Below are positions 1 through 44,211 of a stretch of 44,211 nt of DNA, in pieces. Within the stretch, counting starts at the first letter, position 1, and each line of letters begins with the position of its first letter. The notes below the pieces were generated by a model, which searched no databases, was not told where the DNA came from, and saw nothing but the letters and a program-made list of their open reading frames with translations. The position numbers were made by a program, and so were the translations under genes. Origin of the DNA: Ignavibacteriota bacterium (lineage in GTDB: Bacteria > Bacteroidota > Ignavibacteria > UBA10030 > SZUA-254); assembly GCA_016209795.1 (NCBI GenBank), contig JACQVI010000148.1, forward strand, positions 1 through 44,211, in the 5' to 3' direction.

Positions 1-23
1 AACCTGTCTCCCTTGATGTATAT

Positions 24-40
24 CTGGCATCCTACGTGCT
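24..40 (+). promoter_or_regulatory. Candidate sigma-54 promoter upstream of the histidine kinase
   Basis: TGGCAT-N5-GTGC with exactly 10 nt between the GG at 26-27 and the GC at 38-39, the spacing sigma-54 requires. The -24 half matches the consensus TGGCA well; the -12 half has GTGC instead of TTGC. It lies about 100 bp before the TTG start of the kinase gene. Short motif, so chance occurrence is possible; an NtrC-type activator encoded in the same window makes it more credible. Confidence 0.35.
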
Positions 41-142
41 TGGGACGACGAATTTACTAAAGCTGAGTTGTGGTTTATTCGCAACAGCTGATAAGCTCAA
101 GAAGATGTTCTTGATATTTGATCTCGATTGCCATAAAGCTTA

Positions 143-1384
143 TTGTCTCAAGAAGCCGTTTTTTCTTTTGCTTTGGCTTTTACTAAAAATAGTCGATCTT
201 ACAAATTCTTTTTAAAAAATGTTTCTAATGTATCGGCGTTGTTTATGAAGCAAAGTGGAGAAAAAAAAAGATATTACCAAACGAATCCATCAGATGCCAC
301 ACTTGGAGTATCCGAGCAACATTTTCGAGATATCTTGGAAAAAATTAGACCTATTACGGTGATCTTGAATCTCCACGGAAAAATTGTCTATGTTAATGAA
401 CACTTTCTCGATATTACCGGATGGCGGAGCGGTGAAGTGATAAAACAGGATTGGTTCAGTACGTTTGTTCCACATACCTTACGCAAGGAAGCCATCGCTT
501 CGTTTGCGAAGTCGATCGCGATAGGTAAACTCCGATTTTCTTCTGAAGATCATATACTCATTCGATGCAAGGAGCTACGTCTCGTCGCATGGGACAATAT
601 CGTTGTACGAGATACGAGTGGAAACGCTGTTGGCATCACGAAGATAGGTGATGACATTACCGCTCGAGTGAGAGCGGAAGACAAATTGAAAGCCTTATGT
701 CGATCCCTATGTCCTCTTGTCGCTAACCTACAAGCCACTCGCGAAGAAGAACGAGCTTGCATTTCCCGTGAAATCCATGACAGTTTGGGACAGGCACTGA
801 CTGCATTGAACTTAGATATTGCTTCGCTAGGGGAAACAATTATTCAAATCACGGAAAAGCAACATCTGAGCATTGTTACGGACAAAATAAGGGCGATATC
901 GAAGCAGCTTGCGTCAACTCTCCAGTTGATGAAGAGCGTTGCGATCGGGTTACGATATGATTACCTAGATCCGCTTGGTTTTGTTCATGCAATCCAATCC
1001 CACTTGGCAAAATTTCAGGATCGGACTGGGATACGATGTACACTCAAGGTATTGCCTCGAAAAATAAAGCTTGATAAGACAAGATCGACAGCGCTCTTCC
1101 AAATTTTTCAAGAAAGCCTAACGAACATTGCTCGGCATGCTCATGCAACCCAAGTTAACGTCTTTTTTCAAAAAAAGAAGCACAGCGTAACTTTATCGAT
1201 CCTTGACAACGGGAAGGGAATCAAAAATCAGGAAGCTGCCGACAGGTTCTCTCTCGGACTTTTGGGTATGCGTGAACGCGCAATGCAATTCGGTGGCACA
1301 GTTGAAATAAGCGGAATCAAGGGACGTGGAACCTCCATTACTGTCCACCTACCCGGTGTGGATTCCAATATAGTTAAATGCTGA
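143..1384 (+). CDS. PAS-domain sensor histidine kinase, NarL/DesK (HisKA_3) type
   Basis: Sensor kinase that autophosphorylates on histidine and should pass phosphate to a NarL-type regulator. One PAS domain lies at about residues 60-175 ('ILNLHGKIVYVNEHFLDITGW'). A HisKA_3 dimerisation/phosphoacceptor helix follows with 'REIHDSLGQALTALN' and phospho-His at H212. The HATPase_c domain shows an N box ('ESLTNIARHAHA', N328), 'DNGKGI' and 'GLLGMRERA'. No transmembrane segment is evident, so it is probably cytosolic. The longest frame starts with TTG at 143; the first ATG is at 245 (M35) and loses no domain, and neither start has a clear Shine-Dalgarno, so the start is unsure. The LuxR-type regulator at 1811 is the obvious partner although 426 bp separate them. 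Confidence 0.9.
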   Translation: MSQEAVFSFALAFTKNSRSYKFFLKNVSNVSALFMKQSGEKKRYYQTNPSDATLGVSEQHFRDILEKIRPITVILNLHGKIVYVNEHFLDITGWRSGEVIKQDWFSTFVPHTLRKEAIASFAKSIAIGKLRFSSEDHILIRCKELRLVAWDNIVVRDTSGNAVGITKIGDDITARVRAEDKLKALCRSLCPLVANLQATREEERACISREIHDSLGQALTALNLDIASLGETIIQITEKQHLSIVTDKIRAISKQLASTLQLMKSVAIGLRYDYLDPLGFVHAIQSHLAKFQDRTGIRCTLKVLPRKIKLDKTRSTALFQIFQESLTNIARHAHATQVNVFFQKKKHSVTLSILDNGKGIKNQEAADRFSLGLLGMRERAMQFGGTVEISGIKGRGTSITVHLPGVDSNIVKC

Positions 1385-1810
1385 ATCATACGCCGTTTTC
1401 ATTGTTTGTTTCAGTGAACGGTATCTGTTCTGTAGGTAGTCACTGCTGAGATCCTAAGTTTGCCGAAGAAGGCGTGGGGGATCGTCCTTCCCATGAGCTT
1501 TTGCTTCAACCATCTTCTCAGGTGTACACTCGCTTGGGCGAGTACCGTATCTTAATTTTTTGGATAAAGAAATACGATTTTTTCTTATATCCAAAATCGG
1601 GTTGAATTTATACTTTACAACTCGATCAATGGTCATTTTTTCTCACTAATATTTGAGGAACATACGTTCTGCTTAGGTTTTAACCAAACGGTGGGTCATC
1701 TTGCGGTGACACCGAACATGCTTGGTTGTTTGTTGGTTCGTAGGGTCACAACTCGTTATGAGTATGTTGCAGGATAAAGGTGTAATATATGCGATATATA
1801 CAAAGCTAGC
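1385..1810. other. Intergenic spacer between kinase and regulator, with two hairpins
   Basis: 426 bp without a convincing gene. It contains two adjacent inverted repeats (1528-1543 and 1558-1596, listed separately). A 60-codon reverse-strand frame (1454-1636) spans them, but it resembles no family I know and may only reflect the repeats. The 3' part (1740-1800) is AT-rich and should hold the promoter of the regulator at 1811; I could not pick a specific -7/-33 pair. Confidence 0.5.
1528..1596. repeat. Two tandem hairpins in the kinase-regulator spacer
   Basis: The first hairpin is ACTCGC-ttgg-GCGAGT at 1528-1543, a perfect 6-bp stem with a 4-nt loop. The second, at 1558-1596, has left arm TTTTGGATAAAGAAA (1558-1572), an 8-nt loop, and right arm TTTCTT-a-TATCCAAAA (1581-1596): 15 base pairs with one bulged A. 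The pair could be a terminator for the upstream kinase (a T run lies at 1556-1561 after the first stem) or a regulatory RNA structure. Pairing is read directly from the sequence; function is inferred. Confidence 0.5.
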
Positions 1811-2443
1811 ATGGTACGAGTTCTTCTTGCTGACGATCATGAGATTGTCAGGACAGGTTTGAAGAATTTCTTGGAAGCAGCATCTGATATCGAAGTTGTA
1901 GGTGAAGCACGCTGCGGTCAAGAAGTACTTTACGCGGTGGCCAAACTCCACCTGGATGTGGTTGTCTTGGACATTTCTATGCCTGAAGGTGATGGACTGG
2001 ATATACTCGCGCAGATCAAGAGAAACCACCCAAATCTCCCCGTCATATTCTACACCATGCATCCGGAGACTCGGTATGGAATTCGGGCTCTGAAGGTTGG
2101 TGCAGCCGGTTATGTCACTAAGGGATCTGATCCAAGAGAGTTGGTTAAGGCTATAAGGAAGGTAAGCAGAGGTTTTACCTTTATTAGCGAGCATCTGACG
2201 ACTATGCTAACATATGGGCTACGGTTAGGAGACGGGAAGCCAATTCATGAGACGCTGTCGCCCCGTGAGTATCAGATCATGCGTATGATTGCAGGCGGCA
2301 AGAGCACCAAAGAAATCGCTGGTGATCTTTCTATTAGTGTAGGAACTGTTTATACGCACCGTGAGCGGATTCTCGAAAAAATGAGAATGCGAACCAACGT
2401 GGAGATTACTCACTATGCAGTTCTGAATGGTTTGGTTGACTAA
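1811..2443 (+). CDS. NarL/FixJ-family response regulator (receiver + LuxR HTH)
   Basis: DNA-binding response regulator of 210 residues, the normal length for the family. The N-terminal receiver has the acidic pair D8/D9 and phosphoacceptor D54 in 'VVVLDISMPEGDG'; a Lys of the 'VTKGS' motif closes the pocket. The C-terminal LuxR-type helix-turn-helix runs from about residue 145 ('LSPREYQIMRMIAGGKSTKEIA', then 'SISVGTVYTHRERILEKMRMRT'). It starts with ATG and lies downstream of the HisKA_3 kinase at 143, the kinase class that normally partners NarL-type regulators. Target genes are unknown. A fragment highly like its C-terminal helix survives at 9874-9955, suggesting a second, now lost, paralogue nearby. 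Confidence 0.93.
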   Translation: MVRVLLADDHEIVRTGLKNFLEAASDIEVVGEARCGQEVLYAVAKLHLDVVVLDISMPEGDGLDILAQIKRNHPNLPVIFYTMHPETRYGIRALKVGAAGYVTKGSDPRELVKAIRKVSRGFTFISEHLTTMLTYGLRLGDGKPIHETLSPREYQIMRMIAGGKSTKEIAGDLSISVGTVYTHRERILEKMRMRTNVEITHYAVLNGLVD

Positions 2444-2449
2444 CTCTCT

Positions 2450-2478
2450 GAAGATGGGGATTCTCTTCACTCATCTTC
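2450..2478 (+). terminator. Hairpin just after the LuxR-type regulator
   Basis: GAAGATGGG (2450-2458) pairs with CTCATCTTC (2470-2478), 9 bp with one G-T wobble and an 11-nt loop, 6 nt after the regulator stop codon. There is no U-tract, so it may be a weak or Rho-assisted terminator or an mRNA 3'-end stabiliser. Confidence 0.35.
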
Positions 2479-2597
2479 TGCAGCTTAGCCTGTCTTGTGA
2501 ATAGTAACGTCTTGGTACAAGAGTGCGTCAGCATTGATTTACGATGATGATAGAGAGTCACGCTCGATCACAACAATAGATAGGAGAAACTATAGTC

Positions 2598-5500
2598 ATG
2601 AAACAACATTTATATTTGGTACGATTGGTTCGTTATCTCGTTGTGGTGTTGTCGTTCTTGGTTTCAGTCATAAATGATCCCTTTGGAACAAGTGTTGTGT
2701 ATGCGCAACGTGTTCAAGGAACGCCAGTGGATGTGTTTGAACGTGCTGACGGCAAGCGGTCGCAGGCGGAGTGGGATTGGATGAGACTTCATGACCCTGC
2801 GACAGGGAGGATTCCATTACGCATTCGGGAGAAAGAGCTCGCGTTTGCATTGACCTTACCCACTGCAGAGTCGATCCATTTGCAGAAGCAAAGGAGTGAA
2901 AGAGGTGTCAGCCAAATCAACCCGATAGTGTGGTCAAAGAGGGGACCGTATAATGTGGGTGGTCGAACGAGAGCGCTTGCAGTGGATATCTCGGATGAAC
3001 GTGTCATGCTTGCAGGTGGCGTCTCGGGCGGGGTCTGGCGGTCAACCAACGCTGGGCTTACCTGGACGAAAATGACAATCCCTTCTGATTTACAGAGTAC
3101 ATCATGTATTGTCCAAGATACTCGCATTGGCAAAACGAACATCTGGTACTATGGAACAGGTGAATTGATAGGAAACTCCGCGCAAGGTCCAGGTGCACTC
3201 TACGCTGGGGATGGTATTTTCAAATCAACCAACGGTGGCATCTCGTGGACGCGACTCCCCTCGACAGTGTCTGGGAATGTTCAATGGGATCATCCGTTCG
3301 ACTTTATCTGGAATATCGCAACCGATCCGTCGAACAACTCTGAGGACGAGGTATATGCTGCAACCTTTGGGGGGATCTACAGGAGTAGCGATGGTGGCAA
3401 CTCATGGGTTCGAGTTCTTGGTGGTTTTTCGAATACTGCCTCCCGGTACACCGATGTTGCGGTAACATCGACAGGTGTTGTCTATGCGACACTGAGTGAA
3501 CGAACGAATGATTTGTCGATGAGCTCCTCCTCGAGAGGTATCTGGCGGTCGAAGGACGGCATCACATGGACAGACATCACACCTCTAGGATGGCCCACGA
3601 TGTACGCCAGAGTAGTTATTGGGATAGCACCCTCAAACGAGAACATAGTTTATTTCCTCAGTGAAACTCCTGGTGCTGGTCGCAGGGGTGTTTATGTTAC
3701 CACCGAAGAATGGCACAGCATCTGGAAGTATATCTACGTGAGTGGTGACGGCTCAGGGAGCGGTGGCACCTGGGAGGATCGATCTGCAAATCTCCCCGGA
3801 TTTGGTCCGCCGTTTGGCGATTTTGTTTCACAAACTTCCTATGATCTGGTTGTAAAGGTAAAGCCAGACGATGCGGATGTTGTTTTCATCGGTGGAACAA
3901 ACCTCTACCGTTCGAGTAATGGCTTTGCAACGATGTCGAATACAACATGGATTGGTGGATTTTCAACACTAAACAATGTTTCCTTCTATGCAAGCCATCA
4001 CCCAGATCAGCATTCTCTTGTATTTTTACCTTCAGATCCTTCGGTGTTGCTCTCTGGCCACGATGGTGGCATCAGTGTGACAACTGACGATCTAGCCCCG
4101 AATATTGTATGGGAGTCGTTGAACAATGGATACCTGACCACCCAGTTTTATACAGTCGCAGTTGATCATGCAACACTCGGGGACAACACCATCATTGGTG
4201 GGTTGCAGGACAACGGATCCTGGTTCACCAATTCTGTCTCATCCACGGAACCATGGACGAAAATCGGGGGCGGGGATGGCACGTTCTGCGCGGTTGCAGA
4301 CCATAGAACGTCCTACTACGTCTCTTCACAAAATGGTTACATTGTCCGAGAGCTCATCGACGACAGCGGAGTGATAACAAATGGCACCAGAGTTGATCCC
4401 ACAGGGGCAACAGGGTATTTGTTCATTACTCCGTACGTTCTCGATCCTAACAACACGGACAGAATGTACCTTGCAGCGGGGAATGTGCTCTGGCGGAATA
4501 ATGACTTAACTGCTATTCCTCTTGGTTCTTTGCAAACAACAACAGTGAATTGGGACCTGCTTTCACGATCGGCGGTGCCTCTCGATCTTATTACTGCGAT
4601 CGGCATTTCCAAAACTCCCGCGAACCGTCTGTCTTATGGAACATACCTCGGAGAGGTGTACCGCTTGGACAACGCTCAAACTGGAGACCCATTTCCTGTG
4701 AACATCACAGGGGTCAATTTCCCACCGTTCGCGTACATCAGTTGCATTGCTGTAGATCCAACTGATGCGGACAAGGCGATCGCTGTCTTCACGAATTACG
4801 GTGTACTAAGTCTCTTTTCGACTACAGACGGTGGCTCAAGTTGGATTGAGGTTGCTGGGAATCTTGAAGAATATCCTGACGGGACGGGCAACGGTCCCTC
4901 TTGTCGTTGGGTTGAAATCGTACCAGTCGGTTCTTCCACCGTGTACTTCGTTGGTACGAGTACAGGACTTTACTCCACGACGTCTCTGAATGGGAGATCC
5001 ACTGTCTGGGTACGGGAGGGTGCCGAGACAATCGGCAATGTGGTTATTGATGCATTCGACACCAGAGTTTCTGATGGACTCGTTGTCATTGGTACGCACG
5101 GCAATGGAGTTTACTCTGGGACCGTTTCCAGTGATAGCGCTAGTGGAATTGTCCTCCTCTACGATAGCGGTTCTCCCACTGGAGGAATATACGGGGCGTT
5201 ACCAAATTCTGGCTTGGTTCTTGCAAATAGACTAACAGCACCAAGTACCAACGTCGAAATCGACAAACTCAGTTATTATTACCTTGGAGATCATTCATCG
5301 GGAAATGGTAGTTTTACACCCGTAATCTATCTCAGCAGTATTGCGCAAGCAGGAGTTCCAGCGTTGTCACCGTTCTATATTGGAAATTCTGTGGTTCCAG
5401 CAAGCAATGGATGGATTGACATCGACGTTTCCTCGGAGAATCTTCTTCTGGTAGGTTCGTCGAGTCCGGAATTCTTTGTTGGTCTGAAGTACAACGGCAC

Positions 5501-5960
5501 GACTGAACCAATAATCGGTTATACGAATTCTTCGAACGGACGCGCCTGGGAGTACAATCCGACGATTGCTGAGTGGAGTTCACTTGATGCTCTTGGCCTT
5601 CCAGCAATGCTATTTATTCGTGCAACTGTTACACAGCTTACCGGTATTGAGACTGTTGGCGTTGAGACGCCACAAGAATTCTTTCTTCAGCAGAACTATC
5701 CTAATCCCTTCAATGCCAGCACGTCCATTGAATTTCAGCTTCCGATTGAGGGGTTCGTTTCCCTTATAGTGTACGATATCTTCGGTAGAAACATTGCGAT
5801 CCTCCTGGATCGAAAAAAGATGAATGCAGGGATACAAAAAGTAACATTCATCGCCGACCACATTGTGAGTGGTGTTTATTTTTATCGCATTCAGGTGACG
5901 AGCAATAATGATGTAAACAGATACTATGACCAAGTGAAAAAGATGCTCCTCATTAAATAA
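2598..5960 (+). CDS. Secreted Asp-box (sortilin/BNR-like) propeller protein with T9SS sorting domain
   Basis: Large exported protein of 1120 residues. It begins with a signal peptide (hydrophobic 'LVVVLSFLVSVI', cleavage near 'VYAQ' at about residue 37). The body carries Asp-box motifs: 'STNAGLTW', 'STNGGISW', 'SSDGGNSW', 'SKDGITW', 'TTDGGSSW', characteristic of sialidase/VPS10-type beta propellers. A beta-rich segment follows at about 850-1010. The last ~85 residues are a T9SS sorting domain ('FFLQQNYPNPFNASTSIEF' ... 'SGVYFYRI'). The family context predicts passage through the T9SS and release or anchoring at the surface. 'GGAGAA' about 10 nt upstream supports the ATG at 2598. Asp-box propellers occur in hydrolases and in binding proteins; I see no catalytic signature, so substrate and activity are unknown. 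It stands alone as a single-gene unit. Confidence 0.85.
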   Translation: MKQHLYLVRLVRYLVVVLSFLVSVINDPFGTSVVYAQRVQGTPVDVFERADGKRSQAEWDWMRLHDPATGRIPLRIREKELAFALTLPTAESIHLQKQRSERGVSQINPIVWSKRGPYNVGGRTRALAVDISDERVMLAGGVSGGVWRSTNAGLTWTKMTIPSDLQSTSCIVQDTRIGKTNIWYYGTGELIGNSAQGPGALYAGDGIFKSTNGGISWTRLPSTVSGNVQWDHPFDFIWNIATDPSNNSEDEVYAATFGGIYRSSDGGNSWVRVLGGFSNTASRYTDVAVTSTGVVYATLSERTNDLSMSSSSRGIWRSKDGITWTDITPLGWPTMYARVVIGIAPSNENIVYFLSETPGAGRRGVYVTTEEWHSIWKYIYVSGDGSGSGGTWEDRSANLPGFGPPFGDFVSQTSYDLVVKVKPDDADVVFIGGTNLYRSSNGFATMSNTTWIGGFSTLNNVSFYASHHPDQHSLVFLPSDPSVLLSGHDGGISVTTDDLAPNIVWESLNNGYLTTQFYTVAVDHATLGDNTIIGGLQDNGSWFTNSVSSTEPWTKIGGGDGTFCAVADHRTSYYVSSQNGYIVRELIDDSGVITNGTRVDPTGATGYLFITPYVLDPNNTDRMYLAAGNVLWRNNDLTAIPLGSLQTTTVNWDLLSRSAVPLDLITAIGISKTPANRLSYGTYLGEVYRLDNAQTGDPFPVNITGVNFPPFAYISCIAVDPTDADKAIAVFTNYGVLSLFSTTDGGSSWIEVAGNLEEYPDGTGNGPSCRWVEIVPVGSSTVYFVGTSTGLYSTTSLNGRSTVWVREGAETIGNVVIDAFDTRVSDGLVVIGTHGNGVYSGTVSSDSASGIVLLYDSGSPTGGIYGALPNSGLVLANRLTAPSTNVEIDKLSYYYLGDHSSGNGSFTPVIYLSSIAQAGVPALSPFYIGNSVVPASNGWIDIDVSSENLLLVGSSSPEFFVGLKYNGTTEPIIGYTNSSNGRAWEYNPTIAEWSSLDALGLPAMLFIRATVTQLTGIETVGVETPQEFFLQQNYPNPFNASTSIEFQLPIEGFVSLIVYDIFGRNIAILLDRKKMNAGIQKVTFIADHIVSGVYFYRIQVTSNNDVNRYYDQVKKMLLIK

Positions 5961-5973
5961 CGACAATTGTCGT
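5960..5973. promoter_or_regulatory. 14-bp perfect palindrome downstream of the T9SS gene
   Basis: ACGACAATTGTCGT overlaps the end of the stop codon of the preceding gene. It is a perfect dyad without spacer, the form of an operator for a dimeric regulator rather than a terminator. No U-tract follows. Role unproven. Confidence 0.3.
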
Positions 5974-6317
5974 AATTATAAGTAACGATTGGATGAGATC
6001 TGATCTATCTTTTATTAGACGTTCAAGTCTTTGCCGAAGCACCAGAAATATGTCAAAATTACTTGGACGGCAAATTCTCACTTTTTGATCTCACAATTTT
6101 AGAGTGTGTGTTGTAAAGTTGCACTGTTTAGGACACACCATATCGGTTCTCAGATTTGCGGATAACAAATAAGGGTGAGCTTGACCCCAGTTTCGAGTAT
6201 CGTGTGGCGAGAACATCTTAGTTCCCCCCAGTCTGAGTTGTTCGTTCTAGAAGTGATCTAGCTACGTTGCTATAGGAAGAGGCTGAATTCCAGTTTGGAC
6301 TGTGATATAGAGGTTTG
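5961..6317. other. Intergenic region without a recognisable gene
   Basis: About 350 bp between the Asp-box protein and the small ORF at 6318. Apart from the palindrome at its start I see only short open frames on both strands. None has family resemblance plus a ribosome binding site. No tRNA or clear terminator was recognised. Confidence 0.4.
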
Positions 6318-6599
6318 ATGGAGAATAAAAACAAAATTAGAGTCGTCTGTGCTTCGCGTCCATTACGTGCAGTAGAAGCGAAGAAGTTTGTCGAGAGATT
6401 CAAGGGTAATTTTGAAGGAAGATATGTGTTTTCAGGTAAGTACCTCACGGAGGGAGAGAAGGTTAGAAACCCTCTGTATTATGTGGTTTGGATTCCACCG
6501 GATGACCTACCGTTGATACGGGGACATGAAATGCATGTCGAGAGAGAGAAGTGTTTTACCTCCGTTACAAAGATCAGACAAATCCATTTGAGAGATTAA
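6318..6599 (+). CDS. Hypothetical small basic protein
   Basis: A 93-residue frame opening at ATG 6318 (an in-frame TTG lies directly before it). I do not recognise a family. The product is soluble, rich in Lys/Arg/Glu and ordinary in composition ('RVVCASRPLRAVEAKKFVERF', 'YYVVWIPPDDLPLIRG'), which looks more like a real protein than a shadow frame. There is no signal peptide or membrane segment. A ribosome binding site is not obvious. It stands isolated between two non-coding stretches, so it could also be a surviving fragment of a larger gene. Confidence 0.45.
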   Translation: MENKNKIRVVCASRPLRAVEAKKFVERFKGNFEGRYVFSGKYLTEGEKVRNPLYYVVWIPPDDLPLIRGHEMHVEREKCFTSVTKIRQIHLRD

Positions 6600-7190
6600 G
6601 CTTAGATGATTGACCGTTCCGATAATGATGGGGGGGCAATTAGGTTGAACATCGTTATTAATCTCTCACAATTGAATATGCGATACTTCTGAGAGAGCAG
6701 CAGATGGGCATACTGAAGTCGACATGAGTTTTTGACGTCTTCTGGTCAGGTATCCACTTACTTTGCTCATTTCTTGTTTGTGCCAACCGGTTTGTAAGGC
6801 GGCGATCTTTCGTTGTATTGTGTTCAGATCGTCACCTCGAGGGAGCGTGGTTGAGTGCCATCGTGGAAAATAAAACGAAAAGGTTACAGCCACCCTCTGA
6901 AATATTCAGATAATAAAATCCCGATTCTTCCTATACCTGTTTTATTCCTGAACATGTAATTTATCTGCGCCCGATCGAGACATGGTGCGATGAGTAATCA
7001 GCCAGACTGTGCTAGACGAAAGAACGCAACCAGAGTCGGCAGATTAATTTCAAGGAAAGCTCATGATTCAGTCATTCTTGGAATTTACTGCATTACATGG
7101 TCATGGTCGACCAGTGCGCGATAACCTGTCCTTGGTACATAGGGCTAGACAAGTAATTGTTCAACAAGACGGAAAGGTAGTAGTAAGACT
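6600..7190. other. Long leader/intergenic region before the sugar transferase
   Basis: About 590 bp. It contains the bipartite 40-bp element at 6924-6963 that recurs before the hybrid kinase at 32369, and a short ORF with a ribosome binding site at 7063-7209. A 75-codon reverse frame (6666-6893) has no family resemblance and I do not accept it as a gene. No tRNA or insertion-sequence end was recognised. Confidence 0.45.
6924..6963. promoter_or_regulatory. Bipartite conserved element, copy 1
   Basis: ATTCTTCCTATAC (6924-6936), 16 variable nt, then CATGTAATTTA (6953-6963). Copy 2 at 32106-32145 has both blocks identical with exactly the same 16-nt gap. Copy 1 ends 228 bp before the sugar-transferase start; copy 2 ends 224 bp before the hybrid-kinase start. 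A shared promoter or operator upstream of a long leader is the simplest reading; which strand is active cannot be told from sequence alone. Confidence 0.45.
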
Positions 7191-7209
7191 ATGCAACGGG
7201 AAATGGTAG
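7063..7209 (+). CDS. Possible small upstream ORF (48 aa) overlapping the sugar transferase start
   Basis: ATG at 7063 preceded by 'AAGGAAAG' with 4-5 nt spacing, reading 48 codons to TAG at 7207-7209. It therefore overlaps the first 19 nt of the sugar-transferase gene in another frame. The predicted peptide begins MIQSFLEFTALHGHG and matches no family I know. The overlap would allow translational coupling, or it may be a relic frame. Evidence is only the ribosome binding site and the geometry. Confidence 0.3.
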   Translation: MIQSFLEFTALHGHGRPVRDNLSLVHRARQVIVQQDGKVVVRLCNGKW

Positions 7210-8015
7210 ATAATCCAGCAGTTGTTCCATCTTTCCAATCAAGAATCGACCTTTTTCAAGACGTGAATACACAGAAAAAAGGTGAAGGAATTGCACTGCG
7301 TTTCTCCACACTGGTGCTTGATGCAATATCGCAGGCAGGAGGCTTCAACATCGTCGCAGACGATGTGATGAATCTATCAGAAGCTTTCCATCAAAAAGTG
7401 GATATTACGAAGCGGGTTATTGATCTTGTTGGGAGCTTGGTACTAATCGCCCTTCTATCGCCGGTTTTTGTAATCACTGTTTTTGCCATTTTGATTGAAT
7501 CCGGTCCTCCCATGATCTTCAAACAGAAACGGTCACTGTGTAGGGGCGGTCGATCATTCGACTTTTATAAGTTTCGGAGTATGGTCCATGGTGCAGATGG
7601 AATGAAAGGACATTTGCAGAAATACAATGAATCTGATGGTGCTCTCTTCAAAATCAAAAATGATCCGAGGATTACTCGTGTTGGCAAGATTATCCGAAGG
7701 CTTAGCATAGACGAACTTCCCCAGTTGTTCAACGTATTGAAGGGTGACATGAGTCTAGTGGGTCCGCGCCCACTACCGGTTTCTGACCTGGAACGAATAC
7801 AGGAGGATTGGAACATCTTGAGAAACATGAAAGCTCGAGCGAGAGCCAAACCAGGGGTGACAGGACTGTGGCAAGTTTGTGGTCGTAGCGCACTGGGCTT
7901 TAATACGATGATCAAGCTCGATTTGTACTACATCGAGAATCAATCCTTCCTCCTCGATATGAAAATCTTGTTACGAACGATTCCTGCTGTGTTAAGAGGA
8001 GATGGTGCGTGCTGA
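7191..8015 (+). CDS. Undecaprenyl-phosphate sugar-phosphate transferase (bacterial sugar transferase family)
   Basis: Initiating enzyme of polysaccharide assembly: it moves a hexose-1-phosphate from a nucleotide sugar to undecaprenyl phosphate at the inner membrane. The 274-residue protein has a cytoplasmic N-terminus of about 75 residues, one hydrophobic hairpin/helix ('VIDLVGSLVLIALLSPVFVITVFAI'), then the family's catalytic core: 'RGGRSFDFYKFRSM', 'IDELPQLFNVLKGDMSLVGPRP', 'KPGVTGLWQVCGRS' and the terminal 'LRTIPAVLRGDGA'. It lacks the four N-terminal helices of WcaJ/WbaP, so it is the short, single-membrane-segment form. It stands 3.6 kb upstream of the main polysaccharide operon and is the only initiating enzyme seen, so it probably serves that pathway. 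'GGAAAGG' upstream fits the ATG at 7191. The sugar transferred is not predictable here. Confidence 0.92.
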   Translation: MQREMVDNPAVVPSFQSRIDLFQDVNTQKKGEGIALRFSTLVLDAISQAGGFNIVADDVMNLSEAFHQKVDITKRVIDLVGSLVLIALLSPVFVITVFAILIESGPPMIFKQKRSLCRGGRSFDFYKFRSMVHGADGMKGHLQKYNESDGALFKIKNDPRITRVGKIIRRLSIDELPQLFNVLKGDMSLVGPRPLPVSDLERIQEDWNILRNMKARARAKPGVTGLWQVCGRSALGFNTMIKLDLYYIENQSFLLDMKILLRTIPAVLRGDGAC

Positions 8016-8074
8016 TGTTAGTGAGAAATGAACAATGTCTCAATCTAGATGGAAGGACTTTTCATTCCTTTCGT

Positions 8075-8092
8075 CTGGATTAGTGGTTGCGG
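8075..8092 (+). promoter_or_regulatory. Candidate sigma-54 promoter before the wzi-like gene
   Basis: CTGGATTAGTGGTTGCGG: GG at 8077-8078 and GC at 8089-8090 with the required 10-nt interval, a full TTGC -12 element but only TGG of the -24 element. The predicted start point is about 40 nt before ATG 8144. Moderate match. Confidence 0.35.
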
Positions 8093-8143
8093 ACGTGATA
8101 TGGTTCAATGGTGGGAACTCCCGAGGGTAAGCGTTGACCTGTC

Positions 8144-9862
8144 ATGGTAAACGTGAGCAAAATATCCATTCGTACATCCCCTTTTATCATCATGATTTGT
8201 TCAACGTTGTACTCTCAAGTTGAAAATGTTCCAATACAGAATCCAATTTATACATTCTTAAAACGAATGGAGTTAAAGAAAGTTATATCGAACTACAACG
8301 ATGCCATTCTTCCCATTTCTCGTCGAGAAATTGCAAACATGCTATTGGAGATTGGTACCAAGAAAAACAAAATAACAGAGGTGGAGCAAGATCTCCTTGA
8401 GGATTTGTACGTTGAATTTTGCTACGATCTAACAGGCTTGCTCAACGATTCTCATTCACTTTTCAATCCTTCAGGTCGCTCGCTTGGTTCAGCGATGGGC
8501 GAGCTGTTTACAGAAAAAGAAAAATTTCTCTACGCGTATGCTGATACGAATGCAAGTCTGTTTGTCGACGGTCTGCTCACACTGGACGCACGAGGATACA
8601 GTGAAAACAAATCGGCTGACCAAAAGGCTCAGTTTGTTCAGTTCGGTGGCAGGATTCGAGGTTCAGTCAACAAGAAACTGGGTTATTACATCCAGGGAAC
8701 AAATGCACAGTTCTGGGGAAACAGGAAAACTCTTCAGAGGGACAGAATCATCAGCCAGTCGTACGAGATCGGAGTTTCTGATGCACAGAATTTCGACTTT
8801 GTTGATGGCTATGCTCGATATGACGCTGGCATTGCATCACTTCAGGTGGGAAAAGAGCGTGTCTTGTGGGGTAATGGCTACGGTGATAAGTTGATTCTCT
8901 CAGAGAATCCTCGCGCATTTGACTTCCTCCGCCTCGATGTGCAGTACAACATGCTGAAGTACACATTTCTACACGCTTGGCTTTTGGGGACTCGTTCCAC
9001 GCTTTCGTTTACGCTCCTGTCGGACACACTATCAAGATTCGAAGAGCCCATTGTCGCAGATAAATACTTTGCAGCACATCGAGTTGAGTTCTCGTTTCCA
9101 TTCTTGTTCGATCTGGGGTTTCAGGAGGTCGTAATCTATAGCAACCGTTCCCCAGACCTTGCATATCTTAATCCTCTAACACTCATGGAATCGGCGCAGC
9201 GATCGCGTGAGGAACGTGACAACGTTCTGTGGGCAGTGGATGTTCAAACGCATTTCCTATCGAACGTGGAACTGCAGGGGACTGTATTTTTCGACGATAT
9301 CAACTTCCCAAAGTGGGGAACGAACGACGTCCAAAACAAATATGCATATCAGATAGGTGCAATAGTTGTCGACCCATTACTATTCACAAACACAATGGCA
9401 GCTATAGAGTACACCCGAGTTGAGCCATTTACGTTCTCACACGCTCGGTCGCGTGACAATAATTACGGAAGTCTCGGTCACATGCTTGGCCACCATATTG
9501 GACCAAACGCAGACAGTTGGTTCTTTCGTGTCGATCACAGTTTCAGTCATAAAGTCCGTGTTACGTTCGCATACGAAGTACAACGAAAAGGGGAAAACGT
9601 GTACGATTCTACGGGTAAGCTGATTGAAAACGTTGGCAGTGATTTCTTGCAGCCACATCGTTCTGTTGATTCTGCGGAAAAGGTTTTTCTCTCTGGAAAT
9701 CTTGTCCGCACCCATAGGTTTCAGACATTTTTCACGTACGAAGTAGTCAATGAAGTATTTTTGGATCTCCATTACAATTATGAAGAAGAAAGTAGAAATA
9801 GGAATGTCAATAGTTCGACAGTTGCACATGATTACGGTATCGCGCTCCGGTTCGATATCTAA
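8144..9862 (+). CDS. Wzi-like capsule-assembly outer-membrane beta-barrel protein
   Basis: A 572-residue protein that I assign to the capsule-assembly Wzi family. These are outer-membrane barrels that bind or organise exported polysaccharide at the cell surface. A short signal peptide ends near 'STLYSQ' (about residue 26). A helical segment follows, typical of the family ('IYTFLKRMELKKVI' ... 'ILPISRREIANMLLEI'). The remainder has alternating aromatic/hydrophobic strands ('YYIQGTNAQFWGNR', 'VLWGNGYGDKLILSENP', 'AFDFLRLDVQYN') and ends with a terminal strand 'YGIALRFDI', as expected of a barrel. It is separated from the sugar transferase by 128 bp. The assignment rests on overall pattern and the polysaccharide context rather than one diagnostic motif. 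Confidence 0.78.
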   Translation: MVNVSKISIRTSPFIIMICSTLYSQVENVPIQNPIYTFLKRMELKKVISNYNDAILPISRREIANMLLEIGTKKNKITEVEQDLLEDLYVEFCYDLTGLLNDSHSLFNPSGRSLGSAMGELFTEKEKFLYAYADTNASLFVDGLLTLDARGYSENKSADQKAQFVQFGGRIRGSVNKKLGYYIQGTNAQFWGNRKTLQRDRIISQSYEIGVSDAQNFDFVDGYARYDAGIASLQVGKERVLWGNGYGDKLILSENPRAFDFLRLDVQYNMLKYTFLHAWLLGTRSTLSFTLLSDTLSRFEEPIVADKYFAAHRVEFSFPFLFDLGFQEVVIYSNRSPDLAYLNPLTLMESAQRSREERDNVLWAVDVQTHFLSNVELQGTVFFDDINFPKWGTNDVQNKYAYQIGAIVVDPLLFTNTMAAIEYTRVEPFTFSHARSRDNNYGSLGHMLGHHIGPNADSWFFRVDHSFSHKVRVTFAYEVQRKGENVYDSTGKLIENVGSDFLQPHRSVDSAEKVFLSGNLVRTHRFQTFFTYEVVNEVFLDLHYNYEEESRNRNVNSSTVAHDYGIALRFDI

Positions 9863-9873
9863 CCTGCACCGGA

Positions 9874-9955
9874 GATGCTTACCGTGGATGTGTTTTTGAT
9901 AAGATGAATTTGAGGACAGATGTTGAGCTTGCGCATTACGCAATCATCAATTGAT
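9874..9955 (+). pseudogene. Relic of a NarL/LuxR-type response regulator (C-terminal helix only)
   Basis: Directly after the wzi-like gene, one frame reads DAYRGCVFDKMNLRTDVELA followed by HYAIIN and a stop. This lines up with the last recognition-helix region of the LuxR-type regulator at 1811 ('YTHRERILEKMRMRTNVEIT' then 'HYAVLNGL'). No receiver domain or upstream part of the HTH is present, so only about 27 codons survive and no start is available. Interpreted as the 3' end left after deletion of a paralogous regulator gene. Confidence 0.6.
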
Positions 9956-10046
9956 TTAGTAGAGTAGGGTTGACTTACGCTCACCCAATATTGAGCCATC
10001 TGTTTTCACAACGAATGATTAGCATTGCATGCTTGAATCCGCTAGT

Positions 10047-10214
10047 CCGAAGGGATTCCTTTCCAAAGGAATCCTTCGGGCCGGAAGACTCCTTTGGGGA
10101 GGCGGACAAGCAAAGGGTTACATTCCCCGAAGCCCAGCCTGCCAAGGGCCGCCGTGGTGGACGGTGGGCAGGTTTCTTCGCAATCAGAGTCTCCCGCTTT
10201 TTAGCTGGACTCTG
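10047..10214. repeat. Compound palindromic GC-rich element
   Basis: Three successive inverted repeats. (1) 10047-10079: CCGAAGG-g-ATTCCTTT, 2-nt loop, AAAGGAATCCTTCGG, 15 bp with one bulge. (2) 10138-10172: CCTGC and CCGCCGT pair with ACGGTGG and GCAGG around a GGTGG loop with an internal bulge. (3) 10185-10214: CAGAGTC ... GACTCTG, 7 bp, 16-nt loop. Composition is clearly richer in GC than the flanks. It has the look of a dispersed intergenic repeat (REP/MITE-like) or a structured RNA; copy number cannot be judged from one window. Confidence 0.6.
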
Positions 10215-10344
10215 GGGTTTCATATCTTTGATTTTACTTGAACGATGTTTAAGAGATTCATTCAAAGGAATCTTACTTTTGGCAAGTGTACTGAAACGGA
10301 AGAAAACATCGATATGATTTCATGTAGGGTAGAAGCATCTGTTT

Positions 10345-10713
10345 ATGCATAATAAAACTCGTATCCTTTTTGTGGAAGATGATCAAGTGCTTAGAATTAC
10401 GTTAAGTAGGGAGCTATCCGTGGCGGGGTATAGCGTAACGACTGCCTCTGATGGAAGTGAGGCAATTGATCTGGTTGAGCAGTTGAACTTTGATCTAGCG
10501 CTTCTTGACATTAGAATTCCAAAAGTCGATGGTTTTGACGTTCTCAAGTTTATTAAGAAAAATTTTCCATCAATCAAAGTGATTATGCTAACGGCGTATG
10601 CAGATCTGAAAAGCAGCATGGAAGCTAAGAGACTTGGCGCTGAGGATCTTGTGAGTAAACCCTACAATCTTGAGGATCTCTGCGCTACGATTGAACGTGT
10701 CTTGAATAGCTGA
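10345..10713 (+). CDS. Single-domain response regulator (CheY-like receiver)
   Basis: A 122-residue stand-alone receiver with no output domain. Conserved residues are present: acidic pair E11/D12/D13 ('FVEDD'), phosphoacceptor D55 in 'LALLDIRIPKVDG', T83 in 'MLTAYAD' and K105 in 'VSKPY'. No kinase is adjacent; the metallophosphoesterase at 10855-11556 points the other way. Such proteins act by protein contact or as phosphorelay intermediates, for instance with a hybrid kinase such as the one at 32369. It is similar in length and architecture to the receiver at 42249 (both have 'IPKVDG/MPKVDG' and 'LTAY'). Confidence 0.9.
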   Translation: MHNKTRILFVEDDQVLRITLSRELSVAGYSVTTASDGSEAIDLVEQLNFDLALLDIRIPKVDGFDVLKFIKKNFPSIKVIMLTAYADLKSSMEAKRLGAEDLVSKPYNLEDLCATIERVLNS

Positions 10714-10854
10714 AAGAATTCTCATGGCGAATTTCCAATTGATTTCAAGGTGATCAGGAAAGACGAATCTCCATCGGGGATGCAGGTCAGATGTTTGTTA
10801 TTGGTATTCCATGACATCAATTACAAAAGAAATTCAAAAGGTGTCTATGAACCT

Positions 10855-11556
10855 TCAAACCCCAAGGAAGAGCCTGTCGGCTAAGAAACGGGGTAGACCA
10901 TGATCAATGATTGTTTGAGCAGCGGATGCAACGTCATAATCAGACCGAATGTTTTCATAGGTCCGGGTCTCTGTATCAAGAATGCCGAAACTAAGTTGAG
11001 GGTTCCCATCGCGGGGCTGCCCGACACTCCCGACATTGATGATGAAGCGAAGGTCTTTCTTGAAATACAATGTCTTTAGGTCTTCGCCACAGACAAACGG
11101 GATGTGAGAGTGACCGATGAAACATAGTGGTGTTTTGAAGTGGGCGAACTGAGGGAGAGCATCCTCAAGAGAACTAATATAGCCCCAGTCTTGAGGTTTA
11201 GCAGGATTAGCGTGAACGAGCGTAAGAAGTTCTAATTCACTGGTATATGGTAGAGATGAAAGGTAGTCTAAATTTTCTTTCGTAAGAATTTTATGGGTCC
11301 ATTCTGCAGCAACTGTTCCATGTTTTGTAAAGCATCGAGCATGTGAGGTATCAACTGCAGCGAGGTCATGATTCCCGATGACACATTTTGAAGCTCGCTT
11401 TTGAATAAGATGAACACACTCATTGGGGCTACCACCGTAGCCGACAATGTCACCGAGGCAGTAAATCTCGTCGGTGCGAAGTTGGTCGGCGAGGGAAAGA
11501 GCCTTGACTAAAGCTTCATAGTTCGAATGAATATCAGATAGAATGCTTATTCGCAT
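10855..11556 (-). CDS. Metallophosphoesterase (calcineurin-like, YfcE/PF12850 type)
   Basis: Predicted two-metal phosphoesterase of 233 residues if started at 'MRISILSDIHSN' (ATG at 11556). The frame is open up to 11655, but the extra 33 residues precede the first conserved motif and run toward the divergent gene, so I prefer the shorter form. Metal-site motifs in order: 'SDIHSN' (DxH), 'CLGDIVGYG' (GD), 'VIGNHD' (GNHD), 'LVHANP', 'IGHSHIPF' (GHxH). Later 'INVGSVGQPRDGNP' is typical of this subgroup. It is divergent from the BY-kinase operon, with 88 bp between the two starts, and convergent with the receiver at 10345. Substrate unknown; the subgroup includes phosphodiesterases and protein phosphatase-like enzymes. 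Confidence 0.85.
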   Translation of the reverse strand: MRISILSDIHSNYEALVKALSLADQLRTDEIYCLGDIVGYGGSPNECVHLIQKRASKCVIGNHDLAAVDTSHARCFTKHGTVAAEWTHKILTKENLDYLSSLPYTSELELLTLVHANPAKPQDWGYISSLEDALPQFAHFKTPLCFIGHSHIPFVCGEDLKTLYFKKDLRFIINVGSVGQPRDGNPQLSFGILDTETRTYENIRSDYDVASAAQTIIDHGLPRFLADRLFLGV

Positions 11557-11644
11557 ACAATGTGTAGTCGCTCGATAAACGAGTAACCAAAAGATAGCCA
11601 ACAATTTGAAAGAATCAAAAGGGTATAGATCGAGAGAGGGGTTC

Positions 11645-14002
11645 ATGAATAACAATAATGCAGCTTCCGAAAACCATTCCCAACCTGTTCCTTCTCAAGA
11701 AGGGACGCTCCAAGATTACATCGAGGTTATTCTCAGGGGGAAAAGGACTATCCTCGTATCAGTTATTATCGTCCTTACCGGGGTGGCGTTGTATACCTTT
11801 TTCACAAAACCCGTGTACGAGTCAACCGCTATGGTGCTGGTTGATACGAAGGGACAACAAACCGCATTACGATTATTTGATGTGACCGGCATCGGAGCTG
11901 TCAAGAATGTTAAGAACGAGTTGGAGATCTTGAAATCCCGTTCACTCACTGAAGCTGTTGCTCGGCGGCTGCTAGAAACGAGGTATACAGATGTAATGAG
12001 GCAGGAGAAAATTCTGATCATTGAACCTCTTACGGATGCAGGACGAGAAGATACCGTTTCTTCGGTTACACAAATCGCCAAGAGGCTTGAAAAGGCTGTA
12101 GAATTTGATCCTGTCCGCGACTCAGATGTCATCAAAATTACAGCCAAGAGCACACAGGCTCGTGAAGCCGCGCTCATTGCCAACACTTTTGCACAAATAT
12201 ATTACGACCGCAATATGTTCACCAGCCGTACGCGGTCAAGAGCTGTCCGCGAATTTCTCGAAGATCAACTTAAAGCTAAAAAGACCGCACTAGATGAATC
12301 TGAAAACGCGCTGCAACAATACATGGAGCAACACGGAATTGTTTCACTGGATGATGAAGCGAAAAAGATTATTGGACAATTATCCGAACTTGAAGCTCAA
12401 CGTGATGCAGCTGATATAAGTATTCAATCCCTGACGAAAACACTTACGTCTTACCAGGAACAACTTGCGAATGAAGAACCGAATGTTGTCAAAGTTATCA
12501 GAGAAGCAAACGATCCGTACATTCGTTTGTTGCAGGAACAGCTTGCAAAACTTGAAGTTCAGCGCGATGTCACGATTGCTCAAAACCCAAGCTATGCCGG
12601 ACAAGAAATCTACATGCACAAGCTGAAGGAAATCGACGATCAGGCTGATGCGTTAAGGACAAAACTTCAGAAGAGAACAGAAGAATTCATTCAATCCTTG
12701 ATCCCCGGACAGCGAATAACAGGTCAGACAAACGATCCTGCGAGTTTCTTAAGTGAGGCAAAACAAAAGATCATTGAATTGCAAATTGAGCTTCAGGCAC
12801 TGCACGTCAAAAAAATGGCATTGACGAATGTCATTGGTCAATATGAAAAGCAGTTCGAGAGCATTCCACAGAAAAATATTCAGTTCGCGCGGCTTCAACG
12901 ATCACGCTTGAGTAACGAAAAACTCTATCTCCTCGTTGAAGAAAAATTTCACGAGTCAGCGATTAAGGAGAAATCGGAGTTTGGTTACATCGACATTATC
13001 GATCCCGCCTACGTCCCGATTGAGCCAGTAAGCCCAAGAATTCCGATGAATCTCGCTCTTGGCGCACTCCTGGGGCTCATGTTAGGGATCGGGTTAACAT
13101 TCTTCCATGAATACCTTGATGTCCGTATTCGAACCCCTGAAGATCTCGAGAAAAAGGGGTATGTCACTCTAACCGCGGTCGCTTTGATGAATGAAGAGAT
13201 TCAAAGATTCGAGGGGAGAACCAAGCTTGAGCGAGACGGGCTGCATGTCGATACCCACTTGCTTTCCTACCTGAACCCGATCTCCTCCATCGCGGAATCG
13301 TACCGAAGGTTGCGAACAAAAATACAATACGCTCAGGTTGATCGACCTGTGCAATCGATGTTGGTGACGAGTCCAAATCCGGGAGAAGGCAAATCCACGA
13401 CTGTTTCTAATCTTGCCGTTACGTTCGCGCAAGCAGGGAAAAAGGTCATTTTAATCGACACCGATTTGCGAAGACCGAGCCTCCACAGCGAGTTTGGCAT
13501 GGACAAACAGCCTGGGCTCACTGAGCTACTGATCAATAATTCCCCTTTGGAAATCGTTGTTAGGAAAACTCCCCTGGAGAATCTGGATATTGTCTGTTGC
13601 GGAACTATTCCACCTAATCCGGCGGAAACACTTGGCTCTCAACGGATGAAACATCTCATCGAGGAATTGAAAGGAACATACGACGTGCTCTTGTTAGATT
13701 CTCCTCCTGTGCTTGCTGTAACCGATCCTACAATCCTCTCCACGATCGTTGACGGGGTCATCATAGTTGTCTCATCCAATCGCACAAGAATCGATACGCT
13801 CGACCGATCAGTGGAACTGATTCAGAGCGTCGGGGGGAAGTGTCTCGGTCTTGTTCTCAACAACTTCGATCTGCGAATGGTATACGGCGGTTACTATCGT
13901 TACTACAAGTACAAATATTACAATTATGGGTATGGCTACCAGTACGGAACGTATGGTTCCGGAAATGGGAAAGAGGAGAAAGTTGAAAGCAAGGAAGCCT
14001 AG
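11645..14002 (+). CDS. Wzc-like polysaccharide co-polymerase with BY-kinase domain
   Basis: Inner-membrane chain-length regulator fused to a bacterial tyrosine kinase, 785 residues. It has an N-terminal Wzz domain with a first membrane helix at about residues 33-53 ('ILVSVIIVLTGVALYTFF'), a long periplasmic coiled-coil section (about 170-440), and a second membrane helix at about 467-490 after 'PVSPRIPMN'. The cytosolic kinase shows Walker A 'NPGEGKST' (K583), Walker A' 'ILIDTDLRRP' (D605, D607) and Walker B 'VLLLDSPP' (D685). The C-terminus is a tyrosine cluster with more than a dozen Tyr (about 738-770), the usual autophosphorylation tail. 'GAGAGGGG' supports ATG 11645 rather than the longer frame from 11606. 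It is the first gene of the polysaccharide operon. Confidence 0.95.
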   Translation: MNNNNAASENHSQPVPSQEGTLQDYIEVILRGKRTILVSVIIVLTGVALYTFFTKPVYESTAMVLVDTKGQQTALRLFDVTGIGAVKNVKNELEILKSRSLTEAVARRLLETRYTDVMRQEKILIIEPLTDAGREDTVSSVTQIAKRLEKAVEFDPVRDSDVIKITAKSTQAREAALIANTFAQIYYDRNMFTSRTRSRAVREFLEDQLKAKKTALDESENALQQYMEQHGIVSLDDEAKKIIGQLSELEAQRDAADISIQSLTKTLTSYQEQLANEEPNVVKVIREANDPYIRLLQEQLAKLEVQRDVTIAQNPSYAGQEIYMHKLKEIDDQADALRTKLQKRTEEFIQSLIPGQRITGQTNDPASFLSEAKQKIIELQIELQALHVKKMALTNVIGQYEKQFESIPQKNIQFARLQRSRLSNEKLYLLVEEKFHESAIKEKSEFGYIDIIDPAYVPIEPVSPRIPMNLALGALLGLMLGIGLTFFHEYLDVRIRTPEDLEKKGYVTLTAVALMNEEIQRFEGRTKLERDGLHVDTHLLSYLNPISSIAESYRRLRTKIQYAQVDRPVQSMLVTSPNPGEGKSTTVSNLAVTFAQAGKKVILIDTDLRRPSLHSEFGMDKQPGLTELLINNSPLEIVVRKTPLENLDIVCCGTIPPNPAETLGSQRMKHLIEELKGTYDVLLLDSPPVLAVTDPTILSTIVDGVIIVVSSNRTRIDTLDRSVELIQSVGGKCLGLVLNNFDLRMVYGGYYRYYKYKYYNYGYGYQYGTYGSGNGKEEKVESKEA

Positions 14003-14023
14003 AGAAGGATTGGAGCACCTGAG

Positions 14024-14743
14024 GTGTCTCAGGGTGAGATCAACAACGATGGAAAAAACTTCAAGAAACAATTGTCATTCATCGATGAGATCCCTTATAG
14101 GAATGGTAAGAATGCAAAAGAGAAGAATGAAGAACTTCCAAGACAAGAACCCTATCAGAACAATTCAAGCGAAAATTTGTCGAACATGATCATGGACACC
14201 GCTTATAAATTACGTCGTCTGTTCACTTCTTCATCATTGTTTCTGTTAGCCTTTCTGTTTACGCTTTTTCATTTGTCTGTTCCTTTCTCCCTTTATGCAC
14301 AGGATCTCCCAAGCGGACTTGCACCAACGTTCCCTAGCCCCTCAGCTGCTTCTTATTATTACATTGCGAAGCCGGGCGAGCTTACCTTCCAGGTAAACGT
14401 GTGGGGGTATGTGAAGAATCCCGGCCGGTATGAAGTTCCAAGCTCGACTGATCTTATCCAGCTTATTTCCTATGCAGGTGGACCAAGTGAGAACGCGAAA
14501 TTAAGCGAGGTAAAGATTACCCGTGTTGTCGGGAAAGATTCAATACCGACTCGTAGTGAGATTGTCGTTAATCTTGATCACCTGAGTAGCATCGACGGGG
14601 AGAGCTTGGGGTTATTGCCGGGTGACACGATTTTCATCGATCGGACCAGTTGGTCCACGTTTAGAGACACCTTCACGTTTGTAACAACTCTTGGTATTGT
14701 GGCAACTGCTATCGCACAGATTATTATTGCAGTGGGGAAATGA
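14024..14743 (+). CDS. SLBB-domain polysaccharide export protein (reduced Wza-like)
   Basis: Membrane-associated export component of 239 residues from GTG 14024 (GGAG 8 nt upstream). An alternative start at ATG 14186 has no ribosome binding site but would place the hydrophobic segment at the N-terminus as a signal peptide ('FLLAFLFTLFHLSVPFSLYAQ'). I keep the longer form because the operon is otherwise tightly packed. One SLBB domain lies at about 114-190 ('VNVWGYVKNPGRYEV', 'DLIQLISYAGGPSENA', 'LLPGDTIFID'), followed by a C-terminal membrane helix at about 213-237. The N-terminal Poly_export domain of classical Wza is absent, so this is a shortened form common beside Wzc in Bacteroidota. A separate outer-membrane channel is not visible in the window. 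Confidence 0.82.
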   Translation: MSQGEINNDGKNFKKQLSFIDEIPYRNGKNAKEKNEELPRQEPYQNNSSENLSNMIMDTAYKLRRLFTSSSLFLLAFLFTLFHLSVPFSLYAQDLPSGLAPTFPSPSAASYYYIAKPGELTFQVNVWGYVKNPGRYEVPSSTDLIQLISYAGGPSENAKLSEVKITRVVGKDSIPTRSEIVVNLDHLSSIDGESLGLLPGDTIFIDRTSWSTFRDTFTFVTTLGIVATAIAQIIIAVGK

Positions 14744-14819
14744 AAAAATCTTATTGTCACATATACTTACCCAACTTGTTCGATGGTAGCCATATATTTC
14801 ACAATCTTGGAGATGTATC

Positions 14820-15620
14820 ATGAAGGTCGTAATTCTGTGTGGAGGACTCGGGACGAGGCTTCGCGAGGAGACGGAGTTTAGGCCTAAGGCTATGGTGGAG
14901 ATTGGTGGACGACCGATTCTTTGGCATATTATGAAACATTACGCTCATTATGGCTACACTGAATTTGTGCTTTGCCTTGGTTACAAAGGCGATGTCATCC
15001 GAGATTATTTCTACAACTACGAAATTCGCAACCGTGATTTCACAATAACCCTTGGCACCCGTGAAATTGAAATACACAATAATCATACGGAGTCAAACTG
15101 GAAAATAACGCTGGCCGAAACGGGAGAACACACTCTCACTGGTGGTCGTCTCAAACGTATTGCACACTATATCAACAGCGCGCGATTTATGGTGACGTAT
15201 GGCGATGGCGTTGCAAACATAGACATACGGTGTCTTCGTGCGTTCCATGAAGAAAAAGGAATGCTGGGTACAATAACAGCGGTACGTCCGTCCTCACGCT
15301 TTGGAGAACTTTCCATTGATGATGGCATTGTTGGTGCGTTTCGTGAAAAGCCGCAGGTCGCCGAAGGATGGATCAACGGCGGATTCTTTGTCTTTCAACG
15401 AGAGGTGTTAGACATGATCAATGGAGATGACGAAAGTCTTGAACAAGGACTGCTCGCTACATTGACCTCGTCCCGACAACTCGCAGTGTACCAGCACTAC
15501 GGTTTTTGGCAGTGCATGGACACATACAGGGAGAGAGAATTGTTGAATGAACTTTGGCAAGGCAACAAACCTCCGTGGGCTGTATGGCGTGAATATGACA
15601 CGAGCTGCGTTCTGGAATAA
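14820..15620 (+). CDS. rfbF: Glucose-1-phosphate cytidylyltransferase
   Basis: Makes CDP-glucose from CTP and glucose-1-phosphate, the first step to CDP-linked deoxysugars. It is 266 residues, the family's usual size. The nucleotidyltransferase signature opens the protein ('ILCGGLGTRLREETEFRPKAMVEIGG'), followed by 'HIMKHYAHYGYTEFVLCLGYKGDVIRDYF', highly characteristic of RfbF rather than RmlA or GalU. Later motifs are 'VTYGDGVANID', 'GWINGGFFVF' and 'QCMDTYRE'. 'TTGGAG' 7-9 nt upstream supports ATG 14820. Its 3' end overlaps the dehydratase gene by 26 nt, so the two are co-translated. Confidence 0.95.
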   Translation: MKVVILCGGLGTRLREETEFRPKAMVEIGGRPILWHIMKHYAHYGYTEFVLCLGYKGDVIRDYFYNYEIRNRDFTITLGTREIEIHNNHTESNWKITLAETGEHTLTGGRLKRIAHYINSARFMVTYGDGVANIDIRCLRAFHEEKGMLGTITAVRPSSRFGELSIDDGIVGAFREKPQVAEGWINGGFFVFQREVLDMINGDDESLEQGLLATLTSSRQLAVYQHYGFWQCMDTYRERELLNELWQGNKPPWAVWREYDTSCVLE

Positions 15621-16686
15621 AAAAAAAGTTCTTGTTACGGGCCACACTGGTTTTAAGGGTGGCTGGCTGTCGACATGGCTTCTGGACTTGGGGGCTGATG
15701 TTGTCGGTTACGCGCTTGAACCCGACAGTGAGCCATGTTTTTTTACGCTCTGTGGATTGTCCCAAAGAATGGAGTCCGTTTTTGGTGACGTGCGCAGCAA
15801 GGAAGGGGTGCAACGCATCGTTGACATACATAACCCCGAAATAGTCTTTCACCTTGCGGCTCAACCTCTTGTTCGGTACTCCTACAACGAGCCCGTCGAT
15901 ACCTTTGCAACCAACGTGATGGGGACGGTGCATCTCTTAGAGGCAGTGCGGCAGAGCCCATCTGTCCATGCTGCTATTATCGTCACGAGTGACAAATGCT
16001 ATGAAAATAAGGAATGGATATGGGGGTACCGAGAGGAGGAACGGATAGGTGGGCGTGATCCCTATAGCGCCAGCAAGGCGTGTGCCGAATTGGTGACGGC
16101 TTCTTATCGTCGGTCATGGTTTGAAAACCCTGGATTCAATGTTGGCATTGCAACGGTTCGTGCGGGGAATGTGATTGGCGGAGGAGATTGGGGAAGAGAC
16201 CGTCTCGTGCCTGATGCTGTACGTGCTTTCCGGAGTGACCAACCGCTCATCGTCCGCAATCCTGCCTCGGTGCGTCCGTGGCAGCACGTTTTAGAGCCAC
16301 TGGCTGGCTATCTGATGTTAGCTGAGAAACTTTATCAGGAAGAGAAGGAATGGTCAGGAGCCTGGAACTTTGGTCCCGGTGACGAAAGTGTTGTAACTGT
16401 GGCATCCCTTTGCGATTTAATTATTAGTAATTGGCATCAAGGACGGTGGCAACCTTCTCCACCTCAAGAAGATTTTCACGAGGCGAGCTTTCTTCTCCTA
16501 GATTCGAGTAAAGCACGACGCATGCTCGGTTGGCGTCCCTGTTTATCTTTGGAAGAGGCTGTGAACATGACTGTAGAATGGTACTGTCAAGCTCTCTCAA
16601 ATGGACAACGCAAGCAAATGTATGGAGTAACGTGCGATCAAATTCGGAGCTACGAAAAAAGATGGAAGGAGGTTACATGGCGATGA
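15595..16686 (+). CDS. rfbG: CDP-glucose 4,6-dehydratase
   Basis: Short-chain dehydrogenase/reductase that converts CDP-glucose to CDP-4-keto-6-deoxyglucose using bound NAD. The preferred start ATG 15595 gives 363 residues. The Rossmann motif is 'VTGHTGFKGGWLSTWLLDLGADVVGYAL' and the active-site Tyr-Lys pair is in 'PYSASKACAELV'; 'GNVIGGGDWGRDRLVPD' and 'VRPWQHVLEPLAGYL' are typical of RfbG. It overlaps rfbF upstream and the C-methyltransferase gene downstream by about 10 nt. With rfbF it supplies the CDP-4-keto sugar that the next three genes are placed to modify. Confidence 0.95.
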   Translation: MTRAAFWNKKKVLVTGHTGFKGGWLSTWLLDLGADVVGYALEPDSEPCFFTLCGLSQRMESVFGDVRSKEGVQRIVDIHNPEIVFHLAAQPLVRYSYNEPVDTFATNVMGTVHLLEAVRQSPSVHAAIIVTSDKCYENKEWIWGYREEERIGGRDPYSASKACAELVTASYRRSWFENPGFNVGIATVRAGNVIGGGDWGRDRLVPDAVRAFRSDQPLIVRNPASVRPWQHVLEPLAGYLMLAEKLYQEEKEWSGAWNFGPGDESVVTVASLCDLIISNWHQGRWQPSPPQEDFHEASFLLLDSSKARRMLGWRPCLSLEEAVNMTVEWYCQALSNGQRKQMYGVTCDQIRSYEKRWKEVTWR

Positions 16687-17915
16687 GCAACATTAAGCGA
16701 ACATGTCTCGGGTGTGGAAATCAATTACCGGAATCCTTTCTTAACTTAGGCAAGATGCCGCTGGCAAATGCTTATGTATCTCCGGAGAAAGCCGGTTCTC
16801 CTGAGCCGACCTTCCCTCTGGCTGTCGCCTATTGCCCGGTGTGTCACCTTGTGCAATTAACGGAGACAGTGCCGCCGGAAGAGATGTTCACCCAGTATCT
16901 CTATTTCTCTTCGTTCTCTGATTGCTTCCTTACTCATGCGAGAGAAATGGCCGATGAGTTCATCAAACGATTTCAGCTGAATGCTCACAGTCAGGTCCTG
17001 GAGATTGGCAGTAACGATGGCTATCTGCTGAAGCACTTTCACAGGCGTGGAATACGTTCGCTGGGGATTGAACCAGCGAAAAACATCGCTGCTCAAGCAC
17101 AACGCCAAGGGATCCCAACCCTCAACAGGTTTTTCAATGCAGGTGCAGTCGAGGAAATCTTACGGATTTTTGGGAAAGCGGATCTCATCATTGGCAATAA
17201 CGTCCTTGCCCATATCCCAGGAATCAATGAATTCTTGCAGGCAGTGAATGCCTGTCTTCGACCATGGGGTGTAGTGGTCTTCGAATTCCCACATTTGAAA
17301 GCCATGTTAGATAAGATTGAATTCGACACGATCTACCACGAGCACGTCTTCTATCTGTCCCTTTCGGCACTCAAAGTCTTGGTAGAGCGAGCGGGTCTTC
17401 AGCTCTTTGATGTAACGCGGCACCGGGTACATGGTGGTACGTTACGAGTGTTTCTGCAGAAGATGCAGAAACAACCCATCACATCGAATGTTGAGACAAT
17501 CATTGCAGATGAGGTCGCAGCGGGTTTAACCGATCCGGAGCGATATACCTCATTCAGTCGAGATGTGGCATCATTAAAGCAACAGCTCTTGAGTTTACTG
17601 CATGATCTGAAAGCTGCTGGCAAACGGATAGCGGCTTATGGAGCGCCTGCAAAAGGAAATACTTTGCTCAACTACTGCGGAATCGGATCAGATCTGCTGG
17701 AGTTTACGGTGGATCGTAGTCCTCATAAGCAAGGGCTATTGACACCCGGGATGCGACTCCCCATTCGAGATCTGAGCTACCTCGTAAAAACGGCTCCAGA
17801 CTACACACTGATTCTCCCGTGGAACTTAGCAGCGGAGATCATTGCTCAGCAGACAGATTATATCCACAAAGGCGGCAGCTTTATCATTCCAGTTCCGAAA
17901 CCGACCATAATTTGA
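16677..17915 (+). CDS. SAM-dependent sugar C-methyltransferase (NovU/TylCIII-like)
   Basis: Predicted to add a methyl group to carbon 3 of an NDP-4-keto-6-deoxyhexose. It is 412 residues from ATG 16677 ('GGAGGT' just upstream); the open frame extends to 16530 but that part overlaps rfbG. Three domains are seen: an N-terminal zinc-binding motif (C10, C13, C53, C56); a class I methyltransferase fold with SAM loop 'VLEIGSNDGYLLKHF' at about 107-121 and 'FDTIYHEHVFYLS'; and the C-terminal domain of this family with 'RIAAYGAPAKGNTLLNYCG'. This three-part architecture is that of deoxysugar C-methyltransferases. Position between the CDP-sugar dehydratase and the 3,5-epimerase argues for a branched CDP-sugar. 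Confidence 0.9.
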   Translation: MAMSNIKRTCLGCGNQLPESFLNLGKMPLANAYVSPEKAGSPEPTFPLAVAYCPVCHLVQLTETVPPEEMFTQYLYFSSFSDCFLTHAREMADEFIKRFQLNAHSQVLEIGSNDGYLLKHFHRRGIRSLGIEPAKNIAAQAQRQGIPTLNRFFNAGAVEEILRIFGKADLIIGNNVLAHIPGINEFLQAVNACLRPWGVVVFEFPHLKAMLDKIEFDTIYHEHVFYLSLSALKVLVERAGLQLFDVTRHRVHGGTLRVFLQKMQKQPITSNVETIIADEVAAGLTDPERYTSFSRDVASLKQQLLSLLHDLKAAGKRIAAYGAPAKGNTLLNYCGIGSDLLEFTVDRSPHKQGLLTPGMRLPIRDLSYLVKTAPDYTLILPWNLAAEIIAQQTDYIHKGGSFIIPVPKPTII

Positions 17916-17921
17916 GGAGCT

Positions 17922-18464
17922 TTGTTAAGAGCGGTGATTTTCTTTGAAACAAGACTGAAGGGTGCATTTATCATTGAACCAGAACGTTTAGAGGATGAGC
18001 GTGGTTTCTTTGCCCGCACATTCTGTCAACAAGAGTTTTCAGCTCATTGTCTTGATGCAACATTTGTGCAGTGCAATATCTCTTTCAATAAGAACAAGGG
18101 AACCTTGCGCGGCATGCATTATCAAGTGAAGCCATACGAAGAGACAAAGTTAGTCAGGTGTACTCGCGGTGCCATCTATGATGTGATTATTGATTTGCGG
18201 CCAGAATCGCCTACATTTAAGCATTATTTTGCTGTAGAGCTCACTGCTGAGAATCGGAAGATGCTGTACATCCCTGAGGGGTTTGCTCATGGTTTTCAGA
18301 CCTTAGAAGATAATACAGAGGTCTTTTATCAGATGTCAAGGATGCACGTTCCAGAATCTGCTCGGGGGATTAGATGGGATGATCCAGCTTTTAACATCCA
18401 GTGGCCACCTTATCGACGCTTAATCTCAAAAAGAGATCAAGTGTATCCGGATTTTACACTATGA
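17922..18464 (+). CDS. rfbC: NDP-4-keto-6-deoxyhexose 3,5-epimerase (RfbC/RmlC family)
   Basis: Cupin-fold epimerase of 180 residues acting on C3/C5 of a 4-keto-6-deoxy sugar nucleotide. Motifs: 'DERGFFARTF', 'NKGTLRGMHYQ' with the catalytic His, 'VRCTRGAIYDVIIDLR', 'LYIPEGFAHGFQTL' and 'GIRWDDPAFNIQWP'. The start is uncertain: TTG at 17922 lies only 2 nt from GAGGAG, while GTG at 17934 is 14 nt away; both keep the fold. Six bases separate it from the methyltransferase and its stop overlaps the next start (ATGA). Given CDP-glucose genes upstream, its substrate here is probably the CDP rather than dTDP sugar, and it may act as a C5 or 3,5-epimerase. Confidence 0.92.
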   Translation: MLRAVIFFETRLKGAFIIEPERLEDERGFFARTFCQQEFSAHCLDATFVQCNISFNKNKGTLRGMHYQVKPYEETKLVRCTRGAIYDVIIDLRPESPTFKHYFAVELTAENRKMLYIPEGFAHGFQTLEDNTEVFYQMSRMHVPESARGIRWDDPAFNIQWPPYRRLISKRDQVYPDFTL

Positions 18465-19384
18465 AGAGAGTCTTACTTACAGGAGCAAGAGGATTTATAG
18501 GGCGCCACTGCTTACCAATCCTCGTGTCGCAAGGCTATGATGTTCATGCTGTCTCCTCAGCAAAACAAGAAGATTGTGCGGACAATGTACACTGGCACCA
18601 AGCCAACCTCCTAGATCCCACAGAAGTGATCGACGTGGTGGAGAAGGTACGGCCGACACACCTATTGCATTTCGCATGGTATGCTGTTCCCGGAAAATAC
18701 TGGAACGCGCTTGAGAATCTTCGATGGGTCGAGGCGAGTTTCTTTCTCTTGAAGGTGTTCGCAAACCAAGGTGGTCATCGAGCGGTGATGGCTGGAACGT
18801 GTGCTGAGTATGATTGGAGATATGGGTACTGCTCCGAACAGACAACTCCCCTCACCCCTACCAGCGTATATGGGAGATGCAAACACGAGCTCCAAAAGCT
18901 ATTAGGTGCATTGAGCGAACAAATCGGATTGAGTAGTGCATGGGGCCGTGTATTTTTTCTCTATGGCCCACATGAACACAAAGATCGATTGGTTTCTTCG
19001 GTCATATGTTCTCTGATGCACGGAGAAACCGCTATGTGTTCACATGGCGGCCAAATTCGAGATTTTCTGTATGTCGAAGATGTGGCTTCTGCATTCGTCG
19101 CTGTCCTGGAAAGTGATGTACAGGGACCGATCAATATTGCCTCTGGACATCCGATGTCACTAAGAGATTTAGTTAATAAAATTGGTGAGAGATTCGGACG
19201 TTTAGATCTAATTCAACTGAACGCAATTGGGTCTCCTTCCTTTGATCCTCCAATCTTGGCTGCCGATATTAGGAGGTTACGAGATCAAGTCCATTGGACT
19301 CCACAATATAGTATCGATGAAGGTTTAGAGCAAACCATCAGATGGTGGACAAAGAATGGTGCAACAGTTGTCCATCATTGGTAA
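18461..19384 (+). CDS. NAD(P)-dependent sugar nucleotide reductase/epimerase (SDR)
   Basis: Extended short-chain dehydrogenase of 307 residues, start ATG 18461 overlapping the previous stop by the ATGA arrangement. The Rossmann motif is 'VLLTGARGFIGRH', and 'AGTCAEYDWRYGYCSE' and 'PTSVYGRCKHEL' provide the Ser/Thr and Tyr-x3-Lys residues. The 'GTCAEY' form is shared with RfbJ/abequose-synthase-like 4-ketoreductases. Being last in the rfbF-rfbG-methyltransferase-rfbC series, it most likely reduces the 4-keto group to give the finished CDP-linked deoxysugar. Exact stereochemistry cannot be read from sequence. Confidence 0.87.
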   Translation: MKRVLLTGARGFIGRHCLPILVSQGYDVHAVSSAKQEDCADNVHWHQANLLDPTEVIDVVEKVRPTHLLHFAWYAVPGKYWNALENLRWVEASFFLLKVFANQGGHRAVMAGTCAEYDWRYGYCSEQTTPLTPTSVYGRCKHELQKLLGALSEQIGLSSAWGRVFFLYGPHEHKDRLVSSVICSLMHGETAMCSHGGQIRDFLYVEDVASAFVAVLESDVQGPINIASGHPMSLRDLVNKIGERFGRLDLIQLNAIGSPSFDPPILAADIRRLRDQVHWTPQYSIDEGLEQTIRWWTKNGATVVHHW

Positions 19385-19394
19385 GAATACTGTT

Positions 19395-20954
19395 ATGAAG
19401 AGGACACTAGAGCATGAAGTGACTCTGGCTCCTCGATTGGATCGCCTGACGAGTGGGGGAATCCTCGCGCGAAATGTCGTTTGGAATCTTATTGGGCAAG
19501 GTGTGCCGATGCTGCTTGCCGTTTTTGCAATTCCTCTTTTGATCAAGGGATTGGGGACAGATCGGTTTGGGATCCTCACTCTGGCGTGGATGGTTCTCAG
19601 TTATTTCAGTTTGTTTGACTTGGGATTGGGTCGGGCATTGACACAGATGATCGCGGAGAGGGTGGGGAGAGGACAACATAACGAGATTTCTCCAATGGTA
19701 TGGACCTCCTTGTTCCTCATGGTAGCACTGGGACTCGCGGGATCGGCAATCATGATCGTGGTTTCACCATTTCTTGTTTATGGGGTGATCAAAATTCCTG
19801 AGGATTTGCAAAAAGAAACTTTAGATTCCTTTTATTTGCTTGCCGTGTCGATACCGATTGTGATTTGTACCGCCGGCTTCCGCGGAGTTCTCGAAGCTGT
19901 GCAGCGTTTTGGTATTACCAGTACCGTTCGAGTTGCAATCGGAGTGTTGACGTTCGTCGGTCCAATTTTGGTCCTTCCTTTTTCCAAAAGCCTTTTGCCC
20001 ATGGTGTCCGTTTTGGTCGTTGGACGGATTCTTACGTTGGTGCTGCTCGTTGTTCTCTGTCTTAATTTCATGCCAATGCTGAGCTACGGGGCAGCAATAC
20101 AGGGCAGAGTGGTAAGACACGTGATCCGTTCGGGCAGTTGGATGACAGTGAGTAATCTCGTTAGTCCATTGATGGTTTACCTTGATCGCTTTGTGATCGG
20201 CGGGCTTATCTCAGTAACGGCTGTTGCCTATTACGCGACCCCATTTGAAGTCGTGACAAAGTTATTAGTAATCCCAAGTGCTGTGGTGGGTGTATTGTTT
20301 CCAGCTTTCAGCTCAATGGTTTCCCACGATTCGCATCGTACGGCAGACCTCTATTATCGCGGGGTCAAATATGTTTTTCTTGTACTGTTTCCAATTACTC
20401 TAATCGTCGTTGGCTTTGCAAAAGAAATTCTAATAGTCTGGCTGGGAGTTGCATTCGCCGAGAATAGTTTTCGCGTTATGCAAACCTTAGCTATTGGGGT
20501 CCTCGTCAACGGAATAGCCAACGTTCCGTTTGCACTTGTCCAAGGATCAGGGCGGGCAGATCTTACAGCTAAACTCAATCTTCTGGAACTGCCCTTGTAT
20601 CTGGGGGTTGTGTGGTGGTTGATTAATTCACAAGGCATTGTAGGCGCTGCTCTTGCTTGGTCTTTGCGAATGGCGATTGATGCGTTCATTCTTTTAATGA
20701 TTGCACACACTCTTCTCGGACGTCCTCGTTATCATCATAGGTTAAGAATTGTGATCGCTTTTGTCTTGGGCACGTTAGGTTTTGAGTTGCTCATAGAGAC
20801 TTTTTCGATGAGACTGATAAGCGTCGTGACTTTTTTGCTGATGTATGCTTGGGTTGTGAGAACAGCTGTGATCGATGGACAAGAGAGACTCTTTTTCAAA
20901 GAAAAATTAAAGAGCTTCATTCTGTGGGGTAATCCAAATTCAACTCTAAGCTAA
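19395..20954 (+). CDS. Wzx-type oligosaccharide flippase (MOP superfamily)
   Basis: Polytopic inner-membrane protein that should flip undecaprenyl-linked repeat units to the periplasm. It is about 519 residues from ATG 19395; an in-frame ATG at 19356 would overlap the previous gene and adds 13 residues. I count 12-14 hydrophobic segments through the length, beginning 'LARNVVWNLIGQGVPMLLAVFAIPLLI' and 'FGILTLAWMVLSYFSLFDLGLGRALTQMIAE', which is the classic polysaccharide-synthesis N-terminus. It also has 'VSPLMVYLDRFVIGGLISVTAVAYYATPFEV', typical of Wzx. It is followed 2 nt later by the polymerase-like gene. Confidence 0.92.
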   Translation: MKRTLEHEVTLAPRLDRLTSGGILARNVVWNLIGQGVPMLLAVFAIPLLIKGLGTDRFGILTLAWMVLSYFSLFDLGLGRALTQMIAERVGRGQHNEISPMVWTSLFLMVALGLAGSAIMIVVSPFLVYGVIKIPEDLQKETLDSFYLLAVSIPIVICTAGFRGVLEAVQRFGITSTVRVAIGVLTFVGPILVLPFSKSLLPMVSVLVVGRILTLVLLVVLCLNFMPMLSYGAAIQGRVVRHVIRSGSWMTVSNLVSPLMVYLDRFVIGGLISVTAVAYYATPFEVVTKLLVIPSAVVGVLFPAFSSMVSHDSHRTADLYYRGVKYVFLVLFPITLIVVGFAKEILIVWLGVAFAENSFRVMQTLAIGVLVNGIANVPFALVQGSGRADLTAKLNLLELPLYLGVVWWLINSQGIVGAALAWSLRMAIDAFILLMIAHTLLGRPRYHHRLRIVIAFVLGTLGFELLIETFSMRLISVVTFLLMYAWVVRTAVIDGQERLFFKEKLKSFILWGNPNSTLS

Positions 20955-20955
20955 C

Positions 20956-22233
20956 ATGATGATCCCGGCGTACATTTTATTTTTCTTGATGCTGTCCGTC
21001 CCAACTAGCTATAAGCTTGTCAAAGCGGTTCTATCAGTCGTCGTGCTTGGACAGATCATCTGTGAAGCTGTCGTGAATCGGCGATTGTCATTGTATCAAC
21101 CTATCTTATTATGGTCAATCTTAATGTCGATCGTTGGTCTTGGGTTTATCATTTTCGGGTCAATGCATGGAGCGATCGGAGATATTCGGGTTGCACAGGT
21201 ATTCTTCATGTATCCGTTGGTCTATATGGTCTTTGTAGCAGGAGCGGCAAAAGCGAAGCTGATTGGCGGACTCTTTAAAGTTCTCGTAGTGGCGATGTTT
21301 GGGATTGCTTTGCACTCGTTGTCTTATATTTTTCACGCTGCGGGCTGGTTACCGGACGCGTTCTACATTGATTTAGACATAGGAGAAGAGCCTGTGCTTG
21401 GCATTTATGGCGGCACAGTGGAGTACTATCTTCTTTCAATTCCCACCCTTTTCTTTCTGGTCCCCTTCCTTCTTGCAGCTTTGTTGAGCTGGCAAAAGCA
21501 GTCGTCAATGCCTGTTCGTCGTTCTTGGTTATGGCTTGCGTTCATCTTGAGCGTGGTTTTGGTCTTGTTGAGTGGTCGCAGAGGTTTGTGGGTGGTTTTC
21601 TTTCTTGCGCCACTCATTACGTTTTTCTGGCGTCTGTTTCTCTCGGGTGAACAGAGGAGGGCTCATTACAAGCTGGCTGTCCGTACCCTCTTCGTGTGTG
21701 CTATTGGATTAGTTGGTGTATTTGTCTATCTGCAAACCCTGTTCGGTTTAGACACTTCTGTTATGGCAGATTTTTTTATCTCGGGCTTTGATAGCCAGCA
21801 TGAGGAGAGCGCGAACATACGGACCGAACAGTTCTCAGCATTGTTACAAGGATGGTCTGAGAATCCTCTTTTTGGTGTGGGACATGGTGTAACTCATTTT
21901 CGTGTTGTGCGATCGCAAGAGGTACCATGGGCATACGAATTGTCGTACTTGGCGTTGCTTTTTCATACAGGCATAATAGGATTCTGTATTTACGCTGCAG
22001 GGATAGTCTGGATCTTTTTGATGGGCCTAAGAATACTTCGGTCGGGTGGCGTGATAAGTCTTTACATGTTTCCGGTTCTTGTAGGAATGACTTGTTTTTT
22101 GATTGCTAATGCCACGAATCCGTATTTGGAAAAGTATGATTTTATGTGGGTGATCTTCTTGCCTGTGGCATTAATAAATTTTTGGCTCTTGAATGGTGGC
22201 AAAGGGTGGAAAAGCCATGTGAATCTGATTTGA
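20956..22233 (+). CDS. Wzy/O-antigen-ligase-like membrane polymerase
   Basis: Polytopic membrane protein of 425 residues with about 10-12 predicted helices and a larger periplasmic loop in the second half. The family motif is visible around residues 296-330: 'WSENPLFGVGHGVTHFRVV', then 'YLALLFHTGIIGFCIYAAGIVWIFL', as in Wzy_C proteins. 'SGRRGLWVVFFLAPLITFF' earlier is also typical. In a Wzx/Wzy pathway it would join repeat units in the periplasm; Wzy polymerases and WaaL ligases cannot be separated by sequence, but context favours polymerase. It begins 2 nt after the flippase stop. Confidence 0.85.
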   Translation: MMIPAYILFFLMLSVPTSYKLVKAVLSVVVLGQIICEAVVNRRLSLYQPILLWSILMSIVGLGFIIFGSMHGAIGDIRVAQVFFMYPLVYMVFVAGAAKAKLIGGLFKVLVVAMFGIALHSLSYIFHAAGWLPDAFYIDLDIGEEPVLGIYGGTVEYYLLSIPTLFFLVPFLLAALLSWQKQSSMPVRRSWLWLAFILSVVLVLLSGRRGLWVVFFLAPLITFFWRLFLSGEQRRAHYKLAVRTLFVCAIGLVGVFVYLQTLFGLDTSVMADFFISGFDSQHEESANIRTEQFSALLQGWSENPLFGVGHGVTHFRVVRSQEVPWAYELSYLALLFHTGIIGFCIYAAGIVWIFLMGLRILRSGGVISLYMFPVLVGMTCFLIANATNPYLEKYDFMWVIFLPVALINFWLLNGGKGWKSHVNLI

Positions 22234-22290
22234 TCGATTACCATGGAGTTAGTTGTAATTGCACCCTCAAAAAGTAAAGGAGAAACGGGA

Positions 22291-24615
22291 ATGCAAACAT
22301 TCACAACGACTTTACTAATTATTGTTGGATTCCTGACACCCGTACGAGTAATGGCGCAGAATGCATCTAACTACATTTATTCATCAACCACTGCCAGTTA
22401 CACGCCAATCAGTGGATCAACACTAATATTCGGCAGCAATATCGATGAACAAATATCGCAACCTATCGACATAGGATTCAGCTTCAAATACTCAAGTGCG
22501 GTTTTTACACAGATCCAAGTTTCATCTAACGGATTCATAAGACTGGGAACTGGGAGTACAGACCCAGCATATTTGAATGATCTTGCATCGACAACCACAA
22601 AGCCAGTTCTCGCATCTCTCTGGGATGATTTAAGAACCGGAATATCTAACGGTAAAATTCATTATGTCCTATCAGGCTCATCACCTACTCGAATACTAAC
22701 CATTGAATTCAAAGCGATGCAATGGGATTTCAATGGCGTAGAGAATGGAAATTTCCAAATTAGATTGTATGAAACCAGTAATCGCATTGAATTCATCTAT
22801 GGTGACTTTGGTGTAATAAATAATACCTCAGGTGGTGCGTCGATCGGTATCAATGATCTTACAGGTGGATCTAACCACTTCCTCAGCATCACTCCAGGGA
22901 CACCAGCCACCGCCTCATCCACAATCGCGAATAACTCGATCAATTCTGGTTCAGCGTTATCGAGCGGAACAACCTATCGATTCGCCCCACCATTTGAAAA
23001 TGATATTGAGGTATTCTCAATCGATACTCCGGTACCCGGTAGTAGCATACAAATTCGATCCAAAGTCGCACCAGCGGCGTCCATTCGCAATATTGGTTCA
23101 GTAACCCAAACAGACGTGCCCGTTCGATACGAAATAGTACGAAATAGCGATGGCAGTCTTGTATATTCAAATGCTAAGGTTATACCGTCGATAGATCCTC
23201 TTAGTACGGTTCAGGTGAAATTTGACACATTGGATCAAGGGTTATCCGCAGGCACCTACATGCTCAAGCTGGTTGCGCAGCTCTCTACAGATTCCAATCG
23301 GAACAATGACACTCTATGGGGAATCATATTTGTCAACTGGATATCGGCCGAGCCGATGGCGAACTTAAGATTTGGACCCACAGCGACATTGTTACTAAGT
23401 GGTAATGTCCTTGTTACGGGTGGGGAATACAATGTGGGAGTCAGATCAACCTCAGAGCTTTACGATACACATTCAGCAGCTTGGATAAGCACCGATTCAA
23501 TGGCATTCACGAGGCAGCGTCATACTGCGACATTGCTACCAACCGGAAAAGTCTTGGTTGTGGGCGGCTCATACACTGACACCTGTGAGATTTTCGATCC
23601 AGTTGTGAATCGATGGTCGAAAGCGTCTCCCACGGCAAATCGAAGGTATGGTCACACTGCAACGTTACTCGCTGATGGGAAAGTACTCGTTGCAGGTGGG
23701 GGAACTAATTCTTGTGAGTTTTATGACGTAGCGTCAGGTAGCTGGAGAACTACTGGTCCAATGTCTGCCTCGAGAACTGAGCACACTGCAACGCAATTGA
23801 CCAGTGGCAAGGTGCTCGTCGCAGGAGGTCGGAATAATAGCTGTGAAGTCTACAATCCCGATGATGGAACATGGTCTACCACAGGTTCTATGTACTACTC
23901 CAGAGCCGGGCACACCGCCACTTTGCTCTCTAATGGCAAGGTACTCGTGACAGGCGGCTACACTTTTCGACAGGGTGAATATAACACACCACTAAAAAGT
24001 TGTGAGCTATATGACCCTGACACAGGGATTTGGGCTTTGACAGGCGAGCTCGCATTTGTCCGTTTTTGGCACTCGGCAACGTTACTTGCAAACAGAAAGG
24101 TTCTAGTAACAGGGGGAAAAAGTCAGGGACGCGACACTTACTATACTTACGCCAGTTGTGAAGTCTTCGATCCTGATGGAAATACCTGGACGAACTCAGC
24201 TTCCATGAGTGCGCCGAGGTCAGAACATCCAGCCACGCTGTTACGTGATGGGAGAGTGCTGGTCACTGGAGGCGGGACTGCAGATTGTGAGATTTATGAT
24301 TATGAGGATAATGTATCGAGCGTAATCGAGATTAGGAATGGGAGAAACCCATCGTCGTTCGAGCTAAAACAGAATTACCCAAATCCGTTTAACCCTTTTA
24401 CTGCCATCGAGTTCATGCTGCCGTATTCCATTTATGTAAATCTAAGAATCTATAACCTCCTCGGACAAGAGGTAGCAACGTTGGTGTCTCAAAGACTATC
24501 TTCAGGTACCTACCATGTAAAATGGCACGCCAGTGATTACGCAAGCGGAGTTTACTTCTTCCGCTTAGAAGCCGGCCAGTTTATAGAGACCAGGAAAGTG
24601 ATTCTCATACGATAG
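22291..24615 (+). CDS. Secreted Kelch-repeat protein with T9SS sorting domain
   Basis: Exported protein of 774 residues; ATG 22291 has 'AAAGGAG' upstream, whereas the longer frame from 22243 does not. The signal peptide ends near 'VMAQN' (about residue 22). Residues ~23-230 are a beta-rich domain common in Bacteroidota surface proteins ('YIYSSTTASYTPISGST' ... 'SSNGFIRLG'), followed by a linker domain. About 350-680 hold seven Kelch repeats, each 'R..HTATLL..GKVLV(T/A)GG', enough for one seven-bladed propeller. The C-terminus is a T9SS sorting domain ('FELKQNYPNPFNPFTAIEF' ... 'SGVYFFRLEA'). It lies inside the glycan operon, 57 bp after the polymerase and 3 bp before a glycosyltransferase. 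Its role there is unknown; binding the polymer at the surface is one possibility. Confidence 0.9.
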   Translation: MQTFTTTLLIIVGFLTPVRVMAQNASNYIYSSTTASYTPISGSTLIFGSNIDEQISQPIDIGFSFKYSSAVFTQIQVSSNGFIRLGTGSTDPAYLNDLASTTTKPVLASLWDDLRTGISNGKIHYVLSGSSPTRILTIEFKAMQWDFNGVENGNFQIRLYETSNRIEFIYGDFGVINNTSGGASIGINDLTGGSNHFLSITPGTPATASSTIANNSINSGSALSSGTTYRFAPPFENDIEVFSIDTPVPGSSIQIRSKVAPAASIRNIGSVTQTDVPVRYEIVRNSDGSLVYSNAKVIPSIDPLSTVQVKFDTLDQGLSAGTYMLKLVAQLSTDSNRNNDTLWGIIFVNWISAEPMANLRFGPTATLLLSGNVLVTGGEYNVGVRSTSELYDTHSAAWISTDSMAFTRQRHTATLLPTGKVLVVGGSYTDTCEIFDPVVNRWSKASPTANRRYGHTATLLADGKVLVAGGGTNSCEFYDVASGSWRTTGPMSASRTEHTATQLTSGKVLVAGGRNNSCEVYNPDDGTWSTTGSMYYSRAGHTATLLSNGKVLVTGGYTFRQGEYNTPLKSCELYDPDTGIWALTGELAFVRFWHSATLLANRKVLVTGGKSQGRDTYYTYASCEVFDPDGNTWTNSASMSAPRSEHPATLLRDGRVLVTGGGTADCEIYDYEDNVSSVIEIRNGRNPSSFELKQNYPNPFNPFTAIEFMLPYSIYVNLRIYNLLGQEVATLVSQRLSSGTYHVKWHASDYASGVYFFRLEAGQFIETRKVILIR

Positions 24616-24618
24616 GAG

Positions 24619-25620
24619 ATGCAACTGCAACTAACGCAATCTATGAAACCTCTTTTAGATATCATCATTGTCAACTGGAATTCGGGTCGTCAACTACGCG
24701 ATTGTTTGGAATCTATTGCCGGCACTGATCGAACGGGATTTCAGTTACAACGCGTTGTGGTCGTTGACAATGGTTCAACGGACGGTTCAATCGATGGATT
24801 GGACACTATAGGTAGTTGCTCAACTGTTATCCGAAATCAACGTGACCTTGGGTATGGAGCTGCCGCAAATCAAGGCGCACGGGGAAGTGGGGTGGATTAT
24901 TTGCTGTTCCTGAATCCCGATACCAGATTGTATCCTGATTCCCTGGTGAAGCCTCTACGATTCATGGAGCAGCGCGAAAATGCAAGAATTGCTATCTGCG
25001 GCGTACAGTTGCTGGATAGGCACGGTCAGGTGGCTCGTCACTGTACAAGATTCCCTCGCCCTTCACACTTCTTCTCAAAAATGGTGGGATTCGACAAAAT
25101 CTTTCCACGTCACGTTGATGATCTGTTTATGTCAGAATGGGATCACAAAGAGAGTCGAGAGGTCGATCATGTGATGGGAGCTTTCTGGCTGATGCGACAA
25201 TCTGTGTTTGATGAGTTAGGGGGATTCGATGAAAACTTCTTTCTTTACCTGGAAGATGTGGACTTTTCATTCAGAGCAAAGCAAGCAGGATGGCGTAGTT
25301 ATTATTTTGCCGAAGCGCATATCCATCACAATGCTGGAAGCACAACGGAGGGCTACAAGGCAGAAAGCTTGTTCTACAGGCTGCAAAGCCGCATTCTTTA
25401 TGGCTACAAACATTTTAATCTCTGGTCAGCAACAGGACTGATGCTGGGGACACTTCTTTTGGAGCCATTGTCCAGATTAGCCTTTGGAATAGTACATCGC
25501 TCGAAACATGAGATAGCTTATACGCTGAAGGGTTACTTGATGCTCTGGCGTTCATTAATACCGATCATAAGAGTGGCTTCATACGTTGGACGCAATGGGA
25601 ATGAACGAACAGCAAGTTAG
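24619..25620 (+). CDS. Family 2 glycosyltransferase (rhamnosyltransferase-like)
   Basis: Cytosolic GT-A transferase of up to 333 residues. It has 'LLDIIIVNWNSGRQLRDCLESI' at the start, 'VVVDNGSTDGSIDG', 'NQGARGSGVDYLLFLNPDTRLYPDS' (nucleotide/metal site) and 'MGAFWLMRQSVFDELGGFDENFFLYLEDVDFSFRAKQAGW', the acceptor-side motif of WbbL-type enzymes. A C-terminal amphipathic/hydrophobic part may associate with the membrane. AGGAG abuts the ATG at 24619 with no spacer; ATG 24643 (M9) starts exactly at the conserved domain and may be the real start. It overlaps the next open frame. The sugar added is unknown. Confidence 0.9.
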   Translation: MQLQLTQSMKPLLDIIIVNWNSGRQLRDCLESIAGTDRTGFQLQRVVVVDNGSTDGSIDGLDTIGSCSTVIRNQRDLGYGAAANQGARGSGVDYLLFLNPDTRLYPDSLVKPLRFMEQRENARIAICGVQLLDRHGQVARHCTRFPRPSHFFSKMVGFDKIFPRHVDDLFMSEWDHKESREVDHVMGAFWLMRQSVFDELGGFDENFFLYLEDVDFSFRAKQAGWRSYYFAEAHIHHNAGSTTEGYKAESLFYRLQSRILYGYKHFNLWSATGLMLGTLLLEPLSRLAFGIVHRSKHEIAYTLKGYLMLWRSLIPIIRVASYVGRNGNERTAS

Positions 25621-25657
25621 AACACGTTTCATCACGACTATCCTTGGAGGACCAGCG

Positions 25658-26638
25658 GTGTTGAACAAAATGAACAATTTCCTCAAAGCGAAGAGCCGGT
25701 GCCCTGATTGCCATGCCTCTTTCTTGGCATTTGAGGACGGGACATGTTTTTGCTTTTCCTGCAAAGCTACTTTCCCTATTGTTGAGGGAACGCCAGTTTT
25801 GATCAGGCATGAAAACGAGGTATTCCCTATACAAGCCTATTTGAAGAATGAGAAAAAAGTTCTGGAGAAACCCAGTCTGTCTGAGTTAGTCCCTTCACCG
25901 TCTGTGAATCTTCGGCTCACTGACAACCTTAAGAAATTTGCAGCGGTATTGGAGGGTTTTGAATCTGCTGCCGTGCTTGTGCTTGGTTCTGGAAAGCAAC
26001 GACGTTGGTTAGATCAATTCTTCTCTGGGACAAAGGATACACTTTTGGTGTACTGTGATGTTGATGCTCAAGCGTTGTTAGATCTTTTTTGTGACGGACA
26101 TGATCTTCCTTTTATGGACAACACGTTTCACGGAGTCATTGCAACTGCTGTGCTTGAGCATGTTTTATACCCTGAGCGAGTGGTGAGTGAGATTTACCGT
26201 GTTCTGGTTCCGGGTGGAATTGTCTACTCCGAAATTCCTTTCATGCAGCAGGTTCACGAGGGAGCGTATGATTTTACAAGGTACACACTCTCGGGTCATC
26301 GGCGCCTTTTTAACCATTTTTTTGAACTGTCCAGTGGACTGATAGCAGGTCCTGGCACGGCACTCGTTTGGGCGATTGAGAATTTCAGTCTGTGTTTCAC
26401 GCGGGGTCCTCTGTCGAGGTCCTTTGTGAAAGCAGGAATACGGTTCATCTTCTTTTGGATAAAGTACTTTGATTATCTCTTCAAAGATAGTGCACAAGCT
26501 ATCGATGCGGCTTCCTGCACCTATTTTCTTGGCAGGAAGGATATGCAGTATAAAACCTCCGATAAAACGATCATAGAGCGGTATGGGGGGGCACAACATT
26601 GTTCTCATCTTTATGAGGAGGTGGGTTCCAGAACATGA
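25658..26638 (+). CDS. SAM-dependent methyltransferase with N-terminal zinc-ribbon motif
   Basis: Class I methyltransferase of about 326 residues if started at GTG 25658, which has GGAGG 7 nt upstream. Longer (25586) and shorter (ATG 25670) starts are possible. The N-terminus carries paired CxxC motifs (C15/C18 and C32/C35), like the Trm112-type ribbon often fused to methyltransferases. The core has 'AAVLVLGSGKQRRWLD' (SAM loop), 'LPFMDNTFHGVIATAVLEHVLYPERVVSEIYRVLVPGG' (type 11 signature) and 'YDFTRYTLSGHRRLF'. Overlap with the flanking glycosyltransferase genes places it in glycan modification, perhaps O-methylation of a sugar. Substrate not predictable. Confidence 0.85.
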   Translation: MLNKMNNFLKAKSRCPDCHASFLAFEDGTCFCFSCKATFPIVEGTPVLIRHENEVFPIQAYLKNEKKVLEKPSLSELVPSPSVNLRLTDNLKKFAAVLEGFESAAVLVLGSGKQRRWLDQFFSGTKDTLLVYCDVDAQALLDLFCDGHDLPFMDNTFHGVIATAVLEHVLYPERVVSEIYRVLVPGGIVYSEIPFMQQVHEGAYDFTRYTLSGHRRLFNHFFELSSGLIAGPGTALVWAIENFSLCFTRGPLSRSFVKAGIRFIFFWIKYFDYLFKDSAQAIDAASCTYFLGRKDMQYKTSDKTIIERYGGAQHCSHLYEEVGSRT

Positions 26639-27720
26639 AAATCCTTCTCCTAAGTCGATATGGATCTATGGGCGCAAGCAGCCGCTATCGATCGTATCAA
26701 TATGTCCCTTTGTTGCGAAAGCAAGGCTGGGATATAACGGTAGCGCCTTTATTAGATGACACGTACGTTCGAAGCAGATATTTTGGCGGTCGTATTTCGC
26801 TCTTGCATGTGGTCCGCGCGTACACGCAGCGAGTGTGGAAGTTGCTTCGGGCTAAGCAATACGATCTCATTTGGCTTGAGTATGAAGCGCTGCCGTGGAT
26901 ACCAAATATTTTTGAATCGTTACTCTTCGGGTTTAAAGTCCCGTATGTTGTCGATTATGACGATGCAGTTTTTCACAGGTATGACCAGCACCCTTGTGGT
27001 ATCATCAGGAGGTTGCTGGGGAAAAAGATCAATCGTGTTATGAGTGGATCCTCAATGGTAATTGCGGGGAATGAATACATTGCCGAGCGAGCCTATAGAG
27101 TTGGGGCATTAAGGGTTGAGATACTGCCTACGGTGGTCGATCTCAATCGTTACCCACTGGCTCCTTTATCAGACAACGGAATGTATACCATCGGTTGGAT
27201 TGGTTCTCCGATGACATCGCATTACTTGAAAATCATTCAACCTGCTCTTGAAGAAATTTCTCGCACTGTGATGGCGAAGGTTGTTGCGGTTGGTGCTGGA
27301 GCGCTTGAGTTAATGCATGTGCCTCTCGAAGTTAGACCATGGTCTGAAACCACGGAGGTTCAAGAAATACAAAAATTGCAGGTAGGTATCATGCCGTTGC
27401 CGGATTCGCCGTGGGAAAGAGGCAAATGTGGTCTCAAATTGATCCAGTACATGGCATGCGGCAAACCCGTGGTTGCGTCTCCCGTTGGGGTGAACACTCA
27501 GCTCGTAGAGCATGGTGTGAACGGTTTTCTGGCAAGTTCACAAGATGACTGGCTAACCGCGCTGACTACACTCGGGAATAACGGAACGTTGCGTCGCCAG
27601 ATGGGTATGGCAGGAAGAAAAAAAGTGGAAACGCATTACTGTTTGCAGGTGACTGCGCCCAAACTGCTCCAGTTACTTTGTGCGGCAAAAGAACGTGGAA
27701 GAAAGAGTACCCCATGCTAG
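26635..27720 (+). CDS. Family 4-type glycosyltransferase
   Basis: GT-B fold retaining glycosyltransferase of 361 residues. The N-terminal domain opens 'MKILLLSRYGSMGASSRYRSYQYVPLLRKQGWDI', and the donor-binding domain has 'YTIGWIGSPMTSHYL', 'RPWSETTEVQEIQKLQVGIMPLPDSPWERGKCGLKLIQYMACGKPVVASPVG' with the conserved Glu/Lys region, and 'EHGVNGFLA'. ATG 26635 overlaps the previous stop (ATGA). It should add one sugar of the repeat unit from the cytosolic face. Confidence 0.9.
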   Translation: MKILLLSRYGSMGASSRYRSYQYVPLLRKQGWDITVAPLLDDTYVRSRYFGGRISLLHVVRAYTQRVWKLLRAKQYDLIWLEYEALPWIPNIFESLLFGFKVPYVVDYDDAVFHRYDQHPCGIIRRLLGKKINRVMSGSSMVIAGNEYIAERAYRVGALRVEILPTVVDLNRYPLAPLSDNGMYTIGWIGSPMTSHYLKIIQPALEEISRTVMAKVVAVGAGALELMHVPLEVRPWSETTEVQEIQKLQVGIMPLPDSPWERGKCGLKLIQYMACGKPVVASPVGVNTQLVEHGVNGFLASSQDDWLTALTTLGNNGTLRRQMGMAGRKKVETHYCLQVTAPKLLQLLCAAKERGRKSTPC

Positions 27721-28730
27721 AAAAACCTGGCAGCTCGATGGACACCATCCTTGTCACTGGCGGCGCAGGTTTTATCGGATCGCACCTATGCGAACGATTC
27801 GTGAACGTAGGGAATCGAGTTGTCTGCTTTGACAACTTTGATGATTATTACTCGCCCGACATTAAATGGTCAAATATCGCGGATCTTTGTAACGAGCCAA
27901 ACTTTACAATGATACAAGGCGATATTCTGGATAGAGTGAAACTGAAAGAGCTTTTTGCACGCTTTGAATTCACGAAAGTGGTTCACCTTGCTGCGAAGGT
28001 AGGGGTCAGACCTTCTTTACAAGATCCTGCCCGGTATGCAGACGTGAATGTTCGCGGAACTATTAATGTGCTTGAGGAATGTGTTAGATATCCTTCGATC
28101 AGTAAATTCCTTTTTGCCTCATCTTCCTCGGTCTATGGGAATAATACTAGACTTCCTTTTTCCGAGACTGAGTCAGTAGGTGAACCCATTTCTCCCTATG
28201 CTGCAACGAAACGATCAGGTGAGTTGCTCTGCTATACATACCATTCCCTCTACAACATTCCCATAGTTTGCTGCCGTTTCTTCACGGTGTATGGTCCTAG
28301 GCAACGTCCCGATATGGCAATTCACAAGTTTGTCAGGTCTATTCTCCTGGAGGAGGAAATAGTCTTATTTGGTAACGGGTCCACAGCAAGAGACTATACG
28401 TACATTGATGATATCGTCAATGGGATCGCACGGATTCTTGATGCAGAGTACCGGTACGATATAGTCAATTTGGGCGAGTCAACTATTGTTTCCTTACATG
28501 AACTCGTTGCCTGCATAGAACAAGCACTGGGGAAAAAAGCAACGATCAGATACATTGAGAAAGCACCGAGCGATGTGAATATAACATTCGCTGACATCAC
28601 GAAAGCAAAGATGAAATATGGATATGACCCAAAGTGTTCAGTTGAAGAGGGAGTGGAGAGATTTGTAAAGTGGTACCAAGATACAGTAGCGAGGACGATG
28701 CAATATGTGTGGAATCACCGGCTTTTATAA
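27714..28730 (+). CDS. NAD-dependent UDP-sugar 4-epimerase (GalE/UDP-glucuronate epimerase-like)
   Basis: Extended SDR of 338 residues (ATG 27714, overlapping the upstream stop by 7 nt; ATG 27738 is an alternative). 'ILVTGGAGFIGSHLCERF' binds NAD; 'FASSSSVYGNNTRLPFSE' and 'SPYAATKRSGELL' provide the Ser and Tyr-x3-Lys residues; 'YGPRQRPDMAIHKFVRSIL' and 'GNGSTARDYTYIDDIV' match UDP-glucuronate/UDP-GlcNAc(A) 4-epimerases. It probably makes a UDP-hexuronate or UDP-hexosamine epimer for the repeat unit. The amidotransferase gene immediately downstream, sharing 26 nt, would fit a uronic-acid substrate, but that is inference. Confidence 0.9.
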   Translation: MLEKPGSSMDTILVTGGAGFIGSHLCERFVNVGNRVVCFDNFDDYYSPDIKWSNIADLCNEPNFTMIQGDILDRVKLKELFARFEFTKVVHLAAKVGVRPSLQDPARYADVNVRGTINVLEECVRYPSISKFLFASSSSVYGNNTRLPFSETESVGEPISPYAATKRSGELLCYTYHSLYNIPIVCCRFFTVYGPRQRPDMAIHKFVRSILLEEEIVLFGNGSTARDYTYIDDIVNGIARILDAEYRYDIVNLGESTIVSLHELVACIEQALGKKATIRYIEKAPSDVNITFADITKAKMKYGYDPKCSVEEGVERFVKWYQDTVARTMQYVWNHRLL

Positions 28731-30558
28731 TTATCATAATCCAGACACATTACGGAAAATGACCAACGCATTGGGGCACCGGGGTCCCGATGATTCTGGG
28801 TATGAAATGTTTCCCTCAGCGAGCCTTGGTCACAGGCGACTTTCTATTATTGATCTTTCTGTTTTGGGCCACCAACCAATGTGCGACGAGAGTAGGACAA
28901 TCTGTATTACGTACAACGGAGAGGTTTATAATTTCCTCGAAAAGAAGCGACTGCTTGAGAGCAAAGGGTATCGGTTTCGATCACAGACAGATACAGAGGT
29001 TGTCCTGTATCTCTACAAGGAATTCGGTTTTGACTGCGTGAAGCACCTGAAGGGGATATTTGCTTTTGCGATCTGGGACGAACGACTTCAACAACTCTTT
29101 CTCGCACGAGATCACTTGGGAGTGAAACCGCTTTACTATTGGAAAAACGGAACCTCCCTCTTCTTTGCTTCGGAGATCAAAGCGCTGTTGCACATTCCAG
29201 AATTTCGTGTAACGGTCAATACCGATGTCCTTCCACAGTACTTGTCCATGCAGTACGTGCAGGGTCCCAAGACCATGCTTGAAGGCGTTCTACGACTCCA
29301 AGCCGCTCACTATTTGGTCGCAAAGGGCACGCAGGTTCGGATTGACAGGTACTGGGATGTGAAAGTGATACCTGAGGAGGAGAAAACAATAAATTCTGTG
29401 GAAGTGGCTAGGGAGCAACTCGGGGTGCATCTCAAAGAGTCAGTGAGATCACAAATGATCAGCGATGTTCCTCTTGGGGCATTCCTCAGTGGAGGCGTGG
29501 ATTCGAGTGTGATTGTCGCGATGATGAGTCAGTGCTCTACACAGCCCATAAAAACATTTTCAATTGGCTTTGATGTTGGTCGAGGGTATGATGAACGTCC
29601 GTATTCGGACATGGTGTGCAAGCAGTTCAATTGCGATCACCATTCTATCGTTCTACAGCCGCGTATCGCTGAATTGCTCGCTGAGGTAGCATGCCATATG
29701 GACGAGCCGATTGCTGATCCAGCAATGATTCCAACGTATCTCCTTTCAGAATTTGCCAGGAAAGAAGTTACGGTTGTTCTTACTGGGGAAGGCGCTGATG
29801 AGCTTTTCGGCGGCTATAAGCAGTATCGGATGGACAAACTGTACAACATGTACTCGCTGGTGCCACAACCACTCAAGCGCGCCTTTCGAGATTTCATTCC
29901 TCGACGGTGGAAGGACAAGAGAGTTGAGAACGCGCTGACAACCTTGATGTTCGATGAATCGCCAGCGCGGTGGCTGTCGTGGTCATCGATTGCCAACAAC
30001 GCTATAGTGAACGAGATTGTGAATGATGAAGTGGTGCCCCATCGAGATGATTCTCTCAAGACCTTACTCCAGAGCCAGCAATTTGTGGATAGTACTCTTG
30101 ACGACTGGCTAAAGTTCGATATCAAATACTGGTTGGCTGATGACCTTCTCATGAAAGTTGACAAAACGAGCATGGCTCACTCCTTGGAAGCAAGAGTCCC
30201 ATATCTTGATCACGAGCTGGTTGAATTTTGCTTTCAGTTGCCTACACGGTTCAAAGTGACCCTGTTTGATTCAAAACGGATACTCAAGTCCCTTGCAGGC
30301 AATCTTTTACCTCCAGTCATTTACAGGAGGCGAAAGCACGGTTTCAATCTTCCGTTGCATGAATGGTTCAAGAACGAGCTATCAGATCTCACGACCGACG
30401 CAATCGCTGACCTGCGAAGCTCTCATCTCTTCAATTCACAAGTCATTGATCGTCTTTTCAAAGAGCATAAGGAAGGGTACAAAGATCATTCAAGATTGCT
30501 TTTTGCATTAGTGATTTTCTCTTATTGGCACAGACACTTTATCGAGAAGAGGGCATGA
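28705..30558 (+). CDS. asnB: Glutamine-dependent asparagine synthase-type amidotransferase
   Basis: 617-residue AsnB-family protein. The class II glutaminase domain starts with the nucleophile directly after Met ('MCGITGFYN', C2), followed by 'LGHRGPDDSGYE' and 'HRRLSIIDLS'. The synthetase domain has the PP-loop 'LSGGVDSSVIVAMM' (SGGVDSS at 262-268), 'VVLTGEGADELFGGY' and 'DKTSMAHSLEARVPYLDHELVEF'. In central metabolism AsnB amidates aspartate; in polysaccharide clusters relatives are thought to amidate uronic acid sugars. Being embedded between an epimerase (26-nt overlap) and a glycosyltransferase (ATGA overlap) argues for the second role. Confidence 0.92.
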   Translation: MCGITGFYNYHNPDTLRKMTNALGHRGPDDSGYEMFPSASLGHRRLSIIDLSVLGHQPMCDESRTICITYNGEVYNFLEKKRLLESKGYRFRSQTDTEVVLYLYKEFGFDCVKHLKGIFAFAIWDERLQQLFLARDHLGVKPLYYWKNGTSLFFASEIKALLHIPEFRVTVNTDVLPQYLSMQYVQGPKTMLEGVLRLQAAHYLVAKGTQVRIDRYWDVKVIPEEEKTINSVEVAREQLGVHLKESVRSQMISDVPLGAFLSGGVDSSVIVAMMSQCSTQPIKTFSIGFDVGRGYDERPYSDMVCKQFNCDHHSIVLQPRIAELLAEVACHMDEPIADPAMIPTYLLSEFARKEVTVVLTGEGADELFGGYKQYRMDKLYNMYSLVPQPLKRAFRDFIPRRWKDKRVENALTTLMFDESPARWLSWSSIANNAIVNEIVNDEVVPHRDDSLKTLLQSQQFVDSTLDDWLKFDIKYWLADDLLMKVDKTSMAHSLEARVPYLDHELVEFCFQLPTRFKVTLFDSKRILKSLAGNLLPPVIYRRRKHGFNLPLHEWFKNELSDLTTDAIADLRSSHLFNSQVIDRLFKEHKEGYKDHSRLLFALVIFSYWHRHFIEKRA

Positions 30559-31703
30559 AGAAGATAGTGTTTATCACACAAGCATTAGGTGGTGTAGAAA
30601 CCAGTCTCTTGTTAATCTTCAAATTTTTGGCAAGGACTAAATACGAACCCCACCTGATTTGTCCTCCACAGACAACTCTCACAGCAAAGGCAGCATCGTA
30701 CGGAGTCCTTGTCCACCCAGTGAAGATGGTACGAACCCCCCATCCTGTAAGAGATGTAGCAAGTTTATTTTCTATCATCAAAATTTTGAAAGAGCACAGC
30801 TTTGATATCATTCACGCCCAGAGCGCGAAAGCTGGATTCTTGGCACGGCTTGCCTGTAAAGTTGTCCGACCCGATCAGGTTCTTTATTCCCCACGCGCGT
30901 TCTCTTACCTTAGTCAACGCGGTCTGTTGTATAAACTCTTTCTCTTTTTAGAGAGACGTGCGGTAACATGGACTGATATGCTTATCGCAACTTCGGAATC
31001 TGAAAAAGTACGCGCAATCTCAGAAGTTCATTACGACGAACGAAACGTGGTGGTTGTAAGGAATTCTGTCGACCCAGATGACTTCAACACGATACGCATG
31101 AATAATCATCAGCCTCGGGAAAAACTCGTTCTGACAATAGGGCGCTTGGGATACCAGAAGAACCCGATGATGTTCTTAGATCTTGTAGAGCTGATGTGCG
31201 CTCAACGCAACGATGTTAAGTTTGTCATGCAGGGAGGGGGGTTTCTCGGTCATCTTGAGGAAAAGGTTACACAAAGAATTCTCAATAGTGACGTCCTACG
31301 CAACTATTGTGAACTCTTACCCTGGTCAGACCATGCAAGTACGAAAGTTCTCTATGAACGATGCTCGGTTTTTGTTCTGTCTTCACGGTTTGAAGGAATG
31401 CCCAATACACTGCTGGAAGCAATGATGTATGGGAAGCCTGTTGTTGCGACGGATGTCGATGGATCGAGGGATGTCGTTGTTCACGGCGTTACAGGCTTCC
31501 TGGTTGATGTCGGTGCGACAGAAACAATGGCTCGCTATGTCATGCAACTATTGGATGATGATGACCTGCGAGCAGGAATGGGCAAGGCAGCTCGGCTGTG
31601 GGTACAAAATCATTTCCTTGCGGATGCCAATGTTCGTAGGCTTGAGGAGATCTACGATCGGTATTTGGTGCGTGAGCCTCCCTCCGGTATGGAGGGATGG
31701 TAG
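30555..31703 (+). CDS. Family 4-type glycosyltransferase, last gene of the polysaccharide operon
   Basis: GT-B glycosyltransferase of 382 residues from ATG 30555 (ATGA overlap with the amidotransferase). Motifs: 'KIVFITQALGGVETSLL', 'FDIIHAQSAKAGFLARLA', 'LVLTIGRLGYQKNPMMFLDL', 'VFVLSSRFEGMPNTLLEAMMYGKPVVATDVDGSRDVVVHGVTGFLV' with the E-x7-E donor-site pattern. Similar to capsular and lipopolysaccharide transferases. A short GC-rich hairpin sits over its stop codon. No glycan gene follows. Confidence 0.9.
   Translation: MKKIVFITQALGGVETSLLLIFKFLARTKYEPHLICPPQTTLTAKAASYGVLVHPVKMVRTPHPVRDVASLFSIIKILKEHSFDIIHAQSAKAGFLARLACKVVRPDQVLYSPRAFSYLSQRGLLYKLFLFLERRAVTWTDMLIATSESEKVRAISEVHYDERNVVVVRNSVDPDDFNTIRMNNHQPREKLVLTIGRLGYQKNPMMFLDLVELMCAQRNDVKFVMQGGGFLGHLEEKVTQRILNSDVLRNYCELLPWSDHASTKVLYERCSVFVLSSRFEGMPNTLLEAMMYGKPVVATDVDGSRDVVVHGVTGFLVDVGATETMARYVMQLLDDDDLRAGMGKAARLWVQNHFLADANVRRLEEIYDRYLVREPPSGMEGW
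31679..31697 (+). terminator. Hairpin at the end of the polysaccharide operon
   Basis: TCCCTCC-ggtat-GGAGGGA, a perfect 7-bp stem with a 5-nt loop overlapping the last codons of the final glycosyltransferase. No U-tract follows, so a Rho-dependent end or a 3'-stabilising hairpin is as likely as a true intrinsic terminator. Confidence 0.35.
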
Positions 31704-32105
31704 AACTAGATGAGCATCTTTGGGGGATAGTGCTTGTTAAGAGTGAGAGAAAGAGAATACGTGTTTACATTAGACAACACTTGGAGATGAACGTCCCATG
31801 CAGTACTACTCCATCGTTGATCTGCATTTAAAGGGGAAAATGTGAAGCTTTCTACTATTATACTTCCTAAGATGAATCTCATCAGATTGGCGATGACCGA
31901 CGAGAAGGCAAGTGGGAAGTTTTTCAATTGGTGGCGGTATCATCGCCTAACGCCACAATGGTTAAAACAGTATTATGGATTGGATAAAATCAACATCTCG
32001 ATTCCTTCAGTGGCTTGCTTGCTGGCAGGGGTGAACAACAGTCCTTTGTATCACTGTGGCACGATCTCCCCACCTCGTCCAAATTTTTCATACCCGAAAT
32101 TCCTA

Positions 32106-32145
32106 ATTCTTCCTATACTTATTCTGATCAGGCGCATGTAATTTA
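32106..32145. promoter_or_regulatory. Bipartite conserved element, copy 2
   Basis: ATTCTTCCTATAC (32106-32118), 16 nt, CATGTAATTTA (32135-32145). Both blocks are identical to copy 1 at 6924-6963 and equally spaced, while the middle 16 nt agree at only about 7 positions. Ends 224 bp upstream of the hybrid kinase start. Confidence 0.45.
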
Positions 32146-32206
32146 AATAGTATCTACAACTATTGATTAATGTTTTCAACTGTCTTGCCCATTCAGAAAG
32201 GAGACC

Positions 32207-32230
32207 ATGCGCGCAATGCTGGTATTTTAA
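32207..32230 (+). other. Minimal ORF (MRAMLVF) behind a strong ribosome binding site
   Basis: AAAGGAG is followed by ACC and ATG at 32207, and only seven codons precede TAA. Reading through the stop gives RPVPNELKIYR and then another stop. The whole resembles the first residues of zinc alcohol dehydrogenases ('MRAMV...P.P'), so it may be the start of a decayed gene. Alternatively it is a leader peptide for the kinase gene 140 bp downstream. Weak evidence. Confidence 0.25.
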
Positions 32231-32368
32231 CGACCGGTGCCAAATGAACTGAAAATATATCGATGACCCGTGTAACATAAAATCGTTAGACTGGGGAAGA
32301 TGTTAAATTGCCTTTTATAACTTTACTGAACAGATAGATCACCTCTGCTGAAACATCGCAACCGGAAT

Positions 32369-34753
32369 ATGAAGAAGAACTCGATGGAAGTGCTACTTAC
32401 GACTAACCAAGATCCGCAGGGCACCGATTCAATAGCAGAAGTTATGAAGAAGGCTGAAGAACAGTCTTGGAACACCTTTGGAAACCTACTTGAATCTCTC
32501 CCTTTTGCCCTTCTTGTCGTCGATTCTGAAGGAATCATCACACAGGTCAATGTTCACACTGAAAGATTGTTTGGATACGAGCGTGAGGAGCTGCTAAACA
32601 AATACGTAGAAACTCTGTTACCTGAGAGGTTCAGGCATATCCACATGCAACACCGAACTGATTATGCTACTGCACCACGCGCCCGAAACATGGGTACAGG
32701 CTTGGAACTGTATGGCAGGCGAAAAGACGGTACGGAATTCCCGGTGGATGTTGCTCTTGGTCCGATGAAACTCGATGGCACATTTTTCATTATTTGTGTC
32801 ATCAGAGACATTACTGAACAAAAGCGAGCACTAGAAGAACTCACAATAGCAGAAGAAAGGTATCGAAATATCTTTGAAAATGCCGTCGAAGGGATCTTCC
32901 AATCCACACCTGATGGGCACTTCATCGATGTCAATCCTGCCTTTGCTCGTATCTTGGGATATGAATCTCGTGAAGAAGTCCTTTCCACAATCAAAGATAT
33001 ACGAAAACAACTGTATCTCGATTCCACTCGCCGTGATGAAATGCAGCAGTTATTGGCAGAGTATGGTGTCATTCATGGATTTCAATCTCAGTTGTATCGA
33101 AAAGACGGCGGGATTATTTGGGTATCTGAAAGTCTTCGTGCGGTTCGGGATTCAAATGGTGAAATTATCTATTACGAGGGTATGTTGGAAGATATCACCG
33201 AACTGACACTGATCAAGGAACGGGATCGAGAACTTGCCGAACTGCTCAATATAACGCCCGATGCAGTGATCGTGCAAGATATGCAGGACAGGGTCGTATT
33301 CTGGAATAAAGGTGCTGAAGAAATCTACGGATGGAGTATCGAAGAAATTAGTGGTCAAGCCATTAAAAGATTCATCTATGATTCCGGCTCACCAGACTAT
33401 GACCAGATGAAACAAGCAGTCTTGGAGAACGGGAAGTGGAGGGGTGAACTAAATCAGTTGAGAAAAGATCGTCAAAAGATCATTGTGGAAGGACGCTTGG
33501 TACTAGTACCTGATCATAAAGGGCTGCCGAAGTCCATTCTCATGGTTGGCACCGATGTCACCCGGGAAAAAGCCCTTGAGAAGCAATTCTACCACGCACA
33601 GAGGCTGGAGAACATGGGTACACTTGCAGTTGGAATTGCCCACGACCTCAACAACATTCTTGCAACTATTCTTCTTTCGGTTGATATCCTCAAGAAGAAT
33701 TTACCAAATGAGGATGCCCAGCGTCTCCTCGACATGGTCATAATGAGCACTGTACGAGGGAAAGATATCATCAACCAAGTGCTAGGATTTTCACGATCTG
33801 GTGGAGGTGAACAAGGAGAGATCCAGCTTAGACACATCGCCAAAGAGATCGGACAAATCATTGAAGAGACATTTCCGAAATCGATCCGGCTACAACTCGA
33901 GATTACGAAGACACTCTGGACAATCATTGGGGATGCGACACAGGTCCATCAAGTGTTGATGAACCTCTGTGTGAATGCACGCGATGCAATGCCAAAAGGG
34001 GGTATCTTGCAAATATCCGTCGGGAATACTACGATTGATGAACAGTACGCGCGCATGCAACCTGAGGCGAAACCTGGATTATACGTTGTCCTCGATGTGT
34101 CCGACACGGGCACAGGTATCCCGCCTGATATCCTGAACAAGATCTTTGATCCGTTTTTCACGACGAAGCCATTGGGCGAAGGGACTGGTCTCGGTCTAGC
34201 TACTGTCAAGTCGATAGTAAAAAGTCATAACGGATTTATAAACGTCTATAGCGTTGTAGGGAAAGGAACTACTTTTAAGGTCTACTTCCCCGCCGCCCCT
34301 CGCACGGAGACAGGGGAGATGGAAAAAGAGCATCTAGTGCTTGTCGCTGGCCATGGTGAGTTAATTCTTCTTGTGGATGATGAACCATCAGTGCTCGAGG
34401 TTACGAAACAAACTCTGGAAATATACGGGTACCACACTCTTACAGCGATGGATGGAACAGAAGCATTGGCGCACTACGTGCAGCACAAGGGATCGATAAG
34501 TCTTGTCATCACGGATGTCATCATGCCGAATCTTGATGGAGTGGCAACAATTCGCGCTCTGCGGAAGATCAATCCACATGTAAGAGTCATTGCAACGAGT
34601 GGACTTACGATCGGTGAGCACATCGATCAATCGATCTACCCGGAGATTCAGGCTTTTTTACAAAAACCGTACTCAGCGGAAAAATTATTACGGACATTAC
34701 ACCAAGTCCTCTCAAAAACAGATAGTGATCACAATTGTGATTCTCAACCTTAG
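32369..34753 (+). CDS. Hybrid sensor histidine kinase with three PAS domains and a C-terminal receiver
   Basis: 794 residues, apparently soluble. Domains in order: PAS at about 30-150 ('[18 protein letters not shown]' ... '[17 protein letters not shown]'), PAS at about 160-285 ('[30 protein letters not shown]'), PAS at about 290-410 ('[29 protein letters not shown]'). Then HisKA with '[17 protein letters not shown]' (H425), HATPase_c with '[14 protein letters not shown]', '[22 protein letters not shown]' and '[13 protein letters not shown]', and a receiver with 'LVDDEPSV', phosphoacceptor D716 in '[13 protein letters not shown]' and '[11 protein letters not shown]'. The fused receiver suggests a phosphorelay or feedback control. 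The NtrC-type activator at 35422 is the nearest candidate partner. The start at ATG 32369 has no strong ribosome binding site. Confidence 0.93.
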
Positions 34754-35421
34754 CTGAAGCCGCAGACCATGGCGTGGTTAGACAGATTAAAAAACTTCTA
34801 CAAGTCGGCTGAAGTTGCAGTAAGTTCTTCACAAGTGGATAAGCAGCTTTACCTCAAAACGAGATGTTACTATACAAAGAAAAGATGATATGGGGGAGTC
34901 TCACTTCCATTGGGTTTCTGGATACTTGCATCATCCATCCATGCTTTCAATATCTTCGGTCGCGAACTATTGTCTGAGGATATAAATGAATAATGGCTGG
35001 CGTTCGCATGTTTGTTGTGTATTCCTCCTTGGGATTGGTATGTACACATGCATTCAATGAGCAAAAATACAAGAAATCTGAAATTGAGTATGAGCAGATC
35101 ACACAAGAGATTAGTCAAGTTGCTCGTGAAGGTACTAACTGAATTCATCCCAACATGTGACTATTGCAAGTGGATCCCTAATGAAAGAAGTAGCTTGATT
35201 CAAATCGAAGATTCAGTGCCAGAGAAAAGAAGCAAAGTGCGCGGCATTCGCCTATTTGGTCAGGATTTTTCTTAATTGCTCTCATTCAGCGGTCTTGCTC
35301 ATGGTAAGGTTTTTCGGCTGATATTTTATATGTGGTGTGCAGCCAATCTTCGAAAAGGAAGAAGACAGAAAAGTACTATCAATTCGTTGGTCATGTACTT
35401 GTGCGTATTACTGAGGCAGCT
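34754..35421. other. Intergenic region containing a decayed signalling-gene tail
   Basis: About 670 bp between the hybrid kinase and the sigma-54 activator. Its second half holds the frameshifted relic listed at 34993-35275. The first part contains a 39-codon frame at 34770 (MAWLDRLKNFYKS...) with no ribosome binding site and no recognisable family. No sigma-54 GG-N10-GC match was found before the activator gene. Confidence 0.4.
34993..35275 (+). pseudogene. Frameshifted relic of a PAS/receiver protein tail ('C-x2-C-K' motif)
   Basis: An open frame from ATG 34993 reads a helix-like stretch ending 'EYEQITQEISQVARE' and stops at 35140-35142. Shifting frame at about 35128 continues as 'VLTEFIPTCDYCKWIPNERS' and then 'SLIQIEDSV'. 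Together they match the common tail of PAS and receiver proteins, a helical linker followed by 'LPICSYCKKIRDDEG-W-QIE-YI', but the later conserved part ('FSHGICP-C') is lost. So one frameshift plus truncation is needed to restore the pattern. The motif name and consensus are from general knowledge; the alignment is by eye. Confidence 0.45.
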
Positions 35422-36795
35422 ATGGAAACTATGCCATCACACAACATATTAATTGTAGAGGACGACCAAGAACAGAGAGCTCTTATTTTGCAGATTGTCT
35501 CGACTCCTAACAGGTGTGTCGACATTGCAGCGGACGGTACAGCTGCAATCAACTGCATAAACCGGAAACCCTACGACCTCGTCTTACTCGACTTGGGGCT
35601 ACCCCACGTGAGTGGGATGGAGGTCTTGGCGCACATGAAATCCTATGCGAACTCAACACCGGTCATCATCATCACAGGATCTCGCGATGTGAAGGTAGCT
35701 GTCGAGGCGATGAAGCGTGGAGCGTATGATTACCTGACGAAACCGTTTGGCGCAGATGAGATCACGCTTGCTGTCAAACGAGCTCTTGAATTCCAGGTTT
35801 TACGGAATTCCGTCAAGCTTGTCGAGAGATTAAGAGAGCATTTGATGGACGAAGAATGCATTGTTGGAACAAGCAGTGTTTGGCTCGCTGTGTTGGATAA
35901 GGCTAGGCAGTACGCCCAAAGTGATTCACTGGTCTACATAGAAGGTGAAACTGGATCTGGTAAGGAGGTTATAGCCAAATACATCCACCGCTGTAGTGCA
36001 CGAAGGGATGAACCGTTTGTTGTGATTGACTGTGGTGTGATTCCAGATCCACTCATTGAGGCAGAACTCTTTGGGTACAAGAAGGGGGCATTCACCGGTG
36101 CTGATTCCGCGAAAGAAGGTTTGGTTGAGCTTGCAAACGGGGGAACACTCTTCCTGGACGAGATCGGGCACATCGATCTACGGTTTCAACAGAAGCTACT
36201 CAAGTTCGTAGAGACCAAATCGTTCCGTCGCATTGGAGATACGCAGGAACGCATTGTTGACGTTCGAATTATCGCAGCGACGAACAAGGATCTGACGAAA
36301 GAGAGTGAAGCAGGACGATTCCGAAGCGACTTGTGGTATCGGTTAAATGTCATGAAACTCTACGTTCCTTCTTTGCGCGAGCGAGCAGACGATATCCCCT
36401 TGCTCGCAGAACATTTTCTCAAGAAATCTCGCCATTACCGGAACGTAAAGGTATTAGCGCCCGAAGCACTTGAAGCACTCCAGCAGTATTCTTGGCCCGG
36501 AAACGTGAGAGAGCTTCAATCGATCATCGAGCGTGCTATTGTGATCTCGTCGAGTGATGAGGTAATCAGACTCAGCGATCTGGAAATCGAGCCACTCCGC
36601 TACTCATCTTTTGGGGAAAGTTTAGATAGGAGCGTATCCTTGATGTCGTTGCGGGAGGCGGAGCAACGGCACATTGTCCAAGTACTGACGACAGTCAACT
36701 GGAATATCTCCCGAGCTGCGAAAATACTGAAAATTGGACGGACGACCCTCTACGATAAGATGGAAACCTATCTAATACGGCCTCCTGCACCCTAG
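35422..36795 (+). CDS. NtrC-family sigma-54-dependent response regulator
   Basis: Transcription activator of 457 residues from ATG 35422 ('GAGG' 5 nt upstream; the frame is open to 35332). The receiver has 'VEDDQ' and phosphoacceptor D57 in 'LVLLDLGLPHVSG' and 'LTKPFG'. The AAA+ domain has Walker A 'GETGSGKE' (K181), the sigma-54 contact loop GAFTGA at 222-227, Walker B 'GGTLFLDEIGHID' and 'RSDLWYRLNV'. It ends with a Fis-type helix-turn-helix ('NWNISRAAKILKIGRTTLYDKM'). All residues needed for ATP-driven opening of sigma-54 promoters are present. A good sigma-54 promoter (37065) with an upstream dyad lies just beyond its 3' end, before the surface-protein operon, its most likely target. Confidence 0.95.
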   Translation: METMPSHNILIVEDDQEQRALILQIVSTPNRCVDIAADGTAAINCINRKPYDLVLLDLGLPHVSGMEVLAHMKSYANSTPVIIITGSRDVKVAVEAMKRGAYDYLTKPFGADEITLAVKRALEFQVLRNSVKLVERLREHLMDEECIVGTSSVWLAVLDKARQYAQSDSLVYIEGETGSGKEVIAKYIHRCSARRDEPFVVIDCGVIPDPLIEAELFGYKKGAFTGADSAKEGLVELANGGTLFLDEIGHIDLRFQQKLLKFVETKSFRRIGDTQERIVDVRIIAATNKDLTKESEAGRFRSDLWYRLNVMKLYVPSLRERADDIPLLAEHFLKKSRHYRNVKVLAPEALEALQQYSWPGNVRELQSIIERAIVISSSDEVIRLSDLEIEPLRYSSFGESLDRSVSLMSLREAEQRHIVQVLTTVNWNISRAAKILKIGRTTLYDKMETYLIRPPAP

Positions 36796-36934
36796 CTCTT
36801 CGGGTTCTCTCTTAATTCCTCTCTTCTTTACCCTGCCCTTCACTGGTACGAAATGAGTTTTTCAGGTGCTGTCCTCTGTATTGTGTCACAACCTAGAGAC
36901 ATTGACAGCCTCTCTTTTCACTTATCATGTGTAG

Positions 36935-36949
36935 CATTGTCGAACAGTG
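36935..36949. promoter_or_regulatory. Candidate enhancer dyad for the sigma-54 activator
   Basis: CATTGTCGAACAGTG: half sites CAnTGT and ACAnTG around a 3-nt centre. It is about 130 bp upstream of the -24 box at 37065, the normal position for an enhancer-binding protein site. The related half-site word CATTGACAG occurs about 35 bp further upstream. Proposed by symmetry and position only. Confidence 0.35.
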
Positions 36950-37064
36950 TCAGATTATTGCACACTCACTCATAACTCTTTTGTTTCAACTCCACTTCAG
37001 CATATTTCGCTAAGTGCTCATACCAGCAGACAGTTATAGTGAAACGTAATCGCGTTCATTAAGA

Positions 37065-37080
37065 TTGGCATTTCAATTGC
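37065..37080 (+). promoter_or_regulatory. Sigma-54 promoter of the surface-protein operon
   Basis: TTGGCATTTCAATTGC: GG at 37067-37068 and GC at 37079-37080, separated by exactly 10 nt, with complete TTGGCA and TTGC elements. This is the best sigma-54 match I found in the window. Predicted transcription start is near 37092, leaving a leader of about 225 nt before ATG 37317. Confidence 0.65.
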
Positions 37081-37097
37081 TGAGTAGGTTGCAGCGT

Positions 37098-37262
37098 ATG
37101 AATGAAGAACGGATCACACACACTATAGGTAGTAGAGTAGACAATAAGAATGGCCTCAACAATCAGAGCCAACTGAATCATCTCTCCGGAGTTGTGGCGC
37201 AAATAGAAGAATACTTTAAACGCATTCTCAGTCAGATGAGAAGGACTGAGAAAAACAACTGA
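37098..37262 (+). CDS. Possible 54-residue peptide in the leader of the surface operon
   Basis: ATG at 37098, six nt after the predicted sigma-54 start point, reading 54 codons ('MNEERITHTIGSRVDNKNGL' ... 'VVAQIEEYFKRILSQMRR'). The second half looks like an amphipathic, charged helix. There is no room for a ribosome binding site if transcription begins at 37092, so it would be leaderless, or untranslated. No family recognised. Confidence 0.3.
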   Translation: MNEERITHTIGSRVDNKNGLNNQSQLNHLSGVVAQIEEYFKRILSQMRRTEKNN

Positions 37263-37316
37263 AATGGAATTACATATAAACAATAACTTATGAAACAATC
37301 AATATCAGGAGAACAT

Positions 37317-40262
37317 ATGCACTACTCAATTCTAAAGCAAATTCTTACAATACTTTGTTTGTTCTTAACTACTCAAGTAATGTTTGCCATACCGTTGAGT
37401 TCACGGTCCATCAAAACCCCCGATCTGATCGGTGGTCATGATATGGAAAGTATTGAACTAGCAGCAGTAGGTACTTATTGGTTCAATCCCAACAAAGTTC
37501 AGGCAGATAATCCACTTCCGATAATCTCGAATCTCGAACCGAATAAAGTGATTGTTGGTTTGGGTGCCATTACCTTGATCGTAAGAGGCTCAGGCTTTGT
37601 GTCTCAATCTGAGGTGATCTTAAATAATGAAAGCCGGCCGACAAGGTTTATTGATTCAAGCGAGTTGAGAGTGGTAATACCTGCAAGCATTTTACATCGT
37701 GCACAGGAGATTTTTGTAGTAGTGTATAATCCTCCTCCCGGTGGAGGATACTCGACCCCGGTCATTTTTACAATCGAGAATCCCATCCCTGTTGTTACGA
37801 GTATAACACCAACAAGCAAAATTCTTGGTGATAGTGCATTTACGATGTTCATCAATGGGAGAAATTTCGTTGAGCAATCTGAAGTACGTTTTGATGGACT
37901 GGGTCAACGCATGCAATTTATCGATAGGGCAAATCTCAGTGTCAAAGTGCCTGCTAGTGAACTAACGTCAGCGAGGGAGATCGAGGTAAGGGTGATCAAT
38001 CCATCGCCAGGTGGTGGGCTTTCCAACGAGGTGACCTTCGTTGTGGCAAACCCAGTGCCAATAATATCAAGAATGACACCATCGATGAACTACTTGGGCA
38101 GCTCTGGATTCATACTGACAGTCGATGGAACAAACTTCATACCCGGTTCTATTATTCAATGGAATGGCAGTGCAAGGCTGACGGAATTCATTAGCGCAAC
38201 GAAACTGGAAGCATCGATCCTTCAGACTGATCTTTTGTCTTCCGGCAAGATTAGTGTGACAGTATCCAATCCCACACCAGGCGGAGGTGTCTCAAATGAG
38301 CAGCAGTTTGTCGTCCTCGGGGGATTGATCAACGGAAAAGTGTACGACGATCGGAATGGAAATGGCTTCAGAGATGAAGGTGAGGAAGGATTGTATCCTT
38401 GGATGGTATTTTTGATGAAGAATGATATTCCCGTCGACAGCACCATGAGCACGGATGGTGGCTACTTTACCTTTATTAACCTTGCTCTGGATTCATATAA
38501 GGTTCAGGCACAAGTTCCACCCGGATGGACACAAACCCAGCCATCACAGGAGAACGGACACACAGTCAAACTTGTTGATTCACTTGTGGTGTCGGAAATT
38601 GATTTTGGAATCTTCAAAGATGGTCGAATAAGTGGATGTGTGTTCAACGACCGAAATATGAACCGAGTCCGTGAGGCTGAGGAAGAAGGTCTACCAGGAT
38701 TTCGCGTCAGAATACAAGCTGGCAACAAGGAGTCGTTAACAGAAACGCAGGCAGAAGGTACATTTTCATTCTCTCATGTGCTCGCCGGTGAATACATAGT
38801 TCGTCTTAGCCTCGACGCAGGCTGGATGCAAACATATCCGAACAATGAATATCGTATTACTACTCTCAGTGGTATCGATACTTCAGGCTTCTGTTTCGGT
38901 GTCAGTTTCGCGAGCAATGACACACAGGAGTATCGTACGTTCCTTCCCGAGAGTATAAGTGTGCCGAAAGCTGTCAAGCCAAAACCCTACGCTTCGAAGT
39001 TCTGGTTCGAGTTCCAGAATCAAACGGAGCGAGACGTAAATGGCTTGCATGTCGAATTCGTAAGTCCAGTGACCTCTATCATCCAGGCAATGCCATTTGC
39101 TACCGTACGTGCGAGAACCCAATTCCATCGAGAGTTTGACTTCACCGGGGCGACTGTCGCGAGATCTCAGCTTGTTGAGATTGTCGGATTGGGTCCAAAG
39201 TCTGGCATGAGAGTGAAAAGGTGGTGGTGGACCTACAATGGTAGTATCGTTGCCGCACGGAATCAGAGTTTACTCCCGACGAAGCTGGAATTCCTACTCC
39301 CAATGCCCAATGCGGCAAACCTCAGGAACGAAGTTTTCTTGAGGATGGCATATCAGTCCACATCACCCAATTCATCGAGTGCTGGTATGATTATCGGTGT
39401 GCCACAACGAGATCCGAAGACTTACGGTTGGGTGGTGTTGCGCAAGAGCTCTGATGTAGTACGTTCCTTGAATGATCGCTTTGGTCGCCATGTTGGCGAG
39501 CCTCGAGGATTCGATATCTTCAGAAATGGCCGACCGTTTGTAGGAGAACAAAAGTTGCTACCACCTTCAAAACAAAACAACAGATTGTTTGCAGATCTTG
39601 TAATACTCAAATTGAACATCAGTGCGAGTGAACTACAGTTAATCCCGAACGGTTTAGGAGAGCTAATCTTCCAAGAGGAGGGGAACAGCTTAAGTGGGAT
39701 GATGGTTCGTGAAATCGTCGCGCGCGCTGACAGTGTAATGACGTATTGGCCTGGAATCGCAACGGCTGAATATGAAACTCTCTACTCCGCGATTCGCAAA
39801 ATCAATGCCGCGTTCTCCGGACCTATCGACACAGTCTCATTTGGTTCCCAGTTTCGCTTAACGGGTGTGAGGAAATTGGCCGAGGTGCCATTCCTGCGGA
39901 GGAATCCGTCCATGGCACCGCGTGTGGTGGTTACACCATCTGTTGTGGATGAGAACATGCCACAGGTGTATGAGTTAGGACAGAACTACCCAAACCCGTT
40001 TAACCCAACCACAACCATCGAGTTTGAACTAGCACGGCAGTCGGTTGTGACTCTGAAAATATTCAACGTGCTCGGTCAGGAACTTTTGACGCTCATAGAG
40101 AACGAAGAGATGGTCACAGGGAGTTACAGCATAGAATTCAATGGAACTAGCTTGGCTTCCGGTGTGTACTTCTACCGAATTGTTGCATATGCAGATGACA
40201 CCGAGGAGGGTGCTGGTCAAGAACTGTTTACAAGCACCAGAAAAATGATACTTGCGAAGTAG
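37317..40262 (+). CDS. Secreted TIG/SdrD-like multidomain surface protein with T9SS sorting domain
   Basis: Exported adhesin-like protein of 981 residues. ATG 37317 has 'AGGAG' 5 nt upstream, better than ATG 37290. Signal peptide: 'ILTILCLFLTTQVMFAIP'. About 55-340: three consecutive IPT/TIG immunoglobulin-like repeats, each opening 'P.PIIS...P....G...F.L.V.G.NF' and closing 'V.NP.PGGG.S'. About 340-540: two SdrD/Cna-B-like domains ('GKVYDDRNGNGFRDEGEEGL', 'GCVFNDRNMNRVREAEEEGL'), the second with altered acidic residues. About 540-890: an unassigned region. The end is a T9SS domain ('ELGQNYPNPFNPTTTIEF' ... 'SGVYFYRIVA'). It is the first gene of a three-gene operon. Likely surface-exposed stalk or adhesin; binding partner unknown. 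Confidence 0.9.
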   Translation: MHYSILKQILTILCLFLTTQVMFAIPLSSRSIKTPDLIGGHDMESIELAAVGTYWFNPNKVQADNPLPIISNLEPNKVIVGLGAITLIVRGSGFVSQSEVILNNESRPTRFIDSSELRVVIPASILHRAQEIFVVVYNPPPGGGYSTPVIFTIENPIPVVTSITPTSKILGDSAFTMFINGRNFVEQSEVRFDGLGQRMQFIDRANLSVKVPASELTSAREIEVRVINPSPGGGLSNEVTFVVANPVPIISRMTPSMNYLGSSGFILTVDGTNFIPGSIIQWNGSARLTEFISATKLEASILQTDLLSSGKISVTVSNPTPGGGVSNEQQFVVLGGLINGKVYDDRNGNGFRDEGEEGLYPWMVFLMKNDIPVDSTMSTDGGYFTFINLALDSYKVQAQVPPGWTQTQPSQENGHTVKLVDSLVVSEIDFGIFKDGRISGCVFNDRNMNRVREAEEEGLPGFRVRIQAGNKESLTETQAEGTFSFSHVLAGEYIVRLSLDAGWMQTYPNNEYRITTLSGIDTSGFCFGVSFASNDTQEYRTFLPESISVPKAVKPKPYASKFWFEFQNQTERDVNGLHVEFVSPVTSIIQAMPFATVRARTQFHREFDFTGATVARSQLVEIVGLGPKSGMRVKRWWWTYNGSIVAARNQSLLPTKLEFLLPMPNAANLRNEVFLRMAYQSTSPNSSSAGMIIGVPQRDPKTYGWVVLRKSSDVVRSLNDRFGRHVGEPRGFDIFRNGRPFVGEQKLLPPSKQNNRLFADLVILKLNISASELQLIPNGLGELIFQEEGNSLSGMMVREIVARADSVMTYWPGIATAEYETLYSAIRKINAAFSGPIDTVSFGSQFRLTGVRKLAEVPFLRRNPSMAPRVVVTPSVVDENMPQVYELGQNYPNPFNPTTTIEFELARQSVVTLKIFNVLGQELLTLIENEEMVTGSYSIEFNGTSLASGVYFYRIVAYADDTEEGAGQELFTSTRKMILAK

Positions 40263-40328
40263 ATCGCGCATGGTATTGATCACCAGGATATACACGATGA
40301 CTACACGCAGGAGAAAGGAAAAAGAACA

Positions 40329-40838
40329 ATGAAGCCGGTCAGAGCAACCAGCAGAATCCGCTCAGGGCGATTTTTCCTTGCTGCAGCCTTGCTGACGCTA
40401 GGCGCATGCGCTACTGCCGGTGCACAGCGAAACGCATCTGTCTCAGCATCTGCTACAATCACTTTTAGAGCTGTAGTCTCACCTATGGATAAAATAGGAA
40501 CTGGTGCAAGCCAGGTCTCATCGATACTCCGGGATCTTGATACGATGGAAACCCCTCCCGATGAGGGAGCCTGGATAACAGCGTCCCTTGACAATAGGTT
40601 TTTTTTTCCACCACGACAGGGCGTCGTTGAGAGTGAACCTTCAGCTTACAAATCCACTCCGCTAAGCTTCAAGATCGAGGATATGTATTGCAATCACTCA
40701 CGGGGAGTTGCTGCAATTCTGGGATCTGATGGAAACCTGTACATCCGTACGCCGCAAGCCGATGACCAACACCCATCTGAGTGGGGAGGCATTGAAAGCG
40801 GATCCAGTATTCTCCTCGTCGTGTCTGTTGTAGACTGA
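40329..40838 (+). CDS. Small exported protein of unknown function, possibly pilin-like
   Basis: 169 residues with an N-terminal export signal ('RFFLAAALLTLGACATAGAQ'). Cleavage after 'AGA' by signal peptidase I or lipid attachment at the Cys of 'LGAC' (an imperfect lipobox) are both possible. The mature part starts 'RNASVSASATITFRAVVSPM', a repetitive Ala/Ser/Thr beta-strand pattern like small DUF4402/pilin-type surface subunits, and ends with a strand 'SILLVVSVVD', as in donor-strand or beta-sandwich subunits. No confident family match. Ribosome binding site 'AGGAGAAAGGA' upstream. It sits between the TIG/T9SS gene (66 bp) and the PapD-like gene (27 bp), so all three are probably one transcript. 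Confidence 0.7.
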   Translation: MKPVRATSRIRSGRFFLAAALLTLGACATAGAQRNASVSASATITFRAVVSPMDKIGTGASQVSSILRDLDTMETPPDEGAWITASLDNRFFFPPRQGVVESEPSAYKSTPLSFKIEDMYCNHSRGVAAILGSDGNLYIRTPQADDQHPSEWGGIESGSSILLVVSVVD

Positions 40839-40865
40839 GGAGTACTTTTTGCAGGAAGGACTTCA

Positions 40866-42074
40866 ATGAAAAGATATAGAACAGTGCGTAAACTCATGTG
40901 CGATCTCGTTGGTTCTCAATTTGTAGTACGAGGTCGTGGAAAAACGATTGTCATGTCAATTATTCTTAGTTTCTTGCTGCTTTCCGAATGGACTGATGGG
41001 GTGTTAGCCGATGTGACTATTTCTCCGACGACACTATACTTTAGCAAAATGAATCCGCGAGGAAGAGTTACCATTGTGAACGGTGATATAGACGCAAAAA
41101 TTGTCGATGTTTCTCTTTCGTTTGGATATCCTGTATCGGACAATGACGGAAACATATCATTCCGCTTCATTGATTCTACGAATAATGTAGAGTCATCGAT
41201 GCGTTCCTGGGTGAGAGTTTATCCTTGTCACTTCGAACTTGCACCTAATGAGTACCAAGTGGTTACGATTGTTGCAGAACCGCCGGAAGAACTGCCGGAT
41301 GGCGAGTACTGGCTCAGACCAAAACTGATCGTTCGGTCAATCGATTCCCTCTATCAGACCAATGAAAGTCCAGATCGATTAAGGTTGAATACAAAAGAAA
41401 TTCATCAATACATCCTAAGTGTGAATTATCGACATGGCATTGCTTGGACTGGGATCTCTATCCGTAATATTTCAGCTACAGTGCGAGGCAAGAGACTACG
41501 ATTGTTGGTAGCTCTTCAGCGCGAAGGAAATGCAGCTTATCGGGGGAATATTGTCTGTTCTCTCTGGGGAGCAGATGGACATTGTCTCGTTGATCGCAAA
41601 CGGGAAGTTGCTGTTTACCATTCGCTGAATCATCGCTTTGAATTTGAGGTTGGCGATGTTGGGTTCTCGGATGGTGCCTATACTGCGCAAATCGAATTAA
41701 ATACCGATCGGCAGGGAGATGTCTTACGGTCACCCCCAGTAAACCGAACCTTCACATTCAAAATAAAAAAAGGCGTTGCTATCGATAACTTAGCCAATGA
41801 CATCAAGATCATAACGACGCCGTTATCAGAGAAGAATCCTTCTCTGCTACGATTCGAGCGAAGTGTACAGGGCTCCCTACATAAGATAACAGAGGACACA
41901 GTCGCTTGCCAAAGCCCAGAAACAACTCATGTGGCTCAATTTAGAGATCGGTTCGATGCGCTAGTAGAATCGCACAAAAAAGTCAGGACTTTAGAAAAAA
42001 GGCTCAAGGAGATCAATCGAGAGCAGGATATGATTTTGAGAGAGCTACGCAAGCTTACAGTGATAATCCAATAG
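40866..42074 (+). CDS. PapD-like periplasmic chaperone/surface protein with C-terminal coiled coil
   Basis: 402 residues. The signal peptide is unusually long: about 27 basic/polar residues precede the hydrophobic core 'TIVMSIILSFLLLSEWTDGVLA'. The first mature domain resembles the pilus-chaperone (PapD-like) immunoglobulin fold: 'VTISPTTLYFSKMNPRGRVTIVNGD' ... 'WVRVYPCHFELAPNEYQVVTIVAEPPEELPDGEYWLRPKLIV'. A second beta domain follows (about 170-310). The last ~45 residues are a heptad-like coiled coil ('RFDALVESHKKVRTLEKRLKEINREQDMIL'). No usher gene is visible. It may fold or anchor the small protein encoded just upstream. 'AGGAAGGA' supports the start. Fold assignment is by motif and moderately sure. 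Confidence 0.7.
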   Translation: MKRYRTVRKLMCDLVGSQFVVRGRGKTIVMSIILSFLLLSEWTDGVLADVTISPTTLYFSKMNPRGRVTIVNGDIDAKIVDVSLSFGYPVSDNDGNISFRFIDSTNNVESSMRSWVRVYPCHFELAPNEYQVVTIVAEPPEELPDGEYWLRPKLIVRSIDSLYQTNESPDRLRLNTKEIHQYILSVNYRHGIAWTGISIRNISATVRGKRLRLLVALQREGNAAYRGNIVCSLWGADGHCLVDRKREVAVYHSLNHRFEFEVGDVGFSDGAYTAQIELNTDRQGDVLRSPPVNRTFTFKIKKGVAIDNLANDIKIITTPLSEKNPSLLRFERSVQGSLHKITEDTVACQSPETTHVAQFRDRFDALVESHKKVRTLEKRLKEINREQDMILRELRKLTVIIQ

Positions 42075-42135
42075 ACTGCAGTTGTATGCATAATGAGATC
42101 TTGATAATCTGTCCAAGCGAGACAAGGAACCAAGA

Positions 42136-42270
42136 ATGAAAGGCTCAATTTGGCTGAGAGTGCTGGTCCTCGAATCTTGGGTTACGGCCATCTTGACCGG
42201 ACAACCTTTTATAGAGAGTTTGAATTCTGACGACATCTCAACACCATTATGGATCCAAACGAAAAGATAA
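42136..42270 (+). CDS. Possible 44-residue ORF overlapping the receiver gene start
   Basis: ATG at 42136 preceded by 'AAGGAACC' and running 44 codons to a stop at 42268-42270, so it overlaps the first 22 nt of the receiver gene in another frame. The peptide ('MKGSIWLRVLVLESWVTAIL' ...) has a hydrophobic N-terminus. No family known. Arrangement resembles the short ORF overlapping the sugar transferase at 7191. Confidence 0.25.
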   Translation: MKGSIWLRVLVLESWVTAILTGQPFIESLNSDDISTPLWIQTKR

Positions 42271-42632
42271 CAATCTTGCTTGCTGATGATAACGACGAGC
42301 TTCTACAGATACTCAGTGCTTTACTTTCTGAGATGGGCTACCGCGTTTTAAGGGCAAGAGATGGGGAACAGGCGATTGTAACACTTCATGAGACAACAGT
42401 GCATCTGGTAATACTTGATCTCAAGATGCCTAAGGTTGATGGTTGGGATGTCTTGGTGTATGTGAAGCAACAGTTACCGAGTGTTAGAGTGGTAGTGCTT
42501 ACGGCATACGGGAGTAAAGCCAACGCTCTGAGGGCGAAAGAGATGGGTGCAGATGAGTTGATACAGAAACCATTCGATGTTGGAGAACTCTTCAGTAAAG
42601 TTAATAGAATATTAAACCTCAATTCGACCTAG
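42249..42632 (+). CDS. Single-domain response regulator (CheY-like receiver)
   Basis: 127-residue stand-alone receiver. Conserved residues: D13/D14 in 'LLADDND', phosphoacceptor D57 in 'LVILDLKMPKVDG', T85 in 'VLTAYG' and K107 in 'IQKPFD'. No output domain. The nearest genes are the PapD-like gene (same strand, 174 bp upstream) and the degenerate NtrC-like gene on the other strand. It may serve the hybrid kinase at 32369 or a kinase outside the window. Similar to the orphan receiver at 10345. Confidence 0.9.
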   Translation: MDPNEKITILLADDNDELLQILSALLSEMGYRVLRARDGEQAIVTLHETTVHLVILDLKMPKVDGWDVLVYVKQQLPSVRVVVLTAYGSKANALRAKEMGADELIQKPFDVGELFSKVNRILNLNST

Positions 42633-43266
42633 GTTATCCCTTGAAACGCTAAATGTGAATGAAAAAGTACTCTATAGAACTACTTCACCTTTTTTATGAA
42701 TTTAAGAGGTTTGCACGATTTTAGTTGAACCGCTTCGACAGAGGGCTTTTTACCTTCTCGGTTGTGCTGGGATGCTTGTCAAGGGTCACGATAGCAATCA
42801 GGATTTAAAGTGACAAAGTGAAACGAAGGAACGACTTGCCCTTGACGAGCGGATGGTGGGTAGGGGTGGAAATGAACGATTGGTTGTTAAGACAAAGTTT
42901 GGAAGGAGAGTAAATTGATAAAGAGAAAAGCGGTTCAGATCCACAAACTCTTCAGCGGATCCCCCCTCAGCGGGAGAGCATGAAGTGTTTGCCTTTCAAC
43001 ACAAATTGTCTTCGAGCGTAGGCGAAGCCAGAGTGAGAAGTCTATTTGGGTTCAGGTTAGTCTCAATGGAAGCATCCGTTAACACCCGTTGGTGTCGATC
43101 TACGCGGAATCAGTAAAGAATAGATTTGAAGCAGCCGTTTACAGTTCAAGCCTATAAACTATTGGAGTGAGAGTGACTAAAAGAACAATATAGCCTGCAA
43201 CACTCTTTATCTATGTAAAAACACTCTGGTGAAGCCATGACATTAGCTTTCTCAGAGTAAGGACCG
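42633..43266. other. Intergenic region between converging genes
   Basis: About 630 bp. Visible elements: a compact hairpin ACACC-CGTT-GGTGT at 43082-43095; a CTTCG ... CGAAG stem near 43012-43029; and 'AAGGAGAGTAAA' followed by TTG at 42915 with only 22 codons. None amounts to a gene. The short hairpins could end transcription of either flanking gene, but no U-tract accompanies them. No tRNA recognised. Confidence 0.4.
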
Positions 43267-44187
43267 TCAACTCTTGGATCCTGTGGAGGGTTTGAGTCTT
43301 TCAGTCTTTTGCTGAATCTTAAACTTCTTCAACCGATAACGGAAATTTGCCTCTGACAGATTGAGGATCTCTGCGGCACGCACCTGATTAAAGCCTACGC
43401 TATCCAGTGTTCTTTCGATCAACGTCTTCTCCAAATTAGCTAATGACTTATCGAAACGGAATGCCCTTCTTGCCCTGATGCTTGCCATCATTTCACCTAC
43501 CAGTGTCTGCTCATCATAGAGGTATTCAGGCAATTCAATTTCTTTGCCTTCAGACATAAACACCGCTTGCTCTACAACAGATTTCAGCTCTTGAATGTTC
43601 TCTTTCCACTCCCTTCTGACTAAAAAATCAAGTGTATTAATGTCAATAAGCTTGAGCTTCACCCCGAGGCTCTGGCATGCAACCTTGGTAAAATGCTCTA
43701 TAAGCAGGGAAATATCCTCTACCCTTTGCCTTAACGGCGGCATCACAATAGTTTCGAAGTCTTTCAGGAGCTGATAAAGCTCAGGCATGATCTTGCCCTC
43801 TCTCTGTAATTCTCCGAGGTTCCCCTTCGTTGTAACAATAACTTGCACAAAGGGTTTTTTTGGCAATTTCTCAATGGACGATTGGATTGCTGATTGAGCC
43901 AGATATGAGAATTCTTCGATATTTTGAATCAATACTCTGCTTGCTCCTTTTGTGGATTGATCAAAAGATTGGTTAATCTCTTGTTCACTTACTGCTTGAG
44001 GACTTAGAACAACCAACGATCCCCTCGAGTTCGAGGCTTGGTGGATTAATTTTGCCAAGGATGCCTTGCCTGTTCCGGGTTCGCCTTTGATCAAGAGATG
44101 TTTTTGCGATCTTCCCAGTTTAGGAATCTCTTTTCTCAGCCTTTTTATGGTTGAAGATTCGCCTATCAATAATGATTCGAGATTCAT
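43267..44187 (-). CDS. Degenerate NtrC-like AAA+ protein without GAFTGA, with Fis-type HTH
   Basis: 306 residues, complete: ATG at 44187 has 'AAAGGAG' 8 nt upstream. It starts directly with the AAA+ domain; there is no receiver. Walker A is intact ('GEPGTGKAS', K41). The segment that should carry GAFTGA is missing, with 'ELFGHEKGAFTGA'-type sequence replaced by 'SFDQSTKGASR'. Walker B, normally 'LFLDEI', reads 'VLIQNIEEF' (Q88, N89 in place of Asp, Glu). The arginine-finger region 'PPLRQRVEDISLLIEHF' is kept. The C-terminus is a Fis-like HTH ('DSVGFNQVRAAEILNLSEANFRYRLKKF'). It should bind DNA and perhaps ATP but not hydrolyse it or remodel sigma-54; a repressor or anti-activator role is inferred. 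Confidence 0.88.
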   Translation of the reverse strand: MNLESLLIGESSTIKRLRKEIPKLGRSQKHLLIKGEPGTGKASLAKLIHQASNSRGSLVVLSPQAVSEQEINQSFDQSTKGASRVLIQNIEEFSYLAQSAIQSSIEKLPKKPFVQVIVTTKGNLGELQREGKIMPELYQLLKDFETIVMPPLRQRVEDISLLIEHFTKVACQSLGVKLKLIDINTLDFLVRREWKENIQELKSVVEQAVFMSEGKEIELPEYLYDEQTLVGEMMASIRARRAFRFDKSLANLEKTLIERTLDSVGFNQVRAAEILNLSEANFRYRLKKFKIQQKTERLKPSTGSKS

Positions 44188-44211
44188 AGTCTATTCTCCT
44201 TTTATGTTTGT

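Follow-up and report, generated by a model that had tools for sequence, protein, structure and literature searches.

Published phylum ranges for chaperone-usher systems and their ushers take in Proteobacteria, Cyanobacteria, Deinococcus-Thermus and Spirochaetes; Bacteroidota lie outside them (PMC4654587, PMC4827864). The fimbriae of Porphyromonas are type V pili, which are made without chaperones and ushers (PMC5954841). Chaperones of the archaic and alternative chaperone-usher pathways are marked by a Pro residue together with an Arg in strand F1 and a Tyr in strand F2, the latter two anchoring the C-terminus of the subunit (PMC4654587). The described systems to which the present locus was compared were the archaic (sigma) pathway of Csu pili, the classical Fim system of E. 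coli (FimC/FimD), the WxL-interacting proteins (WxLIP) of Enterococcus, and the TIG/SdrD proteins exported by the T9SS. The locus lies in a window of 44,211 nucleotides, which is an entire contig (C124) of a 3.39 Mb genome, 96% complete, belonging to Bacteroidota in the broad GTDB sense. A sequence-only reading had taken three open reading frames in it (here A, B and C; Table 1) for a possible undescribed surface-structure operon of a kind that dispenses with an usher. The three frames are real and co-directional (ORF listing) and encode a T9SS protein, a small exported protein and a predicted PapD-fold chaperone, so that this part of the proposal stands; the usher-less system type is not supported, as set out below.

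Table 1. Features of the window discussed in the text
Feature	Position	Strand	Basis
Hybrid histidine kinase, three PAS domains	32369..34753	+	Domain matches
NtrC-type sigma54-activating response regulator	35332..36795	+	Domain matches; 59% identity to its counterpart in locus L051
Sigma54-type -24/-12 site TTGGCATTTCAATTGCT, upstream of A	37065..37081	+	Weighted scoring; exact sequence match
A: exported T9SS substrate, TIG/SdrD	37317..40262	+	ORF, domain matches
B: exported Ala/Ser/Thr-rich protein, 169 aa	40329..40838	+	ORF, signal peptide
C: chaperone of predicted PapD fold, periplasmic, with two domains (47-302) and a coiled coil at the C-terminus (353-401)	40866..42074	+	ORF, AlphaFold2, Foldseek, VIA-align

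The starts of A, B and C are all preceded by good ribosome-binding sites. The short gaps between the genes (66 bp between A and B, 27 bp between B and C), and the absence of any terminator-like site on the + strand between them, make a single transcription unit plausible. For A, the mechanical call gave the frame 37290..40262, the start listed in Table 1 being the one with the better ribosome-binding site (AGGAG) and a signal peptide. Its product had been read as a multidomain protein delivered by the T9SS, and this was borne out: a C-terminal Por_Secre_tail was found and SprA is encoded in the genome. It bears three TIG repeats (NCBIfam CoaZ_rpt_PGGG, choice-of-anchor Z repeats; E 3e-76) and two SdrD_B domains, and thus shares both its domain make-up and its Por_Secre_tail with known T9SS-exported TIG/SdrD proteins. 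Its C-terminal module (approximately residues 540-890, in the numbering of the longer reading) is paralogous and belongs to a large local family with 13 matches in the same genome; A is one of many proteins sharing it and is unremarkable by itself. Upstream in the window lies an exopolysaccharide/capsule cluster (Wzi, Wzz, a flippase, an O-antigen-ligase type protein and a glycosyltransferase), a neighbourhood that suggests a role for A, B and C in a surface layer or biofilm.

Protein C (402 aa) matched no Pfam or NCBIfam family when searched alone. Its AlphaFold2 model (32 sequences) has a hydrophobic (signal) helix at residues 26-42, two Ig-like domains in which pLDDT exceeds 90 at most positions, and helices at 325-346 and 353-401, the second of which agrees with the coiled coil previously proposed for the C-terminus. 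The two Ig-like domains are in the PapD arrangement and PapD-type chaperones match both of them (Foldseek, VIA-align), as the description of C as PapD-like had anticipated; Foldseek returned many chaperones with E near 1e-8. On CsuC, the chaperone of Csu pili, C superposes over both domains (VIA-align, Z 13.7, rmsd 3.4 Å, 183 residues aligned), although at ∼10% sequence identity. When the profile of its family was compared with that of seven E. coli K-12 chaperones, the probability was 95.6 (E 1.2e-8); control profile comparisons gave 0.2%. A profile search of PDB sequences with the chaperone and usher alignments matched neither chaperones nor ushers, and the evidence for homology thus comes from predicted folds and profile-profile comparison. 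On these grounds C is identified as a periplasmic chaperone of the PapD superfamily, belonging to a divergent, non-classical chaperone-usher family.

The family is widespread. Of 296 genomes sampled from the phylum, 50 (∼17%) gave a homologue of C; the figures were 24 of 98 for the order and, with a profile as the query, 75 of 294 for the class. Homologues also occur on contigs of Balneolaceae, Cyclobacteriaceae, Rhodothermota, Kryptoniota and Gemmatimonadota. The usual cluster consists of one to four small exported proteins, followed by the chaperone (∼280 aa) and then by a large protein (∼850-1530 aa), the small proteins being either DUF4402 (PF14352) or members of a DUF4402-related group (hhalign probability 99.2). 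The large protein lies directly downstream of the chaperone in 39 of 42 loci, a set partly used for building the profile, and in 34 of 36 loci of a second set. Compared with E. coli ushers it gave an hhalign probability of 98.7 (E 2.5e-16, 508 columns). The AlphaFold2 model of an Algoriphagus representative (pLDDT 83.8) had FimD/PapC as all 18 of its best Foldseek matches, with Z 22.5 to FimD/PapC against ∼13 for other barrels (VIA-align). Judged by profile homology and predicted fold, the large protein is a divergent usher, and an usher of this type, in part at least, was found in 15/15 genomes of the family to which the genome with the window belongs. The proposal of a kind of system without ushers is therefore not supported, since homologues of C normally stand directly upstream of one.

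These systems form a chaperone-usher branch of Bacteroidota and Gemmatimonadota that standard models miss: the Pfam Usher model (PF00577) matched only 3 of 26 family ushers, weakly (best E 0.00032), and NCBIfam gave no usher match to them. The branch is apparently, and provisionally, undescribed in the open literature, in which no paper was found under the term DUF4402. Its usual clusters resemble those of the Csu type in combining small subunits, chaperone and usher. They differ in that their subunits are DUF4402 or related proteins, CarboxypepD_reg/SdrD_B-like and SPOR domains are frequent in their ushers, and several of the clusters are adjoined by T9SS proteins. The classical Fim system is matched by the profile homology of both chaperone and usher and by the predicted FimD/PapC fold of the latter, whereas its subunits are unrelated by sequence and most family ushers escape the Pfam model built for ushers.

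Compared with both the Csu and the Fim systems, the locus in the window stands apart in having no usher, and, compared with Csu, also in the coiled coil of its chaperone. The earlier claim that an usher is absent is right as regards the locus, since none lies beside A, B and C. PF00577 matched nowhere in the genome, but a divergent usher is encoded on another contig (C8); the negative PF00577 result is explained by the divergence of this usher, which the model misses. That contig holds a complete cluster with a chaperone, a pilin-like protein, the one usher detected in the genome and T9SS neighbours. A scan of genome contigs with C as a single-protein query returned nothing. Conservation of the gene neighbourhood, which had been suggested as a test, was found in one other sampled genome (locus L051 of G309), which is diverged; the trio is nevertheless rare. 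At that locus, counterparts of B, C, the NtrC-type regulator and the C-terminal module of A are present in rearranged order. The C homologue (386 aa) also has a coiled coil and is 37% identical to C, the last 30 residues included (E 8e-81), and the T9SS protein shares the module of A at 38% identity. The B homologue, likewise of 169 aa, is weak: plain BLASTP did not recognise it, and none of 1000 shuffles reached its alignment score (0/1000). No usher lies next to the C homologue there. In the tree, C groups with its homologue at this locus (100/99) and not with the usher-linked chaperones of the same family, and the combination of B with the coiled-coil form of C is confined to these two sampled genomes. 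The locus in the window is an old, rare offshoot of the family, without an usher of its own and probably under sigma54 control.

Whether C is still a pilus chaperone can be weighed from its residues. The Pro that is invariant in the superfamily (Pro120, in domain 1) is invariant in the 38 aligned sequences of the family, while Arg151 (strand F1) and Tyr272 (strand F2) are both present in C and in 92% of the family, the coiled-coil homologue having Lys in place of Arg151; these equivalences, including that of Pro120 with CsuC Pro59, were taken from strand order rather than from superposed coordinates. The family thus keeps the marks of archaic and alternative chaperones (PMC4654587). Both coiled-coil chaperones have lost Arg134, which is kept in all 36 others of the alignment, and Glu79, which is kept in 92%, and their function may have changed as a result. 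This would fit an explanation in which C no longer serves a pilus and acts instead, much as the WxL-interacting proteins of Gram-positive bacteria do, as a periplasmic or surface-associated scaffold in which the PapD-like domains hold a partner (A, B or both) and the coiled coil multimerises. In the fold comparison of C, the WxLIP structures of Enterococcus come first (Z 15.2 and 14.6), its C-terminal coiled coil is conserved whereas the usher-linked chaperones have none, and no usher adjoins it. However, the rmsd to WxLIP, a Gram-positive surface protein, is 6.3-6.6 Å compared with 3.4 Å to CsuC, many chaperones rank alongside in Foldseek, and C matches no WxLIP Pfam model (3-5 of 32 relatives gave weak matches). 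As C also keeps Pro120, Arg151 and Tyr272 of subunit-binding chaperones, we regard the scaffold explanation as possible but doubtful.

For B, the label 'pilin-like' was not established. The protein matched no Pfam or NCBIfam family, and its similarity to DUF4402 pilins was no better than chance: PF14352 did not match, the C-terminal profile scored no better than shuffles, the match in a full-length comparison was limited to the signal peptide and N-terminus, and the C-terminal aromatic residue usual in DUF4402 proteins is missing. Comparison with short post-usher proteins gave no support for that assignment either. Across the order, the only homologue of B is the one at the second locus. B may be a client of C. 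One way for the pair to function would be to serve the usher on contig C8, the window then providing the same fibre with an alternative subunit and an alternative chaperone, both induced by way of sigma54. The existence of a single complete usher cluster would accommodate this, as would the T9SS protein beside it, which shares the C-terminal module of A (31% identity). A chaperone and a pilin-like gene are already part of that cluster, though, and B shows no resemblance to its small protein. Moreover, the old clade formed by C and its coiled-coil homologue means that C was not copied recently from the C8 chaperone, so that recourse to the C8 usher is conjectural. Sharing of that usher is accordingly unlikely.

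Control by sigma54 is suggested by the site upstream of A (Table 1). By a weighting scheme of our own, 0.2 sites scoring this well are expected per window and 2 were seen, the second lying within A on the opposite strand. At the second locus, the best sigma54-type site is directly upstream of the B homologue and another is upstream of the T9SS gene. A gene for RpoN is present in the genome with the window, and the NtrC-type regulator is encoded upstream of A, with the hybrid histidine kinase as its possible partner. The case for sigma54 control of A, B and C is thus good but not decisive. A small ORF separates the sigma54 site from the T9SS gene; it was rejected as a conserved gene, its versions at the two loci showing no recognisable similarity (755 of 2000 shuffles were as good).

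Our preferred reading, held with moderate confidence, is that A, B and C are driven by sigma54 and that C, a chaperone of the divergent family, stabilises B without an usher of its own. Expression would depend on sigma54 and probably on the adjacent NtrC-type regulator, and A would be exported to the surface by the T9SS. Through donor-strand complementation in the periplasm, C would most likely bind B and keep it stable, its coiled coil probably allowing it to oligomerise or to bind a second partner. B could then either make use of the single usher of the genome or, as an accessory to a surface layer of A, be retained in the periplasm or the outer membrane. The transcription unit, its control by sigma54, the client status of B, its export route and the role in biofilm are the parts of this scheme that we infer. 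A variant in which C delivers B or a portion of A into the T9SS route or a T9SS-built surface layer, yielding a sigma54-controlled fibre free of ushers, seems decidedly improbable to us; if true, it would make C a PapD-type chaperone withdrawn from the usher pathway. That the three genes just adjoin one another, A being a common T9SS surface protein with no relation to the chaperone-like pair B and C, would suit the size of the paralogous family to which the module of A belongs, adjacency of one of its copies being weak evidence, and the restriction of the full trio to two genomes, but is hardly credible given that a diverged genome has the same set in another order (B, C, the NtrC-type regulator and a protein with the A module), each of its two units being preceded by a sigma54-type site.

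The offshoot represented by C raises the question of whether a chaperone of this kind can function with no usher dedicated to it. Divergent chaperone-usher machinery is indicated as common in several lineages of Bacteroidota and in Gemmatimonadota, and a class of surface fibre in these phyla now becomes directly testable, partly in cultured genera (Algoriphagus, Gracilimonas and Aliifodinibius).

The C-terminal module of the T9SS-tailed TIG/SdrD protein A is shared by a large family of paralogues among T9SS proteins, with 13 matches in its own genome and up to 21 scored in relatives. It is also present beside the usual chaperone-usher cluster of the same genome, on contig C8. At L051, the locus of genome G309 that carries homologues of B and C, the adjoining T9SS protein consists mostly of HYDIN/ASH-type Ig repeats, while A is built of TIG/SdrD repeats instead. 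A small ORF precedes the T9SS gene at both loci; when the two predicted products were compared no likeness between them was detectable. The exopolysaccharide/capsule cluster of the window encodes a Bac_transf sugar transferase, Wzi, Wzz, a flippase, an O-antigen-ligase type Wzy_C protein, a glycosyltransferase and an asparagine synthase; a T9SS Kelch protein sits inside it.

Features located in the window and in loci of the sampled genomes
Feature	Sequence	Positions	Strand	Remark
Exopolysaccharide/capsule biosynthesis cluster	window	2598-31703		
Small ORF, 54 aa	window	37098-37262		between sigma54-type site and T9SS gene
C-terminal module of A	window	38907-39959		
Receiver-only response regulator	window	42249-42632		directly after C
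Further sigma54-activator-like protein	window	43267-44187	-	contig end
Small ORF, 74 aa	L051	6558-6782		between sigma54-type site and T9SS gene
T9SS protein, 2108 aa	L051	6786-13112		adjoins B/C pair of G309
Short exported protein near usher gene	L037	13751-14110		
Same	L043	5366-5779		
Same	L053	13815-14153		further examples in other loci

Among the divergent ushers (alignment A13), 14 of 26 bear a C-terminal SPOR domain. Domains of the CarboxypepD_reg/SdrD_B-like type are also present in many of them, and a Cu_amine_oxidN1-like domain stands at the N terminus of some. In genome G112 (L040 8961-11899) one cluster encodes two diverged chaperones, with a single large usher-like gene downstream of both. 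In Balneolaceae, the stretch immediately before the chaperone-usher cluster, ahead of the pilin-like genes, repeatedly encodes at least three short proteins whose N terminus carries a hydrophobic segment and whose sequences begin MNDYSD, MNFG or MGRGLL (L042, L044, L045, L076, L077, L096, L100 and other loci of this family). Near the usher gene, often immediately 3′ of it, a short protein with an export signal and a length of about 105-145 aa (alignment A10) recurs, and is possibly another subunit.
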